This document shows positions 1 to 64,000 of a stretch of DNA of 64,000 bases, in pieces (position 1 is the first letter of the stretch; each line of letters opens with the position of its first letter). This stretch comes from Candidatus Zixiibacteriota bacterium. Lineage in GTDB: Bacteria; Zixibacteria; MSB-5A5; GN15; FEB-12. Location of the stretch: contig JBFLZR010000002.1 in the NCBI GenBank assembly GCA_040756055.1, positions 522,411 to 586,410 on the forward strand. Reading direction: 5' to 3'. The notes beneath the pieces are model-generated. The model made no database searches, was not told the DNA's origin, and worked only from the letters and a program-made list of their open reading frames with translations. A program made the translations under genes and the position numbers.

Positions 1-311
1 CAACTGCTCAGCATTGAGAAAGGCTCAATTGAACAAACTAACCGGTGTCGCGATAATCACTTATCGAGCCGAACCTGACGGCCCATTATTAATGTGGAGA
101 ACTCTGGCGTGGCATTTCCTTGAGACGTAATGTCGGACGACTTGCCGGGATCTGCGACGGCAAAGATTGCGAGGGCCGCAACCGTTGCCGGCTGTGTCTC
201 GTAAGGCTAAAAAGAGCAGAAAGTTGACGTCAACAGTGGGCGGTCTTTCGCCGATTGTGTAGTGAGTCGCGAAGGACCGAGTTTTTCAGTACCGAAACAT
301 GGAGATCCAGC
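1..311. other. Intergenic leader upstream of the DUF5916 gene
   Basis: No gene can be supported here. One frame stays open from the window edge to a stop near base 130 (about 43 codons), which could be the tail of an upstream gene, but its translation is not recognisable. A perfect 12-bp palindrome, GTTGACGTCAAC, lies at 223-234, about 78 bases before the next start codon, and could be an operator. Confidence 0.3.
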
Positions 312-2588
312 ATGTCAAGAGTATGCGTAGCGGTCGTGTGTCTGCTTCTGATAGCATCGACCTCACAACCTTCCTCGGTGATAACCGAAAGCGATTTCGT
401 TCCACAATTCAATCCGACACTGAAAGCTCATCGCGTAAATGGTGAGATTAAAATCGATGGTCAGTTAAATGACGCCGGATGGCGGGGGGCACTGCCGGCC
501 GGCAATTTCACCGAACACTCTCCCGGCGATGAGATCGCTCCGCCGGTTCGGACGGAAGCTTTCGTGGCATACGACGAGGACAATCTTTATCTGGCGGCTG
601 TCTGCTATGCGGATTCGAGCAAGGTGCGCGCCAGCATGTGCGAGCGAGAACGCATCTTCGATGATGACAATATCGGGTTCTTTTTCGACCCGTATGGCGA
701 CGCCACCAGGGCATATATCATTAACATAAATCCCCACGGCATACCGTACGACGCTCTGTGGTCAGCCAGCTACGGAGAAGATGACAATTTTGACCTGATG
801 TTCGAATCGAGAGGAATTGTGACTGACTCGGGTTATCAGGTGGAACTGGCTATTCCCTTCTCAAGTCTTCGCTTTCCCAACAAGCCGGTGCAGCAGTGGC
901 GGTTCGATTTTTACCGCCATCACCTTCGCGAAGTACACTATTCGATGTCGTGGGCCACATATGATCAGAACCAATCGTGCTGGCCGTGTCAATGGGGTAC
1001 GGTTACCGGCATCGAAAACGTAAAACCGGGCAAAGGACTGGAGCTTTTGCCCAGTTTCGTGGCGCATCAGTCAGGATCGGTGGCGGACGCCACTTTTCCT
1101 GATACCTCGTTTGCCAACGGAGATATCTACGGTGATTTGTCCATCGGCGGCAAATATGCCGTATCTTCGAATGTAGTGGTCGAGGGAGCTTACAACCCTG
1201 ATTTCAGCCAGATCGAAGCGGATGCCTCGCAGGTGGATGTCAATACAACCTACGCGCTGCAGTACGAGGAGAAGCGCCCCTTCTTTCAGGAAGGGATGGA
1301 CCTCTTCCTGACCTATTTTAACGCTGTCTATACCCGATCAATCAACAATCCGGATTATGCGGCCAAGGCCTCGGCCAGATTCGGTCGTACGGCATTTGCG
1401 GCGCTCTCGGCCCACGATGAGCAGAGCCTGAGTATTCTTCCTTTCGAAGAGCACTCGTCGTATGTTCCCCTTAGCAAGACCCTGACGAATATGTTTTCGC
1501 TCAGACAGTCGATCGGCGCCAGCAGCTACATTCGGGGCCTGATGACTGACCAGCGCGTGGACGGCGGCGGTTCGGGAACGCTATCGAGTTTCGACACGAA
1601 GTTGCATTTGAACAAATCGGTTTCACTGCGCGGTCAGTTCATGGCAACCCACACCGAGGAACCGGATGATACGTCGATGACCAGTCATCTGGAAGACGGC
1701 GCTACTTTTGACGACGGCAAGCACACGGTTGCTTTTGACGGTGAATCGTACTGGGGCATCGGCGCTCTGGCGGGGGTCATGTACAATGTAAAGAATTTCT
1801 ATGCTTACAGTCGCGTTTACGAAAGAACACCCACCTATCGCGCCGCCAATGGTTTTCAGCCGCGCAATAATGATCGGCGCTGGATGACCGAGGCCGAATA
1901 TACGATCCGCCCATCCGGAACGATTTTCAGCAGTATCGAACCGGGGGTGGACTTCGCGCGGATATGGAATTTTGACGGTTTGCGCAAGGATGAATGGATA
2001 AGATTCGATTGCGAAACGCAACTCCGCTTCGCCCAGGGCTCTTTCTGGGCCGAGTATCTTTTAAGCCGGGAGCGACTGGGTGGAATCGATTTCCGCGATA
2101 TTCGTGTCTTCACCATAAGCGCGCAAGCCTGTCCGGTGAGGCTGGTCGAAGGCGGATGGACTCTCAGTTACGGCAACATGATCGCCCGCAACTATCTGAG
2201 GATGGGACGCGAAACCAATGTCAATGCGTGGCTGAAGTTGCGGCCAACCGACCGCGTGCTGGCTGAGGTCGATTTCACTTACAATAAGAGCCACGATGTT
2301 GAGACCCGGGAAAAATTCTTCGAAGGACACATCTTGTGGACCAGGCTGGGTTATCAATTCAATCGAGAGCTGTCATTCAGACTGGTGACGGAATACAACG
2401 GTTTCGGCGACCGGTGGAGTGTCGACCCTCTGATTACCTACCGGATCAACCCCTTCTCCACCTTTTACGCCGGGGCCACTTACGATTATGACAAGTATCT
2501 TGACTGTGGCGTGACGAATGACAGGACCATGACCTGCCTTTCGCAACGTCAGTTTTTTATCAAGATACAGTATCTTTTCCAGACGTAA
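312..2588 (+). CDS. DUF5916 outer-membrane protein with N-terminal CBM9-like domain
   Basis: The product is 758 residues. A Sec signal peptide (about residues 1-22) is followed by a carbohydrate-binding-module-9-like domain (roughly 35-220, beginning with the typical 'KIDGQLNDAGW' segment). The rest is rich in alternating aromatic/polar strands, as in the DUF5916 family, which is predicted to form an outer-membrane barrel. An earlier in-frame start exists at 255, but 312 is preferred because GGAG lies 8 bases upstream and the signal peptide begins there. DUF5916 proteins often accompany peptidases and are thought to act at the cell surface, but their ligand is unknown. The gene stands alone and converges on a lipoprotein gene. 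Confidence 0.85.
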   Translation: MSRVCVAVVCLLLIASTSQPSSVITESDFVPQFNPTLKAHRVNGEIKIDGQLNDAGWRGALPAGNFTEHSPGDEIAPPVRTEAFVAYDEDNLYLAAVCYADSSKVRASMCERERIFDDDNIGFFFDPYGDATRAYIININPHGIPYDALWSASYGEDDNFDLMFESRGIVTDSGYQVELAIPFSSLRFPNKPVQQWRFDFYRHHLREVHYSMSWATYDQNQSCWPCQWGTVTGIENVKPGKGLELLPSFVAHQSGSVADATFPDTSFANGDIYGDLSIGGKYAVSSNVVVEGAYNPDFSQIEADASQVDVNTTYALQYEEKRPFFQEGMDLFLTYFNAVYTRSINNPDYAAKASARFGRTAFAALSAHDEQSLSILPFEEHSSYVPLSKTLTNMFSLRQSIGASSYIRGLMTDQRVDGGGSGTLSSFDTKLHLNKSVSLRGQFMATHTEEPDDTSMTSHLEDGATFDDGKHTVAFDGESYWGIGALAGVMYNVKNFYAYSRVYERTPTYRAANGFQPRNNDRRWMTEAEYTIRPSGTIFSSIEPGVDFARIWNFDGLRKDEWIRFDCETQLRFAQGSFWAEYLLSRERLGGIDFRDIRVFTISAQACPVRLVEGGWTLSYGNMIARNYLRMGRETNVNAWLKLRPTDRVLAEVDFTYNKSHDVETREKFFEGHILWTRLGYQFNRELSFRLVTEYNGFGDRWSVDPLITYRINPFSTFYAGATYDYDKYLDCGVTNDRTMTCLSQRQFFIKIQYLFQT

Positions 2589-2621
2589 GAATTTCCATCG
2601 ACCCCTTTTCTGTATGATATT

Positions 2622-2647
2622 GTGGCCGCCTTGGACGAGGCGGCCGC
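2622..2647. terminator. GC-rich hairpin between convergent genes
   Basis: GGCCGCCT pairs with AGGCGGCC around a six-base loop, and wobble pairing extends the stem. There is no T tract on either side, so termination is uncertain; the position between two converging genes is the main argument. Confidence 0.3.
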
Positions 2648-2685
2648 GGCTATTTCGGCGGATTGTTACTGGTAGGCTCAGAGAA

Positions 2686-3093
2686 TCATTGTTTTTTGAC
2701 GCGAAAACTGACCGTGCCAGTGAAGTCTTCCATGGCCACCACTACTGTCCATGAACCCGGGTTGCCCGGTGCGGAAACATCGGTGACACCCGATTGAAGA
2801 TTTGCCTGGTACACCTGGATACCATCGTTGTCCAGCAGGATCAGCGCGGCAGAGCCACCCAGGCGAGCGCTGGAGTGATCGATGAGGGCGGAGGTGCCGG
2901 TATTGGTCCAGCTATAGGTCAGGCGGGCGGTAACGGTGTACAACTCGCCTGCCCAGAAGGAAAACGTATCAACCTTGCTGAGAACCTCGGGGTCGAGATT
3001 GTTGGTGTCTTCGTCGGTGGCTCCACATCCAAAGAGCGCCAGTATCACTAAGAGGCTTACAAGGAGTATCGAAATCCGAAAAAAGGGGTTCAT
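2686..3093 (-). CDS. Small lipoprotein, paralogue of the one at 6535-6942
   Basis: The product is 135 residues. A hydrophobic signal ends in a lipobox-like 'LALFGC', so it is probably a lipid-anchored periplasmic or surface protein. The mature part is beta-rich and contains 'YSWTNTGTSALIDHS' and a 'GSWTVVV' strand, matching the 135-residue lipoprotein about 3.5 kb away over its whole length. The reading frame is open further upstream, to 3501, but that extension overlaps the divergent DUF2339 gene; the start at 3093 places the signal peptide correctly. No known family is recognised. The repeated core suggests a small beta-sandwich that may bind another envelope component, which is inference. 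Confidence 0.75.
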   Translation of the reverse strand: MNPFFRISILLVSLLVILALFGCGATDEDTNNLDPEVLSKVDTFSFWAGELYTVTARLTYSWTNTGTSALIDHSSARLGGSAALILLDNDGIQVYQANLQSGVTDVSAPGNPGSWTVVVAMEDFTGTVSFRVKKQ

Positions 3094-3350
3094 TTCAAAG
3101 GTTCCATCTTCAACGCTGTTCAAATAGTAACCGAAAAAGTCGGGTATTCTGTTGGTGAATATAACACATAATCTTGCTTTCGCCAATTTAACAATTATAC
3201 AGTCCAAAACAGCCAGTGGCTGACTGGTTTCAGGGAGTTTCGAGATGCTGGAGCCGTGTCCGGTTACCGCTCTTGATTGTTGTTGATTCAGCGACTTCAA
3301 TTGTCGCAACTTGATAGTGGGAACAACCTGTAGCCAATAAGGAGTGGGGG

Positions 3351-5501
3351 ATGGAGAATAACGAAGACAAGTCACTGGACCAGAGAGTCCTGCGTCTTGA
3401 AAAAACTGTTGCAGACCTGAAACTGATGATCGAGCAACTGCTTGCCGGGCAGCGTCAGCAGCAACCTCAATACAGCACGCAGGTTCCCCCTCCACCGGCA
3501 TTCACTGCCAAACCGGCGCAGTCTGCCACACCGCCCGTAGCGTCAGCCGCTCCGGATACGACACCGAAAAGACGCAGCCCTGCCCTGTCTTTCGAACTCC
3601 CGGATCACATGAAGAAGGTCGAGTTCTGGCTCAACAAGGTGGGCATCGGATTGCTTTTGTTCGCGGTAGCTTTTCTGTTCAAGTACTCAATTGATAAAGG
3701 ATGGCTGACACCGTGGGTTCGGGTTGCCTTCGGTCTGGGGCTCGGTGTCATTCTTGTGGCGCTGGGGTTTCGCACTTACGAAAAGCGACGCCATTTCAGT
3801 CTCGTGTTTATGGGCGGCGGGATAGCCACTTTCTATATCACCGCTTTTGCGGCTTTCCAGAGGCTGGCGATTGTCTCACACACCACCGCCTTCGCCTTCA
3901 TGACGCTCGTAACCCTTTTTGCGCTGCTGATTTCATTGAGACAGAACGATTCGATACTCTCGCTCATTGGAGCGGTTGGCGGGTTTGGAACACCTTTTAT
4001 GCTTTACACCGGCAGCGGGAATATCCCGGCTCTCGTTCTCTACAGCAGTATCCTGGCAGCGGCAACGAGCGCCATCTACTTTTACCGCGGCTGGCGATCG
4101 CTCATGTGGTTGACTGTCATCAGCGGCTGGAGCATACTGCTCATAGCCCTGATCAATGGTGTCTATGATGTGTCTTCAGTGGCTCTTGCCGACCAGAGGG
4201 CTATTCAAGCCGGAGTACTTTTCGCCGTCGTAGTTTTCTGGATCGTGCCATTGTTGCGACAGGTGATGCGTGGAACCACTCCAGCCGCTCTTTCAATGCC
4301 CGAGGGGAAATTGCCAACGCTGAAGCAGGTCTTCGGGGCGGTATCTGACGGCCAGACTCACTGGCTGACGATTTCGACTCCCCTGATCGCCCTGGGAATG
4401 TCGCGGCTCACCTGGCCGGAGCCATCCGATGTGTACTGGGGATGGGTCACGATGGTCGGCGCGGCTGTGTATTGGATCGTGGCTTACTACCTGAGCCGGA
4501 CAGAAAGACTGAAAGATATTTCATACATTCACACCCTCGTGGGTGGGCTTTTATTTACGATTGCCCTGTGTCTTCTTTTCGACGGTGACACCTTGTTCTT
4601 CGCCGTCGCCACGGAGGCAGCCGTGCTGCATCTGATTCACCATCGCACGGGGAATCTCGGCGCCTCGGTGGGCGGACACGTCCTGTTTGCCATTCTGGCG
4701 ATGCTGCTCATACAAAGAATAGCCGAGCCGCTTAGAGACGCCGCGCCGCTTGTGAACGCAAGGGCGCTGGCTGATATCTGGACCGTTGCCCTGGCAGTGG
4801 GACTCTCCTACGTATTTAAGCCGGTCATTCTAAAACGGATTTATTTCATAGCCGGAGCCTTTTGCCTGGCGGGATGGTTCCTCAGGGAACTCACCGGCAG
4901 TCTTCCTTTCGTCATCATAACCGTCGAGGCCTTCATATTCCACATCGAGGCAAAACGCGTCGAGGATGAGACTCTCCGGATGGGAGCGCACGTATTCGCG
5001 GTCCTTCTCGGCCTGTGGCTGATTGGTCGTCTGGCCGGAAATCACCCCGACACAACCGCTGTATTCAGCGCCTACGCGCTCAGCAACCTGCTGGCAGTAG
5101 TAATGGCCGGTGTTGTCGCATGGCTCTCGAAGAAAAGGGTAACGCGAGTTTCGTACGGTCTCGCCGCTCACGCCCTCTTCATGGGCTGGCTTCTCAGTGA
5201 GCTGGTAACACTTCACGAAGGACAAGGGTACGTGACAATTGCCTGGGGCGTCTACGGCGCGATACTTCTTATACTCGGGCTCCGGCGAGCCACGCCCGGA
5301 CTTCAAACAGTGGCGCTGGTGACATTGCTGGTAGTGGTCGGCAAACTCTTTCTGGTGGATTTGGCGCACCTTCAGGCGATATTCAGAATATTTCTCTTTA
5401 TGGGGTTCGGCGCCGCATTTCTGGCGCTGAGTTATTATTTCAGGGCGCTCTGGAAATCTGATAAAGACAAGGGGGGAAATTCGAGCCGGACGCCTACCTG
5501 A
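3351..5501 (+). CDS. DUF2339 polytopic membrane protein
   Basis: The product is 716 residues. A short N-terminal coiled coil (about residues 5-35, 'LDQRVLRLEKTVADL') and a proline-rich linker are followed by some twenty hydrophobic helices from about residue 95 to the end, the hallmark of DUF2339 proteins. These are inner-membrane proteins of unknown function. The start is supported by AAGGAG about 7 bases upstream. The last 8 bases overlap the convergent gene on the other strand. Flanking lipoprotein genes on the minus strand suggest an envelope role, but nothing shows a substrate. Confidence 0.85.
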   Translation: MENNEDKSLDQRVLRLEKTVADLKLMIEQLLAGQRQQQPQYSTQVPPPPAFTAKPAQSATPPVASAAPDTTPKRRSPALSFELPDHMKKVEFWLNKVGIGLLLFAVAFLFKYSIDKGWLTPWVRVAFGLGLGVILVALGFRTYEKRRHFSLVFMGGGIATFYITAFAAFQRLAIVSHTTAFAFMTLVTLFALLISLRQNDSILSLIGAVGGFGTPFMLYTGSGNIPALVLYSSILAAATSAIYFYRGWRSLMWLTVISGWSILLIALINGVYDVSSVALADQRAIQAGVLFAVVVFWIVPLLRQVMRGTTPAALSMPEGKLPTLKQVFGAVSDGQTHWLTISTPLIALGMSRLTWPEPSDVYWGWVTMVGAAVYWIVAYYLSRTERLKDISYIHTLVGGLLFTIALCLLFDGDTLFFAVATEAAVLHLIHHRTGNLGASVGGHVLFAILAMLLIQRIAEPLRDAAPLVNARALADIWTVALAVGLSYVFKPVILKRIYFIAGAFCLAGWFLRELTGSLPFVIITVEAFIFHIEAKRVEDETLRMGAHVFAVLLGLWLIGRLAGNHPDTTAVFSAYALSNLLAVVMAGVVAWLSKKRVTRVSYGLAAHALFMGWLLSELVTLHEGQGYVTIAWGVYGAILLILGLRRATPGLQTVALVTLLVVVGKLFLVDLAHLQAIFRIFLFMGFGAAFLALSYYFRALWKSDKDKGGNSSRTPT

Positions 5502-6405
5502 TGCGTTCTTTCAACCAGTCTATTTTGTCCTGCGGTCCTTTCAGGCGAGTAGGCCAGTCTTCACCCATATTTTCTGAGGAGACGACGCATCTCAGGGTGA
5601 CAACATTTTCGATTGAGTCGAAAGGTCTGACGGCACCGTACTGCTTTTCGAAAAAGACGGGATAGTTGTAGCTTTCAGGAAGTTGCCGCATTTCATCACG
5701 ATTGATGCTATTGAGCACAGCCCCGGTTAAAGCTGTCTGGTGGAGGAAGACATTTTTGGTTCGGTCCGAGGCGCACATCTCCGCGAGAGCCTCGTCGCGA
5801 CACAGTTTTTCAAAATCTTTGACCCATCGGCGTAGAATCCCGCACTGCGGTCTCACCACTGCCAGACCGCAGTGGAAATACGCGCGGATCGTCTGCTGGT
5901 CAGCCGGAGTGACCATCGGAAAGAGCATATCATCGGTCAGTCCCAGCAGAGTATAAATGCGGCCCCAGAAATCATCCGGCGGAGCGCCATACAGCGAGCC
6001 GGACCGATTGTGCATGACCGGAACATAGGCGAGTTTGATGTCCGGTGCGAAAGAGAAGTCATCCGGCTCGGATAGTATTATCGTGTCCTCATCCATCCAT
6101 ATTAAAACGGACTTTCGTCTCTCGGCCTCGGCCTCGGCCTCGCCCGCCGCATAGACTTTCCCGGCGTAGAAAAGCTTTCGGGCCTGCGCCGGTACGGCGC
6201 AGGCGGTGCTTTCGATACCAATCCCATCCAATTTTTTCAGTGAGTCGCTATCAATCGAGGCGTGATCGGGATAGTATATGCTTATCGGTGTACCCTTGAA
6301 CCCACCGCCAAATTCATTGAGACTGTCAAATAATCGGATGATGTTTTGAATGTCCGACTGTGTTTCGATATACGACGCCAGCATGAATCGGTCCGCTGTG
6401 GGCAC
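5494..6405 (-). CDS. Putative nucleotide-sugar transferase-like protein
   Basis: The product is 303 residues, with no signal peptide or membrane helix. It begins with a Rossmann-like strand ('FMLASYIET'), carries an acidic 'WMDEDT' segment near residue 100 that resembles the DxD metal site of GT-A glycosyltransferases, and later 'YFHCGLAVVRP', like the conserved 'FNSGL' strand of that fold. The assignment to a glycosyltransferase-like fold is inference from these motifs. The start is GTG at 6405 with a strong AGGAGG upstream. A GGCCTC hexamer repeat near 6123-6142 encodes an alternating Glu-Ala run; length changes there would stay in frame. The gene overlaps the convergent DUF2339 gene by 8 bases. 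Confidence 0.65.
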   Translation of the reverse strand: MPTADRFMLASYIETQSDIQNIIRLFDSLNEFGGGFKGTPISIYYPDHASIDSDSLKKLDGIGIESTACAVPAQARKLFYAGKVYAAGEAEAEAERRKSVLIWMDEDTIILSEPDDFSFAPDIKLAYVPVMHNRSGSLYGAPPDDFWGRIYTLLGLTDDMLFPMVTPADQQTIRAYFHCGLAVVRPQCGILRRWVKDFEKLCRDEALAEMCASDRTKNVFLHQTALTGAVLNSINRDEMRQLPESYNYPVFFEKQYGAVRPFDSIENVVTLRCVVSSENMGEDWPTRLKGPQDKIDWLKERIR

Positions 6406-6534
6406 ACTTCCTCCTCAGCCGTTGATTGGTGGCATGACTTTATATACAATAGTCGTGATATCCGGGCAAGTTGTGCATTACAAATCGTTGCCCGTGTCCG
6501 GGCAACTGGCCGCTTGCGTCGCTGACAGCTGAAG

Positions 6535-6942
6535 CTACAACTTCTCGGCCCGGAAATTCGAGGTACCATCGAATTTGACGAATGTTACCCTGATCGTCCA
6601 GGCGCCGGCCGCTCCGACCGAGGTCGTCTCCACCCCGCTCGGTTTCAGAGCACTGGTGTAAACCTGCACACCATTGGCGTCCAGGATGGTTACAGCCGCG
6701 CTTCCGTCCACGGTCGCTGTCGAATGGTCGATGGTTGCGCTAGTACCCGTGTTTAACCATGAGTAATTCAAGGTTGTGCTGACATCGGTAGCCGCGGTGA
6801 TCTGAAATTCGAAAGCATCCTGGTTGTTGACGATTTCCGGTTGAAAGGCGCTGATCGGATTTGAGTCGTTACATCCCGCCAGCAACACTACCGCCAGCAA
6901 AACCAGTGGTGCCGTCACGATTGCTGCTAATTGCTTGTTCAT
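6535..6942 (-). CDS. Small lipoprotein, paralogue of the one at 2686-3093
   Basis: The product is 135 residues with signal and lipobox ('VLLAGC'), then a beta-rich domain. It shares with the other copy the core 'YSWLNTGTSATIDHS', a 'GSAA...LD.NG.QVY' stretch and the C-terminal 'GTSNFRAEK', at the same total length, so the two arose by duplication. It lies upstream of, and on the same strand as, the glycosyltransferase-like gene (129-base gap), so the two may be co-transcribed. Function is unknown; an envelope location is the only firm statement. Confidence 0.75.
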   Translation of the reverse strand: MNKQLAAIVTAPLVLLAVVLLAGCNDSNPISAFQPEIVNNQDAFEFQITAATDVSTTLNYSWLNTGTSATIDHSTATVDGSAAVTILDANGVQVYTSALKPSGVETTSVGAAGAWTIRVTFVKFDGTSNFRAEKL

Positions 6943-7132
6943 ACTTAGTCCCTGCCTGAATTAGAGGTTCCACAACTTCTTGCGGTGCGGCAACGGCCAC
7001 AAATTGGACCGGCCAAGACCACTTTAGTTTATATAACAACGGAATGTCAGCGGTGGTGCCCGGCCGACCAAAGATGACACGTAACAGATTGTTTAACTGC
7101 GGGTTAGATCGGCGGCTCGGGCGCGGATTTTT

Positions 7133-8326
7133 CTATGCTCCGACGAGGGTGTGGACGGTGATTTCGGAGCGGGCCCCGATCCGAATTTGCGGGCCCCAGT
7201 AGCCGGTTCCACGGCTTACGTAAATGCGAGTGCCGTTGAAGTCGTGAAGACCCGACAGGTACGGCTGGCTCATTCGAGTCAGGAAGTGATACGGCTCGTA
7301 CTGTCCGCCGTGAGTGTGGCCGGAGATGACATAGTCGTATCCGGCTTTCGAGGATTCGAAGATACTCTTCGGCTGGTGGGCCAGAAGAATTCGCGGCAGA
7401 TTAACCGGAGCGCCGGTTATCGCTTTGTGCGGATCCGATAAATGACTGGGACTGAATTGCCCGCCGGAGTAATCGGTAACGCCGGCCAGTATAAGCTGCC
7501 CCTCTCCCCTTTGGACAATCCTGTGCTCATTGAGCAAAACCGTAAAGCCCAGCCGGGCCGTTTCCTCCACCCATTGCTCCACTCCGGAATAGTATTCATG
7601 ATTGCCGGTGATGAAAAACATCCCGTGCGGCGCTTTCAAATCAGCCAGCGGGGCAGTATCGTGCCCGAGCTGCTCGACCGAACCATCCACCAGGTCACCC
7701 GTCAATGCAACCAGATCGGGTTTCAGGCTGTTGACAGTCTCGACCACATACTGGACGAAGGGCCGTCTGATAGTCTGGCTGACGTGGATGTCGGTTATTT
7801 GAACGATACGCAGACCCTCGAGGTCTTTCGGCAGATTCTTAATAGGAATTGTCAACTCGACAATAGCCGGTTTGCGAAGGGCTTCATACATTCCGTAGGC
7901 CATAAGACCACCGGTCACCGCCAGCAGCCCGGCATTGACAGAATTCATAACCAGCGCTCTTCGCAAAGGATCGATCGCTTTGGCCGAGGCAGCTCCCGCG
8001 CCGATCAGGTGAGAGGAGAACTCAACTGTCTTCTGGACGATGGTAATCAGGGCGTAGGCGACATCGCGAAGAAATACTATCGCGAACAATAGAGTGAAGA
8101 ATCCGAAACTGAGGTAACCGATCCAGGCGATGATGTTGGTCCATTCGCCCTCGATATTGTTGAAACGGAAGACAACCGGCATGAACGGCAGCACAAGCAG
8201 GACAATCAGCAATCCCCACACGAGGATGTTTACCGGTGTACTGAACGCTGCCGGGACTATAAAACGCCAGCCAACATAGCCGTACATCAGGCTCAATACC
8301 AATATGACGACAAGGAAAAATGACAT
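7133..8326 (-). CDS. Membrane-anchored calcineurin-like metallophosphoesterase
   Basis: The product is 397 residues. Four hydrophobic helices fill the first 150 residues. The remaining part is a metallophosphoesterase of the YkuE/YaeI type, with the metal-binding motifs in order: 'ITDIHV' (DxH), 'LTGDLVDG' (GD), 'ITGNHEYY' (GNHE), 'LLAHQP' and 'SGHTHGGQ' (GHTH). All expected ligands are present, so it should be an active two-metal hydrolase. Relatives act on phosphodiesters or on UDP-2,3-diacylglucosamine-like lipids; the substrate here is not evident. The catalytic domain follows the fourth helix and its side of the membrane cannot be decided. No strong ribosome binding site is seen. Confidence 0.85.
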   Translation of the reverse strand: MSFFLVVILVLSLMYGYVGWRFIVPAAFSTPVNILVWGLLIVLLVLPFMPVVFRFNNIEGEWTNIIAWIGYLSFGFFTLLFAIVFLRDVAYALITIVQKTVEFSSHLIGAGAASAKAIDPLRRALVMNSVNAGLLAVTGGLMAYGMYEALRKPAIVELTIPIKNLPKDLEGLRIVQITDIHVSQTIRRPFVQYVVETVNSLKPDLVALTGDLVDGSVEQLGHDTAPLADLKAPHGMFFITGNHEYYSGVEQWVEETARLGFTVLLNEHRIVQRGEGQLILAGVTDYSGGQFSPSHLSDPHKAITGAPVNLPRILLAHQPKSIFESSKAGYDYVISGHTHGGQYEPYHFLTRMSQPYLSGLHDFNGTRIYVSRGTGYWGPQIRIGARSEITVHTLVGA

Positions 8327-8387
8327 AACTGCTTAGAGGACTAAACGCACAGTCGGGTCCGGAGGTTCCTTACGGCCGACACCCGTC

Positions 8388-9131
8388 CTAAAACCTCCAC
8401 ACCGTACCAATCGTCAGATAGTGAAACAACGCGAAATTGTAAACTTCGTCGTTGTCGGCGCCGCCTTCGAGTACCCGGTAACCAATTTTGAAGTGGGCTT
8501 TCTCTGAAGGTTTCACATACAGGGCGAAAAGAACATCCTCGGCTCTCCCCTGCGGCGCGGCCAGAGCGTCACCTTCGAGCAAAAGGCTGGTCTTTTCACC
8601 GATTTGCCAGTCAGTTTTGAAATTTATGAGCGGGACGAAACCAACGTTGGTCTTTTCACCGACTTTGCCATCACCCCACAGCGTTATAGCGGCGTCGCGG
8701 ATCTTGGCGGTCACGCCGATTCCGAGATTCAACCGGGAATTCCGGCGGAAATCGTATCTGTAGGTGAGACGATAGGAGTCGAATCTGTAGCGCGAGTCGA
8801 TGAAGCTGCCGGCCGCGAATTCTTCGCCCGCGAACTGTATCGTTCGGTCGATGTTACCTTCGGAGTCGATTCGAAGCGGGGCTGCCAACACGGAAAGACT
8901 GTGTTTCTCGCCGGCGTAGTAGGTCAGACGGATTCGTCCGACAAAACGGCTCTGAGCATCAAGGTCTTTCGAGAGCGAAAATTCGGTTCCCGTGTTGCCG
9001 GGTATGCGAACATCGTTGTAGCCCGGCATTACGTACGCCGTCTCGAAATCCATCTCCCACTTCACCCGGGCGCTTAGCGATGCAGCCGCCAGAATCAAAC
9101 CTATCGATAGTAGTACTGAGCGAACCAACAT
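8388..9131 (-). CDS. Exported beta-barrel-like outer-membrane protein
   Basis: The product is 247 residues with a Sec signal peptide (cleavage probably after 'SLSA') and then alternating amphipathic strands throughout. It ends in 'TIGTVWRF', a C-terminal phenylalanine typical of outer-membrane barrel proteins recognised by BamA. The start at 9131 is chosen over an upstream GTG/ATG region because GGGAGG lies 7 bases before it and the signal peptide begins there. No specific family is recognised; size suggests 10-12 strands. It sits 61 bases upstream of the phosphoesterase gene on the same strand, so the two may form a transcription unit. Confidence 0.7.
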   Translation of the reverse strand: MLVRSVLLSIGLILAAASLSARVKWEMDFETAYVMPGYNDVRIPGNTGTEFSLSKDLDAQSRFVGRIRLTYYAGEKHSLSVLAAPLRIDSEGNIDRTIQFAGEEFAAGSFIDSRYRFDSYRLTYRYDFRRNSRLNLGIGVTAKIRDAAITLWGDGKVGEKTNVGFVPLINFKTDWQIGEKTSLLLEGDALAAPQGRAEDVLFALYVKPSEKAHFKIGYRVLEGGADNDEVYNFALFHYLTIGTVWRF

Positions 9132-9503
9132 AATAGCCTCCCTTGCTAATCTTATTCTCTCAAAACAATAGCACACCGGGCATCACCACGCCAGCTAATA
9201 ATCATTCGAGTCCGTTGAAAACAGACCCCGCTTAGTATATATAGCGGTGCTGAAGCTATGGCTCCAAAGAGGTCGGGGCAAGAATTCGAAAATAGTATCT
9301 GGATTTCGTCGAAGCGACGTATTTAATTGTGTCATGAAGGATAAGGCGGTCATGCCCCGCGCGGCGTTACGATACGCGATTAAAAAGATGCCCGCCCCTT
9401 TGCGAAAACGGGCCATGGCCAAACGATAAATCACAATCTCGTCACACTCAGCAACAAACGGACATCCCGAAATGACGGGAGCAAGAAGGCAAGGAGCGAT
9501 GCC
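9132..9503. other. Divergent intergenic region
   Basis: This 372-base stretch separates the barrel protein gene from the iron-sulfur protein gene. A 31-codon basic open frame (9334-9429) has no ribosome binding site or recognisable product, so no gene is called. An A/T-rich patch near 9232-9243 (TAGTATATATAG) could contain a promoter element, but no convincing -35/-10 pair was found. Confidence 0.4.
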
Positions 9504-10754
9504 ATGGGACATATGGCAGGTAAAGATCTATATCGCAAGCTGGGTCGGAAAATCGACGGCCTGACTCTTCGCGCCCCCTGGAGTGATAAACTTTACAATA
9601 TCCTCAAGGAGCTTTATACGCAGGAGGAAGTGCAGCTGGTCGTAAAGATGCCTTACGGGATATCGGATTTCGACAAGATTCAACGGGTGACCAAATACGA
9701 ACCGGGCAGACTGCGAAACCTCCTTGACAATCTGACCGAAAAAGGGCTGGTAATGGATATCTGGATGAACGGGAGCTACCGTTACATTATCTCGCCTTTG
9801 GTAGTGGGGATATTCGAGTTTACCATGATGCGTACTCGCGGCGAGCTGGATTATAAGGAATGGGCCGGGCTTTTTAACGATTACTTACAGGATGGCGGCA
9901 AGTTCATGGCCGCAAACTTTGGTCGCGGCCAGCAGGTCGGACCTCTCCGGGCCCTTCCTTACGAAGACAGCATAGATGATTCGGACTATGTTGAGGTGCT
10001 CGATTATGAGAAAGCCTCGGCTATAATCGACAGCCAGGATAAGTTCGCGATCGGTATCTGCTCGTGCCGGCACGAGAAGCTCCACGCCGGGCAGAAAAAA
10101 TGCGAGGCCCCTCTGGAGACCTGTTCGACACTTGGCCCGACAATCGAATACATGGTACGTCACGGTTTCGCGCGCGAGGTTTCGAAAACGGAGATGAAAG
10201 AGAACCTGGCTCGTTCGAAGGAGATGAAGCTGGTTCTGTGCGCGGATAACACCAAAAGCAATGTGTCGTTTATCTGTCATTGCTGCGGGTGCTGCTGCAA
10301 CGTGCTCCTGGGAATAAGTCAATTCGGATATCCCAATGCGGTCGTGACCTCTTCTTTTATCGCCCGTTGCGATGAAGATACCTGTATCGAGTGCGGTGAC
10401 TGCGTGGAGGGTTGTCCGATAAACGCCATAACGAACGGCGTCGATTCCTCCCCGAAAATCGATGAATCGGTCTGCATGGGATGCGGCGTCTGCGCACTGA
10501 CCTGCAGCAGCGGCGCGCTCAAGCTGGTGAAACGCGAACAGAGGGTCCTGCACCCCGAGGATACTTTCGAAAGAGTGATTCTACAGTGTCTCGAAAGAGG
10601 GACACTGCAGAACCTGTTTTTCGATGAGCCGGATCGATTTTCCCACAAGTTCTTGCGCGGGGTCGTAGGTGGCTTTCTGAAACTTCCGCCGGTGAAGAAA
10701 TCGCTGATGAGTGATACCCTGCGTTCGAGATTTCTTCACACGCTCAGAAGCTGA
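9504..10754 (+). CDS. Cysteine-rich 4Fe-4S protein with N-terminal winged-helix-like region
   Basis: The product is 416 residues and cytoplasmic. Residues 40-110 resemble a winged helix (recognition of 'FDKIQRVTKYEPGRLRNLL', wing around 'GLVMDIWMNGSY'). A middle domain contains two unusual cysteine groups, 'ICSCRH...CEAPLETC' and 'CHCCGCCC'. The C-terminal part (about 285-345) is a two-cluster ferredoxin: CxxCxxCxxxCP twice ('CIECGDCVEGCP', 'CMGCGVCALTCS'). Such proteins are seen as electron carriers or redox sensors in anaerobes, but the partner is unknown. AAGGAG lies 7 bases before the start. It is followed after 47 bases by the methyltransferase-like gene, probably in one operon. Confidence 0.8.
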   Translation: MGHMAGKDLYRKLGRKIDGLTLRAPWSDKLYNILKELYTQEEVQLVVKMPYGISDFDKIQRVTKYEPGRLRNLLDNLTEKGLVMDIWMNGSYRYIISPLVVGIFEFTMMRTRGELDYKEWAGLFNDYLQDGGKFMAANFGRGQQVGPLRALPYEDSIDDSDYVEVLDYEKASAIIDSQDKFAIGICSCRHEKLHAGQKKCEAPLETCSTLGPTIEYMVRHGFAREVSKTEMKENLARSKEMKLVLCADNTKSNVSFICHCCGCCCNVLLGISQFGYPNAVVTSSFIARCDEDTCIECGDCVEGCPINAITNGVDSSPKIDESVCMGCGVCALTCSSGALKLVKREQRVLHPEDTFERVILQCLERGTLQNLFFDEPDRFSHKFLRGVVGGFLKLPPVKKSLMSDTLRSRFLHTLRS

Positions 10755-10801
10755 CGAGGTTGTGGAATATGGGCCAATTCGGGGAATCCGGAGGTTGAAT
10801 T

Positions 10802-11308
10802 ATGCTTGAACGCAAGGCTCATCACGACCGGGATGACCTGGCCGGTGAACACGAATTCGGCGATGCCGGTCAGGTCTTGTTGCTGGTCGTTTTCCTCGTA
10901 GTGTGGATAGGTGATTCTTTTATCCGGCATTATACCGATTTCCTTGCGCGGTGGGTCCCTGTCTACGGGCGCATCACGGCGGGAGCACTCATCCTGATTC
11001 TCTCCGGCTACATCGCGAAATCCGGACTGAGCATTGTCTTCGATGACACACGGGTCCACACGGGCGTTATCCGGGAGGGCATCTTCGGGCGGGTGCGGCA
11101 CCCGGTCTATCTCGGATCGCTGCTTTTTTATCTCGGGCTGACGGTGATTACCTTTTCAATCGCCTCGGCGGTAGTACTTCTGTTGGCAATAGTGTTTTAC
11201 AGCTACATTGCGAGCTATGAAGAGCGGCTGCTGATCGAGAAGTTCGGCGATGAGTACCGCAAGTACCGGGGCGAGGTACCCCGATGGTTTCCGCTATGGA
11301 AAAAGTGA
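10802..11308 (+). CDS. Isoprenylcysteine carboxyl methyltransferase (ICMT/PEMT) family membrane protein
   Basis: The product is 168 residues with three or four membrane helices. The family signature is clear near the C-terminus: 'RHPVYLGSLLFYLG' (SAM-binding His-Pro region) and 'EERLLIEKFGDEYRKY' followed by 'VPRWFP'. Bacterial members methylate small molecules, lipids or thiols; the true isoprenylcysteine substrate is absent from bacteria, so the substrate here is unknown. A GGAGG lies about 8 bases before the start. Translational neighbourhood with the iron-sulfur protein suggests a joint transcript, which ends at the terminator at 11327-11362. Confidence 0.85.
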   Translation: MLERKAHHDRDDLAGEHEFGDAGQVLLLVVFLVVWIGDSFIRHYTDFLARWVPVYGRITAGALILILSGYIAKSGLSIVFDDTRVHTGVIREGIFGRVRHPVYLGSLLFYLGLTVITFSIASAVVLLLAIVFYSYIASYEERLLIEKFGDEYRKYRGEVPRWFPLWKK

Positions 11309-11326
11309 TTTTGCGGGAATCAGTTG

Positions 11327-11362
11327 AAAAAAAAAGAGACCGGGGATACCGGTCTCTTTTTT
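11327..11362. terminator. Bidirectional rho-independent terminator
   Basis: GAGACCGG pairs with CCGGTCTC around the loop GGATA; a run of A precedes it and a run of T follows, so it works on both strands. It serves the methyltransferase-like gene on one side and the RNA-binding protein gene on the other. Confidence 0.9.
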
Positions 11363-11377
11363 GATGAGCTTTGGCGA

Positions 11378-11695
11378 TTACCAGCCACCGCGGTTGCCGC
11401 CGCGGCTTCCGCCACGACCGCCACCGCCACCGCCGCTACGCGGGCCTTTGTCGGCGCGCGGACGAGCTTCGTTGACGTTGAGCGTGCGGCCGTTCATATC
11501 CTGACCATTGAGGCCATTGATAGCCGACGTCGCTGCGTCCTTGCTGGACATCTCTACGAAAGCAAAGCCTCTCGGTTCGCCGGTATATTTGTCCTTGATA
11601 ATGTTCACGCTTGATACTTCGCCATAGCCTTCGAAGGCCTGACGTAACTGCTCTTCTGTCGTATCGAACGACAGGTTGCCGATGTAGATATTCAT
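11378..11695 (-). CDS. RNA-binding protein with one RRM domain
   Basis: The product is 105 residues. Residues 1-80 form a classic RNA recognition motif: RNP2 'IYIGNL' and RNP1 'RGFAFVEM' with the usual aromatic positions. The last 25 residues are Arg/Gly-rich, as in cyanobacterial and proteobacterial RbpA-type proteins that bind RNA and are often cold-induced. The start at 11695 is chosen over one four codons upstream because GGAG lies 7 bases before it. Gene ends at the bidirectional terminator. It probably acts as an RNA chaperone in the cytoplasm (known for the family, not shown here). Confidence 0.92.
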   Translation of the reverse strand: MNIYIGNLSFDTTEEQLRQAFEGYGEVSSVNIIKDKYTGEPRGFAFVEMSSKDAATSAINGLNGQDMNGRTLNVNEARPRADKGPRSGGGGGGRGGSRGGNRGGW

Positions 11696-12100
11696 TCTAC
11701 ACTCCAAAAATGTCTACCCCAACCTCCATGCTCGTCCCTGCGGACTGCGTCAGTCGAAATAAACCCGTTCTTGCGCACTATTGCGCGTCGGTCCCCAACT
11801 TCAGCTTTCTCTTAGATTTGACCTAATGAACAAAGCCTTGATAAAAGCGTGTACGGAAACCATAAATTGATGGTGAATTATACAGGTTGTAACCAATAAA
11901 GTCCACAGATATAAACAACGGTTTGCAATATTAATAAGTTCCCCAGACAACCTCCTTACATCAGGCCAGAATATCCGCTTAAGAGAAACATCGGTATCGA
12001 CCCTCTGATGGTTTCGCAACTGTCTGTTAAACAATGAGTTGGCCCGGGCAGTGATGGCTGCGCCCCCTGCGAGAGGCCGCACATTATCTATAGGGTAATA

Positions 12101-12123
12101 TTTTTTATGTTTTACATAAAAAA
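12101..12123. promoter_or_regulatory. 10-bp inverted repeat next to the XRE promoter
   Basis: TTTTTTATGT and ACATAAAAAA form a perfect inverted repeat with a three-base spacer, ending four bases before the -35 box of the XRE gene. It is a good candidate operator for self-control by the XRE protein, or an A/T hairpin terminating transcription from the left. Confidence 0.5.
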
Positions 12124-12127
12124 ATCC

Positions 12128-12156
12128 TTGACAAGCATAAATACTGGCCATTTATT
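12128..12156 (+). promoter_or_regulatory. Sigma-70-type promoter of the XRE gene
   Basis: TTGACA at 12128-12133, a 17-base spacer, and TTTATT at 12151-12156. The predicted transcription start (about 12163) falls at the ATG itself, so the message may be leaderless; GAGG lies only one base before the ATG, too close for normal use. Confidence 0.55.
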
Positions 12157-12161
12157 GAGGC

Positions 12162-12374
12162 ATGCCTATTCAGATAAACTTGGATGTCATGTTGGCAAGA
12201 CGAAAAATGTCACTGACCGAGTTGAGTGCCAGAATCGGGATTTCAATGACCAACCTGTCGCTTCTGAAAACCGGTAAGGTCAAGGGTGTGAGATTCAGCA
12301 CCCTTGAGGCAATTTGTAAAGAACTGGAGTGCCAGCCCGGCGATATCGTAGAATACATCCCCGAGTTCGTATGA
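12162..12374 (+). CDS. XRE/Cro-CI-type regulator (YozG-like)
   Basis: The product is 70 residues and consists of a single helix-turn-helix domain: 'LARRKMSLTELSARIGIS' (helices 1-2), 'MTNLSLLKTGKVKGVRFSTL' (recognition helix and following turn) and 'AICKELECQPGDIVEYIP' at the end. This is the compact YozG-like form, usually paired with a membrane protein gene directly downstream; here too a six-helix protein follows 55 bases later. Members are transcription regulators binding short inverted repeats. A probable operator lies just upstream (12101-12123). Confidence 0.92.
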   Translation: MPIQINLDVMLARRKMSLTELSARIGISMTNLSLLKTGKVKGVRFSTLEAICKELECQPGDIVEYIPEFV

Positions 12375-12429
12375 TCTCTCAGACCTGACCGGGCGATCAG
12401 CAGCATCTATTCACTAAGGAGAATTTGCG

Positions 12430-13032
12430 ATGGATGAAAACCAATACTCAACCGCCGGATGGCTGGCTATCGTGCACGCTATCCTCTTTCCGCTGTCAAT
12501 AGGGTTGGGTTTTTTGGAGTATGGAATCAGCATGGCCCGCCACCGTGAGGCTCATCTTCAGTGGGGCATTAGTGACATACTCGGCATTATGGCGACCATA
12601 GCGATCGTGTATGTGCTCGTTGTTTTCAGAAAGCTTCTAAATGAACGCTACAATTATCGCGGCATAGATTTTCTGATTACTGTCTCGATCTGGTGGGCCA
12701 TCATTTTTCAGGTGGTAGGCACGATGATTACCGGTCTTACGGTAGTCATGTCGCCGGTCCCGGAGATTTTGCTCACCATAGTGCTGGTGTCATTCTTCGC
12801 GCTGGCCATGATCATTATTGGTATCGTTGATATCCTGGTCGCCGTCAGGCTCTTCAGGGCAAAAAGTGAGCTCAACGACCTCATTATCGCTTTTGCGGTG
12901 ATAACCGTGGCCGCCGGGGTTTTTGAAATAACCGTCATTCTCTCACCGCTGTCGCTGCTTCTGGTACCGGTTTCATCGGTACTTCTCGGCGTGATTCTAC
13001 TCAAGGAAAAAGAGACGGTGGAATTTGTGTAA
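12430..13032 (+). CDS. Six-helix membrane protein of unknown family
   Basis: The product is 200 residues. Hydrophobic segments lie at about residues 10-32, 42-63, 75-100, 105-133, 140-160 and 165-190, giving six helices with short charged loops ('RHREAH', 'NERYNYR', 'FRAKSELND'). No enzymatic motif is visible. In comparable loci the partner of a YozG-type regulator is a DUF2975 protein, but the conserved features of that family are not apparent here. AAGGAG lies 8 bases before the start. It is probably co-transcribed with and controlled by the XRE gene. Confidence 0.8.
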   Translation: MDENQYSTAGWLAIVHAILFPLSIGLGFLEYGISMARHREAHLQWGISDILGIMATIAIVYVLVVFRKLLNERYNYRGIDFLITVSIWWAIIFQVVGTMITGLTVVMSPVPEILLTIVLVSFFALAMIIIGIVDILVAVRLFRAKSELNDLIIAFAVITVAAGVFEITVILSPLSLLLVPVSSVLLGVILLKEKETVEFV

Positions 13033-13264
13033 TTTGCGTCAACTGCCATCAGATTCCAAATAAACCGTAGCGATGGCCGCTCTACCACGGGTGTCGGCCC
13101 GCCTTCGGCCAAACTCAAGGCGCCGCAACAAATACTCCCTCTGAACGTATATCAGAGAAATTGCGTCATAAACTAAAACGCTTGCGTAGTGACAGGCGAA
13201 TCGGTTTCATAATCGAATAATGTCAGCAGCAATCTGTGAGAAACGCAAAGATAGGAGTTTCTGA

Positions 13265-14557
13265 ATGCGAGTAGTGGTCCTGATTTGCTGTCTGGTGTTG
13301 TTTTTGCCGCTCGCGGCCCTCTCGGCCGACTGGCACATTCAACATCTTGACAACGGTCTAAAAGTCATGATTTTGGAGAACCATCAGGTTCCGCAGGTCA
13401 ATATCTCAACAACCATCAGAGTCGGCGCCAAGAACGAGTCGGAATATTTTGACGGCGCCACGCATTTCCTCGAGCACCTGATACTCTTTCGCGGCACCCA
13501 AGAGATGACCGGTGAGGAGCTTGGCGACGCGATGAAGAGTCACGGCGCTTATTTCAACGGCTACACTTCATCGGATTGGACCGATTTCGTGATCTCTCTT
13601 CCCGGCGAAAATCTCGATTTCGCGCTGAAGATTCACGCCGACATGCTCTTCCGCTCCAATTTCCCGGCCGCCGAGATGGATAAGGAACGGCAGGCCATTT
13701 TGGAGGAAATAAATATTTCCGAAGACAGGCCCTTCTCAACAGCCTACCGGTCATCTTTGTCGGCGCTTTACGGCAAACATCCTTACTCGAAGAACGTGCT
13801 GGGCACGAAAGAAAACGTAAGCAGCATTCCGCGCGATTCCATTTACGCCTACTACAAGCGCTACTACGCGCCCAACAATATGACGATGGTCATAGTGGGT
13901 GATGTCGCTCCTGAGTCGACGACGGAGTTGGTGAAACAGTATTTCGGCGGTTTCCCGGAGGGAACGGTGCCGAAGGATAATTATGCCGAACCTCCGAAGA
14001 GAGGCGAGGTGGTCGCTCAGGAAATCAAAAAGGATGTCGGACAGGCTTACCTGATGATGAGCACAATCGGTCCGGATATAGCAAGTTCCGACCAGTTCAC
14101 CTGCGACATCATGGCGGCCCTTCTGGGGACCGGCGAATCGAGTCGCCTTTTCAAGAAACTGAAAGATGAGCTCGGTCTGGTTTACAGCGTGGGCTTCTCG
14201 TTCTATACCAGCAAGTATGAAGGCATGCTGTTTTCCTTCGCCACCCTGGATCCATCGAACCTGGCATCGGTCGAAGAAACGATCAACGAAGTACTCAACG
14301 AGGTGCGCGAAAACGGCTTCACCGAGCAGGAGCTTCAGAAAGCCAAGAACTATATCAAGACCAGTCACTACACCTCGCTGGAGCGCGGTCTTGATCTCGC
14401 GGACAAGTACACGCAGTACGACGCCATGTACAGCCACGAATTCGTGACAGCCTACCCTGACAATATTGAGAAAGTGACGCTGGCCGAACTCAACGCGGCG
14501 GCTCAGAAGTATCTTAACACCGACTCATATGTCAAAACGACGGTGGTGCCCAAATGA
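13265..14557 (+). CDS. Zinc peptidase, M16 family (catalytic subunit)
   Basis: The product is 430 residues with a Sec signal peptide (about 1-20), so it acts in the periplasm. The inverted zinc motif HxxEH is intact (His67, Glu70, His71), and the third ligand lies about 76 residues later in 'ILEEI' (Glu147 or 148). The second M16 domain begins near residue 230. Length matches the short M16B peptidases that work as heterodimers. The next gene starts within its stop codon (ATGA overlap, 14554-14557) and encodes a homologue without the zinc motif, so the two likely form one enzyme that degrades peptides. Confidence 0.93.
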   Translation: MRVVVLICCLVLFLPLAALSADWHIQHLDNGLKVMILENHQVPQVNISTTIRVGAKNESEYFDGATHFLEHLILFRGTQEMTGEELGDAMKSHGAYFNGYTSSDWTDFVISLPGENLDFALKIHADMLFRSNFPAAEMDKERQAILEEINISEDRPFSTAYRSSLSALYGKHPYSKNVLGTKENVSSIPRDSIYAYYKRYYAPNNMTMVIVGDVAPESTTELVKQYFGGFPEGTVPKDNYAEPPKRGEVVAQEIKKDVGQAYLMMSTIGPDIASSDQFTCDIMAALLGTGESSRLFKKLKDELGLVYSVGFSFYTSKYEGMLFSFATLDPSNLASVEETINEVLNEVRENGFTEQELQKAKNYIKTSHYTSLERGLDLADKYTQYDAMYSHEFVTAYPDNIEKVTLAELNAAAQKYLNTDSYVKTTVVPK

Positions 14558-15873
14558 AGAAGACAGCAACTTACACGGTAATGGCGGTTCTTGTAGCGAT
14601 TGTTCTCGTCGGGTGCGGACACAGGGCCGGCCAGATAGAGATGGGAGCCGACAACTACGGCAAAGCGGTTCTCGATAACGGCATCACCATACTTGTCAAT
14701 TACGACGAAACCACATCGCTGACCGCGGCCCGGGTTCAGATCGGTGGCGGCGTGCTTACGGAGACCGCAGAAAACAACGGCATCACCAATCTGATGACCA
14801 ACATGCTTCTCAAGGGCAACACCGAGATGTCGGCCTCCGAGATAACCGAACGGCTGGATTTTCTCGGCGCCAATGTCAGTGTCGACTGTTCGAGGGACTA
14901 CAGTTACATTTCATTCGTCTGCCTCTCGGAAAATCTCGAGGAAGTGTTCGACATTATCGCCCGTTCGATTACCTCGCCGACCTTCCCCGAAGCTGAGTTG
15001 ACCAAGCTGAAACTGCAGGTCGAAGGAAACATAAAGGCCGAGGGCGATAACCAGGCCCAGGCCTGCAGCAAGCTGTTCTTCGCGACCATGTACGGCAACG
15101 AGGGTTATGGCCTGCCGGCGCTGGGAACGGTTGAATCAATCGAGAATATCCATATCGAGGATATCAAAGAGCATTATCGAGCCTTAATTGGAGGCAACAA
15201 TATCATATTCTCGATAGCCACGAATCTGTCGCCGCAGCGCATCCCGGCGCTGGTTGACAACCGGCTGGGCGGAATTGAACCCGATATCGACTCGAAAATC
15301 GAACCATCGCTGAAGCTTCAGGAAAACAAAGAAGGTTTCATTTCGTTCGAGCGTAATCAGTCTTTCATTTACATGGGTTTTGCGCTGCCTCATCTGAGCC
15401 TGAAGGAGGCCGCTTACATTACGCTGCTGAACGAGGTGATGGGCAACAATGTCGGCTCGCGGCTTTGGTATCTTCGTCAGAAGGAAAAACTGGCCTACGC
15501 CGTTTACACTCAGTATGCCTTTGACAAATACGGCGCCATGTTTCGGGCTGCTATCGGGACTGACACCAGCAAAGTCGCGCAGGCGCTCAGCTCGCTGGAT
15601 AGAGAGTGGAATCTGCTTGCGGAGAAAGGACTGGCCGAGCAGGAACTCGTCGATGCGAAGGTCAATATGAAAAACAATCTGATCTACCGCATCGATCGCA
15701 AGAGCAGTCGCGCCGCCAGCATGGCAACATCCGAATGGTCAGGATACAACTACCGCTTCGTACTCGAGCTGATTGACGCGGCCGACGCGATAACACTCGA
15801 TGAGATCAACGAATTCGCCAAAAACAAGCTGACCGTTGAGAACAGATACGTTTCCATCGTCGGCAAAAAATAG
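14554..15873 (+). CDS. M16-family lipoprotein, non-catalytic partner
   Basis: The product is 439 residues. The signal ends in a lipobox ('IVLVGC'), so the protein is lipid-anchored. At the place of HxxEH it has 'NLMTN', so all zinc ligands are lost. The substrate-binding Arg/Tyr region of M16 regulatory subunits is kept in the C-terminal half ('SRLWYLRQKEKLAYAVY'). This is the known division of labour in two-subunit M16B enzymes: one chain carries zinc, the other the R/Y pair. Overlap with the upstream gene implies translational coupling and equal amounts. A terminator follows. Confidence 0.92.
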   Translation: MKKTATYTVMAVLVAIVLVGCGHRAGQIEMGADNYGKAVLDNGITILVNYDETTSLTAARVQIGGGVLTETAENNGITNLMTNMLLKGNTEMSASEITERLDFLGANVSVDCSRDYSYISFVCLSENLEEVFDIIARSITSPTFPEAELTKLKLQVEGNIKAEGDNQAQACSKLFFATMYGNEGYGLPALGTVESIENIHIEDIKEHYRALIGGNNIIFSIATNLSPQRIPALVDNRLGGIEPDIDSKIEPSLKLQENKEGFISFERNQSFIYMGFALPHLSLKEAAYITLLNEVMGNNVGSRLWYLRQKEKLAYAVYTQYAFDKYGAMFRAAIGTDTSKVAQALSSLDREWNLLAEKGLAEQELVDAKVNMKNNLIYRIDRKSSRAASMATSEWSGYNYRFVLELIDAADAITLDEINEFAKNKLTVENRYVSIVGKK

Positions 15874-15890
15874 ACAGTCACAGTCTGACA

Positions 15891-15918
15891 ACGGCAGGCC
15901 GACAAGGCCTGCCGTTTC
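15891..15918 (+). terminator. Rho-independent terminator of the M16 operon
   Basis: ACGGCAGGCC pairs with GGCCTGCCGT around GACAA, followed by a short T-rich stretch, 18 bases after the stop codon. Confidence 0.75.
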
Positions 15919-16073
15919 GTCATCGCAAAAACCCCACCCCTCTGGTAGTCTTTCATAATCCTAAATGCCACAGATTCTGCGCCCGCTGTGTCTGCCGCTT
16001 GGTTAGAAGACATCGGGGTGAGCGTCTATAAGGCAAGTATGTTCTCTATTCTCATATAAACCAGGGAGAAATT

Positions 16074-18134
16074 ATGAAAAAAACCGCACTGCTCACCGTT
16101 TTCTTGTTTGTTCTCATGGGTTTAGCTTACGCGGGTGAGATTCACGACGCCGCCGAGATGGGCGATCTTGAACGGGTCAAGTCCCTTCTCGAGGGTGATG
16201 CCGGTTTGCTCAGCGCCAGAGCGGCTGACGGAAAGACGCCTCTTCTGAGTGCCGCCTATATGGGCAACGCCGACATTGTGGCGTATCTTCTCGATATCGG
16301 CGCTGACATTAACGCCCGAACCAATTCCAACAGCACAGCATTGCACGGAGCCGGTTTCCATGGCCGTGATGAAGTGGTCCGATTACTTATCGCCAGAAAA
16401 GCGGATCTCAACGCCGCCAACAACTACGGCTTCACTCCCCTGCTGAGCTCGTGCGCGGGCGGCCGTGTCGCCAATGCGCTCATGCTGATTGAAGCCGGGG
16501 CCGACATCACCGCAAGAAATCAGGACGGTGTCGATGCTCTGCTTTTCTCAGCCTATGGTAGAAGTATCGAGTTGGTGGACAAATTGCTGACGTCCGGTGC
16601 CAGTATCGATTCCAAAAATAACAAAGGCGAAGGCGTCTTACACTATGCGGCTTTTGGCGGTAATCTCGAGTTGGTAAAGAAACTGGTAGACATGGCACAG
16701 GACCCGCTGGCAAAATCTACCGAGGGTTCGACGCCCCTGCACTCGGCCACCGGAGGGGGCTGGCCATCAGTGGTGGAATATCTGCTTGCGAAGGGAGCCG
16801 ATGTAAACGCCGCGGACGCGGAAGGCGGCACGCCCGTCCTGAATGTTGTCTGGGAACTCTACCGGCTGGAAACCGACAGTGCCGTCGCCACTTTGAGACT
16901 TCTTGTCGACAAAGGAGCAGATCTCAACTGCAAGACAGTCAATCAAGAGACTCCTCTGGTAATTGCGGTTTACCGCAGTAACCCTGAGGTGGTGAGTTTC
17001 CTGCTCGATAACAACGCCGATCCGAACATCGCCAATCCTGACGGTAATACACCGCTCATGCTGGCAGTGACTCGCGGTGATGACGACATCGCCAGGCTGC
17101 TTCTTAACAAGGGCGCGAGTGTCGATATAAAAGACAACCATTACGGCGCCACCGCGCTTCACATGGCGGCGTGCAAGGGGAATCTCGACGTTGTCAAAGT
17201 TATGCTCGAACTGGCGACCGATATAAACGTAAAGGATAACGATGGCCACACTCCCCTTTACTATGCCGGCAGATATGGACATAAACAGATTGCGCAGCTA
17301 CTTCAGTCAAACGGCGGCACGGCATCCAATTTGAACGATAGGTATGACCTCTCAGCTGCGCTCGCCGCGCAGGTCCAGCCGGGAGGAGCCATGCTGTGGT
17401 ATCTCGATCACTGCGGGTGGGCCGTAAAGACCGCCAATCACTTTATCATATTCGACTACTGGCAGAGGGGGCTCCCCACTGATCCGTCGCTGGCCAACGG
17501 ATGTATTGTTCCGTCGGAAATACTCGACCAGAATGTCGAAGTGTTCACGTCGCACACTCATCGCGACCATTATGACTCCGCTATCTTCGACTGGTACGGC
17601 ACCCTGCCGAAACTTACCTACTATTTCGGTTTCCAGGCGGAGCTTCTCCCCGAAGACGCCAGGATGGGTTACAACGGTCAGCCGTATGAGTATATCGGAC
17701 CTCGAGAACATCTGAGTTCCGACGGCATGGAGATTCACACTATCAGGGCCAACGACGCCGGGGTTGGGTTCCTGATTGAAACCGATGGGCTGAAGATTTA
17801 TTTCGCCGGGGATCATGCCGGGTGGCGGGAAGCTCAGCGGGATGGGTTTATCTCGGAAATAGACTATCTTTCGGGATTAGTCGAAAATGTCGACTTTGCC
17901 TTCGTGAACGTTACCGGCTGTCATGCCGGAGACACCATTGCTCTGGCCGAGGCAACATTCTACACGTTGGATAAGCTCCAGCCAAAGGTCATGGTGCCCA
18001 CCCATGGGAGCGGACGTGAGTGGGTTTACCAGAATTTTGCGGATAAAGTGGCAGCTCAGGGTTACCAACTGGAGATCATCTGTCCTCGGGAGAAGGGTGA
18101 CAGATTCTGTTACAGGGAAAACCAGATAATGTGA
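16074..18134 (+). CDS. Exported ankyrin-repeat protein fused to a metallo-beta-lactamase-like domain
   Basis: The product is 686 residues. A signal peptide (about 1-20) is followed by some twelve ankyrin repeats (about 24-425, recurrent 'G.TPL..A...G......LL..GAD.N'). The C-terminal part (about 435-686) is a metallo-hydrolase of the UlaG/beta-lactamase fold: HxHxDH at 494-499 ('HTHRDH'), 'YFAGDHAG' for the bridging Asp, and 'VPTHGSG' for a later His. Both modules look intact, so an active periplasmic metal-dependent hydrolase with a protein-binding arm is expected. Its substrate is unknown. It stands as its own unit with terminators before and after. Confidence 0.9.
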   Translation: MKKTALLTVFLFVLMGLAYAGEIHDAAEMGDLERVKSLLEGDAGLLSARAADGKTPLLSAAYMGNADIVAYLLDIGADINARTNSNSTALHGAGFHGRDEVVRLLIARKADLNAANNYGFTPLLSSCAGGRVANALMLIEAGADITARNQDGVDALLFSAYGRSIELVDKLLTSGASIDSKNNKGEGVLHYAAFGGNLELVKKLVDMAQDPLAKSTEGSTPLHSATGGGWPSVVEYLLAKGADVNAADAEGGTPVLNVVWELYRLETDSAVATLRLLVDKGADLNCKTVNQETPLVIAVYRSNPEVVSFLLDNNADPNIANPDGNTPLMLAVTRGDDDIARLLLNKGASVDIKDNHYGATALHMAACKGNLDVVKVMLELATDINVKDNDGHTPLYYAGRYGHKQIAQLLQSNGGTASNLNDRYDLSAALAAQVQPGGAMLWYLDHCGWAVKTANHFIIFDYWQRGLPTDPSLANGCIVPSEILDQNVEVFTSHTHRDHYDSAIFDWYGTLPKLTYYFGFQAELLPEDARMGYNGQPYEYIGPREHLSSDGMEIHTIRANDAGVGFLIETDGLKIYFAGDHAGWREAQRDGFISEIDYLSGLVENVDFAFVNVTGCHAGDTIALAEATFYTLDKLQPKVMVPTHGSGREWVYQNFADKVAAQGYQLEIICPREKGDRFCYRENQIM

Positions 18135-18179
18135 GGTTTACCTGGCCTCTTTGCCACTACCTGTAGAGAGCGCCCCGGG

Positions 18180-18208
18180 GGGGACAGGCATCAACCTGTC
18201 CCCTCTTT
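18180..18208 (+). terminator. Rho-independent terminator after the ankyrin/MBL gene
   Basis: GGGGACAGG pairs with CCTGTCCCC around CATCAA and is followed by TCTTT. The T tract is short. Confidence 0.7.
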
Positions 18209-18334
18209 CGCTGTCATGACGAAACATTCACAGAGGATGCCGAACCCTGTTTCTACTTGCGAAATCGCCGTTCGCGGGTTATTTTTAATGGGGATCTTCC
18301 CTGTGGATTATCGACGAATCGCTTGAACGCTGTC

Positions 18335-18354
18335 ATGGTGGGCAGGCTCACCAT
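18335..18354 (+). other. Hairpin just before the start codon of the spermidine-synthase-like gene
   Basis: ATGGTG and CACCAT pair, and the stem can extend inward by wobble and G-C pairs to a four-base loop. It ends 12 bases before the ATG at 18367, where no Shine-Dalgarno sequence is visible, so it could affect initiation or mark a protein-binding site. Confidence 0.35.
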
Positions 18355-18366
18355 AATAATATTAGC

Positions 18367-21300
18367 ATGAACAGTCAGAGTCCAACGCGCATTATCGCAC
18401 GCCGTTTATCACTGCTGATTACCACCTGTTTCTTTTTGTCGGGTGTCAGCGGGCTGATTTACGAGATCCTGTGGACGCGCATGATCGTGAAAATAGTCGG
18501 CGGCGCTCCGTTCGCGGTTGCGATTATCCTGACAATCTTCATGGGAGGCCTCGGCCTGGGCAGCTATTTGGCGAGCGGAAGGATAGACCGCATTGAGAAT
18601 CCTCTGCGACTGGTGAGGCTCTACGGTGTCCTGGAGCTTGTCGTCGCCGCCTATGCGTTGGTCTTCCCGTTTCTTCTAATGGCGTTTGAGCCACTCTATT
18701 CGATTCTGTACAACAATCTGTTTGAGCACTTCATGCTCTACAATCTTCTGACATTTCTCGGCTGTGACCTACTGCTCATCGTTCCGGTGACCTGTATGGG
18801 AGCGACCTTGCCAATTCTCTGCCGGTTTTACGTCACGCACCTGTCGCACCTTGGCACCAACGCGGGGAGGTTATACGGGCTCAACACCATTGGCGCCGCG
18901 GTTGGCGCTTTGGTGTGCGGCTTCTGGCTGATCAGCGCTCTTGGAATCTGGGGCACACTGGCGGTGGCGGTGGGCATAAATGCCCTGATAGGGCTTCTTT
19001 GCATCAGGGCCGCCGGGGGTACCAGGCCGGTCGGCGGCGCGGGAGAGCGTGAAAAGGCGGCAACGGAGATTACCCGAGAGTCGGCACCGTCAGTTCATCG
19101 CGGCGCTGTCGGCGCGGCGCTGATAATTTTCGCCATATCGGGCTTCTGCGCGATGGCCTATGAAGTTATCTGGACAAAGCTCCTTGGCCTTCTGGTCGGC
19201 TCCACTACCTATTCGTTCACGATAGTGCTGGTGACATTCATACTCGGATTGGCGCTGGGCAGTATTCTTTTCGGCCGTCTTGCCGACAGGGTCAAAAATC
19301 CAACCATGCTCTTAATAGGCACTCAAATCGCCGCGGCGGTTTTCGCCCTCGGTGTCAGCCAGTTGATAGGTAACAGCCAGCTCTTCTTTGCCAAACTGCT
19401 ATATTACACGAAGGATGAATTCGCATTGCGAAGCGCGCTCAAAGCAGCAGCGCTTTTTGTAATAATGATTTTTCCCACTATCTGTCTTGGCGCCACCTTC
19501 CCACTGGTCGGCAAAATATTTACTCGCTCTATTACCAGAGTCGGGAGGTCAATCGGGGTAGCTTATGCTATCAACACCATCGGCGCCGTAAGCGGCTCGT
19601 TTGCCGCCGGTTTCATCCTGATCCCCCTTCTTGGTAAAGAAACCAGCCTGAGCAGTGTGATCGCCTTTCAACTGGGCACGTCTCTTATAGTCACGGCGTG
19701 GCTGCTGGCAAAGAACAGGGAGAGCTTGATTAAATGGCTGCTTCTAATCATTCCCGCGGCAGCCGGTATCGCCGCGTGCTTTTACTACCCGATGTGGGAC
19801 CGTCACGCCCTGTCTTTGAGCAGGGCCCACAGTGTCGATGAGATCGCCAACGCGGTCAGGTATTACAGTTGGCCCGAGACGATTCTTCACGGCGAGCAGA
19901 TCATGTCGGATATGAACAAGGGACGGCTGGTATACTATGGCGACGGTGTTGGCGGATTCACGACGGTTCTGAGAAATTACTACGCTATGGGCGATACCTG
20001 CTATTCGATGGCCAACAGCGGTAAGGTTGACGCCTCAACTCTCGGAGACATGGGCACGCAGACGTTGCTGGGTAATCTTCCGATGCTTTTTCACCCGAAC
20101 GCCCGCAATGTGATGGTGCTCGGGCTCGCGAGTGGTATCACCGCCGGCGAGGTGCTCAATTTCCCGATTGAGAGGCTGGATGTCGTTGAGATAAATAGCC
20201 AGGTGATTGACGCCAGCGACTTTTTCCTGCCCTGGAACAATAACGTATTGAAAGACCCGCGCACCCATCTGATAATACAGGACGGACGGGCGCACCTGGC
20301 ATTGGGCGACCGGAAGTACGATGTTATAATTTCGGAACCTTCCAATCCCTGGCTGGCGGGTCTGGCCACTTTGTTCACCAGGGAAATGTTCCAATACGCC
20401 TGCGACAATCTCAATGAAGGCGGCATTTTCGTGCAGTTCTTCCACTCCTACCAGATGGATTGGGAGTCTTTCGCCCTTGTCGGACGAACCTTTGCCGATG
20501 TGTTTCCAAACGCCCTTCTGGTTTCCACGGCGCCTTCGGGCGAAGGGCCGGACTACCTGTTCGTAGGCTTTCGCGGCAACGGCCGCCTGTCGCTTGAGAC
20601 GGCCATGCGCAATTTCAAGTACGTGAAGCGATCTGAGAACGTGGATCTACGCGACCCGAGGCTTTTGTACCGCATGATTCTTTCGGAGGACCTGGTGACC
20701 CTGTTTGGAACGGGCGAGATTACCACGGACGCGCACCCACGGCTTGAATTCAGCGCACCGAAACTCCTTTATGAAACCGACCATCAAACGACCGTCAGAA
20801 ATATCAAGACCCTGGGACGGGTAAGCGCACTTACGAAGGCGATCGCCGACAGCGTGTCTTCCGACATCGATGCCCGCATTGATTTCGCCGCTTATGCTCT
20901 TTCCGTAAATCTCCCCTTCCCACGAATGGTAGACTTGCCCGCTCTGTCGCCGTCGCAGCGGGAGCGCTATTTAGATATCGCCAGGCAGCATGTAACGAAT
21001 CGTTCAACCAGTTATCTTCATTTGATCGATGAAGAGCTTAAACACCATCTGCGCCTCTTCCAGATTGAGACCCTTGAGAAAGAAATTGATATTGTCGGTA
21101 ATCCGGCGCTTTCCAATCGGTATCTCGCTGATCTGTACTACGAAGAAGGAGATATCGACAAAGCCGTCGAGCGTTATCGTCAGTCAATTGGCATGAGGCC
21201 GACGGATGGCGAGGCACACCGCAAACTAGGCGTGGCACTGACCAGGCAGGATCGCCTGGGCGAGGCTATTGCCAGTTTCGAAGAGGCAATTCGTTTGACA

Positions 21301-21675
21301 CCGCATCTCGGTGAAGCGTACACCAATCTCGGCTTCGCGCTGGCTCTTCGCGGGGAAAACCATCTGGCCAGAGAGCAATTCATCAAAGCAATCGATATCA
21401 CCCCGTCTGATGGTCGCGCTCACTATAATCTCGGGCTGGCGATGGCAAAGGGCAGTGAAACCGACGGCGCCATAGAACACTTCAGGGAAGCCTTGAGACT
21501 TGACCCGAATTTTGTCGACGCCCACTCGAATCTTGGTACCGCGCTCATTCAGAAGGGTCAACTGGATGAGGCTGCTGCACACTTCAACGCCGCCTTAAAG
21601 ATGAATCCCAATTTCGAACCCGCTCAGCGTGGTCTTGAAAGGGTTAACTTCCTTCGCTCGGTACGCGGCAATTAG
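18367..21675 (+). CDS. Membrane-bound spermidine-synthase-like protein with C-terminal TPRs
   Basis: The product is 1102 residues. The first 480 residues hold two homologous blocks of membrane helices, each opening with a 'SG..A.AYE.IWT' type sequence and a 'G.GLGS....GR..DR' turn. Residues about 570-800 form a SAM/decarboxy-SAM-binding Rossmann domain ('VLGLASGITAGEVL', 'VVEINSQV', and 'SEPSNPW' near 656 where true synthases have an acidic catalytic pair). The last 200 residues are five or six TPR units. This 'fused MFS/spermidine synthase' type is widespread, but polyamine synthesis has not been established for it. No ribosome binding site is visible; the start was chosen as the ATG before the first hydrophobic segment. 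Confidence 0.88.
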   Translation: MNSQSPTRIIARRLSLLITTCFFLSGVSGLIYEILWTRMIVKIVGGAPFAVAIILTIFMGGLGLGSYLASGRIDRIENPLRLVRLYGVLELVVAAYALVFPFLLMAFEPLYSILYNNLFEHFMLYNLLTFLGCDLLLIVPVTCMGATLPILCRFYVTHLSHLGTNAGRLYGLNTIGAAVGALVCGFWLISALGIWGTLAVAVGINALIGLLCIRAAGGTRPVGGAGEREKAATEITRESAPSVHRGAVGAALIIFAISGFCAMAYEVIWTKLLGLLVGSTTYSFTIVLVTFILGLALGSILFGRLADRVKNPTMLLIGTQIAAAVFALGVSQLIGNSQLFFAKLLYYTKDEFALRSALKAAALFVIMIFPTICLGATFPLVGKIFTRSITRVGRSIGVAYAINTIGAVSGSFAAGFILIPLLGKETSLSSVIAFQLGTSLIVTAWLLAKNRESLIKWLLLIIPAAAGIAACFYYPMWDRHALSLSRAHSVDEIANAVRYYSWPETILHGEQIMSDMNKGRLVYYGDGVGGFTTVLRNYYAMGDTCYSMANSGKVDASTLGDMGTQTLLGNLPMLFHPNARNVMVLGLASGITAGEVLNFPIERLDVVEINSQVIDASDFFLPWNNNVLKDPRTHLIIQDGRAHLALGDRKYDVIISEPSNPWLAGLATLFTREMFQYACDNLNEGGIFVQFFHSYQMDWESFALVGRTFADVFPNALLVSTAPSGEGPDYLFVGFRGNGRLSLETAMRNFKYVKRSENVDLRDPRLLYRMILSEDLVTLFGTGEITTDAHPRLEFSAPKLLYETDHQTTVRNIKTLGRVSALTKAIADSVSSDIDARIDFAAYALSVNLPFPRMVDLPALSPSQRERYLDIARQHVTNRSTSYLHLIDEELKHHLRLFQIETLEKEIDIVGNPALSNRYLADLYYEEGDIDKAVERYRQSIGMRPTDGEAHRKLGVALTRQDRLGEAIASFEEAIRLTPHLGEAYTNLGFALALRGENHLAREQFIKAIDITPSDGRAHYNLGLAMAKGSETDGAIEHFREALRLDPNFVDAHSNLGTALIQKGQLDEAAAHFNAALKMNPNFEPAQRGLERVNFLRSVRGN

Positions 21676-21699
21676 ATGACTCCGCTCAGGCCATTGATG

Positions 21700-22188
21700 T
21701 CAGTTGCGTCCGCCCTGACCTCGTCCTCCCCCCTGGCCGAAGCCTCCACCGCGCCGACGCTGCTGTTCAATCTCGACGATCGATGTCCTGCCGCCGTGGT
21801 GCGCGCAGCCGCCGCGCTGTCCGTGACCGTGACAGGCAGTAGCGGGATCAATTTCTTCGAGGTCACCCGTTTTGATTTGCACTACGATGTCGCGCACACG
21901 CGTGCTTTCACAGTGATAGATCTTGATGCCTTCACTGTTCAGGGCCTCGATTGCTCGCCGGCCCATACCGGAGCATACCACGCAGTCGATCTTGTATTTC
22001 GCCAGCTGAGCCATCGGATGACAGGTTCCGTGGCTGTGATGCGCGTTGCGGTTTTCAAGCACTTTCAATTCGCCGGTGGCGTCGTCATAAAGCGTAAAAA
22101 AATGAGCCGAACCAAAATGGTCAGATACGGTGTCGTCCAGACCGGTGCTTCCGTTGGTGGGAATGCATGCCAACATGACAGCCCTCAC
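21700..22188 (-). CDS. NifX/NifB-type iron-molybdenum cofactor-binding family protein
   Basis: The product is 162 residues. Residues 1-115 match the dinitrogenase iron-molybdenum cofactor family: 'GSTGLDDTVSDHFGSAHFFTLYD' split by the typical 'HFG' turn, 'CGMGRRA' like region ('VCSGMGRRAIEAL') and a GIK segment. The tail is rich in His, Cys and Gly ('CHGHGQRGGCAHHGG'), suggesting extra metal binding. Most members outside nif clusters have no known role in nitrogen fixation, and no nif gene is present here. Its start lies inside the upstream DUF134 gene (68-base overlap), so both are made from one transcript. Confidence 0.88.
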   Translation of the reverse strand: MRAVMLACIPTNGSTGLDDTVSDHFGSAHFFTLYDDATGELKVLENRNAHHSHGTCHPMAQLAKYKIDCVVCSGMGRRAIEALNSEGIKIYHCESTRVRDIVVQIKTGDLEEIDPATACHGHGQRGGCAHHGGRTSIVEIEQQRRRGGGFGQGGGRGQGGRN

Positions 22189-22468
22189 TTTCTCTTAAGT
22201 TCACGGCGATAGCATCGTTGTTGATGATCGCCTCGATTATTTTCTTGCGGCCGCTGTGGACCAGACGCTGAACTGTCGCCCGGGATACACCCATGATAAG
22301 TCCGGCCTGGTACTGGTCGAGCTGCTCGACATCGCACAGGCGCAGGGCCTCGAATTGGTCGAGCGAAAGCACGCTGGTTTGGATTTCCCCCAGCGGTATC
22401 CCCCGGGGCTTATAAATCCGATCGGCATCGTATCGGCGGCAAAAACGGGTCTTCTTCGGCCTGGCCAC
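22121..22468 (-). CDS. DUF134 helix-turn-helix protein
   Basis: The product is 115 residues. The N-terminal part carries the basic 'ARPKKTRFCRRYD' stretch and a 'PRGIPLGE' turn, and residues 40-90 form a sigma-region-4-like helix-turn-helix ('LDQFEALRLCDVEQLDQYQ', 'GVSRATVQRLVHSGRKKI'), the layout of DUF134. The GTG at 22468 is chosen as start because GAGAGGAG lies 6 bases upstream; a longer frame reaching 22519 would start before the predicted transcription start. DUF134 genes regularly sit next to NifX-like genes, as here. A role as a DNA-binding autoregulator is inferred from the palindrome in its promoter. Confidence 0.9.
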   Translation of the reverse strand: MARPKKTRFCRRYDADRIYKPRGIPLGEIQTSVLSLDQFEALRLCDVEQLDQYQAGLIMGVSRATVQRLVHSGRKKIIEAIINNDAIAVNLRESEGCHVGMHSHQRKHRSGRHRI

Positions 22469-22485
22469 TTGCGGCTCCTCTCTCG

Positions 22486-22505
22486 TTATGTGCATATGCA
22501 CATAA
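22486..22505. promoter_or_regulatory. Perfect 20-bp palindrome overlapping the transcription start
   Basis: The sequence TTATGTGCAT is followed directly by its reverse complement. It begins three bases after the -10 box of the DUF134 promoter and covers the predicted start of transcription, a classical repressor position. Confidence 0.8.
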
Positions 22506-22507
22506 TC

Positions 22508-22536
22508 ATTATCGGCCACACGGGCATTTTTGTCAA
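22508..22536 (-). promoter_or_regulatory. Sigma-70 promoter of the DUF134-NifX-like operon
   Basis: On the minus strand TTGACA, a 17-base spacer and GATAAT (11 of 12 consensus positions). The predicted start, near 22501, gives a leader of about 33 bases to the GTG at 22468. Confidence 0.85.
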
Positions 22537-22705
22537 GGGTTTATTTACGGTCTCGAAAATAGCTCTCCCTGACAAAAAAACTGTTCATTTGCACGCTCGG
22601 GCCACCGGTCGTATATTCCGGTACCCGGCGCGGGTGGACCAACCCCGATTGGCGGCCTCTCGGCCGGTTACAACTCAAAGCGATATTCAGAGGAGTATGA
22701 TATTT

Positions 22706-23626
22706 ATGAACTTGCGACGACTTCTTACTCTTGTTCTTGGCACGATAGCCGTGCAGGCGGCTCTTTTGGGATGCGGCAAAGAGCCGGCTGATAACGGCAG
22801 TCCGGCCGATTATCTGGTTGCCGAGGTTGATTCCATCGGGCTGCAAAGAAACTCCGAGATCAGAACCTTCGTCGGAGACTCGCTGTATGAGTATATCGAT
22901 GGCGGCGCGGAGTTGTACCACGCCTATGATTTCGTCGACGTGTCGACGGCAGATTATTTGACCAACGGCAGAGAGATGGTTGTGGACATCTACAGATTCG
23001 ACTCGGAGGATAACGCTTTCGGCCTGTTCTCCACACTCCGTCCCGACGGTGTCGCCACGGCTGGTACAGGGGCGGCGAGCTTCGCCTCGCCTACCAATGT
23101 CGTTGCCGTGAAGGGCGTGTATGTGCTGATGGTTATAGCTTACGAGGACTCCGATGAGACCCGCGAGGCCATTTTGAGAACGGCGTATTATTTTGGCAAC
23201 ACGATGCTCGGGACCACCAACATCCCCAAGACTTTTGACCTCTTCCCGAAAACAGACGGAGTCGCGGCTACTGAAAAGATGTACGCCGAGTCCTTTCTCG
23301 GCCGGAGTTTTCTTACCGATGTTTACAGCCGAACGTATTTGTTCGGCACTGACACCCTCATTCTGTTTTTGACTCCGGACAAATCGGGCCAGAAGTACCT
23401 TGAGTGGACCCAGCAGCTTAAGCCCTCGGACACGGCAGGTATCGCCCTGCCGGCACTTCCCTTTGATGCAGACTATTCTCTGAGATTTCAAGACAATTAC
23501 TACGGTGTGATTGTGGCCGGCTTGAAATCGGGATGGCTGGCCGGGGTGGTGGGTTACACGCAAGGTCACGAGCCGGAGATCGCCGATTGGCTGAATTCAC
23601 TCTCCGAGCCTGTTGGTCAGTATTGA
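22706..23626 (+). CDS. DUF6599 family lipoprotein
   Basis: The product is 306 residues. A signal with lipobox ('AALLGC') is followed by the features of DUF6599: an early 'YEYIDGGAELYHAYDF' segment and a 'VDIYRFDSEDNAFGLFSTLR' segment. Function is unknown; an association with respiratory or redox genes has been seen in other genomes but is not evident here. The start at 22706 is preferred because AGGAG lies 10 bases upstream; an ATG three codons earlier (22697) is almost touching that site. The gene converges with the reductase operon, only 23 bases separating the stops. Confidence 0.85.
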   Translation: MNLRRLLTLVLGTIAVQAALLGCGKEPADNGSPADYLVAEVDSIGLQRNSEIRTFVGDSLYEYIDGGAELYHAYDFVDVSTADYLTNGREMVVDIYRFDSEDNAFGLFSTLRPDGVATAGTGAASFASPTNVVAVKGVYVLMVIAYEDSDETREAILRTAYYFGNTMLGTTNIPKTFDLFPKTDGVAATEKMYAESFLGRSFLTDVYSRTYLFGTDTLILFLTPDKSGQKYLEWTQQLKPSDTAGIALPALPFDADYSLRFQDNYYGVIVAGLKSGWLAGVVGYTQGHEPEIADWLNSLSEPVGQY

Positions 23627-23649
23627 CCTGTGGGTCAAAGCGATATGGC

Positions 23650-24876
23650 TTACGTGTAAATAGCTTTCAGCTCGTCGATCCGCGAAGCAATCTCGACGCT
23701 GTTTGCGCATATCGCCCGGCAGGTGGAACAATCTTTACATACTCTGAGATCACTGCCTGAGGAGATGCTGTCGAGAGTCACACGGGCCCGATATAGATCG
23801 CCGTACTGGGCCGCATACATGTGAACACGCATCAGGGTTGGTATGTCGACTTTTTTCGGGCAGTAGGCCAGACAGCTTTTGCATTGCCGGCAGAACCCCA
23901 TGCCGAGCTTCACACTGTTATCGCTGAGGAACCGTTCTTCCTCGGGTGTGTACTCCAGATCGCGGGCGACAGAGAAATCCTGCCTCATGTGTTCATAACT
24001 CATGAAACCCGGCACGCTTGTACTGACAGCCGGGTTGCGCAGAACCCACTTGATGCACGCGGTCGCTATCGCGGCGCTGGAATGGTCACGGCGCGATGAC
24101 TCGTTGGGCCAGCGGCTTCCCCCCGCCATCATCTTCATGGCGATAACGCCGACTCCCTTTGCCGCGGCGTTTTTTATCGCGGCGAGAAGCTTGCTATCAT
24201 CGGACAACGTGAAATTGAACGTTGTCATAACGACATCAAAGTAGCCCCCGTCCGCTACGGCATTGATCGCTTCAGCCATGTTGGAGTGCATAGACACGCC
24301 GGCATGGCGAATCTTTTGTTGCTGCTTGAGGTACTCCAACGCCTCAAGCATGGCCGGGTTGTGGGTGTTTCGGGGATCGTGACCCTCCCAGACATAATAA
24401 ATGTCGATGTAATCGGTCTTGAGACGGCTAAGACTGGCCTCACACGCGGCAGTAATTTTCCTTTTGCATTCTGATGCCGACAGGCCGGCAAACGCTTCGA
24501 CATCGTCATTGCCCGTGCCAATGATTACCTTGTCGCGCACTTGCAGTTTATTGAGCACTCCGGCGGCAACCGTTTCGATACGACCGAGCTGATAGTTCCC
24601 GGAGAGATTGAAGTAACGCACACCAATCTCATAGGACGCCTGTATGATCTCGGGATTCTCGGAATTCATCACGCCAATGGACACGATGGGAACGTGAATA
24701 TCAGTGCGCCCGAGCTTGCGATAGATTATTTCTTTGCTGGAACCGTCGGCCTTATCATCAGCTCCCTCAGCCAGGGTTATGGCGGGATTCAGATTGAGAA
24801 GTCCTGCCGAGAGGAGGGAGCCGCCCGCCGCGGATAGAAATCCGCGTCTGGAAATAGTCCTCTTCGATCCCGACAT
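23650..24876 (-). CDS. Tat-exported aldo/keto reductase-like 4Fe-4S protein, catalytic residues mostly lost
   Basis: The product is 408 residues. A twin-arginine signal ('ISRRGFLSAAGG') leads to an aldo/keto reductase barrel (about 50-325) and a C-terminal ferredoxin domain with two CxxCxxCxxxC sets ('CRQCKSCLAYCP', 'CKDCSTCRAIC'). Compared with the neighbour at 24918-26147, the catalytic Asp is Asn (in 'FNLSGNYQLG'), the Lys is Gly ('IGTGND') and the His is Trp ('YYVWEG'); only the Tyr remains. The barrel may therefore bind a ligand or cofactor without normal reductase chemistry, while the clusters suggest electron transfer. It is the last gene of a three-gene operon. Confidence 0.88.
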   Translation of the reverse strand: MSGSKRTISRRGFLSAAGGSLLSAGLLNLNPAITLAEGADDKADGSSKEIIYRKLGRTDIHVPIVSIGVMNSENPEIIQASYEIGVRYFNLSGNYQLGRIETVAAGVLNKLQVRDKVIIGTGNDDVEAFAGLSASECKRKITAACEASLSRLKTDYIDIYYVWEGHDPRNTHNPAMLEALEYLKQQQKIRHAGVSMHSNMAEAINAVADGGYFDVVMTTFNFTLSDDSKLLAAIKNAAAKGVGVIAMKMMAGGSRWPNESSRRDHSSAAIATACIKWVLRNPAVSTSVPGFMSYEHMRQDFSVARDLEYTPEEERFLSDNSVKLGMGFCRQCKSCLAYCPKKVDIPTLMRVHMYAAQYGDLYRARVTLDSISSGSDLRVCKDCSTCRAICANSVEIASRIDELKAIYT

Positions 24877-24917
24877 TCATCCTCCTTAGCCAGGCACTGA
24901 CCCTATGCCCGGGCTTG

Positions 24918-26147
24918 CTAACAGTACATGGTTTTGAGCTCGTCGATGCGCCGGGCAATATCAACTGTGTTGGCGCATTCGGCGCTGCACAGTGAGCAAC
25001 TGCTGCAAACATTCAGTCCGACGTTATCAGAGATTTCCTCAAGGGTAGTCCGGGCGTGGTGAAAGTTGCCATACTGGGCGCCGTACATGTGTACGCGCAT
25101 CAGGGTCGGTATGTCTACACCTCCGGGACAACTCGCCAGGCACTTCCGGCACTGGCGGCAATAGCCGAGGCTCATCCTCACATTGTTATCCGAAAGGAAT
25201 TTCTTCTCCTGTTCGGTGTATTCCAGATTGCGCGCGACAGAAAAATCCTCGCGCATATGCTCGAAACTGGTGAAGCCGGGAATACTCGTATGAATGTGTT
25301 CATTGCGCATCACCCATTTGAGGGCGGCGGTGGCGATAGTCGAGCCGGAGTAGTCTTTTCTCGAAGCCGGGTTGGGCCAGCGGGCGCCGCCGGCTTGAGT
25401 CTTCATAGCCACTATACCCACGCCTTTTTGAGAGGCGTTCTTGATTGCTTCCAGCAGGGCGGTGTCGTCGGCCATAGTGAAGTTTATGGCGGTCAAGACA
25501 ACATCGTAGAAGCCGCCATCGACGACCGCGTTGATGACATCCGCCATATTCGTATGCGTCGACACCCCAACCCAGCCAACTTTCCCCTGCTGTTTCAGTC
25601 GGGTGAGTCCTTCGATGAGTCCGGGGTTCTTTACCGTCTCAGCATCGCTTACATCGTGAATGTAAAGTATCTCAACGCGATCCGTTCCCAGTCGCCCCAG
25701 GCTCGCCTCGCAGGCGGTGATCAGCTTCTGCGTTAATTCATTCGGCTGAAGCCCCTGGCGTTGTCCCTGCGCCATGACTTTCGTGCCGATGATTACCTTG
25801 TCTCTGACGCCAAGCTTTTTGATCACGCTACCCACCATCTGTTCGTTGCGCCCGAACTGATAGTAAGCGGCGGTATCGAAATGGCGGATGCCGAGTTCGT
25901 ATGAGGCCTGTACTATTTCCGGATTGTCGGCGTTCATCACACCCATCGAGACAACGGGCATTCTCAGGCCGGTTCGGCCCAACACGCGTTCGATAATCCG
26001 GCCGCCGGCACTCGAGTCGGCCGACGCTGAAGTCGTCTGGGCCAGGCCCGTTCGAGCCGAAAGGCTCACCACACCCGCTGAAACAAGACCGGTCGCGGCG
26101 GTTGATAGAAACTTACGCCGGCTAAAGTCTGAGTTGCGTTCAGGCAT
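24918..26147 (-). CDS. Tat-exported aldo/keto reductase with 4Fe-4S clusters
   Basis: The product is 409 residues. A twin-arginine signal ('FSRRKFLSTAATG') shows export of the folded protein to the periplasm. The barrel keeps the catalytic tetrad: Asp and Tyr in 'FDTAAYYQFG', Lys in 'IGTKV', His in 'LYIHD'. The C-terminal domain carries two CxxCxxCxxxC cluster motifs ('CRQCRKCLASCP', 'CSSCSLCSAEC'). Fusion of a reductase with clusters outside the cytoplasm, where NADPH is lacking, suggests that electrons come through the clusters; this is inference. GGGAG precedes the start. It lies 38 bases after the hydrolase gene and 41 before its paralogue. Confidence 0.9.
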   Translation of the reverse strand: MPERNSDFSRRKFLSTAATGLVSAGVVSLSARTGLAQTTSASADSSAGGRIIERVLGRTGLRMPVVSMGVMNADNPEIVQASYELGIRHFDTAAYYQFGRNEQMVGSVIKKLGVRDKVIIGTKVMAQGQRQGLQPNELTQKLITACEASLGRLGTDRVEILYIHDVSDAETVKNPGLIEGLTRLKQQGKVGWVGVSTHTNMADVINAVVDGGFYDVVLTAINFTMADDTALLEAIKNASQKGVGIVAMKTQAGGARWPNPASRKDYSGSTIATAALKWVMRNEHIHTSIPGFTSFEHMREDFSVARNLEYTEQEKKFLSDNNVRMSLGYCRQCRKCLASCPGGVDIPTLMRVHMYGAQYGNFHHARTTLEEISDNVGLNVCSSCSLCSAECANTVDIARRIDELKTMYC

Positions 26148-26185
26148 TTTTTTCTCCCAGTGTATTTAAATTTCCTTATTGATAT

Positions 26186-27757
26186 CTACTGACCCTGGCT
26201 CTCGAGAAACTGCCTGGCGTTGTTTACAATGATCTCTTTGGTAGCATCGGGGGTGACCGAATCTGTCGGTATAACCTCCAGCACTTTCCGGTAGCACATG
26301 GCAGCCGTCTCAATGTCACCGTTGGCGATACATCCATCGGCATAGCTGTCCCACACGTTGGCGGAATTCTCAAACGCCTCGGCATTGAGCTTGAACAACT
26401 TGACCGCGTCTTCGATCTGATTGGATTGCAGCATCCGGTATGCCATCACGTTGATGGTCGCTTCCTGGAAGAAGACATCCCCCGGACGGGCGGCCTTCAG
26501 TTGCTGATATATTTCGATAGCCCGGTCGATCTTCCCCTGCTGAATCAGATCGACAAACTCGAGTTCCGTTGGCGGAGGTTTTTGCCCTAACATATGTTGA
26601 ACAAGCAAGTTGTCGGCGTATTCAGAAACCACGGCGTCGAGAGCCGCTAGAGCTGTCTGCTCACCGCTCACATATGCGTTCAAAAAGCCGAGGACATACT
26701 CACAAACAGTTGCATAGGAAGGGCCGTCGTCCACCGATTCGCCCGCCGCCGAATCCGGCAGCAGGGCCGGATAATGCGTAAAATCCGGGTGCGTGAATCT
26801 TTTGAGTGCCGCGAAATACCTCTCGGAATAAGGCATTGCTTCGCAGACGGATGGATCAATGGCGTCCGGAAGTCCCGGATACATCTGCAGCGACGGTACT
26901 TTCACACCGGTAAAATCAAAAGACGGGTTTTCTTTTATCAGCTCAGCGTTGTCCTTGTATAAATACGCACCGTCGAGCGTAACGATTGCATCAACATCAG
27001 AATTACGCATCTGCATCATCAAAGCTTCAACGCCCCCCCATCCGCACCCAATCACGGCCAGCCTGTCAGTATCGGCGTTAGGGTAACCGTGGAGCTGGGC
27101 CAGCGCAAACTCACGGTCTCTCACCTGTGTTTCCAGATCACCGGCGGTCAGAGCGGCATTCAGACTGAGAGTGCCGACCGAGTGGGTAGCCGCAACGATG
27201 TAGCCCTGGCTCGCCAGATATTCACACAGCACGGAATTTTCCGAGAATCCGCTCTGAAGGTCGGCGAAATATATCACGATCGGAAAGGCACCTTCTTGAG
27301 GCGCGGCATTTTTGACGGCGCCGACCGTCATATTCATCACGTCCGCCACGGGCGCCGCCCGGTTGCCGGCCGCCGCCATCAGGTAGCCGAGTTCGCGACC
27401 CTGCAATTGAGAAAGCAATCCGTAGAACCGGCTGTCATCGGGGGCGGGAAAAACATACTCGCCGTAGACCATCGGGGCTGACTCCACGGCGGGTTCGGCC
27501 GGATACCAAATGCATACCTGCACCGGTCTTGCTCGTTCCCCCTCGCGCGGGTCACCATCGTAATCGACCTTACTCTGGAAAACGCGCGAGTAATCGTATT
27601 TTTCGATAGTCGTGAAACCGACCGGGTATGGTCCTGAAAAGAGATCCCCCCACTGAACGGGTGGATCTGTCGACCGGGCCGGGGTTGAAAATACTGATAT
27701 AAAAATGATTATCAGAAGCACGGCCACGTAGCGGGCCGGAATTGATGGGTTCTTCAT
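26186..27757 (-). CDS. Exported alpha/beta-hydrolase-fold protein with TPRs, nucleophile replaced
   Basis: The product is 523 residues with a signal peptide (about 1-28). Residues 60-370 follow the dienelactone-hydrolase/PAF-acetylhydrolase layout: 'FPIVIYFADLQSG' before the oxyanion region and 'DRLAVIGCGWGGVEAL' at the nucleophile elbow. There the pattern G-x-Ser/Cys-x-G-G reads G-C-G-W-G-G, so the nucleophile position is glycine and normal hydrolysis is unlikely. Residues 400-520 contain TPR-like helices ('QGKIDRAIEIYQQLKAARPG', 'AAMCYRKVLEVIP'). It is the first gene of the operon with the two reductase-like genes. A binding or scaffold role is inferred. Confidence 0.82.
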   Translation of the reverse strand: MKNPSIPARYVAVLLIIIFISVFSTPARSTDPPVQWGDLFSGPYPVGFTTIEKYDYSRVFQSKVDYDGDPREGERARPVQVCIWYPAEPAVESAPMVYGEYVFPAPDDSRFYGLLSQLQGRELGYLMAAAGNRAAPVADVMNMTVGAVKNAAPQEGAFPIVIYFADLQSGFSENSVLCEYLASQGYIVAATHSVGTLSLNAALTAGDLETQVRDREFALAQLHGYPNADTDRLAVIGCGWGGVEALMMQMRNSDVDAIVTLDGAYLYKDNAELIKENPSFDFTGVKVPSLQMYPGLPDAIDPSVCEAMPYSERYFAALKRFTHPDFTHYPALLPDSAAGESVDDGPSYATVCEYVLGFLNAYVSGEQTALAALDAVVSEYADNLLVQHMLGQKPPPTELEFVDLIQQGKIDRAIEIYQQLKAARPGDVFFQEATINVMAYRMLQSNQIEDAVKLFKLNAEAFENSANVWDSYADGCIANGDIETAAMCYRKVLEVIPTDSVTPDATKEIIVNNARQFLESQGQ

Positions 27758-28161
27758 CGTTCCCCCAATTTTTGCGCTTGTTTGGTTCTCGCTTGGTGTT
27801 ACCGCTTGTTACCCACTAATGACGGACCAGATATATTATCCGTTAAAACGGATTTTATTTCAAGCAACATCTGAGGCAAAGCCCGGCGTAACTGTCGCCC
27901 GGTAAGCGCGTTTGGTTTTATGCGACATCGGCAAATTACCTTGCGGAACACCTAAGCTTGTATTAGATTTAAACTTAGTTCATTTGGCGCCTCCTCGAGC
28001 AGGCCTGTTCAGGTAATTCCGCGAAAGGCCTTGTTAAAAAAGAGGGGGGTCATTATCGTACTTTTTAAGCACCTTGTCATGGCGAGATAATCACAGGCTG
28101 CCCCTATCAAGGGGTGGCTAAACAGGCCCGCTGGCAGGCTTGGAGAAGCCGGGGATTCGTT
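27758..28161. other. Divergent intergenic region
   Basis: These 404 bases lie between the exported-protein operon and the LuxR-type regulator gene. Two A/T-rich patches (about 27825-27865 and 27960-27985) could hold the promoters, but no convincing element pair was found, and no small gene is supported. Confidence 0.4.
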
Positions 28162-31100
28162 ATGGATCGTAGACCTGATAAAGAGAACGACAACTTTTCC
28201 CGCAGGGCCGAGGATCACGGTAGAAACAAAAGGAGTCTGCATGAGACAGCGCTGGAATCGCTGACTCATCCATTTTATATCATCAACGCCGATGACTATA
28301 CGGTGCTTCTCGATACCGCCTCGCCCGGCCTGACGCCATCGGCGAACTCCCCCAAGTGCTATGCGCTGTCACACGGAAGAAACAGCCCGTGTTCTCAGGC
28401 CGGAGAATCCTGCCCTCTCGAAATCGTGAAAGAGACCAAGAAGTCGGTGGTCGTTGAACATGTCCATCTCGACCGGAGTGGTCAGGCCAAACATTTCGAG
28501 ATTCACGGTTACCCGGTTTTTGATGAAAATGAAGCGGTCACCAGCATAGTCGAGTACTGGCTGGACATTACCGAACGCAAACTTGCCCAGGAGCGGCAGA
28601 ATTTTGCCACGCGGCTTTTAGAGCTGCTGAATAAATCCAGTGACAAGATTGACACTATCCGTGCCATTCTGCGCCTGATAAAGGAATTCACGGGATTCGA
28701 GGCGGTCGGCCTGAGGTTGAGAGAAGGTGACGATTTCCCGTACTACGAGACCATCGGGTTCCCCTCGCTGTTCGTTGAGGCTGAAAGACATCTGTGCGCC
28801 AGTGATGAACATGGCCGCCCTCTGCGCGATGCCGTTGGAAACCCTGTGCTGGAATGTATGTGCGGCACAGTCATCTCCGGCAACACTGACTCATCACAGC
28901 CCTTCTTTACGGAGTTCGGGAGCTTCTGGACGAACAGCACGTCCGATCTGCTCGAGAGCACCACGGAAAATGACCGGCAAGGGCGGACACGCAACTTATG
29001 CAACCGTGAGGGCTTCGAATCCGTGGCGCTGGTACCGCTTCGTATGGATTCGGAATGTATCGGATTGTTGCAGCTCAACGACCGGCGTCGGGATAGGTTC
29101 ACTCCGGATTTGATCCACTTTTTCGAAGAAGTTGGGGCGAGCGTGAGTATTGCTCTGGCACGGACGAGAGCCGAGGAAGCTTTGAAGAAGGCTCGCGATG
29201 AACTGGAGGTCGGCGTCGCCGAGAGGACGATTGATCTGCTGAAAATAAACCAGCAGTTGCGGGCCGAAATCGCGGCTCGTCGACAAACCGAGAGCGCATT
29301 GAGAAAGACCTCCCGGGCGCTTAAAGTGCTCAGCCTCTGTAACAAATCACTCGTGCACGCCGAAAACGAGATCGACCTGCTGCAAAATGTCTGTGGGATA
29401 CTTGTTGAAGAGGGTGGATACCGGCTGGCCTGGGTCGGTTGCGCCGAACAGAGCGAGCAAAAACGTGTGAAGCCCGTGGCTCAAGCCGGATTCGAACAAG
29501 GTTATCTGGAGCAAATTAACGTTTCATGGGCTGACAACGAATACGGGCAGGGGCCGACCGGCTCCGCCATTCGCATGGGTCGGCCGGCAATTGCCAGAGA
29601 CATTCTCGACGATCCTAAGTATGCTCCGTGGCGCGATGAAGCCACCAAACGCGGCTATGCTTCTTCAATCGCACTGCCCTTGAGAGGCGACCGACAACCG
29701 ATTGGCGCCCTGAACATCTACGCTTCCGAGCCGGACGCATTTGACGACGACGAGGTTTCGCTTCTGGTGGAACTGGCCGAAGACCTCAGCTACGGGATAT
29801 CGGCCCTGCGCACCAGCGCCGATCACCGGCGCGCCGAAAAAGCCCTTCGAGAGAGCGAGTACCGTTATCGCGAACTGGTCGAAACCACCGACAATCTGGT
29901 TGTGCAGGTCGACCGCAACGGTCTGATAACTTTCGCCAATCGCACGGCCGAAAATATCTTCGGACTGGAGCCATCAAGCTGCCTTGGCCTGAACTATCTG
30001 GATTTCGTCCATCCGTCAGACCGCGAGTTCACCCGCAAAACAATTGATGGCGCTGTTGAAGAAAAGGTCAGTCACGTTACGGTCGAGAATCGGATCATCA
30101 GCCGCGACGGTCACGAGTCTCAGATGATGTGGACCATCGCTTTCCACCGCGATCCATCCGGCAATATCGAATGGCTGAATTGTATCGCCCGCGACATCAC
30201 CGAAAGAAAACGATCCGAGGCCGAATTGCGTTACCGTCTGAATTTTGAGGCGCTGATAGCCTCAATCAGTAACAACTTCATCCATCTCAGAGCCGAAGAA
30301 ATCGACGACGGAGTCGATTCGGCGCTTTCGAGAATAGGTGAGTTCACATCTGCCGATCGCTGCTACCTCTTTGAGTTCTCTCCCGACGGCGAGATTATGG
30401 ACAATACTTTCGAATGGTGCCAGCCCGGCGTGAGCCGTCAGATCGAACACCTCAAGAATTTGAAGACGACGCGATTCCCGTGGGCGCTTACCAGGCTTCA
30501 TCGATTCGAGGCAGTCAACATACCGTCGGTATCCGACCTCCCGCCTGAAGCAGCCGCCGAAAAAGAGAATTTCGATTTCCAGAGCATCAAATCACTTTTG
30601 CTCGTTCCCATGGTTTACAGCGGACAGCTGCTCGGTTTTGTCGGGCTCGACTCGGTCAGGCGCCAGAGAGAATTCGACGACGACACCATTTCACTTTTGC
30701 GTACCAGCGGCGAAATTTTCGTGAACGCCCTCATCCGTGCCCGGGCCGAGAAAGAGTTGAAAGAAGTCAACGAGAAGCTCATTGTCGAAGGCAAATCGCT
30801 CGAGAACAAAAATATCGCGATGCGAGAGGTGCTGGCCAGTTTCGAGGAAGAAAAACAGAAAACGAAACAGCACATCCTCACCAATGTCGAAGAGTCGCTG
30901 CTTCCCCTGTTAACCCGAGTCAAAGAGGGGACCCGACCATCGCACCAGAAACTCATCGATCTGCTCGAGCAATATCTGAAAGAAATCACATCGCCATACA
31001 TCGACGAACTCAAATCCTCATACTCGAAACTCACCCCGCGGGAACTCGAGATATGCCGGATGATCAAAGTCGGCCGCCCATCCAAAGACATAGCAGCCAT

Positions 31101-31209
31101 TCTGAATGTCTCTCTTCTGACGGTGCACAAACATCGTGAACAGATCCGCAAGAAGTTGGGGATTAAAAACTCCCGGACCAATCTCAGCAGTTTTCTTCAG
31201 TCACTCTAA
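28162..31209 (+). CDS. Multi-sensor GAF/PAS protein with LuxR-type DNA-binding domain
   Basis: The product is 1015 residues, cytoplasmic. Order of domains: a Cys/His-rich PAS (about 25-140, Cys66, His71, Cys77, Cys84), a GAF (145-335), a coiled coil, a second GAF (395-555), a PAS (565-690, 'YRELVETTDNLVVQVDRNG'), a third GAF (695-860), a long coiled coil (865-950) and a LuxR helix-turn-helix (955-1015, 'LTPRELEICRMIKVGRPSKDI'). There is no kinase or receiver domain, so it should sense and regulate transcription directly. The ATG at 28162 has GGGGA six bases upstream; a GTG at 28114 is possible. The next gene downstream encodes an ECF sigma factor, a plausible target. Confidence 0.88.
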   Translation: MDRRPDKENDNFSRRAEDHGRNKRSLHETALESLTHPFYIINADDYTVLLDTASPGLTPSANSPKCYALSHGRNSPCSQAGESCPLEIVKETKKSVVVEHVHLDRSGQAKHFEIHGYPVFDENEAVTSIVEYWLDITERKLAQERQNFATRLLELLNKSSDKIDTIRAILRLIKEFTGFEAVGLRLREGDDFPYYETIGFPSLFVEAERHLCASDEHGRPLRDAVGNPVLECMCGTVISGNTDSSQPFFTEFGSFWTNSTSDLLESTTENDRQGRTRNLCNREGFESVALVPLRMDSECIGLLQLNDRRRDRFTPDLIHFFEEVGASVSIALARTRAEEALKKARDELEVGVAERTIDLLKINQQLRAEIAARRQTESALRKTSRALKVLSLCNKSLVHAENEIDLLQNVCGILVEEGGYRLAWVGCAEQSEQKRVKPVAQAGFEQGYLEQINVSWADNEYGQGPTGSAIRMGRPAIARDILDDPKYAPWRDEATKRGYASSIALPLRGDRQPIGALNIYASEPDAFDDDEVSLLVELAEDLSYGISALRTSADHRRAEKALRESEYRYRELVETTDNLVVQVDRNGLITFANRTAENIFGLEPSSCLGLNYLDFVHPSDREFTRKTIDGAVEEKVSHVTVENRIISRDGHESQMMWTIAFHRDPSGNIEWLNCIARDITERKRSEAELRYRLNFEALIASISNNFIHLRAEEIDDGVDSALSRIGEFTSADRCYLFEFSPDGEIMDNTFEWCQPGVSRQIEHLKNLKTTRFPWALTRLHRFEAVNIPSVSDLPPEAAAEKENFDFQSIKSLLLVPMVYSGQLLGFVGLDSVRRQREFDDDTISLLRTSGEIFVNALIRARAEKELKEVNEKLIVEGKSLENKNIAMREVLASFEEEKQKTKQHILTNVEESLLPLLTRVKEGTRPSHQKLIDLLEQYLKEITSPYIDELKSSYSKLTPRELEICRMIKVGRPSKDIAAILNVSLLTVHKHREQIRKKLGIKNSRTNLSSFLQSL

Positions 31210-31401
31210 CCATTTAGTCGAAAATTGGATTCACTTTGTCCCGAATGTGAATCTTCTAATAGGCAAAGCAGGTTCTACTTTCCAACACTCTGTTCAAATC
31301 GGCGGACGGTCGCCGTGAAGCGTTATGTTGTTATCAGACATATGATTAATGAGTTTATATGACTTCAATTTATGACTATCAAGACCAAATCGATTTCGAA
31401 T

Positions 31402-31420
31402 TACGTATTTTTTATACGTA
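31402..31420. promoter_or_regulatory. Inverted repeat TACGTAT-N5-ATACGTA
   Basis: A perfect 7-bp inverted repeat with a five-T spacer, ending 22 bases before the -35 box of the sigma-factor promoter. Its position fits an activator or regulator site. Confidence 0.5.
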
Positions 31421-31442
31421 TTATGACCGTAACTTAGTCGCA

Positions 31443-31471
31443 TTGACACACACAATTAATAGCGGTAAAAT
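31443..31471 (+). promoter_or_regulatory. Consensus sigma-70 promoter of the ECF sigma gene
   Basis: TTGACA, 17 bases, TAAAAT (11 of 12 consensus positions). The predicted start near 31478 gives a leader of about 50 bases containing AGAGGGGGG before the ATG at 31528. Confidence 0.85.
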
Positions 31472-31527
31472 GCGTTTGTGTACAGAGTGCTATCAAGCTT
31501 AACCAGATTGTCCAGAGGGGGGATATT

Positions 31528-32088
31528 ATGACGGAACTTGACAAAAGAAGAACCTTTGAGGCAGAGGCTTTGCCGGCGATGGATGCTCTTTATCGGAGCG
31601 CTCTTCGTTTGGCGAAAAATCCCTCAGACGCCGAGGACCTCGTACAGGAGACCTATGTCAAGGCGTATCGTTTCTGGGACAAATTCGAACCCGGTTCGAA
31701 CTGTCGGGCATGGCTGTTCAGGATAATGACAAATGTCTTCATCAACGAATATCGCTCGCGCTCGAGAAACCCGGTATCCGCCAGCAGCGATGAAATAGAC
31801 GACCGGTTTCTTTACGCCGATGAGGACAGCCGGGATCCGGAGCAGCTTTGGGTCACCAGGACGGTGGGCAGCGATGTTCTCAGGGCGATCGACAGTCTTC
31901 CCGATGAGTTCCGGCTGGTGGTGGTGCTTTCGTTCGTGGAGCAGTTTACGTACAAGCAGATTGCCGATATGACCGGTTTACATCTTGGCACCGTAAAATC
32001 GCGACTTCATCGCGGCCGTAAACTGTGTCAAAAGATTCTGGCGGGTTACGCCGCCGATTACGGTCTGACGCCGGCCGTAACAGGTTGA
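31528..32088 (+). CDS. ECF-type RNA polymerase sigma factor
   Basis: The product is 186 residues. Region 2 spans about 15-85 ('PSDAEDLVQETYVKAYRFWDKF', 'RAWLFRIMTNVFINEYR') and region 4 about 125-175 ('LPDEFRLVVVLSFVEQFTYKQIADM', 'GTVKSRLHRGRK'); region 3 is absent, as in all ECF factors. It directs RNA polymerase to a small set of stress-type promoters. No anti-sigma gene follows: the next 414 bases are non-coding and then an LpoB-like gene begins. Control therefore may come from transcription, through the strong promoter and inverted repeat upstream. A GGGGGG purine run precedes the start. Confidence 0.95.
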   Translation: MTELDKRRTFEAEALPAMDALYRSALRLAKNPSDAEDLVQETYVKAYRFWDKFEPGSNCRAWLFRIMTNVFINEYRSRSRNPVSASSDEIDDRFLYADEDSRDPEQLWVTRTVGSDVLRAIDSLPDEFRLVVVLSFVEQFTYKQIADMTGLHLGTVKSRLHRGRKLCQKILAGYAADYGLTPAVTG

Positions 32089-32502
32089 CTGGACGGATGC
32101 TACCGGTTGGAGATATCAGCCGCGGCGGCCCACACTAACGCGGCCAGGGGGACAGAGTAAAACCCGGGGACAGCGGTCACGTGCTCTCGGAAAAAACCCA
32201 GGGATGCATGGGAACCTCAGAAACGGAGGGCGGCTCGCAACCGCCCTCACCGCATTAATGAGACTTCTCCAAATCAGCTAATATGCTCATCGAAGAGATT
32301 GCTCGATGAATTGAACGCCAGTCGCCTCAACGGCTCTCGCCACTCGACAGTTACCCAGAAAAATGGTTGAAAAAAAGCCGCCGCTCCCTATAAATTCCGT
32401 TGGTACCGGTATCGTATAATGAAAAAAACTGGATGGTTACCGGCATCAACGATTTGTAAAGTAATAGAATGATCGATAATCGCGAACAAAAAAGGAGTTG
32501 AA
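32089..32502. other. Intergenic region between the ECF sigma and LpoB-like genes
   Basis: No gene is seen in these 414 bases. A hairpin at 32226-32248 (GAGGGCGG paired with CCGCCCTC) lacks a T tract. A possible anti-sigma gene was looked for and not found. Confidence 0.5.
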
Positions 32503-33099
32503 ATGAAGAATCTGTTGGTCTTTGCCCTGCTGGCCATTCTACCGCTCGGATGCGGTGGTGGCAAAACAGTCACGCGCCTCGACACCGAAAGCGTGACCGA
32601 CTTGAGCGGCAAATGGAATGACACCGACTCGAGGTTGGTGGCCGAAGAAATGATATCCGACTGTCTGTCGCGCCCGTGGCTGACGGATTTCGCCGCCGCC
32701 CAGGGAGCCAAGCCGGTGGTGACAGTTGGAACCATCCGCAATCTCTCCAGCGAGCACATCCAGATGGAAACATTCATCTCGGATTTCGAAAGAGAACTGA
32801 TAAACTCGTCACAGGTCCGTTTCGTAGCCAGCAAGGAAGCCCGCTCGGAAATTCGCGAAGAACGCTTTGAGCAACAGGAGTTCGCGTCGAAAGAAACCGC
32901 CAAGAAACTTCGCGAAGAAACCGGCGCCGATTTCATGCTGCAAGGAGCCATCAAAACCATCACCGATCAGGAAGAAGGCAAGAGCGTGGTTTTCTACCAG
33001 ACCGACCTCGAACTGATAAATATCGAGAGCATGGAGAAAGTCTGGATTGGCACCAAGAAAATCAAGAAGGGTATCGCCCAGTCAGGCACCAAGTGGTAA
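32503..33099 (+). CDS. LpoB-like penicillin-binding protein activator lipoprotein
   Basis: The product is 198 residues. A signal with lipobox ('AILPLGC') is followed by an LpoB/FlgT-like fold: 'KPVVTVGTIRNLSSEHIQ', 'FERELINSSQVRFV' and 'GADFMLQGAIKTI' are the diagnostic strands. In enterobacteria LpoB is an outer-membrane lipoprotein that stimulates the peptidoglycan synthase PBP1b; distant homologues are common beside COG3014 genes, as here, where the function is unproven. AAGGAG lies 8 bases before the start. The next gene begins 6 bases after its stop. Confidence 0.88.
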   Translation: MKNLLVFALLAILPLGCGGGKTVTRLDTESVTDLSGKWNDTDSRLVAEEMISDCLSRPWLTDFAAAQGAKPVVTVGTIRNLSSEHIQMETFISDFERELINSSQVRFVASKEARSEIREERFEQQEFASKETAKKLREETGADFMLQGAIKTITDQEEGKSVVFYQTDLELINIESMEKVWIGTKKIKKGIAQSGTKW

Positions 33100-33105
33100 A
33101 CAGCT

Positions 33106-34506
33106 GTGATCGGTAATCTCGCTACAAAACGGATACTGATAACTCTGGCTTTAATCGGCTTGCTGGGGGGATGTGGCTCGCTGAAAACACGGCGCGGATT
33201 CTATGATCCCATCACGGCCGAACTTCGGAGCGGCAACCTTGACAGCTCTCTCGCCCTGCTCGAAAAAGCCAGAGAAGAAAACAAGTACGGCGAGAAAGAC
33301 CGGTTCATTTATTTTCTCGATGCCGGCATGCTCAATCACTATGCCGGTAACTACCGCGCGAGCAATGATAAGCTGGATTTAGCCGAGGCCGCCGCCGAGG
33401 AGTTGTTTACAAAAAGCATCTCCCGGGCGGCGGTATCGCTTCTGCTAAACGACAACGCCCTCGAATACGCCGGCGAGGATTATGAGATTCTCTACGCCAA
33501 TTTGATCAAAGCGCTCAATTATGCCGAGGGTGGCATGTTCGACGAGGCCTTTGTGGAAATCCGCCGGGCCAATCTCAAACTCGAATTGCTGGAGCAGAAA
33601 TACGGCGATGCCGCGGCGCAGCTTCAGCGTGGCCTCGAAGACGACACGAATCGTGTCCAAATTGACTATGCTATTGAAAAAGTGCGGTTCCACAACGACG
33701 CCTTTGCCCGATATCTGAGCATGCGCATGTATGCCGCCGATGGAAAGATGGATGACGCTCGAATCGACCTGGATTATCTCAAGACCGCTTTCGAAACCCA
33801 GCCCCATGTGTACGACTTCGCTATGCCCGAGGTGAAATACCGCTCCGACAGCGCGGCAATTCTCAGCGTGATCGGCTTCGTCGGATTAGCACCCACCAAA
33901 GAACCGCTTCGCCTTCGCATCAGAACCGACAAAGACCTCGATCTGGTACAGATACTCTATGATGGTCCCGGAAAGGAGGATGTCGAATACGGGCATATCC
34001 CGATGCCGGTTTCGGCAGACTACTATTTCAAGTTCGCCATTCCCACGATAGTCCCGCGGCCCACCGAAGTTGATCGCATCAGGGTACTTGCCAACGGGAG
34101 TGTTATCGGCGAGCTGCAACTTCTCGAGGATGTCAGCAAAGTCGCACAGGAAACGTTCAATGCCAAAAAGTCGCTGATTTATTTCCGTTCGGTGGCCAGG
34201 GCCGTAGCCAAAGGGCTGGCCGGTCACCAGCTAAAAAAGAAGGCTGACACCGGCGGTCTTGAAGGATGGCTGAAGAAGGCGGCTATCGATGTTGCGACTG
34301 ATGTCACCGAGGATGCCGACCTTCGGTCAAGCCAGTATCTTCCCGGAAGAGTTTATGTCGGGGATTTCGAGGTCGCCCCGGGCAGCTACGACCTGACGGT
34401 CGAATTTTATGATTCGATCGGCAATCTTATCGAGTACAGTTACTATGAGGACTTCACCGTCACCGATGGTGGCCTAAACCTGGTCCAGGCTTTTACGGTC
34501 CGTTGA
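33106..34506 (+). CDS. COG3014-family lipoprotein with TPR-like helices
   Basis: The product is 466 residues. The signal ends in 'LLGGC', a good lipobox. Residues 35-230 are helical and TPR-like ('LDSSLALLEKAREENKYGEKDRF' split over two helices, 'GMLNHYAGNYRASNDKL'), the rest is mostly beta. This is the layout of the uncharacterised COG3014 family, regularly encoded next to LpoB-like lipoproteins. The start is a GTG 6 bases after the previous stop with only a weak ribosome binding site, so translation is probably coupled. An outer-envelope complex with the LpoB-like protein is likely but not shown. It converges with the DUF2207 gene. Confidence 0.87.
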   Translation: MIGNLATKRILITLALIGLLGGCGSLKTRRGFYDPITAELRSGNLDSSLALLEKAREENKYGEKDRFIYFLDAGMLNHYAGNYRASNDKLDLAEAAAEELFTKSISRAAVSLLLNDNALEYAGEDYEILYANLIKALNYAEGGMFDEAFVEIRRANLKLELLEQKYGDAAAQLQRGLEDDTNRVQIDYAIEKVRFHNDAFARYLSMRMYAADGKMDDARIDLDYLKTAFETQPHVYDFAMPEVKYRSDSAAILSVIGFVGLAPTKEPLRLRIRTDKDLDLVQILYDGPGKEDVEYGHIPMPVSADYYFKFAIPTIVPRPTEVDRIRVLANGSVIGELQLLEDVSKVAQETFNAKKSLIYFRSVARAVAKGLAGHQLKKKADTGGLEGWLKKAAIDVATDVTEDADLRSSQYLPGRVYVGDFEVAPGSYDLTVEFYDSIGNLIEYSYYEDFTVTDGGLNLVQAFTVR

Positions 34507-34513
34507 AAGCCGG

Positions 34514-36271
34514 CTACCAGCTACCGCCGCCGCCTCCTCCCCTGCCCCCACCGGAGAAGCCACCACCGCCGCCACCACCACTGGTTCCACTTGACCGCGG
34601 ACGGGAAAACGTGGCTGAACTCAGGCTACCCGTAACCGCACCCATCGAATGCGTGAACGCTACGGGGCTGAAAGTCCTGAAACCGCCGGAGGCTACATAC
34701 CAGTTCGGCGGTTCGTTGAAGATTCCTTCAAACGCTTCCGCCCAGTGATCGACAACATCGAGCGCAATCGCGTAAGGCATGTATTTACAGAAGACTTCTT
34801 TTCCCATACGCTCGACACGGTCCTTATCGGCGCGGTTCATGAATTCCTGAAAACCGATAACTTCCATGTAGGCAGCGGCTCCCCGGCGGGTTTTGACAGG
34901 CATCGCGCCTGCAAACGCCATCACGATTACACCGCTGAACACGGCGGCGATAATTCCTCTCAGACTATAATCGGGATCGAAAATTACGGCTCCAAGAATA
35001 CCGAAGACGATAAACACTACCCCGATTCCCATATAGGAGCCTCTCACAGTCGGGGGACTCATGGCAAAATATTTCTTCTGTTTTAGTCCGCTCCAAAGAG
35101 TGTCGCGCAGGGATTTGAGATTTTTGTAGAACCTGTTTTTGAGATAGGACACCTTGACCGCGCCGGCACCCGCTTCAAAAAGATCGTTGAAAAGCGTTTG
35201 TTCAAACTGATCCAACCCGGCATCGGCTTCCTTGAGTTTAATCAGATCGTAATCCACGCTTTTGAACAGTGACAGGAAGCCATCTATCTTAATCTCCTCA
35301 ATCCTCAGGTATCCCTTAACGGCGAGACCTACGATAGAGGCAGTCAGGTCCCTGGGGTCAAAGCGCTCATCGATAAGCGAGCCTACTTCTGCAGCAGACA
35401 GCGGTTTGCCGTTGTGCTTCGGCGGCTCGTACATAACCGTGACAGCCTCGCGGACCCGGGGGTCTCTCCCCTGACGCCACCAGTGAAACAGCATAAAAAC
35501 GAGCACGATGACAGGCACGATGAATACCCAGTTCTGCCGAAGATTATATTTATAAACAAAGCGCTCCAGTGCGGTCGGTGGCCGGACTATGCCCTTATCC
35601 CAGCCGTAGGCGACAGTCAAACCTTCTCGGGCACCCAGACTGCGTGTAGCTTTGTAGGTCACACCATTCTCGTAAGTTTCCGAAACGCAGGCTGATTCGT
35701 TTTGCCCGTATCGGCCGGTGTAGCAGCCGGTCAATTGCTGCTGGGTCTTTTTGTCTGTGTCAAGATTGATCGTCGCCGAGGCTGACTCGATGGCGGCATC
35801 CCAATACGTACCGGTCACATTCCAGTAAAGTTCGTCGTGATCTTCCAGAAACAACAAGCCGTTCTTGACGCGGTAGGTGACGACATAGGACTGTCTTCCG
35901 CTCACATAAACATCGGGATGTCCGATTCGAATGTTAACAACCGAACCTTTCCTGCTTACCTTATAATCCCACTCTTTCCCGGTTTTGTCTGTGACAGCCA
36001 TGACATCAAGCGGAGTGCGTACGGTGCTGCCCAGTTCGTCTTTGTACTGGTATGGGATTTCACGGTAAATGCCGTGGCGCTGACGATGGAAGGTGAGCTC
36101 GATGGTTTCGGTTACGACAAAAGAGCCGTCCTCGTGGACATTTATATCCGAGTGGAAGCTATTGATAGTAAAGTACTCGGCGATCGCATTCGGAGCGGCA
36201 ACGGCCACCGCAGCCACCGCCATAAGCGCCGTGAGTACCAACCGGGCAGAGTACATATTTAACCTGTTCAC
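34514..36271 (-). CDS. DUF2207 membrane protein
   Basis: The product is 585 residues. A signal peptide (about 1-31) is followed by the exported DUF2207 beta domain (35-240, 'GIYREIPYQYKDELG'), a membrane helix (about 250-270), a cytoplasmic winged-helix-like part with 'DPRDLTASIVGLAVKGYL', a helical hairpin (about 420-470) and a Gly/Ser-rich tail. The tail with runs of glycine is typical. Start is GTG at 36271 with a GGGGG upstream. The pairing with LemA immediately upstream (19-base gap) is widely conserved, and both are thought to act at the membrane; the process is not known. Confidence 0.9.
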   Translation of the reverse strand: MNRLNMYSARLVLTALMAVAAVAVAAPNAIAEYFTINSFHSDINVHEDGSFVVTETIELTFHRQRHGIYREIPYQYKDELGSTVRTPLDVMAVTDKTGKEWDYKVSRKGSVVNIRIGHPDVYVSGRQSYVVTYRVKNGLLFLEDHDELYWNVTGTYWDAAIESASATINLDTDKKTQQQLTGCYTGRYGQNESACVSETYENGVTYKATRSLGAREGLTVAYGWDKGIVRPPTALERFVYKYNLRQNWVFIVPVIVLVFMLFHWWRQGRDPRVREAVTVMYEPPKHNGKPLSAAEVGSLIDERFDPRDLTASIVGLAVKGYLRIEEIKIDGFLSLFKSVDYDLIKLKEADAGLDQFEQTLFNDLFEAGAGAVKVSYLKNRFYKNLKSLRDTLWSGLKQKKYFAMSPPTVRGSYMGIGVVFIVFGILGAVIFDPDYSLRGIIAAVFSGVIVMAFAGAMPVKTRRGAAAYMEVIGFQEFMNRADKDRVERMGKEVFCKYMPYAIALDVVDHWAEAFEGIFNEPPNWYVASGGFRTFSPVAFTHSMGAVTGSLSSATFSRPRSSGTSGGGGGGGFSGGGRGGGGGGSW

Positions 36272-36290
36272 ACGCTACCCCCTTGCACTT

Positions 36291-36848
36291 TCAGGACGAG
36301 AAGTCGGGTTTGATGGGCTTGCGCTCGGCTTCGGATTCGAGCTGGAAGAACTCCTCCTGCTTGAAGTTGAACATCGAGGCCACGATATTCGATGGTACCG
36401 ATTCGATGACAATATTGTAGTCGCGGACTACCGCATTGTAGTACCTTCGGGCTGACTCGATACTGTCTTCGAGGGCCTGAAACTGATTCTGGAGCTGGAC
36501 GAAATTTTCATTGGCTTTCAGCTCCGGATATGCTTCGGCCACGGCGAACAGACTCTTGAGGGTGTCGCGGAAGATGTTCTCTTTCTCGGCAGCCTCTTTC
36601 GGCGAGCCTGCCTGCATGGCGGCGGAGCGGGCCTGGGTCACTCTCTCAAAGACACCCTTTTCATGAGCAGCATATCCTTTGACCGTCTCAACCAGGCTCG
36701 GCACCAGATCGAACCGTTTCTTGAGTTGAACATCGATATCCGACCACGATGACTTCACCGTGTTTCTGAGTCTGACCAGCCTGTTGTATATTGTGACGAA
36801 GACAATTATCACGATGGCGATTACACCGACGAGAATTATTGAACCCAT
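36291..36848 (-). CDS. lemA: LemA family protein
   Basis: The product is 185 residues. One N-terminal membrane helix (about 2-20) precedes a long helical-bundle domain with the family signature 'YNRLVRLRNTVKSSWSDIDVQLKKR' split across the helix and 'DLVPSLVETVKGYA'. LemA proteins form membrane-anchored cytoplasmic or periplasmic helical bundles of unknown role. The gene is first in an operon with DUF2207. GGAGG lies 6 bases before the start. An inverted repeat lies in its promoter region (36881-36910). Confidence 0.93.
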   Translation of the reverse strand: MGSIILVGVIAIVIIVFVTIYNRLVRLRNTVKSSWSDIDVQLKKRFDLVPSLVETVKGYAAHEKGVFERVTQARSAAMQAGSPKEAAEKENIFRDTLKSLFAVAEAYPELKANENFVQLQNQFQALEDSIESARRYYNAVVRDYNIVIESVPSNIVASMFNFKQEEFFQLESEAERKPIKPDFSS

Positions 36849-36880
36849 GAGTTCCTCCGATATTTTTTTGGATTATGCTT

Positions 36881-36910
36881 AAGACTATGGATTTCAAATA
36901 GTCTTGTCAA
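36881..36910 (-). promoter_or_regulatory. Putative promoter/operator of the LemA-DUF2207 operon
   Basis: On the minus strand TTGACA (36910-36905) touches an inverted repeat AAGACTA-N11-TAGTCTT (36881-36905) that fills the spacer and the -10 region. The -10 hexamer at 17-base spacing is poor (TAGTCT), so the promoter may need an activator or the repeat may bind a repressor. Confidence 0.45.
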
Positions 36911-36988
36911 GCCGGATATGCTCGAAGGAGTGGGGCTTCTACCGGCCCTGTGAGACAGGCGCTGTGAATCTGTCGCGGGCGCGGCGAT

Positions 36989-37270
36989 TCAGGGAAGAAT
37001 CTGCACGCCTTTCCAGAATGCGATATGGTCTTTTATTTCCATCGCGGCGCCCTTCGGCTGGGGATAATGCCAGGCGGCATCGCGGTTCTCACGTCCATCG
37101 ACAACCACATCGTGATAATACGCCATCCCCTTGCGGGGACAAATGGAGAGCGTATCCGACGGTTTCAGAAACTCTTGATTCACCGAATCCAGAGGGAAAT
37201 AGTGATTTCCCTCAATTATGATAGTCCTCTCGGATTCAGCTATTACCTTACCATTCCATATCGCCTTCAT
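36989..37270 (-). CDS. DUF427 domain protein
   Basis: The product is 93 residues and matches the whole short form of DUF427: 'MKAIWNGKVIAESE', 'EGNHYFP', 'CPRKGMAYYHDVVVDG' and 'AAWHYPQP', ending 'DHIAFWKGV'. The fold is a small beta tent with conserved Cys/Tyr/Trp. The function is unknown; there is no signal peptide, so it is cytoplasmic. AGGAAGG lies 7 bases before the start. The gene stands alone. Confidence 0.93.
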   Translation of the reverse strand: MKAIWNGKVIAESERTIIIEGNHYFPLDSVNQEFLKPSDTLSICPRKGMAYYHDVVVDGRENRDAAWHYPQPKGAAMEIKDHIAFWKGVQILP

Positions 37271-37395
37271 CTGGTAACCTTCCTGCTGGTTTACTTATCT
37301 CCAGATATACGCTGAGAACTCTCGCGGCGTTGAACTCCTTCGAAGCAAAAATCAATTCCGTTATCCTGCAAACACTTCGGACCGAAATATCGGTC

Positions 37396-37433
37396 AAAAA
37401 AAATCCCCGACAGGAGGTGCATCCTCTCGGGGA
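37396..37433 (-). terminator. Rho-independent terminator after the FG-GAP protein gene
   Basis: On the minus strand TCCCCGA pairs with TCGGGGA, with further pairing of an inner AGGA/TCCT, and eight T follow. It lies 47 bases after the stop codon at 37480. Confidence 0.85.
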
Positions 37434-37479
37434 CTTGGGGGACCGTCATACAAACGGTATAAAACCGCTTATTATGACT

Positions 37480-39957
37480 TTATTTTATAAGCAGCATCTT
37501 CCTTGATTCCGAGTAATCTCCGGCAGTGATTTTATAGAGATAGAGTCCCGTGGCAACGGATCTGCCGTTATCGGTTTTGCCATCCCACACCAGCTCGTAG
37601 TTGCCGGCGGTCTTGAGACCTTCGTCGAACTGCCGCACCCTCTGACCCAGAAGATTGTAAATATCCAACCTGACCTCTGCCCGCGTCGGCAGACTATAAG
37701 CGATGGTGGTGGTCGGGTTAAACGGGTTGGGATAGTTCTGCCGCAGCATGAATTTGTCCGGCACGGGATCGCCATACACGATCTCCGTTACGGGGGTAAG
37801 GATGGTGTAACGATTCAGCATCACCGAGATATTATCGTGATTATAGTTGGAAACCGCGACATCGGGATAGCCGTCGTTGTTGAAATCGGCAATCGCCATA
37901 CCCTCGGAGTCATCGCTCGTGATACCGTAGTGCATCGGCTCCCCAAAATTGCCCGCACCATCGCCAAGGAAAACCGAGAAATTGTATGATTCGGTGTTCA
38001 ATACCACGAAATCCATGTTCCCGTCGCAGTCGAAGTCGGAAACATCGATTTCATATTGTTCATAACCGGCGTAGTAATATTGGGTCGCATCGAAGCCCGA
38101 CCCGTTATTCATAATCACGCACACTTCGCTTGAGTCGTAGCTGCCCACAATGATATCAGCGTAGCCGTCGCTGTCGAGGTCATTGACACAAACCTGGTAC
38201 GGATAGTAAATATCGCCGATAGCAATGTTGCCGCTGGTGCTGAAATCGCCGCTGCCATTGTTGAAAAACGCCTGAACGCAGTGGTTGGTGTAGTTGGGAA
38301 TCACCAAGTCAATAGAACCGTCACCATCGAGGTCCCCCCCGTCGATAGCGCTGTGGCCGGGGGCGCTTATGACCGGATAATTGGTGGCCGCCGCAAACGT
38401 ACCATTGTTGTTGTTAAACAGGACGGAGATAGTGGCGCCGGTCGAATTGACGGTGGCAATATCCGGAAGACCGGAGCCGTTCAGTTCTCCCACGAAAACT
38501 CCCCTGGGTCTCAGGTCGCACGCGTATGTAGCCGGCGCCCCAAAGGTTCCGTCGGTCCTGCTCAGCAAAACGGTAATATAGTTCTGGGTGGCATCGGAAT
38601 GACCTATAATCAGGTCTTCCTGGTTCTGGGCGTCGACATCAGCGGCCACAATCTCGTAGGGGGAATTGCCTACTGCGGTTATTTGGAATCTGGCGAAATG
38701 GCCGGTGCCATCACCAGTTAACACCAGAACGCTGTCGTTCCACCAGTCCAGCGTGGCGACGTCGATGTTACCATCGTGATTGAAGTCGGCCATACACAGC
38801 GACTGAGGACCGTCGTTCGTATAGCTCTGGGCCGGGTACTCGAAGTCTCCGTCCCCCTGAGTATTGAACAGCAACGCCACGTAACTTGCGGCGCTGCCGT
38901 AATTACCGGGATTCAGGCCGATCGCCAGGTCGTAGTTGTCATCATCATCGAGTTTTCCAACAGCAAGAGCTTCTCCCCCATCCCCGAAAAAGTACCTTCT
39001 GGTGGATGTGAAGGCGCCGGAGCCGTTGTTATAATAAACATATACGGAGTCATCGACCGCCGCCAGATCGGGACCATTCACTCCATCCAGATCAACAGCG
39101 CTAAGACCATAACCGGAGCCCGTGACACCGGAAGAACTGTGGCTGCTGAAAGCGCCGTTACCGTCATTGGCATATACGGCCAGGCCGTTGTACCAGGTAA
39201 TGGCTATGTCCAAATCGGTGTCGCCGTCAAAGTCAGCCGTACATATACTGCTGGCGTAATTGCCCAGCGCGTAGGTGTTGTCGACGACAAAAGCGCCCGA
39301 CCCGTCATTTAGAAGAATACTGTAATTCGGAACGCCGGTACTCACCGCGATGTCCGGGAACGTATCGCCATCGAAATCGGCCACGACGAGGTTGCTCTGA
39401 TAAGTACCCACGGTGTAAGCGTTATCCAGGGTGAAATTGCCGGACCCGTCGTTGGTCCAGACGGTCAGGTCGGTGAAGGCGTAGTCGTAGTGGGCTACGA
39501 TCAGGTCGTTATCGGCGTCGCCATCTATATCCGCCAGCTTAAATTTCCTTGGCGAAGTAGTTAATCCGGATATCTGAGTCGCCGCGCCAAAAGTGCCATC
39601 CCCGGCATTGTCGAGCGTATAGATGTTGTTATAGGTGGCGACGACCAGGTCAATATCCGAATCATTGTCGATATTAGCCGCCTCGATGTAATACTGAGAA
39701 GTACCGATGGTATAAAAGGCGGCGGTCTCGTAAACACCGTCTCCTTGGCCAATCAAGACGGCGATACTGTCACCGCTATACTGCGCACAGGCAAGGTCAT
39801 TGATGCCGTCGGCGTTGAAATCCGCGATGCAGATATCGATTGGCTCATAACCCACCGGATAATGGACGCTGGCTTTGAAAAGCGGCCCCTCAACGGCCGC
39901 CTCGGCGGTAAACGCAAACAAAACGCAAATCGCCCCCGCTATTACCAAATTTCTCAT
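37480..39957 (-). CDS. Secreted FG-GAP/VCBS-repeat protein with T9SS sorting domain
   Basis: The product is 825 residues with a signal peptide (about 1-20). About fifteen FG-GAP/VCBS-type units follow, each with a calcium-binding-like 'DFDGDTDLDIA' or 'DLDSDGYADII' loop, forming beta-propellers. The last 85 residues are the type IX secretion sorting domain, with '[19 protein letters not shown]' and a closing 'GLYLYKITAGDYSESRKMLL'. Such proteins are exported to the cell surface and may bind carbohydrate or protein. The start at 39957 has GGAGGAG two bases upstream of a CT spacer; a longer frame up to 40020 lacks a signal peptide at its end. Confidence 0.9.
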   Translation of the reverse strand: MRNLVIAGAICVLFAFTAEAAVEGPLFKASVHYPVGYEPIDICIADFNADGINDLACAQYSGDSIAVLIGQGDGVYETAAFYTIGTSQYYIEAANIDNDSDIDLVVATYNNIYTLDNAGDGTFGAATQISGLTTSPRKFKLADIDGDADNDLIVAHYDYAFTDLTVWTNDGSGNFTLDNAYTVGTYQSNLVVADFDGDTFPDIAVSTGVPNYSILLNDGSGAFVVDNTYALGNYASSICTADFDGDTDLDIAITWYNGLAVYANDGNGAFSSHSSSGVTGSGYGLSAVDLDGVNGPDLAAVDDSVYVYYNNGSGAFTSTRRYFFGDGGEALAVGKLDDDDNYDLAIGLNPGNYGSAASYVALLFNTQGDGDFEYPAQSYTNDGPQSLCMADFNHDGNIDVATLDWWNDSVLVLTGDGTGHFARFQITAVGNSPYEIVAADVDAQNQEDLIIGHSDATQNYITVLLSRTDGTFGAPATYACDLRPRGVFVGELNGSGLPDIATVNSTGATISVLFNNNNGTFAAATNYPVISAPGHSAIDGGDLDGDGSIDLVIPNYTNHCVQAFFNNGSGDFSTSGNIAIGDIYYPYQVCVNDLDSDGYADIIVGSYDSSEVCVIMNNGSGFDATQYYYAGYEQYEIDVSDFDCDGNMDFVVLNTESYNFSVFLGDGAGNFGEPMHYGITSDDSEGMAIADFNNDGYPDVAVSNYNHDNISVMLNRYTILTPVTEIVYGDPVPDKFMLRQNYPNPFNPTTTIAYSLPTRAEVRLDIYNLLGQRVRQFDEGLKTAGNYELVWDGKTDNGRSVATGLYLYKITAGDYSESRKMLLIK

Positions 39958-40405
39958 AGCTCCTCCTGCGATTTCTATTACTTTTGAGTAAACTTTTGTA
40001 ATCGGACCGGTGCGAATCATTAGAGATTGCCCCTGAGTAATCTATTGGTTGGACTTTCTTGCAACAATTTGTCACATAAGCACATTGTTGTCAACCTCGA
40101 ACAGCCTCATTTTCTGGAAAATCGACCGGTAGGTCTGCCGCGGGTGCCAGTAGGTCCAATCCGGCAAAATTGCCTGTCTGGCCGGAAGATTTTCCTTGTA
40201 TTAAATTTGAGTTAAATGTACTTTTAAATGTTAACAGTACAATTCCAAAAGCGACAACTCAAGAGTACATTACAGAATTTGGCAGCACGTTCTATTAACA
40301 TTCAAAAAAGATCGGGGAGGTGATATCGCACAGTGAATCTTGGCGCGATTTCGCGCGCATTCCAAGCAAATCCGCAGTACTTTCAACAGTATATCAGGAG
40401 GAAAA
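39958..40405. other. Divergent promoter region between two T9SS cargo genes
   Basis: These 448 bases are A/T-rich between about 40195 and 40280, where both promoters probably lie. AATGTAC near 40216 and GTACATT near 40266 form a distant inverted repeat. No gene and no convincing promoter pair could be assigned. Confidence 0.4.
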
Positions 40406-43051
40406 ATGAAAAGAACCGTTATTATCCTTGTAGCGGTTTTACTAGCTACCAGTAGCCTTTTCGCCGCCGAAACTGCCCAGCAGATGCGGGCAGAAAATGT
40501 TCCTTCCTTTGTCGGGTACGCCCCGAACATGATTATCGTTCAACTTAAAGATGACGCTGTTTTGGAACTCAACCCATCAGACTTCCATTCCGGAAACGCC
40601 TTCCGCGGCATAGCCGAGCTTGATGCCGTAGGTCAGCGCCACGGGGTCGAACGCGTTGAGAAGAGATTCGCCGGCATTAGCCTTGACAGAGCCAACACGC
40701 CCCAGGAACGCGCTCTGACGAGATTTTTCGGCGTTTTCGCCGAATACGGTGACCTTGACGCTATGGTCAGGGACTATGAGAGCCTTCCGCAGGTAGTCGA
40801 AGCCCACAAGGTCCCTCTTCACCAGATGGATGCTACCCCCAATGATCCGCTCTATTCGAGCCAGTGGCATTATTACAACACCTACAGTGTTAATGCCGAC
40901 CAGGCTTGGGATATGGAACCCGGCGACGCGACTGTCGTAGTCGGTATTCTTGACTCCGGCGTAAAATATGACCATGGTGATCTCGGCGGTTCGAACCCTC
41001 CCGGTCCGGCTGACAACAGCACCAATGGAAATATCTGGGTCAACAGCCTTGAGGTTCCCGGTAACGGCATAGATGACGACAACAACGGTTATGTCGATGA
41101 CGTGGTCGGTTGGGACTTTCTGGCGACAAGCTCGCGCTGCAAAGACGCCGATTGCTATACGCCTGACAACGACCCGATGGATGGTCTGGGCCACGGCACC
41201 CACTGTGCCGGCACGGTAGCCGCCATCAACAACAATGCCTACCGCGTTGCCGGTGTTGCCGGTGGTTTCAGCAACGGCACTTTTGAGAGCACCGCTAACG
41301 GCGCGAAAATTCTCTGCTGCAGAATCGGTTACAAGACCTCCAATAGCGGCGTGGTCGACATGGCCGCGGCCGCCGAAGCGATGGTCTATACCGGTCAGCT
41401 GAAAGCTCGCGGCGTTAACGTTGCCGCCATCAACTGCTCGTGGGGTTCCTCGCTGACCACCGACCTGGCGGCCGCTGTGGACTACCTCGTCTCGCAGGAT
41501 GTTCTCGTCGTCGTCGCCGCCGGTAATGACGGTCAGGACATCGTGAGATACCTTAACTCCCGCTCAGACTGCATGAGTGTCGGCGCCACCGACGTCAACG
41601 GCAACCCGGCTTCGTTCTCGAACTATGGGACCTGGGTTGAAGTTGCCGCTCCGGGTGTTGGCATCATCAGCACCGTGACCGGTACCGGCGACCTCACCGC
41701 CACCTACTCAGGCACCTCCATGGCCGCCCCGCACGTTTGCGGTGTTGCCGCTGTTATAGAGTCTTATGACGCCAGTCTGTCGCGCCAGGACAAGTGGAAC
41801 CTGATTTGTGATCCGGCCAATGTCAATGCCTACAACGTCACGAAATACGTCGGTGTGGGTATTGCCAGCGCCAAGAAGTGTCTCGATGCGATAGCTGAGC
41901 CGGTTACCGACCCGCCGGTTGCCAATTTCAGCGGCTCGCCGACCAGCGGTAACTATCCGTTGACGGTCAATTTCACCGACCTTTCCACCAACAGCCCGAC
42001 CTCGTGGGATTGGAATTTCGGTGACGGCAGCGCGCACGTTTACACCCAGAACCCGTCGCACGTCTACAGCACGGCCGGCACCTACACGGTGACCCTGGTT
42101 GCCGCCAATGCCTATGGCTCGGATGCGGAAGTGAAGACGGGCTATATCACGGTCACGGCTCCGACCAACCCGCCGGTCGCGGCTTTCACCGCCTCGCCGA
42201 CCAGCGGCACGGCTCCTCTGGAAGTAGCCTTCACCGATCAATCTACCGGTGGCGCTACCTCGTGGACCTGGAACTTTGGCGATGGCAGCGCTCTGTCATA
42301 CGTCCAGAATCCCACCCACACCTATGCTTCGGCCGGCAGCTACGATGTTACCCTGACTGTCAGCAACGCCTACGGCAGCGATTCCGAGACCAAGTATGAT
42401 TACATCGTTGTCTCCACGGCCGGTGAACAGACGATGCACGTCCACGACATCAATGTCTGGCGTGTCCTCATAGGCTGGAAATGTGACAGCTACGTGCAGG
42501 TCTGGATATACGACCAGAACAATCAGCCGGTCGAAGGTGCGGCGGTAACGGTCGCTGTGAGCGGCCCGGTCACCGGCTCCGGCACCTTTACCACCCTTGC
42601 TGACGGTTCAATCACTGTCCACACCGGTACTGTTACGAGCTGCTCCGGCGATTTCTGCTGGGAGGTCACCAACGTCGTCAAGACCGGTTACACCTACAAC
42701 TCGGCCGCCAACAACGAGACCAAGGTTTGCGAAAGCGGCGTGGTTTACAAAGGTGATCCGACCAACGCTCAGCAGTTGACTCTCCCGAACGAATACGGCC
42801 TGGGTCAGAACTATCCCAACCCGTTCAACCCGACCACCGAGATCTTCTTCTCCCTGCCGGAAAACAGCCGGGTGAAACTCGAGGTCTTTAACATTCGTGG
42901 TCAGAGAGTCACGACGCTTGCCGACGGTATGTACACCGCCGGACAGCACTCCGTGACGTGGGATGCCTCCAGTGTCGCCTCGGGCGTTTATTTCTACCGT
43001 CTCGAGACTGACAATTTCGTCGACCAGAAGAAGATGCTTCTGTTGAAGTAA
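40406..43051 (+). CDS. Secreted subtilisin-like serine protease with two PKD domains and T9SS sorting domain
   Basis: The product is 881 residues: signal peptide (1-20), propeptide (about 25-140), S8 catalytic domain (150-495), two PKD domains (503-585, 590-670), a beta domain with four Cys (about 680-785) and a C-terminal sorting domain with '[11 protein letters not shown]'. The catalytic triad is Asp183 ('ILDSGV'), His263 ('GHGTHCAG') and Ser438 ('GTSMAAPH'), all intact. It should be an active surface or secreted protease exported by the type IX system. The start at 40406 follows a clear AGGAGG by five bases. A strong terminator follows the gene. Confidence 0.95.
41912..42418 (+). repeat. 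Tandem PKD domains within the protease
   Basis: Two consecutive PKD units of about 83 residues share '[10 protein letters not shown]' / '[10 protein letters not shown]', '[10 protein letters not shown]' / '[10 protein letters not shown]' and 'NAYGSD'. They are 65-70% identical by eye and arose by duplication. Confidence 0.9.
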
Positions 43052-43074
43052 GCTCTTCAAATAGAGACCATTTG

Positions 43075-43106
43075 GGGACAGCCATGAAAATGGCTGTCCC
43101 TTTTTT
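43075..43106 (+). terminator. Strong rho-independent terminator of the protease gene
   Basis: GGGACAGCCAT pairs perfectly with ATGGCTGTCCC around a GAAA tetraloop, followed by six T. Confidence 0.95.
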
Positions 43107-43187
43107 ATCCATGAATGCCTGGAACAAATAGGTTGTCCCGAGACAAAGCCATATATAGATTCTGTGATAAAGAAAGAGGGATGCGTT

Positions 43188-44177
43188 TTGCGAGCCATGA
43201 TTCTGGACAAACCCGGCCGGCCCCTGCGCCTGACCCAAGTGTCCGACCCGAAGCCTTCTCGCGGACAGGTGCTGATACAGGTGAGCGCGTGTGGAGTATG
43301 CCGCACAGATCTTCATGTCGTCGACGGCGATCTCACCGAACCAAACCTTCCCATAATACCCGGACACCAGATTGTGGGAAGGATTGTCGATGCCGGCTTT
43401 TCTCAATCGGGCTTCAAGAAGGGTGACCGGGTCGGTGTGCCGTGGCTGGGGGGAAGCTGTGGGCACTGTGACTATTGCCTTTCGGAACATGAAAACCTTT
43501 GCGACGAATCAAAGTACACCGGCTATCAGATAAACGGCGGGTTTGCCGACCTGTGCGTGGCCGATGAGCGGTTTTGTTTCCCTATACCGGAAGACTACCC
43601 CGATCTTCAAGCGGCGCCACTGCTTTGCGCGGGGCTTATCGGGTACCGGTCGTTGCGTATGGCCGGGGACGGGCTCAGGCTGGGATTTTACGGTTTTGGC
43701 GCGGCGGCGCATATACTCATTCAGGTGGCCCGGTTTCAGGGTCGCGAGGTCTATGCCTTCACCAGAGAAGGTGACATGGAAAGTCAACAGTTCGCCAAAA
43801 ACCTCGGAGCGAACTGGGCCGGAAACTCAAATGACAATCCGCCGGTGTTGCTCGATGCCGCCATCATATTCGCGCCGGTCGGTGAGCTGGTTCCGGCCGC
43901 CCTTCGCGCTGTCCGCAAGGGCGGGGTGGTCGTCTGCGCGGGAATTCACATGAGTGATATACCCTCTTTTCCCTACTCAATACTGTGGGGCGAAAGAATC
44001 GTCCGCTCGGTGGCCAACCTCACCAGGCGCGACGGCGAGGAGTTTCTCGCTCTCGCGCCGAAAGTACCGGTAAAAACCGAGGTTCATCCCTACCCGCTCG
44101 AAAGAGCCAATGAAGCCCTCGAAGATTTGAGGGCGGGCCGATTCAACGGCGCCGCCGTCATCGTCGTACGCCAATAG
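43188..44177 (+). CDS. Zinc-dependent alcohol dehydrogenase
   Basis: The product is 329 residues of the medium-chain dehydrogenase family. Catalytic zinc ligands are in 'CGVCRTDLH' and 'GHQIVGRIV'; the structural zinc site is the four-Cys lobe 'CGHCDYCLSEHENLC'. The nucleotide-binding turn reads 'LGFYGFGAAAH', slightly different from GxGxxG. The start is inferred as TTG at 43188: GAGGG lies 7 bases upstream, and it yields the family's usual beginning '(M)RAMILDKPG'; an ATG at 43197 is the alternative. The protein reduces aldehydes or oxidises alcohols with NAD(P); the substrate is unknown. It converges with the serine hydrolase gene. Confidence 0.9.
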   Translation: MRAMILDKPGRPLRLTQVSDPKPSRGQVLIQVSACGVCRTDLHVVDGDLTEPNLPIIPGHQIVGRIVDAGFSQSGFKKGDRVGVPWLGGSCGHCDYCLSEHENLCDESKYTGYQINGGFADLCVADERFCFPIPEDYPDLQAAPLLCAGLIGYRSLRMAGDGLRLGFYGFGAAAHILIQVARFQGREVYAFTREGDMESQQFAKNLGANWAGNSNDNPPVLLDAAIIFAPVGELVPAALRAVRKGGVVVCAGIHMSDIPSFPYSILWGERIVRSVANLTRRDGEEFLALAPKVPVKTEVHPYPLERANEALEDLRAGRFNGAAVIVVRQ

Positions 44178-44194
44178 CTCTTCTGCCCGAAGAC

Positions 44195-45937
44195 CTAATG
44201 CCCCAGTACGGCTTTCCGCCCACTTTCAATATCGCCAACCCAGAGCGTGTCGCCCGTGAAAGTAAGAATAATATTGCGCGCGGCGCTTATATCGTAGGTG
44301 AAAAATTTGCCATCATCGATCGGCCGCAAAGTCAAGACCATCGCCTGTGGAGGCGGGACCGGCCCAAGCCCGATCATCTTGCCATCAAACCAGATCATGC
44401 GATAGAAAAACGCGCTCGTTGCTCCCTGAATCTTAACAATTGTCTCCGTGGCGCCGGGGCGATAGCCCGACATGGTAGAGTACATCACTTCAGCAGCGGC
44501 CAATGGTCCGGTCATGGAGGCGTATTGTTCTTTTCGCGTGTACCAGAGGTCTTTTAGCCGCTCGAGGCGATCATCATCGTTTACGAGAATCCGCATCGGC
44601 TCGAAATCGTCCTTTACGGCGGCCGTCATAACCTCAAGCGATCTCTTCTCATTACCTGCCACAACCGTCTTCAGACTGTCACCGGAGATATAAAGTGCCG
44701 TAAGCGCCCCGCCCCCGACCGGTGTCATGAGCATTCTATCGCCGGACTCGGCGACAAGATATGCGCTTTGTTCATCCAAAAGATAATTGCCCCGATATTT
44801 CGAGAAGTCACCTTTGATGTCGTCGATGGCAAAGGGCAGCTCGACATCCGCTCCGAACACGATGTCCGTTACTTTATCTCTGACACCCTGCTCGTGCAGA
44901 ATCTCCGGGCCACTGACATTGGAGAAAAGCATGATAACGATATTCGAGTCCACGAAACGCTTGAAATCGGCGGCACAGCCGAGCATGCTGCCGCCGTCGT
45001 GCTGTATCAACATCCCCCGCTCGGTATCCAGAACATCCCATCCGTACGCGTAATCGTTGAGGAAAGGCGTGTACATTTTCTGTTTGGCTTCAGCCGACAG
45101 AATCTCGTCGCCCATAAGGACCCGGTGCCAACGGAGCATGTCAGCGGTCGTGGACAGAATGCCCCCGTTGCCGATGTAGTTCCAATAAGGATAGTCCTTG
45201 TCCAGGGGAATGCCGTTGTCGATATCGCCGTTATACCAGTGAGCAACGATCTTGCCGGTGTAATCGGGAATCCGGTATCCGGTGAAGTTCATGCCGGACG
45301 GCTTGAACAGGTACTCGTGCAGAAATTCTTCGTAAGACATCCCGGAGGCCAACTCGACGATTGCGGCAAGCATGGAGTAACCGAGATTGCTGTACTCGAA
45401 CTCCTCGCCCGGGGCAAACCTCAGGGGTGCCTCAAGTATTTTGCGCATCGTCTCGTCGCGGTGCGCTATTTCGAAATCACCCCCCATGACATCGTCATTG
45501 ACACCCGACGTATGTGTCAACAGGTGATGCAGTGTGATCCCAAGTTTATCGGGAGGAACGTTGTCGAAATACTTCGAGACGGGGTCCCCTGTGCTCAGTT
45601 TTCCCATCATTTCCAGCTTCATAATCGCGGCGGCGGTGAACTGCTTGGTGATGGAGCCGACACTGAATATCGTCTGCGGGGTGTTGGCGATACCTTCGGC
45701 CACATTGGCCAATCCGTACCCTTTGTTGAGTAGAACTTCATCTCCTTTGGCGATCAACGCGGCGCCGGAGAAACCGAACGGTACCAGTTTGGTGAGATAA
45801 ACATCAACTCTTTCTCCTGCGCCTGCCGCAACGACCTGAGCTTCAGCATCCGGTCCTGCCTTTCGATCGCAAGAGTGAGCTGCCAATATAACCGCAAGCA
45901 AAAGAGTTATCACCGCGAGCACTTTGGTGGTCCGCAT
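44195..45937 (-). CDS. Exported serine hydrolase of the beta-lactamase/S12 family
   Basis: The product is 580 residues. A signal peptide ends near 'LAAHSC', a weak lipobox. The class-C-like hydrolase domain (about 45-370) has the nucleophile motif SxxK in 'VGSITKQFTA', the tyrosine motif 'YSNLGYSML' and the third motif as 'HDGG'. The remaining 200 residues are a beta-rich C-terminal domain, as in many DD-peptidase/esterase relatives. Beta-lactam resistance is not implied; peptidase or esterase action in the envelope is more likely. The start at 45937 has GGGAG 8 bases before it. Confidence 0.9.
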   Translation of the reverse strand: MRTTKVLAVITLLLAVILAAHSCDRKAGPDAEAQVVAAGAGERVDVYLTKLVPFGFSGAALIAKGDEVLLNKGYGLANVAEGIANTPQTIFSVGSITKQFTAAAIMKLEMMGKLSTGDPVSKYFDNVPPDKLGITLHHLLTHTSGVNDDVMGGDFEIAHRDETMRKILEAPLRFAPGEEFEYSNLGYSMLAAIVELASGMSYEEFLHEYLFKPSGMNFTGYRIPDYTGKIVAHWYNGDIDNGIPLDKDYPYWNYIGNGGILSTTADMLRWHRVLMGDEILSAEAKQKMYTPFLNDYAYGWDVLDTERGMLIQHDGGSMLGCAADFKRFVDSNIVIMLFSNVSGPEILHEQGVRDKVTDIVFGADVELPFAIDDIKGDFSKYRGNYLLDEQSAYLVAESGDRMLMTPVGGGALTALYISGDSLKTVVAGNEKRSLEVMTAAVKDDFEPMRILVNDDDRLERLKDLWYTRKEQYASMTGPLAAAEVMYSTMSGYRPGATETIVKIQGATSAFFYRMIWFDGKMIGLGPVPPPQAMVLTLRPIDDGKFFTYDISAARNIILTFTGDTLWVGDIESGRKAVLGH

Positions 45938-46097
45938 TTTTGGTCTCCCTGAGTTATCGATTGAATTTCCAATAAGAGATATTATCCACGCTGTCCGCAA
46001 CGTCAAGCTTTTACTTGATACCATCGAGTCGCGCCGATGTAGCACAAAAAAAACGGATGGCGTGAGAAATTTGCCGGGCCGTGGCGTCCGGGGTCAA

Positions 46098-49000
46098 TCA
46101 GGCGTGTCTCGCCTTTGATTTCTCCAGGGTATCGGGTGGGAGCATGGCGATTATTCGCTCGAAATCGGGGAGTTCTTTGAAGTTCGCCACGGAACCGTCG
46201 TGAAGACCGGCCAGTTCGTATTCCGAGGCCCCGCAGTTTACCATGACATAGGGAACCAGTGAGTCGCGGCACCGTTCGACCATTTTCAATAGCTCCAGCT
46301 TACCAATGAACCGCGAATCGCATATGACGATGTCGGCTATCGAACCGGGATCTTCCGGAATGGTCGAGATATCGTCGGCCGCCAGGAGCCTTGCATTCAA
46401 CTGGCAGGCCTGGTTGTGGTAATGCGTCAGGATGCTTTTGTCCAGTGAGAACACAAGGGCCTGAAGTTCATCCTCGGGCGTGGCCCTGAAAGTGACGTGC
46501 TGCCGCTCCACATTTGTAACCGGAAGCGTCAAAGTAAAAGTCGTCCCGATGCCGACCACCGAATTGACTGTCAACTCGCCGCGGTACTCGCGCGCTATAT
46601 TTCGACAGATGGACAGTCCCATGCCGGTACCAATCAATTCATCTTTGCCCCACACACCCTTGGTCGAGAAGAACGGGTCAAAAATCTTCTCCAGATTTTC
46701 GCGGGGTATCCCCACGCCGGTATCGGCCACACGAACCTCGACGGCATCACGCCGGGAGAATACCGCAATCGTTATCACGCCATGCTGTTTTATGGCGTGC
46801 TGGGCGTTAATCAGGAGATTGAGCAAAAGCTGTTGGATTTTGCTCGCGGAGACCTCGACCGGCGGAACCTCCTCGAAATAAGTGACCAGCTCGATGGACT
46901 GATTGCGCAGTTCCTTCTCGACCAGTTTTGCCGAACGGCGGATAAGTTTGCGAAGGTCCTCGGGTTGCTTTTCTTCCGGCCTCGCCTTGGAGTAAGTAAG
47001 CAGCGACATGGCGACATCGTTGGCTTTTTCACCCATCTCGATGATCTTGCTCAGTGTCTCGCCGGCCAGTTGACGGCCATCATCGCTCTCCAGTTCGTGC
47101 AGGGCGAATGAGGCATTGCCGATTATACCGCCCAGGTAATTCTTAAATTCATGCGCCACGCCGGCCGCAAGGGTGCCGATGGCCGAAAGTTTGTCCGATT
47201 GAATCAGCTTCTGCTGGGTTTTCAGTTCGTTCGTGATATCGCTGGAAACGGACAGGAAATTCATTATCTTGCCGTTGTCATCATAAATGGGCGTTATCGT
47301 TTTTCGCTCGAAATACAATTCCGAGTCGTGCCGCTTGTTTTTGATGATGCCGCTCCAGGTTTTCCCGGATGTTATCGTCTGCCACAGGTCACGGTACAGT
47401 TCTTCGTCATAATCACCCGACTTGAGTATGCTTACGGGCCGTCCCACGATATCGACGAGGCTGTAACCGGTAACTTTAGTGAAGAACGGGTTGACATATT
47501 CCACTATCCCGTTGACATCGGTGATACACACCATGTTCGATGACTGATTGACCGCCGCCGACAACATCCTCACCTCTTTTTCCTGCCTCATAAGTTCGGT
47601 GATATCGGTGGCATAGCAGTGTATCACGTTTTGCCCCTCGACCGGGTGGAACGACCAGGTCCAGGTGCGTCCCGCGATTTCGTTCAGTATGTTGAGCACG
47701 CCGGTTCCCGAGAGCAGACACTGTTGAATGATATCTCTTATGTTCACCGGAAGACACTTGATGGCATCCTCTCTCCCCAGGCCGATTTCGCCCAGACGAT
47801 GTTCGGCTGCCTTATTGATATAAAGCACCTCGGCCTCGGGACTCAAACTCATCACGACATTGGGATTGTTGGCGGGGAATGCAGCCAGCCTGCCGAGATC
47901 GTATTCGGCCTGTTTGCGGTCAGTGATGTCAAGCATGTATTCGATTACCTGAACAACTTTGCCCTCGTCGTCGAAAACCGGGTAGCCGTGGACTTCGTGG
48001 TATCTCTCATTGCCATTTCGGTCAAGATGGACGTGTTCTACCACACACGGCTTGCGCTCCTCTTTTACGCGCTGCAGCGGGCAGGGGTGCTCCGTCGAGG
48101 TACAAGGGGAAGTTCTACCGTGACTCAATTCATAGCAGGTGATACTTCGCTCGGAGGGATTGGCCCCCGAGGCACGGTTGGCCACCTGAATCGTGAAATC
48201 GCTGGCATCGAGAACATAGAACGGGTAGGTCAGCGAATCCAGCACCGAATTCAAAAAGGCATTGTTACGTACGAGAGTCTCTTCTGTTTGACGGCGAGCG
48301 ATGTGATTGCCTATCTGCCGTGCCAGGGCGTCGATGAGCTCGCGTTCCTCAAAAAGAAAAGGACCTTCGCTCTCCGCCGGCATTTGACTGAGATAGCAAA
48401 CCTCGATGCAGCCCACTTTTTCATGGGCGTCGAAAATGTCCGCCCTCTGAACCCATGGCGACGCCTCGAAAGGCGCCAGAACGTATTCTCTGCCTCTAAC
48501 AGTTATTCGTGCCCGGCAGACCTCGGGGTGTTTCCATGCCAATTGTACATGCTCAAGTACTCTTCGAAACGCCACATCGAGAGTCAGCGAGGAGTCCCTT
48601 AGTACCTGGGCAACGCCGTACAGACACTGCTGCTCCTTGACTCGCTCCTTCAATTCCTCGGTTCTGGCAACAAGACTTTCGGCAGATTCCTTGAGTTCGG
48701 TAATATCGCGATCAATGCAGTTGTATCCGGCAAAACAACCGTCATCGCCTCTGACCACGACTCGTTTCGACTGTATCCAGCGCCAGAGCCCGGCCTTCGT
48801 TTGCAGCCGGTATTGAAAGTCGAAACTGGACTGGCCACGCGGGCATTTCCTGAAGAATTCTTCGGCCAGTTCCAGATCCTCGGGATGGAGTATCTCGCAC
48901 CACAGGCGTGGATTCTTCTGGAACTCCTTCGCCGAGTACCCGGTGACCTTGTTAACGGCGCGATTGAGGTCCGACACAGAACCGTCGGGCCACTGATAAT

Positions 49001-49751
49001 AAATCATGTCATCCGCCGTCGAGATAAAGGTGCGCACTTTTTCTTCGGCTCGGCGCAGATCATCGAGAACTTTGTTGCGATGTTTCTCTTTGTTGGTGCT
49101 CACCACGAATACCGCTGTGACGAGTATGGCCCAAAAGCCTATAACGCCGAGCAGAATGACCAGCAGATTGTTTTTGCGACGATTCACTTCATCCAGAAGA
49201 AGATTTTCCAGCTCGTTGGTGGTAGCTACCAGAGCATCGCAAAGCCGGCCGGTTCTGAGCTCGAGCTGCGAAGCAATGAAACCGGACGAGTTATCATCGA
49301 TTCTCTGGCGAGCCACCTCGACGAACAATTTGACCAGACTGTCGGCCTGCTGCATCATCAGAAGGTACCGGTCATGCAGCGGGCAGTCACCCAGAGACTC
49401 ATCGCGCTCTATGATGGCAAGAAGTCTCTCCGATAATATAACCGACTCACTGAGACCGGCTATTATCTCTTCCGGCTGAATGTTGGAGTCGCCGCCGGCG
49501 AGTTGCTCGAGCATAACATGCGAGCGTGATACCAGCAGGCTTACGCGGTTGGTTTCCAGCATCAGCGGTACATGCGCGGAGGCGTGGTGCGCGGTCTGCA
49601 GATATACCCACAAAAGAAGGTAAGTTGATATCAACCCCAAAAGGAACACTACCGCGGCCGCCCAGAAGTGCTGGCTCAAAAAACGAACCCGGTTCGCGAT
49701 ATGACTTAACTTGCTCTTCAGCGTCAACTCATGCCCCTGACTGCACAGCAT
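46098..49751 (-). CDS. Multi-PAS sensor histidine kinase
   Basis: The product is about 1217 residues. Two membrane helices (about 22-45 and 190-215) enclose a helical sensor region outside the cytoplasm. Then: PAS (245-360), GAF-like (375-520), Cys/His PAS (530-645, same motif as in the LuxR-type regulator), two more PAS (650-890), HisKA with phospho-acceptor His in 'GVAHEFKNYLGG', and HATPase with N box 'LLLNLLINAQHAI', 'ADTGVGIP' and 'GTGMGLSI'. The last 115 residues resemble a receiver domain ('ADIVICDSRFIG') with poor conservation. The start is uncertain: ATG 49751 has no ribosome binding site, TTG 49727 has AGGGG 7 bases upstream, and the frame stays open to 49790. No response regulator is adjacent. 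Confidence 0.9.
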   Translation of the reverse strand: MLCSQGHELTLKSKLSHIANRVRFLSQHFWAAAVVFLLGLISTYLLLWVYLQTAHHASAHVPLMLETNRVSLLVSRSHVMLEQLAGGDSNIQPEEIIAGLSESVILSERLLAIIERDESLGDCPLHDRYLLMMQQADSLVKLFVEVARQRIDDNSSGFIASQLELRTGRLCDALVATTNELENLLLDEVNRRKNNLLVILLGVIGFWAILVTAVFVVSTNKEKHRNKVLDDLRRAEEKVRTFISTADDMIYYQWPDGSVSDLNRAVNKVTGYSAKEFQKNPRLWCEILHPEDLELAEEFFRKCPRGQSSFDFQYRLQTKAGLWRWIQSKRVVVRGDDGCFAGYNCIDRDITELKESAESLVARTEELKERVKEQQCLYGVAQVLRDSSLTLDVAFRRVLEHVQLAWKHPEVCRARITVRGREYVLAPFEASPWVQRADIFDAHEKVGCIEVCYLSQMPAESEGPFLFEERELIDALARQIGNHIARRQTEETLVRNNAFLNSVLDSLTYPFYVLDASDFTIQVANRASGANPSERSITCYELSHGRTSPCTSTEHPCPLQRVKEERKPCVVEHVHLDRNGNERYHEVHGYPVFDDEGKVVQVIEYMLDITDRKQAEYDLGRLAAFPANNPNVVMSLSPEAEVLYINKAAEHRLGEIGLGREDAIKCLPVNIRDIIQQCLLSGTGVLNILNEIAGRTWTWSFHPVEGQNVIHCYATDITELMRQEKEVRMLSAAVNQSSNMVCITDVNGIVEYVNPFFTKVTGYSLVDIVGRPVSILKSGDYDEELYRDLWQTITSGKTWSGIIKNKRHDSELYFERKTITPIYDDNGKIMNFLSVSSDITNELKTQQKLIQSDKLSAIGTLAAGVAHEFKNYLGGIIGNASFALHELESDDGRQLAGETLSKIIEMGEKANDVAMSLLTYSKARPEEKQPEDLRKLIRRSAKLVEKELRNQSIELVTYFEEVPPVEVSASKIQQLLLNLLINAQHAIKQHGVITIAVFSRRDAVEVRVADTGVGIPRENLEKIFDPFFSTKGVWGKDELIGTGMGLSICRNIAREYRGELTVNSVVGIGTTFTLTLPVTNVERQHVTFRATPEDELQALVFSLDKSILTHYHNQACQLNARLLAADDISTIPEDPGSIADIVICDSRFIGKLELLKMVERCRDSLVPYVMVNCGASEYELAGLHDGSVANFKELPDFERIIAMLPPDTLEKSKARHA

Positions 49752-49920
49752 AACGTTCGGACCGGCCCGGGCGGGCCAATCCCATCTCAACTATTAGATT
49801 ATCGGCAGACCGGGTGTTTTGCTTAATCCGCAAACCACTGACATTCAATAAAGTATGCGGGGCCCGATACCCTCAGGGCGTTTTCTCCGCTGACAGCCCG
49901 GTAAACATGATGGGAAGATT

Positions 49921-51270
49921 TTATTGGCGGGGTTTGCGCCTCAGTTCGTCACGGCGCTTTTTGAACCACTCGAGATATTCTTTGGCCTTTTTCTCCCTGC
50001 CCGACTCGCGCGGAAGATAATACTCCGCGCCTTCTATCTCATCGGGAAGATTCACCTGGTCGGTGACAGCATCGTCGAAGTCGTGGGCATACTGATAGTC
50101 TTTGCCGTAGCCGAGCGCTTTCATCAGCGAAGTCGGGGCGTTTCTCAGATGCAGCGGCACCGGTAGGGAGCCTTTCTCGCGGGCGTCGCTCATCGCCCGG
50201 CCGAAAGCAACATAGGCGGAATTTGACTTCGGCGCGCAGGCGAGATAAATCACGGCCTGGGCAATCGCCAGTTCGCCTTCGGGAGAACCAAGGAAATGAT
50301 AGGCGTCGCGGGCATTCATCGTCACCGTCAGGGCATAAGGATCGGCCATGCCGATGTCCTCCGAGGCGAATCGCACGAGCCTTCTGACGATATACAGCGG
50401 ATCCTCTCCCGCGTCGAGCATCCTTGCCAGCCAATACAGAGCAGCATCGGGGTCGCCGCCGCGAATTGTCTTGTGAAGGGCAGAAATGAGGTTGTAGTGT
50501 TCTTCGGCCGCCTTATCGTAAACGGCGATACTTTTCTGATGAATCTGCTTGAGCGCTTCGACGGTGATGGTGCCGTCCTGACCGACGAATTCGGCGGTAT
50601 TCTCCACCAGCACCAGCGCTCTGCGAGCATCGCCGTCGGCCGCCGCCGCTATGAAACGAACCGCCTCGGGACCGAACTTGAGATTCATCGACCCCACCCC
50701 AACCGTGGTATCCGTCAGTGCCCTCTCGATAATACTCGTCAACGCCTCCTCCGTCAGCCTTTCCAGTACGTACACCCGCATTCGAGACAGAAGAGCGGAG
50801 TTGACCTCGAATGACGGATTCTCAGTGGTGGCGCCAATCAAAATTATCTCGCCGGATTCGACATAGGGTAGAAAGGCATCCTGCTGAGCTTTGTTGAAAC
50901 GATGGATTTCATCGATAAAAACATAGGTGCGTCTTGAAGTCATCTGGTAGTAGTTGCCTGCTTTCGATATGACCTCTTTGACTTCCTTGATCCCCGATGT
51001 CGCCGCCGAGAAGGGCGTGAACTGCCCCTGGGTCGACCTGGCTATGAGCGATGCGAGAGTCGTCTTTCCGGAACCGGGCGGCCCCCAGAAGATGATGGAA
51101 CCTACTTTATCCTGCTCGATCGCCTTGCGAAGCGGCGTCCCAGGTCCGATTATTTTCTCCTGACCGTAGAACTGGTCGAGATTCGCCGGTCTCATCCTGT
51201 CCGCCAGCGGTTTCAGCGCGGAACGAGTATTGGCGATACCCTCCGGCCGGTCTTTTCCGAACAAATCCAT
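49921..51270 (-). CDS. rarA: Replication-associated recombination protein A (AAA+ ATPase)
   Basis: The product is 449 residues and matches RarA/MgsA over its full length. Motifs: 'RMRPANLDQFYGQEKIIG' start, Walker A 'GPPGSGKTT', Walker B 'VFIDEIHRF', sensor 1 'LIGATTENPSFEVN', then the helical clamp-loader-like and tetramerisation domains with 'DPDAALYWLARMLDAGEDP'. RarA acts at stalled replication forks together with SSB and RecA. It is a single gene with its own promoter region shared with the transporter gene upstream. Confidence 0.96.
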   Translation of the reverse strand: MDLFGKDRPEGIANTRSALKPLADRMRPANLDQFYGQEKIIGPGTPLRKAIEQDKVGSIIFWGPPGSGKTTLASLIARSTQGQFTPFSAATSGIKEVKEVISKAGNYYQMTSRRTYVFIDEIHRFNKAQQDAFLPYVESGEIILIGATTENPSFEVNSALLSRMRVYVLERLTEEALTSIIERALTDTTVGVGSMNLKFGPEAVRFIAAAADGDARRALVLVENTAEFVGQDGTITVEALKQIHQKSIAVYDKAAEEHYNLISALHKTIRGGDPDAALYWLARMLDAGEDPLYIVRRLVRFASEDIGMADPYALTVTMNARDAYHFLGSPEGELAIAQAVIYLACAPKSNSAYVAFGRAMSDAREKGSLPVPLHLRNAPTSLMKALGYGKDYQYAHDFDDAVTDQVNLPDEIEGAEYYLPRESGREKKAKEYLEWFKKRRDELRRKPRQ

Positions 51271-51699
51271 ATTCGAATATAACCGTATGTCCCTGCTATA
51301 TCAATCACAACCTCTTCCGCGAACAACCCTGAGTGCCGGCTGGCAGGCTGTTTCGGCGCCTGCTGTCGGCATCCGACATCTACCCCTATCACGTTATTAT
51401 ATAACGACATAGGCCCGGCGAATCAAAAAGCGTTGCTTAAACAGAGGTGAGGTAGTATTATTACCCGTCGTTAGAAACGCAGTGCGCTGCAGCGCGGGGC
51501 CATATGGCCAGGTGAGCCGGCCTCCGCAGTACTCCCATCGGGAGTAATCATTGAAAAGAACAGCCTCTGGTAGCTTCAACCATGCTCGCGCATTGCAAAC
51601 GACAAGGAATTGTATCGCTGTTCTGTAGTTTAACCTGGTCCGGGAAGTGTTGATAAAGGTTGAAGCGGATTTCCCCGGACCGAACTGATGCAGGAGAAG
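51271..51699. other. Divergent intergenic region with several palindromes
   Basis: No gene is supported in 429 bases. It contains CGTTAT-TAT-ATAACG (51392-51406), a perfect 12-bp palindrome GGCCATATGGCC (51498-51509), a small hairpin ACTCCC-ATC-GGGAGT (51531-51545) and the longer hairpin at 51637-51681. The middle may encode a structured RNA leader, but no known riboswitch class was recognised. Confidence 0.5.
51637..51681 (+). promoter_or_regulatory. Leader hairpin before the SDF transporter gene
   Basis: GGTCCGGG at 51637-51644 pairs with CCCGGACC at 51674-51681; the flanking AA/TT can add pairs past a one-base bulge. It ends about ten bases before the ribosome binding site, so it may modulate translation. 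Confidence 0.45.
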
Positions 51700-53907
51700 A
51701 TGAACAGTAAATCATCAACTTCACTACTTATCGCTACGGTTCTGGCCGTTATCCTTGGCGGATTTATCGGCTATTATTTTCCCGAAGTGATGTTATCGAT
51801 TAGTTTTGTCGGACAGCTCTTTCTGAATGCGCTGCGACTGGTAGTGATTCCCCTCGTAATCGCCGCTGTTATAGTCGGCGTGGCCGCAATGGCCGATGTT
51901 GGAAGGGTCAGCCGAACAGTCGGGAAGACTCTTCTCTATTTTGCGGTTACCAGTGCAATAGCCGTCTTGATCGGCTTGGGACTGGTAACTCTGATTCAAC
52001 CCGGCGCGGGTGTCTCCGCCGATAGTGCGGTTATCCCGCCCGAAGTTCTCAGTGTGACGTCGTTTTCGATCTCACAGTTGCTGGGTTCGATAATTCCGTC
52101 AAATCTTTTCGCAGCCGGCGCCGTGGGTAATCTGCTCGGACTGATTATCTTTGCCGTATTTTTCGGCGTCGTTTTGATCCCGATGGGTGATCGGGGAAAA
52201 GTCATTATTGATTTTCTGCGTGCCGTCAACCAGGCCATCATGAAAATCGTGACCATGTTGATATGGGTGGCCCCGCTGGGCGTGCTGTCGCTGGTTGGAA
52301 CCGCGGTGGCCGAAAACGCCCTGTCCATGGACAGCATGCTTGGCTCGCTGGGGTTGTATTCACTCACGCTGGCGATCGCCTTTTTGATTCACGCCGCCGT
52401 TATATTGCCGCTCGCGCTCAGGTTCTTCGCGCAAAGACCTGTCATGGAGTATTTGAGCAATATGGCGCCGGCTCTCACAACTGCTCTTGGCACCGGCTCC
52501 GCCGCTGCCGCCCTGCCCATCACCTACGACAGCGTGGTTGACAAAAGCGAAATCGATGACCGGGCCGGCTCGATCACGGTTCCTCTGGGAGCCATGGTCA
52601 ATATGAACGGCACAGCCCTCTACCTGATTATCGCGGCCCTGTTCTCCGCCCAGATCTTCCAGGTGGAACTTTCAATTCTCCAGGTCCTGATAGTAGTCGG
52701 CACCTCGTTTGTCATTTCGTTTGGAGCGTCACTGATGCCCAACGCTTCGGCCATGCTGCTTGCGGTAGTCATGTACGCCGCCGGATTCCCTGCCCAGGCT
52801 TATGCCGGTATCGGAATTGTCCTGATCATGGACTGGTTTTTTGACCGCTGGCGGGCTGTCGTGGACGTATGGGGCGATGCTGTCGGCGCGGCTGTAATTG
52901 GCGAGACGTTTGACTTCAAAACGGCCCGTCACATCAGACAGGAATCGCCCGACAGAAAAGCTCAACGCGGACCAAGACGGCCGGACCGTCCGCAACGCGA
53001 TGCCCGACAAAAGCCACCCGCTTCGCAACAACAAGACAAGGCTCCTTTGCGGCAGGAGCGTAAAGGCCAGGAACGCACGGGTCACCAGCGCGACGCTGAC
53101 CGCCGATCGAGAGGAGAAGACCGTGATCGCGATAAGAGCCGACGCGGTGATCACCGCTCGAAACACAAAGAGCGTCAGCCCCGGGCGGAGCGACCGGAAA
53201 ACAGACAACAGCCGCCCAGACAACAGCAAAAGACTCGCGAAGAAAGAGCGTCGACCTTCGTAATGCCACCCGTTCCGTACCACGTGCTGGAGAACGAACT
53301 CCGCCCAAGAAAACGTGAACAGGAGCCGAAGGACACCACCGCTGAGGTCAAAGCGAACGGTGACGCGGGCAGGACTTCAGCTGATGTCGACACGACGCTG
53401 TCGAGTCAGACTATCGAGCGTGAACGGGCAAAAATCGCCGCCCAGCTGGCGGAACTTCGTCAGAACGAGACTTCTAATACCGGAGTCACGGACACCGAAG
53501 AGATCGTGGTTGAATCCGATGATACCCAGCGGGTTGAAGTATCTTCAAGCGAAAGACCTCAAACACAGGCTGATTTCCCGAAGATAGACTTCTACGCCGG
53601 TGACGACAAGCCAATCCCGCCGGACAGAGGCGAATCAACCGAGGAGATTCCAGCTCCGCCGGAGTCATACGAAAACGAGTCTCCCGCGGACACAATCGAA
53701 GAACCTTATGAAACTCCGGTGGAAAATCAGATAGAACAAGAGACAAGACCGCAGAGTTTCGGGCGGGGCAAAGCCCGACGCACTCCGCCGACCAAGAGCG
53801 AGCCAAAGTCTGAGCAGGAGCAAACCAGCCGGGAGCCGGAAAAACCGGAGTTCTCTTCGGAGAACATCTCTTTCGGACGGAGCAAACGCAAAAAACCAAG
53901 CGCCTGA
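51700..53907 (+). CDS. SDF-family (dicarboxylate/amino acid:cation symporter) protein with long disordered tail
   Basis: The product is 735 residues. Residues 1-395 are a GltP-like transporter with eight helices and two hairpins; the first hairpin reads 'GTGSAAAALPITYD' and the ion-binding motif NMDGT reads 'NMNGT' (Asn303), altering an aspartate that binds sodium in characterised members. The remaining 340 residues are highly charged and unstructured: Arg/Gln/Asp-rich (about 400-530), then Glu/Pro/Ser/Thr-rich, with 'SFGRGKARRTP' and 'SFGRSKRKKPS' near the end. Family members end soon after the last helix, so the tail is extra. The start at 51700 is preferred over 51688 for the AGGAG 3 bases before it. 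A terminator follows. Confidence 0.88.
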   Translation: MNSKSSTSLLIATVLAVILGGFIGYYFPEVMLSISFVGQLFLNALRLVVIPLVIAAVIVGVAAMADVGRVSRTVGKTLLYFAVTSAIAVLIGLGLVTLIQPGAGVSADSAVIPPEVLSVTSFSISQLLGSIIPSNLFAAGAVGNLLGLIIFAVFFGVVLIPMGDRGKVIIDFLRAVNQAIMKIVTMLIWVAPLGVLSLVGTAVAENALSMDSMLGSLGLYSLTLAIAFLIHAAVILPLALRFFAQRPVMEYLSNMAPALTTALGTGSAAAALPITYDSVVDKSEIDDRAGSITVPLGAMVNMNGTALYLIIAALFSAQIFQVELSILQVLIVVGTSFVISFGASLMPNASAMLLAVVMYAAGFPAQAYAGIGIVLIMDWFFDRWRAVVDVWGDAVGAAVIGETFDFKTARHIRQESPDRKAQRGPRRPDRPQRDARQKPPASQQQDKAPLRQERKGQERTGHQRDADRRSRGEDRDRDKSRRGDHRSKHKERQPRAERPENRQQPPRQQQKTREERASTFVMPPVPYHVLENELRPRKREQEPKDTTAEVKANGDAGRTSADVDTTLSSQTIERERAKIAAQLAELRQNETSNTGVTDTEEIVVESDDTQRVEVSSSERPQTQADFPKIDFYAGDDKPIPPDRGESTEEIPAPPESYENESPADTIEEPYETPVENQIEQETRPQSFGRGKARRTPPTKSEPKSEQEQTSREPEKPEFSSENISFGRSKRKKPSA

Positions 53908-53922
53908 TAAGCGCCGCTCAGA

Positions 53923-53951
53923 GCCGGAGATAACATTCCGGCCCTTTTTTT
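53923..53951 (+). terminator. Rho-independent terminator of the transporter gene
   Basis: GCCGGA pairs with TCCGGC around an eight-base loop, then CC and seven T. Confidence 0.85.
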
Positions 53952-54095
53952 GGCACAGACTGACGGGAAAAACCGCGGTGCCGGACTTTTGAAAACGGGA
54001 ACTTTTGAATATGTCCTTCGCTATATAGGTATGAAATGAAAGTTGTTGACCAGCGCAACCTTCATTTGTTAGATTCATAAGGAGAAGATATTGCC

Positions 54096-54965
54096 ATGAA
54101 CGGACTTAAAGTTACTTTTATGATGCTTGGCCTGATGGCCATTTTTATGGGTGTCGGCTACCTGATTGGCGGACAGAAGGGCATGGTGATGGCTTTTCTC
54201 CTGGCGACGGCAATGAACTTCTTCAGCTACTGGTTTTCTGACAAACTGGTTCTAAGGATGTACCGGGCCAGGCAGATACAGGAACACGAACATCCCCGCC
54301 TCTATCGAATCGTTAAGGAAGTCGCGACCGTGAACGCCATGATGCCGATGCCGAAGGTTTATATCGTTCCCAGCCGGGCTCCCAACGCTTTCGCGACCGG
54401 AAGAAATGCGGAGCACGCGGCGGTAGCGGCTACGGAAGGTCTGCTGGAGCTTCTCAACGATGATGAACTTCGCGGGGTTATCGGCCATGAAATCGCTCAT
54501 ATCCATAACAAAGATATGCTGGTCGGTACGATCGCGGCCACTCTGGCCGGCGCGATCGGCATTCTTGCTTCGATAGCTCGCTGGGGGGCCATCTTTGGCG
54601 GTTATAATCGCGATGAAAATCGCGGTGGTGGAATCGGTTTGTTGGTCGCCGCCATTGTGGCGCCCATAGCCGCCATGATAATCCAAATGGCTATCTCCCG
54701 TCAACGTGAGTATCAGGCCGACGCTGAGTCCGGTCGCCTTACGGGGAGACATCTCGCTCTGGCTTCGGCTCTGCAGAAACTGCATAGCGCCCCGGTACGG
54801 CTCAATCTGGACCAGCGTCCGGCGACAGCAAACCTTATGATTGCCAATCCGCTATCCGGCAAAGGACTTTCTTCGTTATTCTCGACTCATCCCCCGGTCG
54901 AAAAAAGGGTCGAAAGGCTTCGTCAACTGGCACAAAGCTCCGTTTATCAAGACTATGCAAGATAG
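54096..54965 (+). CDS. htpX: Zinc metalloprotease HtpX
   Basis: The product is 289 residues of the M48B family. Two N-terminal helices, the active site 'HEIAH' (131-135, zinc ligands His131 and His135, catalytic Glu132), a helical hairpin (about 150-205) and the third ligand Glu in 'REYQADAES'. HtpX degrades misfolded inner-membrane proteins, with FtsH as functional partner. All key residues are present and length is normal. AAGGAG lies 14 bases before the ATG at 54096, a long spacing. It is the first gene of the plus-strand run that continues to RlmD. Confidence 0.96.
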   Translation: MNGLKVTFMMLGLMAIFMGVGYLIGGQKGMVMAFLLATAMNFFSYWFSDKLVLRMYRARQIQEHEHPRLYRIVKEVATVNAMMPMPKVYIVPSRAPNAFATGRNAEHAAVAATEGLLELLNDDELRGVIGHEIAHIHNKDMLVGTIAATLAGAIGILASIARWGAIFGGYNRDENRGGGIGLLVAAIVAPIAAMIIQMAISRQREYQADAESGRLTGRHLALASALQKLHSAPVRLNLDQRPATANLMIANPLSGKGLSSLFSTHPPVEKRVERLRQLAQSSVYQDYAR

Positions 54966-55029
54966 AGAAAGCACACCGCCCCGACAATGTGGCGCCGCTC
55001 CGCGGGCAAAAGAAAGGCGTCCTTAGACG

Positions 55030-56358
55030 ATGGATGCTGACTTAGCCTTAGAACTTCTCGCAATTTTCATTCTCATTCTGGCCAACGGGTTTTTCGCTCT
55101 GTCGGAGTTCTCCATCATAGCCAGCCGCAAAAGCCGCCTACAGCAAAAGGTTGCCGACGGCAAGCGCGGCGCGACAGCAGCTGAAAAACTGCACCGGATG
55201 CCGGACAGGTTTCTGGCCACCATACAAGTCGGTATCACTCTCGTGGGTACCCTGGCAGGCGTTTTCAGCGGCGCCACTATCGTAAAACAGCTTGAGGCCG
55301 CGCTGGCGCGCTCGCCAATCGAATTTCTGGCCCACGGCGCCACGCCCCTATCGGTAGCGGTGGTGGCCGTTGTCATCACCGGCACCACCGTGGTCATAGG
55401 AGAACTGGTGCCCAAGTATCTCGCCCTGTCGAATCCGGAATTTTACGCCCGTCACGTCGCGCCGCCCACCAGCCTGTTTATCAAGCTGACCGCGTTTTTC
55501 TCTACCATTCTCAGCCGGACCGCCAGGCTTATCGTGAACGTCGTCGGCGTAAAATCCGACTCGGCCCGGTCCGCCATCACGGAAGAAGAAATCAACATGA
55601 TGATATTCGAGGGCCGCGAAAAGGGCATTTTCGATGAAACCGAGGAAAAGCTCATCAAGTCGGTGTTCGAATTCGCCGATATGACCGTCCGCCGCGCCAT
55701 GACACCGCGCACTGACGTGGTCGCCGTCGAGCTTAACGCCGATCCGAAAGAGATCGTCCGGCTCATTATCGAAGATGGTTACAGTCGTTATCCGATCTAT
55801 GAAAAAGATATCGATCACATCGTCGGCGTACTCTACACGAAAGACATCATCATTCACAAACTGAATCCGGAGCTCATTATTATTCGCGATCTCATCCGAA
55901 AACCCCTCTTCGTTCCGGACTCTATGCCGCTGTCGAGGCTTTTGAATCTGTTTCAACGTAAGAAAAAGCACATTGCCATAGTGCTCGACGAGTTCGGAGG
56001 CACTGCCGGGATCATAACGATCGAGGATATTCTCGAAGAACTGGTCGGCGACATTCAGGATGAATACGACACCGAGCAACCGTCACTTGTCAAACACTCC
56101 GACACGGTCGCCTATGCCGAAGGGGCTGTCTGGCCCGGCGAGATAAACGAGCTTATGGGAAGTCATCTGCCGGAAGACAAAGCCGAAACACTGGCCGGGC
56201 TGTTCATAGACCACCTCGGGCGTCTTCCCGATAAAGACGAATCGGTAGTGATCGAGGATATGAAGATATCCGTGCTCGAACGCGAGGAAAATAGACTGGT
56301 AAGGCTAAAGGTCGAAAAACGACCATACCGCAAACAGAAAAAACACCAAAAGCACTGA
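55030..56358 (+). CDS. CNNM/CorC-type transporter-associated protein (hemolysin family)
   Basis: The product is 442 residues. A DUF21 membrane domain (about 1-190, four helices) precedes two CBS domains (about 210-335, 'MTPRTDVVAVELNADPKE', 'VLYTKDIIIHKL') and a CorC_HlyC domain at the end (350-430). Proteins of this kind function in magnesium or cobalt export or homeostasis; the older name hemolysin is misleading. The gap to the preceding gene is 64 bases, with no terminator, and to the next only 15. Confidence 0.94.
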   Translation: MDADLALELLAIFILILANGFFALSEFSIIASRKSRLQQKVADGKRGATAAEKLHRMPDRFLATIQVGITLVGTLAGVFSGATIVKQLEAALARSPIEFLAHGATPLSVAVVAVVITGTTVVIGELVPKYLALSNPEFYARHVAPPTSLFIKLTAFFSTILSRTARLIVNVVGVKSDSARSAITEEEINMMIFEGREKGIFDETEEKLIKSVFEFADMTVRRAMTPRTDVVAVELNADPKEIVRLIIEDGYSRYPIYEKDIDHIVGVLYTKDIIIHKLNPELIIIRDLIRKPLFVPDSMPLSRLLNLFQRKKKHIAIVLDEFGGTAGIITIEDILEELVGDIQDEYDTEQPSLVKHSDTVAYAEGAVWPGEINELMGSHLPEDKAETLAGLFIDHLGRLPDKDESVVIEDMKISVLEREENRLVRLKVEKRPYRKQKKHQKH

Positions 56359-56373
56359 ATTGATCAGCACCCG

Positions 56374-57042
56374 ATGTTAAAGATACTCAAGACACCTCTG
56401 GTCTGGACAAGATCGCTGTATGACTGGGTTCTCAGTTGGGGCCAGCGAAAGCACGGACAGACGGCCCTCTTTTTCCTGTCCATGGCCGAAGCCTCCTTCT
56501 TCCCCATTCCGCCCGACGCCCTTCTGATTGCTCTGTGTATGGGGGCGCACAAGAAGTGGCTGAGGTTCGCTGTGGTCTGTTCAATCGGATCCGTGATCGG
56601 CGGCGTACTCGGTTATCTTATTGGACAGTTTGCTTTTGACCTCGTCGGTGAGAAGCTGCTGTCGATATCGGCCTCTTTATCTGGCACCGAACCCGAGCAG
56701 TTGCTTCGGCAGGCACAATACTGGTTCAATGAGAAGGAACTGATGGGGATGAAAGTCGGTGCGTGGGCGGTCGGGATTGCCGGGTTCACACCTATCCCCT
56801 ACAAAGTCTTCACGATTGCCGCCGGATTTTTTAAAATGAGCTTCGTGGCTTTTCTGCTCGCCTCCTTAATCAGCAGGTCGCTGAGGTTTTTTGCCGTAGC
56901 AGGCCTTATCGGAATGCTGTATCGCAAGCACGGTGACCGTATCAAGCTGCTAATCGACAAGTACTTCAACGCATTGGCCATTGCTTTCGTAGTCCTTCTG
57001 ATACTTGGATTCATGTCCCTGAAACTGCTGAAAGGAGACTGA
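56374..57042 (+). CDS. YqaA/DedA-like membrane protein
   Basis: The product is 222 residues with five or six hydrophobic segments and the VTT (SNARE-associated) region: 'AEASFFPIPPDALLIALCMG' near the start and 'GFTPIPYKVFTIAAGFFKM' in the middle, the re-entrant helices of the DedA superfamily. The YqaA subgroup is small and lacks a defined function; relatives work in lipid scrambling or membrane homeostasis. It lies 15 bases after the CorC-like gene, so co-transcription is likely. No clear ribosome binding site. Confidence 0.9.
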   Translation: MLKILKTPLVWTRSLYDWVLSWGQRKHGQTALFFLSMAEASFFPIPPDALLIALCMGAHKKWLRFAVVCSIGSVIGGVLGYLIGQFAFDLVGEKLLSISASLSGTEPEQLLRQAQYWFNEKELMGMKVGAWAVGIAGFTPIPYKVFTIAAGFFKMSFVAFLLASLISRSLRFFAVAGLIGMLYRKHGDRIKLLIDKYFNALAIAFVVLLILGFMSLKLLKGD

Positions 57043-57136
57043 CAGCGTCCGGCCAGGCACCGGGTCCGCTTGATTTTTCGGAATGCCTTCCGATTCTTTA
57101 TTTAGCGAACCTGCTTGATGATTCGTCAGGACTCTT

Positions 57137-58066
57137 ATGGCGCACGATCACAAAGATAACCACCTGCCAAGCAACATCACCGGACAGAAACTGGTCTGGA
57201 CGATAATCTTCAACCTGATTATCACCGCAGCCGAATTTATAGGCGGCCTGATCACCGGTTACCTGGCGTTGATAGCCGACGCAGTGCACAATTTGTCCGA
57301 CATAGCATCTCTGGGGCTGGCCTGGCTCGGCTTTAAAGGCTCGCAGATGCCGGCTACAAAAAAGTCCACCTACGGATACAAGCGCCTTGAAGTAATGACC
57401 GCCTTTATTTCGGCCGTGGCGCTCGTGGTAATAGCTATCTTCATTCTGCTCGAGGCCTACGACCGCCTTATCGACCCGCAACCACTGACCAAACCGTGGT
57501 TGTTCTTGATCGTGGCGGTAATCGGCTTTCTCGGAAACGTCGCATCGATCCTTATCCTGCGATCCGAAAAGACCAAATCACTCAACATGAAGACCGCCTT
57601 TTTGCATATGGCATACGACGCCATATCATCCGCGGCCGTTATCGCCGGCGGCGTTATTATCATCCTGACGGATTGGTACCTGATCGATGTCATACTGTCG
57701 TCGGTCATCGCCCTGATGATATTCTGGTCGTCCTACCTCGTTATCAGGGAAGCGGTGTACATATTTCTCGAGTCCACCCCCGAGGGTATCGATTTCGATG
57801 AGGTCTTCAGGGCCATTTTGAGGACGGACGGTGTGGAAGACGTCCATGACCTGCACATCTGGTCGTTATCGTCGAGCGACATTGCCATGTCATGCCATAT
57901 CTGCGTCGAGCAGAAAAATCTGGCCCACGGCCCCGATATTGTCGTAGAAATAAACAGAATGCTTCGCGAGAAATTTGACATAGAACACGGCACTATTCAA
58001 CTGGAAAAGATTGACTTTCGGCGGCCCGGTGCGTTATGTAGCCAGAGCGAAAGACACCCGGAGTAG
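57137..58066 (+). CDS. Cation diffusion facilitator family transporter
   Basis: The product is 309 residues with six helices and a cytoplasmic C-terminal domain (about 215-300). The metal site is intact: 'ADAVHNLSD' in helix II (HxxxD) and 'HMAYD' in helix V (HxxxD), the pattern of zinc-type CDF transporters. It exports divalent cations, probably zinc, in exchange for protons. No histidine-rich loop is present. Its stop overlaps the ribosome binding site of the RlmD gene, whose start is 3 bases further. Confidence 0.94.
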   Translation: MAHDHKDNHLPSNITGQKLVWTIIFNLIITAAEFIGGLITGYLALIADAVHNLSDIASLGLAWLGFKGSQMPATKKSTYGYKRLEVMTAFISAVALVVIAIFILLEAYDRLIDPQPLTKPWLFLIVAVIGFLGNVASILILRSEKTKSLNMKTAFLHMAYDAISSAAVIAGGVIIILTDWYLIDVILSSVIALMIFWSSYLVIREAVYIFLESTPEGIDFDEVFRAILRTDGVEDVHDLHIWSLSSSDIAMSCHICVEQKNLAHGPDIVVEINRMLREKFDIEHGTIQLEKIDFRRPGALCSQSERHPE

Positions 58067-58068
58067 AT

Positions 58069-59424
58069 TTGGACAAGACGCAGTTTGAAATCGATGTTAC
58101 CGATCTGGCCTTTAACGGCAAAGCCGTGGGACATCTCGACGGCAAGGTCATATTTCTCGATGGCGGCCTGCCCGGAGAGAGGGTGCTCGCCGAAATTACC
58201 TCCGACCGCAAACGCTATAACAAAGCCACAGTCGTAAAGATTCTCAAGGAATCGGAACGGCGCGTCCCGGCCATGTGCTCGCATTTCCAGTACTGCGGGG
58301 GGTGCACCTGGCAGGACCTCACTTATCAGGACCAGCTGACCTTCAAGAAAAAACAGGTCATGGACTGCCTGGAAAGAATTGGCGGACTCTCGGAAACGGT
58401 GGTGCGCGACGTTATCGGTTCGGTCGAGGTCTTTCGATACCGCAACAAAATGGAATTCTCGTTTAACGCCGCCGATGACAACAACTTCTCTCTCGGTCTC
58501 CACCGTCGGGGCCGGTTCGACGAAATCTTCAATGTCGAAAGATGCTTTTTGACCCAGGACATTGTCAGCGATATCGTCAGGTGGATCCGCGACTACGTAA
58601 AACAAAACGGCATTCCCGTGTACGATGTCAGAAATCACACCGGCTACTTTCGTTTCGCCATGATACGCCAGTCCAAACGCACCGCCGACCTGATGCTCAA
58701 CATGGTTACCAACTACGGACACTTCCCCGATAGAGATGTGTTCATACGCGAGATTACCCGGGCATTTCCTAAAATTACCACGATCGTACACAACGAGAAC
58801 GGCCAGAAATCGAATATTGCCACCGGAGAGAAAGAGACGGTTCTATACGGCTGTGGCTATATAGAGGAACGACTCTTCGAAACCGCCTTTCGTATAAGGG
58901 CCAATTCGTTTTTCCAGACCAACACAGTTCAGACGGAAACACTTTACAGAACCGGATTCGACATGCTCGAACCGCACAGAAACCATCGGGTCCTTGACCT
59001 GTACTGTGGAACCGGCTCGATAGGTATTCTCATTTCTCATTGGGTGGACTATGTCGTGGGCGTGGAGTTGGTGCCCGATGCCGTTCAGGCCGCCAGGGAA
59101 AACGCCCATCTCAACAATATTCAAAATATAGAGTTTTACCAGGGATTCGTCAGAGACTATCTCAAGGAGTACGACCACCCGGAGAATTTCTTTGATATTG
59201 TCATTGTAGATCCTCCCCGGGCCGGCCTTCACCCCAAGGCTCTTAAACGAATTCTGAATTTGGCGCCGGAAAAGATTCTTTATATTTCCTGTAACCCTTC
59301 GACTTTTGCCCGGGACGCCAAAGAACTCGTTGCCGGTGGATACTTGGCGCCGGAAGTCAGGCCGGTCGACATGTTCCCGCACACCATGCACATCGAACTC
59401 GCCTCGGTCTTCCACAAGAAATGA
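58069..59424 (+). CDS. rlmD: 23S rRNA (uracil-5-)-methyltransferase RlmD
   Basis: The product is 451 residues. A TRAM domain (about 5-60) is followed by the iron-sulfur motif Cx5CGGC ('CSHFQYCGGC'), a central domain, and the SAM methyltransferase domain with 'DLYCGTGSIGI', 'DPPRAGLHPKAL' and the catalytic cysteine in 'YISCNPSTFARD'. It methylates uridine of 23S rRNA (RlmD/RumA group; RlmCD-type double specificity cannot be excluded). Start is TTG at 58069 with GGAG five bases upstream, inside the end of the CDF gene, so translation is coupled. Confidence 0.94.
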   Translation: MDKTQFEIDVTDLAFNGKAVGHLDGKVIFLDGGLPGERVLAEITSDRKRYNKATVVKILKESERRVPAMCSHFQYCGGCTWQDLTYQDQLTFKKKQVMDCLERIGGLSETVVRDVIGSVEVFRYRNKMEFSFNAADDNNFSLGLHRRGRFDEIFNVERCFLTQDIVSDIVRWIRDYVKQNGIPVYDVRNHTGYFRFAMIRQSKRTADLMLNMVTNYGHFPDRDVFIREITRAFPKITTIVHNENGQKSNIATGEKETVLYGCGYIEERLFETAFRIRANSFFQTNTVQTETLYRTGFDMLEPHRNHRVLDLYCGTGSIGILISHWVDYVVGVELVPDAVQAARENAHLNNIQNIEFYQGFVRDYLKEYDHPENFFDIVIVDPPRAGLHPKALKRILNLAPEKILYISCNPSTFARDAKELVAGGYLAPEVRPVDMFPHTMHIELASVFHKK

Positions 59425-59486
59425 GAGCACTTGCTATGACTATAGGATTTCCGTAGATTGATGACTTACGAATATCAGGAGGTTAC

Positions 59487-61211
59487 ATGCCACGAGACAT
59501 ATTCCCCCGCTTCTTTCTAATCGCCGCCGCGGTCTTACTGCTGACCCGAAGCGCTCTCGCCGCCGACAGTCCCGGCCTGACCAGGCTGGGCAACGAAATC
59601 CTCGAATCAATACAATCATTCTATCCCGTCAACGCCACCGCGATTGGCATCCATGCCTACGACCACCGCTTCACCGACTATTCGTCCGGTTCGGTGGACC
59701 AGTTCGTCAAGAAACTCACCGACTTCGAAAAACAACTGTACAAGTTCAAAGGGGCGAACCTCTCGGTGCATGATCAGGTGAACTATAAACTGCTGAAGTC
59801 GAACGTGGATATTGCCCTGATGGACCTCAAACGGATCCAATGGTACAAAAAGTCACCCCAACTGTACGCCGACGAGGCCGTCTTCGGCATATACTACCTG
59901 ATTCTCTCCAACCACGCTCCGCTTTCGGAAAGAGCTGTCTCCATCGTCAATCGCATGAAGGCGCTCCCCGACTACCTGGCCAAGGCGAAGAAAAATATCA
60001 AGAAACCTCCGAAAGTGTATATCGATGCCGCCATCGAGACACTCGAAGCCGGACAGCAGTTCTACAAGGATGTGGCCGCGGAACTTTCGAACAAATTTCC
60101 TGAACGCGCCGATGAACTCGCCCGGGTGTCAAACCATGCCCGCGAGGCCATGAACGACTTCGTGACCTTTCTCGGCAATGTAACGCCGGGCCCGGAAAAC
60201 AGCTTCGCCATCGGCAAAGAGAACTTTGATTACATGCTGTCCAACCTGTATTACCTCGATTATGACAGCGATTCGCTGCTGAGACTCGGCGAGTCTCTCT
60301 TCGTGCAGGCAAATCAGGCTTATCGCGAGTACGAAGAGTACGTCGAAAGTCACCATCAGAACGGCTCCGACTCGGTCTTTGTCCCCGCCAATTTCACCAA
60401 ACAAGATATTCTCGACTACTACGGCTGGGAAATTCAGCAGGAAAAGATTTATGTTGAAACCCACGGCCTGGTCACCGTACCGGAAAATGTCGCGCCCATA
60501 ATGGTGGTCGAAGTGCCGTCTTTCATGCGGGCACTGGTGACCGGCATCGCTTACGAGCCGGCGCCGCCCTTCGATTCGGTTCAGCAGGGACTGTTTTATA
60601 TACGACCGATACCCGATGATCTTGACCGCCGGCAACTTGAGGCGCGATATCGCTATGTCCACCGACGGGGATTCAAGGGTTACGCCGTCCACGAAGCTTA
60701 TCCGGGCCATCACTTGCAGATGCAAATCGCCTCGATGAACTCCGACCCGGTCCGCAAGTGGCAGCGCAATTATCTTATGATCGAAGGATGGGGCCTCTAT
60801 AGCGAAGAACTGATGTACTCCGCCGGACTCTATGGTGACGAAGACCCGGCGATGTGGCTGGAGGTTCTCGATGGTATAAGGTTCCGGGCGGCGAGAATCG
60901 TGGCCGATGTAAAGCTGCACACCGGGCAGTTTACCTACGATCAGTGTGTGCGCTGGATGATTGACGCTCTCGGTGTTACCACGGACTACGGCAAGGAATA
61001 CATGAAGACCGAGGTCCGCCGTTACACCACTACTCCGACCAACCAGATGTCGTATCTGATAGGGAAACTGGAGATTATGAAACTGCTCCGGGCCGCCGAG
61101 GCGCGCGATGGGGAGAATTTCAATATCAGAGATTTCCATGACGCTTTGCTGACGGAAGGTTCCATACCGCCGACCCTGATGTGGGAGATACTCGGGCTCA
61201 GCCGCAACTGA
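59487..61211 (+). CDS. Exported DUF885 metallopeptidase-like protein
   Basis: The product is 574 residues with a signal peptide (about 1-25). The DUF885 signature is in the second half: 'HEAYPGHHLQM' (metal-binding HExxxxH) followed by a distal Glu in 'EGWGLYSEELMY'. This gluzincin-like arrangement indicates a periplasmic zinc peptidase; DUF885 proteins cleave peptides in some characterised examples. Length is typical (550-600). AGGAGG is found 5 bases before the start. It follows RlmD by 62 bases. Confidence 0.92.
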   Translation: MPRDIFPRFFLIAAAVLLLTRSALAADSPGLTRLGNEILESIQSFYPVNATAIGIHAYDHRFTDYSSGSVDQFVKKLTDFEKQLYKFKGANLSVHDQVNYKLLKSNVDIALMDLKRIQWYKKSPQLYADEAVFGIYYLILSNHAPLSERAVSIVNRMKALPDYLAKAKKNIKKPPKVYIDAAIETLEAGQQFYKDVAAELSNKFPERADELARVSNHAREAMNDFVTFLGNVTPGPENSFAIGKENFDYMLSNLYYLDYDSDSLLRLGESLFVQANQAYREYEEYVESHHQNGSDSVFVPANFTKQDILDYYGWEIQQEKIYVETHGLVTVPENVAPIMVVEVPSFMRALVTGIAYEPAPPFDSVQQGLFYIRPIPDDLDRRQLEARYRYVHRRGFKGYAVHEAYPGHHLQMQIASMNSDPVRKWQRNYLMIEGWGLYSEELMYSAGLYGDEDPAMWLEVLDGIRFRAARIVADVKLHTGQFTYDQCVRWMIDALGVTTDYGKEYMKTEVRRYTTTPTNQMSYLIGKLEIMKLLRAAEARDGENFNIRDFHDALLTEGSIPPTLMWEILGLSRN

Positions 61212-61237
61212 GCACACTCCCAAACTTCGACCATTTT

Positions 61238-61279
61238 GATTTTTTCCCGAGACGAGCGATTATCACCCGGGAAAAAATC
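61238..61279. other. Perfect 12-bp inverted repeat
   Basis: GATTTTTTCCCG and CGGGAAAAAATC are separated by 18 bases. There is no T tract outside the stem, so it is either an inefficient terminator of the DUF885 gene or a protein-binding site just before the promoter at 61291. Confidence 0.5.
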
Positions 61280-61290
61280 CGTCTTGTTGT

Positions 61291-61319
61291 TTGCTCCAAA
61301 GGGTCATTAATCGTATAAT
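61291..61319 (+). promoter_or_regulatory. Sigma-70-like promoter of the DUF2953-GerW operon
   Basis: TTGCTC, 17 bases, TATAAT. The -10 box is perfect, the -35 box weak. It lies 41 bases before the next start codon. Confidence 0.6.
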
Positions 61320-61360
61320 GTTAAAGCAAGGCTGTTATCTCCCGAACGGGTAAATTCGAG

Positions 61361-62035
61361 ATGCTCTATTTCCTTCTCACATTACTGATACTTTTTGTCG
61401 CGTTGATGTTGCTAAGGGTAAGAGTCCGTGTTCACCTGTCCCCAAAGCGGCGACTGCTGTTCGTCGGGCTTGGCCGGAGTGGTCCCGAGTTCGATTTCGT
61501 ACGCCGCGAAGGAAAGATCAAACTGTTCGGGATGAATATTAAGACAATCGACCTGGCCGAGGGAAAAACCGCCGGGGCAAAAAAACCCGCCAAAGAGAAA
61601 CGGGAGTCAAAAGAAAAACTTCAGAAGAAACAGAAACCCGAAAAGGCCGGGCGTCAACGGCCCGTCCGTGACTTCCTAAAAGTGCTTCCACCGGTCGCTT
61701 CTGCCGCGTTCGGCTACCTCATATCGCTGCTGCGGAGCATTATTATCGAACAACTGGAAGGTGAAATTGAGGCGGGGTTCGACACTCCCGACGTAACCGG
61801 CACGGTATTCGGATACTATCAGGCCGCCCTGGGGGCCGTTCCGGCCATCGCCGGACGGTTCCGCTATATTCCCCGGTGGGATCAACAGTATTTCGGCGGC
61901 TCCGTGCGTCTTTCCCTGGCAATACCGGTGTACCGAATAGCATTGAGGACCATAGTCTTTATATATAAACTCCCCCTGAGAGATTTAATAAAACTGGCGA
62001 TAGGCAAAAAGAAAGGAGACCAGGATGTCCAATAA
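61361..62035 (+). CDS. DUF2953 membrane-anchored protein
   Basis: The product is 224 residues. One N-terminal helix (about 1-20) is followed by a short beta segment ('VRVRVHLSPKRRLLFVG'), a Lys/Glu-rich linker (65-105), a hydrophobic part and a C-terminal segment 'RFRYIPRWDQQYFGGSVRLSLAIPV' split over two strands, as in DUF2953/YtfI. In Firmicutes YtfI is encoded directly before YtfJ/GerW; here too the next gene is GerW-like and overlaps by 11 bases. Function unknown. Confidence 0.8.
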   Translation: MLYFLLTLLILFVALMLLRVRVRVHLSPKRRLLFVGLGRSGPEFDFVRREGKIKLFGMNIKTIDLAEGKTAGAKKPAKEKRESKEKLQKKQKPEKAGRQRPVRDFLKVLPPVASAAFGYLISLLRSIIIEQLEGEIEAGFDTPDVTGTVFGYYQAALGAVPAIAGRFRYIPRWDQQYFGGSVRLSLAIPVYRIALRTIVFIYKLPLRDLIKLAIGKKKGDQDVQ

Positions 62036-62426
62036 CGTGGTCGAAATACTCAAAGGAGTTGTCGGAGAACTCCGCGAGATATCCAAATCGGAGACGATAA
62101 TCGGCAAACCCATCACGGTCGGCGATAAGACGGTAATACCGGTGGTGAAAATTTCAGTCGGATTCGGAGCCGGCGGCGGCCAAGGCGAAGACAACAAAAA
62201 AGGCAGCGGTTACGGTGGTGGTGGAGGAGGAGGAGCCAAAATCGAACCGGCGGCATTTATTATCATGGATGAAAAAGGCATCCGGCTGCTTCCCGCCCAG
62301 AAAGGCAAATGGGGCGAACTGATCGACACCATCCCCGACATCGCGCGAAAACTATCAGAGTGGAAAGACAAGTTTGCCAGTGACAAGTCGGACTCATCGG
62401 AGTCCGAAGACAGCGACAAAGATTGA
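62025..62426 (+). CDS. GerW/YtfJ family protein
   Basis: The product is 133 residues. The YtfJ core is clear: 'VVGELREISKSETIIGKPI' and 'IPVVKISVGFGAGGG' plus 'PAAFIIMDEKGIRLLP', followed by an acidic C-terminal end. In Bacillus GerW is needed for spore germination, but homologues are frequent in bacteria that do not sporulate, where the role is unknown. AAGGAG lies 5 bases before the start, inside the DUF2953 gene. A terminator follows 22 bases after the stop. Confidence 0.9.
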   Translation: MSNNVVEILKGVVGELREISKSETIIGKPITVGDKTVIPVVKISVGFGAGGGQGEDNKKGSGYGGGGGGGAKIEPAAFIIMDEKGIRLLPAQKGKWGELIDTIPDIARKLSEWKDKFASDKSDSSESEDSDKD

Positions 62427-62448
62427 TTAAGCGCAGACGATAGCTTCT

Positions 62449-62475
62449 AAAAAGCCGGCATAAGCCGGCTTTTTT
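62449..62475 (+). terminator. Rho-independent terminator after the GerW-like gene
   Basis: AAAAAGCCGGC pairs with GCCGGCTTTTT around ATAA, with a sixth T following. The A run before it allows function in both directions. An almost identical copy lies at 63743-63769. Confidence 0.95.
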
Positions 62476-62531
62476 GTTTCGGACTAACGTGCGCATCCGG
62501 CAACGCAGAACCTCAAAAGTGGATAAATATC

Positions 62532-62560
62532 TTGATTTACCAACTTAAGTGAGCCATATT
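62532..62560 (+). promoter_or_regulatory. Possible promoter of the putative nuclease gene
   Basis: TTGATT, 17 bases, CATATT (about 8 of 12 consensus positions), 40 bases before the start codon at 62600, in an A/T-rich stretch. Confidence 0.4.
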
Positions 62561-62599
62561 TGATCAGTAATCGTCACAATCACATCTGGAGGGAAATCA

Positions 62600-63679
62600 A
62601 TGTTGCCCGAAGTTGAACAAGCCTTCTTGAATGCAATTTTGGCCGAACTTCCGTCAAATGGAGATACTGTCGGCAACTGGACCCTTATCAAGAAACTTAA
62701 AAGCGATGGCCTTAGTGAGCAGGACTATTGGCACTTGCAGGATAAGCTCGTTCAGTCAGGAAGAGTAAAAAAGGGAAGGGGTAAGGGCGGTTCGTTGGCT
62801 TTGGTTCTTGATGCATCGACAACAAATTCCACAAAGACCGAAGGTGACACCGCAGCCCCTGAAAGCACAGTTCCCGAAGATACTGAACTAAAGATCGACC
62901 GTCAGAAGCGTAAATCACTCGCCAAATTTATCCTAGGCGAAGTCCCGTCGAATGGTTCTACTGTGAGCAACCAGTGGCTCATAGCTAAAGCAAAGAAGAA
63001 CGGTTTTACGGAGGACGAGTACTGGTTTGTCAGAAACGAACTAATTGACAACGGCACCCTGGGCAAGGCTAGAGGAAAAGGCGGAACAATATACCTCGTT
63101 GCGGGTACTGCAAAAACCGCTGAAAAACGTACTAAGAAGAAATATGCAAAGGAAAAATCTTTATACAAACCTTGCCATGATGTCATAATGGGTTTCTGGA
63201 TAAAAGACGCGGGTCTAGACCCTCGCAAATGTGTTACTCAGGTCACCGCCAATCAAGGAGGCAGAAAGACTGGCGGAAAATGGACCAGACCTGATATCAC
63301 GGTCATCTCGGTCAGAACGTACGAGTTCATTCCAGGCAAGATTCTGGATGTGACTACGTTTGAAATTAAGCCTGCCAATGACTTAGATGTAAAGGGCGTC
63401 TTCGAAGCGGCCTCGCATTCCCGGTTTGCCCACAAGAGCTACCTAGCGGTTCACCTACCCGACGGCAAGAAGGAAAGCGACGACTTCAAGAATTTGCAGA
63501 AAGAGTGTGAGCGATTCGGCGTCGGCTTCATATATTTCGAAAAGTCAGACGACTGGACAACCTGGGAGATTGTCACGGACCCGGATAGAAAAAACCCAGC
63601 TCCCGAAGAAGTGGATCGCTTTATCTCAACCCAAATGAGTAAAGAAAATCAGAAGGATATTCACGAGTTTCTCAAGTGA
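62600..63679 (+). CDS. Putative PD-(D/E)XK-type nuclease with two winged-helix-like repeats
   Basis: The product is 359 residues, no signal peptide. Two homologous blocks (about 5-72 and 100-170) share 'AELPSNGDTVGNWTLI' / 'GEVPSNGSTVSNQWLI', an 'EDEYW'-like helix and 'GRGKGGSL' / 'ARGKGGTI', consistent with tandem winged helices. A basic linker ('KRTKKKYAKEK') leads to a C-terminal domain (about 190-330) with 'RPDITVIS', then about 18 residues later 'TFEIKPAND', the Asp...Glu-x-Lys pattern of PD-(D/E)XK enzymes. No named family is recognised; nuclease activity is inference. G+C content is visibly lower than in neighbours and near-identical terminators flank the gene, suggesting acquisition. 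GGAGG precedes the start by 8 bases. Confidence 0.8.
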   Translation: MLPEVEQAFLNAILAELPSNGDTVGNWTLIKKLKSDGLSEQDYWHLQDKLVQSGRVKKGRGKGGSLALVLDASTTNSTKTEGDTAAPESTVPEDTELKIDRQKRKSLAKFILGEVPSNGSTVSNQWLIAKAKKNGFTEDEYWFVRNELIDNGTLGKARGKGGTIYLVAGTAKTAEKRTKKKYAKEKSLYKPCHDVIMGFWIKDAGLDPRKCVTQVTANQGGRKTGGKWTRPDITVISVRTYEFIPGKILDVTTFEIKPANDLDVKGVFEAASHSRFAHKSYLAVHLPDGKKESDDFKNLQKECERFGVGFIYFEKSDDWTTWEIVTDPDRKNPAPEEVDRFISTQMSKENQKDIHEFLK

Positions 63680-63742
63680 CTCGTATACTCGAAGCTAACC
63701 GCTGTTTCACCACCGTCCCTCGGAAAATACTTGGCGAATTCT

Positions 63743-63769
63743 AAAAAGCCGGCATGAGCCGGCTTTTTT
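63743..63769 (+). terminator. Rho-independent terminator after the putative nuclease gene
   Basis: Same hairpin as at 62449-62475 with loop ATGA in place of ATAA. The match extends to 31 bases (63739-63769 against 62445-62475) with one difference. Confidence 0.95.
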
Positions 63770-63870
63770 CTTCAGAACCAACCGACCTTTTTGGTTGTTC
63801 TTGCTTCAAATGCCGTTATCCAACCACACCGACTTTTATGCCAATTAAGTCAAGATAGAAAGGGGTTAAG

Positions 63871-64000
63871 ATGAAAACGCTTGCGAGTCTCGTAACGGGT
63901 ATGGTAGCGATAATCCTTCTAACCGCGCCGGTCGCCTGGTCGCACTGTGAAATACCGTGCGGAATTTATGATGATTCGGTACGTGTCACACTCATGAGGG
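63871..64000 (+). CDS. sodN: Exported nickel superoxide dismutase, partial (cut by window end)
   Basis: Only the first 43 codons are present. They encode a Sec signal peptide (residues 1-24, ending 'APVAWS') followed by 'HCEIPCGIYDDS', which is the nickel hook of NiSOD (mature His1, Cys2, Pro5, Cys6, Tyr9 in the form HCxxPCxxY). Cleavage after Ser24 would expose His25 as the free amino terminus needed to bind nickel, and places the enzyme outside the cytoplasm. The enzyme removes superoxide. Classic NiSODs have a short propeptide cut by SodX; here a full signal peptide does the job. AAAGGGG lies 5 bases before the ATG. Confidence 0.88.
   Translation, partial: MKTLASLVTGMVAIILLTAPVAWSHCEIPCGIYDDSVRVTLMR

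Follow-up and report, generated by a model that had tools for sequence, protein, structure and literature searches.

A tandem pair of predicted exported iron-sulfur aldo-keto reductases, one with a degenerate catalytic tetrad, in a genus of Candidatus Zixiibacteriota

The locus and its two paralogues

The window is the whole stretch of DNA that we analysed, 64,000 nucleotides from a Candidatus Zixiibacteriota genome. Two adjacent genes on its minus strand, called A and B here, encode paralogous reductase-like proteins. The features around them are as follows.

24918-26147, minus strand: A, 409 amino acids; aldo-keto reductase (AKR) barrel, C-terminal domain for two predicted [4Fe-4S] clusters, N-terminal twin-arginine motif; tetrad intact
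23650-24876, minus strand: B, 408 amino acids; tandem paralogue of A; tetrad N/Y/G/W; all eight cluster cysteines present
24881..24887, minus strand: Shine-Dalgarno-like AAGGAGG, read from the sequence by motif, 4 bases 5' of the B start codon
26186..27757, minus strand: alpha/beta-hydrolase-like gene (Pfam PF03403) with C-terminal TPRs and a signal-peptide-like N-terminus; likely the first gene of the operon
22256..23626, plus strand: DUF6599 (PF20244) lipoprotein-like gene, convergent to B

The open reading frame coordinates of A and B were exact on re-reading. Thirty-eight bases separate the hydrolase-like gene from A, and 41 separate A from B. The real start of the DUF6599 gene probably lies far inside the open reading frame as listed. 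A promoter and terminator scan returned 11 promoter-like sites in the region against 4.6 in shuffles, and we build no claim on these. A search of a plasmid collection gave no match.

A and B are 55% identical across 401 residues with a single gap, so they align throughout, as an earlier note on this sequence had stated. Both score far above the cut-off of 24 for the AKR profile PF00248 (120.6 bits for A and 92.4 for B). The structural comparison with known AKRs that the same note had proposed gave matches for both models over residues ~50-325, with Z ~24. These models are of modest confidence, having been built from six sequences per alignment, with mean pLDDT of 59.7 (A) and 57.6 (B) and values below 50 along most of the Fe-S domain. 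By profile and by barrel fold, both proteins belong to the aldo-keto reductase superfamily.

The catalytic residues were as first described: A has Asp91, Tyr96, Lys123, and His164, and B has Asn, Tyr, Gly, and Trp at the aligned sites. In an alignment with rice L-galactose dehydrogenase, the four residues of A pair with its Asp, Tyr, Lys, and His. A thus carries the canonical AKR tetrad, whereas B, with Asn/Tyr/Gly/Trp, does not; the roles of these residues are taken from the excerpts of PMC8524200. The cluster ligands also agreed with the earlier description, with eight cysteines in A (C330, C333, C336, C340, C381, C384, C387, C391) each matched in B. They fall into two CxxCxxCxxxC motifs in each protein, and all eight are present in 64/64 rows of the family, counting the B copies and one fragment (G016). 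The Pfam model Fer4_17 matches A above its cut-off (27.5 vs 22.2), and the Fer4 matches of B fall below theirs. Both proteins would be expected to assemble their clusters.

Near the N-terminus, A and B have the twin-arginine sequences SRRKFLS and SRRGFLS, each followed by a hydrophobic stretch, and RR is present in 42/42 family rows that have an N-terminus. A search of A and B with Tat profiles gave nothing above cut-off; the sole signal-type match was TIGR02811 on A, itself sub-cut-off. Tat export of both proteins is predicted from the motif. We therefore describe A as a putative exported AKR, its barrel fused to a ferredoxin domain predicted to hold two [4Fe-4S] clusters.

Distribution of the pair

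We surveyed 132 genomes of Candidatus Zixiibacteriota at E <= 1e-40. Matches came from 35 genomes, and all 43 were read, one of them being the fragment G016. A wider search at E <= 1e-30 added 20 regions, from which 21 proteins were read; this wider set does not include matches in G268 and G337, owing to open reading frame selection, or G290, G153, G142, and G363.

The tandem A-B pair is present in all four genomes surveyed from the genus of the window (G000, G025, G026, G027), with identical neighbours each time and the gene order hydrolase, A, B, DUF6599. Related genomes, e.g. G051, G111, G114, and G015, have the hydrolase-like gene, A, and DUF6599 without B. No tandem pair was found in the other 31 family-bearing genomes of the phylum. 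Two unlinked copies occur in G017, G023, G088, and G089, all with Lys and His kept. Outside the phylum, G188 has two tandem copies and G275 three, with intact tetrads in 5/5; in G275 (L108 6071-10255) the three consecutive genes adjoin a DUF6599 gene. The pairing of degenerate and intact copies in tandem is thus restricted to one genus, and elsewhere most relatives occur as one copy with its tetrad intact, at cut-offs (1e-40 and 1e-30) that highly divergent degenerate copies may escape. Of the expectation that the pair would recur in other genomes, the linkage held, in 4/4 genomes of the genus; the breadth did not, as the pair is rare and found in that genus only.

The second copies differ among themselves. 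Their tetrads read NYGW (G000), DYGH (G025), SYGY (G026), and NYSY (G027), so that Lys123 is lost in 4/4, Asp91 and His164 are each lost in 3/4, and Tyr96 is kept in 4/4. All eight cysteines are kept in each (32/32). Lys, Tyr, and His are invariant in the phylum's 38 other full copies, three of which have Glu in place of Asp. Across the 59 rows other than B, from which G016 is also excluded, Lys and Tyr are each present in 59/59 and His in 57/59, and the Asp position holds Asp in 56 and Glu in 3. G185 has four Fe-S AKR copies, two of which have Lys or Tyr in place of the tetrad His and keep Asp, Tyr, and Lys:

L112 399-1583 and L113 4679-5911: His-replaced Fe-S AKR copies of G185

Origin and evolutionary rates

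A branch with support of 97/91 sets the four degenerate copies apart from the rest of a 42-protein tree. Support for the B group is lower in a tree of the barrel only (90/89). A tree of the Fe-S domain only (84 columns) does not separate A from B and is uninformative on a single origin. Taken together, support for a single origin of the degenerate clade is moderate. The one-branch grouping, the loss of Lys123 in every member, and the open frames despite near-saturation place the pair beyond chance.

The two halves of B have evolved differently. For the barrel, the mean corrected distance across the four genomes is 0.365 in A and 0.718 in B, a ratio of 1.97 (1.63-2.39). For the Fe-S domain it is 0.456 and 0.492, a ratio of 1.08 (0.85-1.40). 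The ratio of these two B/A ratios, barrel over Fe-S domain, is 1.81 (1.31-2.47), and it was at or below 1 in 0.05% of 2000 bootstraps. The block around Asp and Tyr (90-109) has a mean divergence of 0.00 among the four A and 0.61 among the four B. Relaxed constraint in B is therefore confined to the barrel, provided that gene conversion has not levelled the ferredoxin domain; such conversion would also depress the apparent rate of B there.

All four second copies have full-length open reading frames. Fourfold sites are close to saturated in both A and B (0.55-0.71 for B, vs a random expectation of 0.69), and the first and second codon positions of B differ by 0.27-0.32. Few changes at these positions beside near-saturated fourfold sites indicate that B is an old, maintained gene. 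The only B-specific fixed site is A93S.

A history consistent with these data would begin with tandem duplication of an A-type gene in the ancestor of the genus. B would then have lost its tetrad stepwise, beginning with Lys and followed in most species by Asp and His, while its fold, its export motif, Tyr96, and every cluster ligand were retained. Given its residues, we class B as a maintained AKR pseudoenzyme.

Neighbouring genes and a possible electron source

We counted neighbours in 38 phylum regions around a family gene, in two of which (G084, G039) the open reading frame picker missed the family gene itself. The hydrolase-like gene is nearby in 28/38, and DUF6599 in 17/38 as well as in 8/20 of the further regions. 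In the window's hydrolase-like protein the nucleophile serine is replaced in the elbow GCGWGG, with G237 and G241 kept; the elbow was placed from the family alignment and the coordinates of profile matches to cutinases and polyester hydrolases, not from a residue-level alignment. Among the 27 readable homologues in the phylum, this position is Ser in 2, Gly in 17, and Ala in 4. These proteins thus look like pseudohydrolases whose genes are linked to that of the Fe-S AKR.

G124, G123, G300, and G336 are distant relatives in which a NapH/NapG-like polyferredoxin, DUF362, and DUF6599 are encoded beside the family gene. Of these assignments, those for G123 (DUF362 and polyferredoxin) come from sequence clustering only and that for G300 (polyferredoxin) from Pfam Fer4 domains alone. 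In G124 and G336 the polyferredoxin matches models of NapG and of NapH, the quinol dehydrogenase ferredoxin subunit, in every case below the curated cut-offs. Loci combining these genes and a related locus of the window's own genome are:

L144 7026-11725: Fe-S AKR, DUF6599, DUF362, and NapH/NapG-like fusion
L143 1217-6251: the same combination
L124 398-5065: the same combination
L118 3666-8411: the same combination
L139 2328-10775 (G000:C6): DUF362 and NapH/NapG-like genes in an AmmeMemoRadiSam locus

The first four are likely quinol-linked periplasmic redox operons. These neighbours suggest a route from quinol to a NapH/NapG-like protein to the exported AKR, and the electron source of the pair may by analogy be the quinol pool through such a protein. 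No NapH/NapG-like gene was found at the pair's locus in the window's genus, where such genes are unlinked; the homologue in the window's genome (G000:C6:158145-159674) lies within the AmmeMemoRadiSam locus, a point against the leading explanation of B given below. A quinol-to-periplasm route is possible for this widespread family.

Comparison with known systems

The nearest solved structures are L-galactose dehydrogenases and AKR11C1/AKR14A1, which share the barrel (~50-325, Z ~24); A shares their canonical tetrad too. Sequence matches to solved AKR chains, at ~20-27% identity, are confined to the barrel, and none extends into the two-[4Fe-4S] domain. Exported Fe-S AKRs of other bacterial lineages, a family that we take to be COG1453, have the same domain order, tetrad, and eight cysteines, and in most the twin-arginine motif; unlike the A-B arrangement they are mostly single copies, and none of those examined has lost the Lys, as B has. 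We recognised no experimental work on the Fe-S AKR family or on DUF6599 in the open-access literature searched.

Known AKR-fold proteins that act by binding or regulation include Kv-beta and SmbA, and KidO likewise has a non-enzymatic role. To our knowledge, none of the three has a ferredoxin domain, and we know of neither a ferredoxin domain nor an export motif in DRR, the reductase domain of reticuline epimerase. According to the excerpts of PMC8524200, DRR resembles B in being an AKR without the tetrad His and Lys and in standing near an intact paralogue, but it is an active imine reductase within a P450 fusion. Judged by their residues, A and B make up a lineage-specific pseudoenzyme pair.

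Role of the second copy

B probably serves A without catalysis of its own, as a partner in electron relay or in assembly. A would carry out the substrate chemistry, and the clusters of B would supply A with electrons, take them from it, or else finish its oligomer; contact between A and B and the direction of electron flow are both presumed, and an A/B heterodimer is plausible. The ferredoxin half kept at the rate of A, beside a relaxed barrel, fits the prediction of the earlier note that one subunit passes electrons. The replacements vary by species and A93S is the sole site fixed and specific to B, so that nothing points to a new active site common to the four B. This, with the retention of the cluster-bearing part, favours a role independent of the pocket. 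The strong ribosome-binding motif of B and its 41-base distance from A were also counted in favour of a partner role. Counting against it is the chemistry: the single electrons of [4Fe-4S] clusters alone do not suit the hydride chemistry of a nicotinamide AKR. On balance, a non-catalytic periplasmic partner, relaying electrons to or from A through its clusters or completing the oligomer of A, is our leading explanation, held with a little less than even confidence. A more specific version is possible and more tentative: B as a dedicated periplasmic relay, with its barrel a scaffold and its ferredoxin half under selection, in an operon of one active enzyme and two pseudoenzymes, B and the upstream hydrolase-like protein without its nucleophile, that would form an export-side redox complex.

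The strongest competitor, in our view unlikely, would make B a subunit for structure, regulation, or ligand sensing, its barrel a scaffold or binding module and electron transfer secondary. Kv-beta and SmbA, which binds c-di-GMP and ppGpp, lie near both models (Z ~22-23, rmsd ~3-4, ~250-260 aligned residues), and 34 of 45 family-conserved barrel positions are retained in all four B, such positions being counted over 37 rows with the fragment G016 and the long-branch G124 removed. It is the ferredoxin domain with its eight cysteines, however, rather than the barrel, that is held at the rate of A, and we saw no new ligand pocket common to the four B. Less probable again is an active reductase of changed chemistry, e.g. 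C=N or C=C reduction, in which Lys and His have become dispensable. B retains Tyr96, His198, Asn222, and Lys249 in 4/4 copies, and tetrad loss by itself is no proof of inactivity, since DRR works without both residues (His to Pro, Lys to Met) and AKR1D1 has His to Glu, both according to the excerpts of PMC8524200. Against such an enzyme, the tetrad sites vary by species, and few parts of B have diverged as much as the Asp/Tyr block.

The retained ferredoxin domain would serve equally well if B were a periplasmic electron carrier for partners other than A, for which the NapH/NapG-like protein encoded elsewhere in the genome is a candidate; its tandem position with A in 4/4 genomes speaks against this, and we rate it as improbable, slightly below changed chemistry. 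A decaying duplicate on its way to becoming a pseudogene would account for the stepwise tetrad loss and the faster evolution of the barrel, and we consider it very improbable. As a pseudogene B was rejected, on the open frames in 4/4 genomes, the 32/32 cysteines, and the near-saturated fourfold sites beside first and second positions at 0.27-0.32.

The pair is a natural experiment in which one domain of a redox enzyme has been freed from selection and the other has not, and comparing A with B makes the role of the ferredoxin domain in exported Fe-S AKRs testable.

Other features of the window

The window holds a second pair of adjacent intact and degenerate paralogues, from an unrelated family without redox function:

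13265-14557 and 14554-15873, plus strand: overlapping M16 peptidase genes, active and inactive by the HxxEH motif

The two-subunit pattern to which the reductases had been likened is present there, with HFLEH in the first protein and no HxxEH in the second. Two further plus-strand genes have unusual domain combinations. The product of 16074-18134 has ankyrin repeats followed by a metallo-beta-lactamase-like stretch at the C-terminus, and that of 18367-21675 is an MFS/spermidine-synthase-like fusion with C-terminal TPRs.

Follow-up and report, generated by a model that had tools for sequence, protein, structure and literature searches.

A solitary winged-helix and PD-(D/E)XK gene in Candidatus Zixiibacteriota, a candidate one-gene restriction enzyme of a new family

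In a 64,000-nt stretch of a Candidatus Zixiibacteriota genome (the window, meaning the whole stretch of DNA analyzed), a gene at 62600..63679 (+) encodes a protein with two N-terminal winged-helix (wH) repeats followed by a PD-(D/E)XK nuclease-like domain. We put at about an even chance that it is a solitary, horizontally acquired endonuclease of a new wH and PD-(D/E)XK family and works as a type IV-like (modification-dependent) restriction enzyme encoded by one gene. The gene is no isolated curiosity, since relatives with a single wH span at least five phyla.

Two winged helices and a nuclease-like domain

The ORF is complete and starts at an ATG, 6 nt after a Shine-Dalgarno-like GGAGGG (62588..62593, +) seen in the sequence; it encodes 359 aa. 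The protein matches no family in Pfam, NCBIfam or PADLOC and no PDB entry by sequence, in keeping with a preliminary description of this DNA, made from the letters alone, that had recognized no family. A full-length AlphaFold model built with 19 aligned homologues (mean pLDDT 86.7) contains two H-H-H-E-E winged helices, where that description had proposed winged-helix-like repeats, and Foldseek matches it mainly to wH proteins, FokI ranking second (E 2.4e-3, low TM-score). Repeat 1 covers residues 3-68 (62606..62803, +; H3-16, H26-34, H40-53, E56-58, E65-68; alignment A8). A disordered linker, residues 73-94 (62816..62881, +; pLDDT <50), separates it from repeat 2, residues 101-166 (62900..63097, +), to which both the single wH of relatives and the N-terminal parts of HsdM and Mod proteins align. 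A flexible linker, residues 171-178 (63110..63133, +; pLDDT <50), leads on to the nuclease-like domain, residues 185-359 (63152..63676, +).

The two repeats are products of an internal duplication far above chance: PSNGDTVGNWTLI...GRGKGG in repeat 1 aligns without gaps to PSNGSTVSNQWLI...ARGKGG in repeat 2, with 28/57 positions identical and a score of 154, against a mean of 25 and a maximum of 61 in 20,000 shuffles (z about 27). The duplication had been reported in the preliminary description and is borne out; the GRGKGG core that it assigned to both copies is exact in repeat 1, with ARGKGG standing in repeat 2.

Modeled alone from 24 sequences, the C-terminal domain (pLDDT 93.5, pTM 0.90) has the helix-strand order H-E-E-E-H-E-H-E, as in PD-(D/E)XK enzymes, which have an alpha-beta core with D and ExK on neighboring strands. 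The Asp...Glu-x-Lys motif and the PD-(D/E)XK-like fold had been predicted from the sequence, and both hold: RPDITVIS (residues 230-237) and TFEIKP (residues 253-258) carry the putative catalytic Asp232 (63293..63295, +) and Glu255-Ile-Lys257 (63362..63370, +). In a 19-row alignment E185, L188-Y189, P191, G226-K227-W228, P231-D232, T234, E255, K257, E269, G307 and G309 are invariant, among them Glu185 in the first helix of the domain (63152..63154, +; 19/19), and W228, P231, D232, E255, K257, G307 and G309 remain so in 24 more diverse C-terminal domains. As D232, E255 and K257 are invariant in 19/19 and 24/24 sequences, the motif is no chance match. The protein is very probably a metal-dependent DNA nuclease.

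The nearest PDB fold to this domain is SPO1766 (3dnx; Foldseek E 2.5e-4, probability 1.00, TM 0.46/0.54); AspBHI and MspJI follow weakly at ranks 3-4 (E about 0.1), and in a viral structure library the top Foldseek matches include phage proteins named MmcB-like DNA repair. Scanned against Pfam, the 24 C-terminal domains gave no family, and a profile comparison of the nuclease domain with 3dnx gave no match at the sequence level, so the kinship with MmcB is one of fold. A short MmcB-like sequence retrieved 3dnx, which names that fold but is no proof.

A winged helix shared with some DNA methyltransferases

The wH signature, P18, N26, L50, G54, G61, G63 and G64 in the numbering of alignment A8, also occurs at the N-terminus of a type I HsdM protein (L007), where PF12161 and PF02384 follow it, and at the N-termini of two type III Mod proteins (L008 and L009). 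Annotated plasmid matches of the wH were all DNA methyltransferases. The DNA-reading domain of the nuclease family is thereby linked to that of type I and type III methyltransferases, which ties the wH to modification and restriction. The N-terminal wH of these methyltransferases (L007:4992-6941, L008:5004-8249 and L009 near 5007) has no Pfam model.

Among 132 genomes of the phylum the window gene is the sole occurrence of the wH, and the A8 profile gave no sequence match to the DpnI wH or to any PDB chain at E<0.8. The tandem arrangement is absent from all relatives found; two copies are so far confined to the window gene. A bolder reading, which we consider rather unlikely, is that the motif P..G..xGN..L...GxGKGG marks an undescribed modification-reading module, common to methyltransferases that write a mark and to a solitary nuclease that polices it. 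Tandem copies would then read two sites or both strands, and the module would represent a new class of type IV reader.

A scattered family with unrelated neighbors

The first relatives came from tblastn on plasmids. Scans of genome and viral contigs with the single protein returned nothing; an alignment-based scan then succeeded and located 20 genome loci in Acidobacteriota, Pseudomonadota, Planctomycetota, Bacteroidota and Candidatus Fermentibacterota. Eighteen of the 20 consist of a single wH and the nuclease domain, with 24-46% identity to the window protein across the shared region, and the remaining two (L035 and L036) have another N-terminus. A search of a phage collection found no relative. 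The nuclease family, defined by its conserved residues and its members across phyla, is scattered and uncatalogued in Pfam, NCBIfam and PADLOC.

Some viral contigs carry related domains in other settings. One (L044:5470-9575) encodes a lone nuclease domain of 188 aa with no wH, followed by ORFs that we take, by eye, to be ParA-like, D12-methyltransferase-like and restriction-endonuclease-like. Two others (L015:6001-6744 and L016:6004-6753) encode proteins with 56-63% identity to an HTH and PD-(D/E)XK protein (L002) from another genome of the window's phylum.

Pfam families among 107 ORFs around 22 relatives are mostly housekeeping ones (among the 25 listed of 116 families), and within the same 25 of 116 no family was matched by more than two members. 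No recurrent partner emerged. Neighbors such as aspartyl-tRNA synthetase, RecQ and PntB indicate that the gene enters unrelated sites. The preliminary description would have been undercut by homologues in a conserved housekeeping context with the Asp, Glu and Lys not conserved, or by a model lacking a restriction-like fold; the surroundings proved varied and unrelated, the residues invariant and the fold restriction-like. Against a role in defense, relatives mostly adjoin housekeeping genes and a defense neighbor is only occasional: PADLOC gave isolated matches around the relatives, for example to PDC-S41 next to L034 and to PDC-S14 next to L035. Matches to DpdE, DpdF and ZorD among the neighbors were judged to be helicases of a housekeeping type (RecQ next to L026 is an example) and set aside, by inspection rather than gene by gene.

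These neighborhoods bear on the alternative of an MmcB-like nuclease for DNA repair or recombination, whose wH repeats would bind DNA that is damaged or branched for the nuclease to trim, with no role in defense. We judge this unlikely. The best fold matches, 3dnx and the MmcB-named phage proteins, argue for it, as do the many relatives beside housekeeping genes and the one beside RecQ, but a sporadic distribution, recent acquisition and unrelated neighbors are unlike those of a housekeeping repair gene. Furthermore, its wH is also found in restriction-modification methyltransferases, and it matches neither 3dnx at the sequence level nor any Pfam family.

No methyltransferase is linked to the window gene in its immediate surroundings, and a motif scan of 282 ORFs, a crude one that divergent enzymes could escape, found no methyltransferase-like motif around 21 of the 22 relatives. 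The sole methyltransferase-like protein in that scan lies beside L036, where there are also a nuclease-like ORF and a protein of 1763 aa that carries the methylase motif NPPY (L036:8720-14640); judged by eye, this may be a type ISP-like restriction enzyme. This absence argues against an orphan sequence-specific, type II-like enzyme of the FokI kind whose protecting methyltransferase was lost or is encoded at another locus of the genome; moreover, a solitary gene moving between phyla could not count on a resident methyltransferase. Such an enzyme is distinctly unlikely, even though the full-length model retrieves FokI, with its N-terminal wH array and C-terminal nuclease, at rank 2, the host genome encodes several methyltransferases (D12, N6_N4 and N6), and the lone nuclease domain of L044 lies near what we take by eye to be D12-methyltransferase-like and endonuclease-like ORFs.

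Insertion at an intergenic terminator

The genome carries a single copy of the gene, and congeners lack it. Its upstream neighbor (62025-62426) we take, by eye, to be GerW/YtfJ-like, and its downstream neighbor, which starts at 63872 and runs past the window end, to be NiSOD-like. In three congeners the site is empty and the order is upstream gene, GerW, NiSOD, YajC and Def, with one diverged hairpin in the gap between GerW and NiSOD. In the window, a 44-nt direct repeat with a GC-rich hairpin terminator flanks the gene; the left copy lies at 62445..62488 (+) and the right copy, 86% identical, at 63739..63782 (+), 1294 nt from start to start. The hairpin pattern of this repeat occurs in only these two places in the genome. 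Together, the empty site in congeners, the flanking repeats and the low GC of the gene (47%, against 53% for the window) indicate horizontal insertion of a single gene in one event, and the gene apparently came from another phylum.

The terminator repeat on both sides may be a trace of the way in which insertion took place. As a general signature of mobility the flanking-repeat cassette was discarded, because the repeats occur at the window locus only and around none of 21 other members.

One gene placed cleanly at a terminator between genes, with a 44-nt repeat on either side, is what might be expected of a free-standing homing endonuclease or of some other selfish single gene that inserts at intergenic sites. 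We regard this as very unlikely, since flanking repeats are missing around the 21 other members tested and the insertion sites of relatives are unrelated, whereas homing returns to one site. Still more improbable is a regulatory or adaptor protein whose nuclease fold has degenerated. Transcription factors are where wH domains occur most often, and the full-length Foldseek list consists mostly of wH proteins, but a degenerate site would not keep its acidic and lysine residues invariant in 24/24 domains across phyla.

A proposed modification-dependent restriction enzyme

Returning to the type IV-like restriction enzyme that we favor, we infer that the window protein cleaves DNA and, less firmly, that it depends on modification and serves defense. 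Its two N-terminal wH domains would recognize DNA, most likely by its modification state or by a sequence linked to modification; the flexible linkers would let them bring the metal-dependent nuclease, D232/E255-X-K257, to the DNA being read, and the C-terminal nuclease would then cut that DNA. The target would most likely be foreign or differently modified DNA.

A DNA-reading array that lacks a protective methyltransferase implies that self and non-self must be told apart in some other way. Given the D12, N6_N4 and N6 methyltransferases of the host, a nuclease that cut at 6mA in any context would turn on the genome that encodes it; and because the wH lies outside the DpnI sequence family and several host methyltransferases are present, a narrow context or another mark would be required. 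With neither a linked methyltransferase nor a recurrent partner, the type IV-like reading is favored by analogy with described wH fusions (PMC11037411). The predicted restriction-like fold, the invariant residues, the wH found in methyltransferases too and the patchy distribution also speak for it, and modification-dependent restriction seems about as likely as not.

Comparison with known systems

Fusions of wH domains to nucleases are already a described kind of enzyme among type IV endonucleases, including DpnI/FcyTI, HhiV4I and Ahi29725I, and their standalone occurrence has served as an argument for modification dependence (PMC11037411). Like them, the window protein joins wH to a nuclease, and they too are mostly standalone, with no neighboring methyltransferase. 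It differs in having two wH domains, a wH of another sequence family and an MmcB-like nuclease fold; furthermore, its wH precede the nuclease, whereas DpnI-like enzymes have theirs after the PD-(D/E)XK domain.

FokI (2fok) likewise has an N-terminal wH array and a C-terminal PD-(D/E)XK nuclease, but the window protein has no sequence similarity to it, gives low TM-scores, carries two wH repeats and has no linked methyltransferase. SPO1766 (3dnx), with its MmcB-like fold, shares a D...ExK-type motif with the window protein, which in contrast carries wH domains and has no Pfam or sequence-profile match. The weak fold match to AspBHI and MspJI extends to a two-part design of reader and nuclease, although these enzymes read cytosine modification with a different type of domain.

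Five HTH-REase proteins (L002, L003, L006, L015 and L016) have the same C-terminal domain, with PD...ExK invariant, and an N-terminal domain that differs from the window wH and matches no Pfam family. We presume that they may be of the HARE-HTH-REase or HrgA kind; literature on COG2958 and HrgA/HARE-HTH gave no confirmation of a link to them. One of the five, L006 on Novosphingobium resinovorum plasmid pSA1, lies directly after a 1148-aa DNA-methylase-like gene, which suggests that the pair (L006:4170-8423) is a two-gene restriction-modification unit. At the other end of the protein, the HsdM and Mod methyltransferases (L007, L008 and L009) have the same wH, with methyltransferase domains where the window protein has its nuclease. 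The domain order, wH sequence family, nuclease family and tandem wH are each without precedent in the libraries and literature searched. If active, the protein would give these systems a compact, mobile restriction enzyme encoded by one gene, whose reader domain is new.
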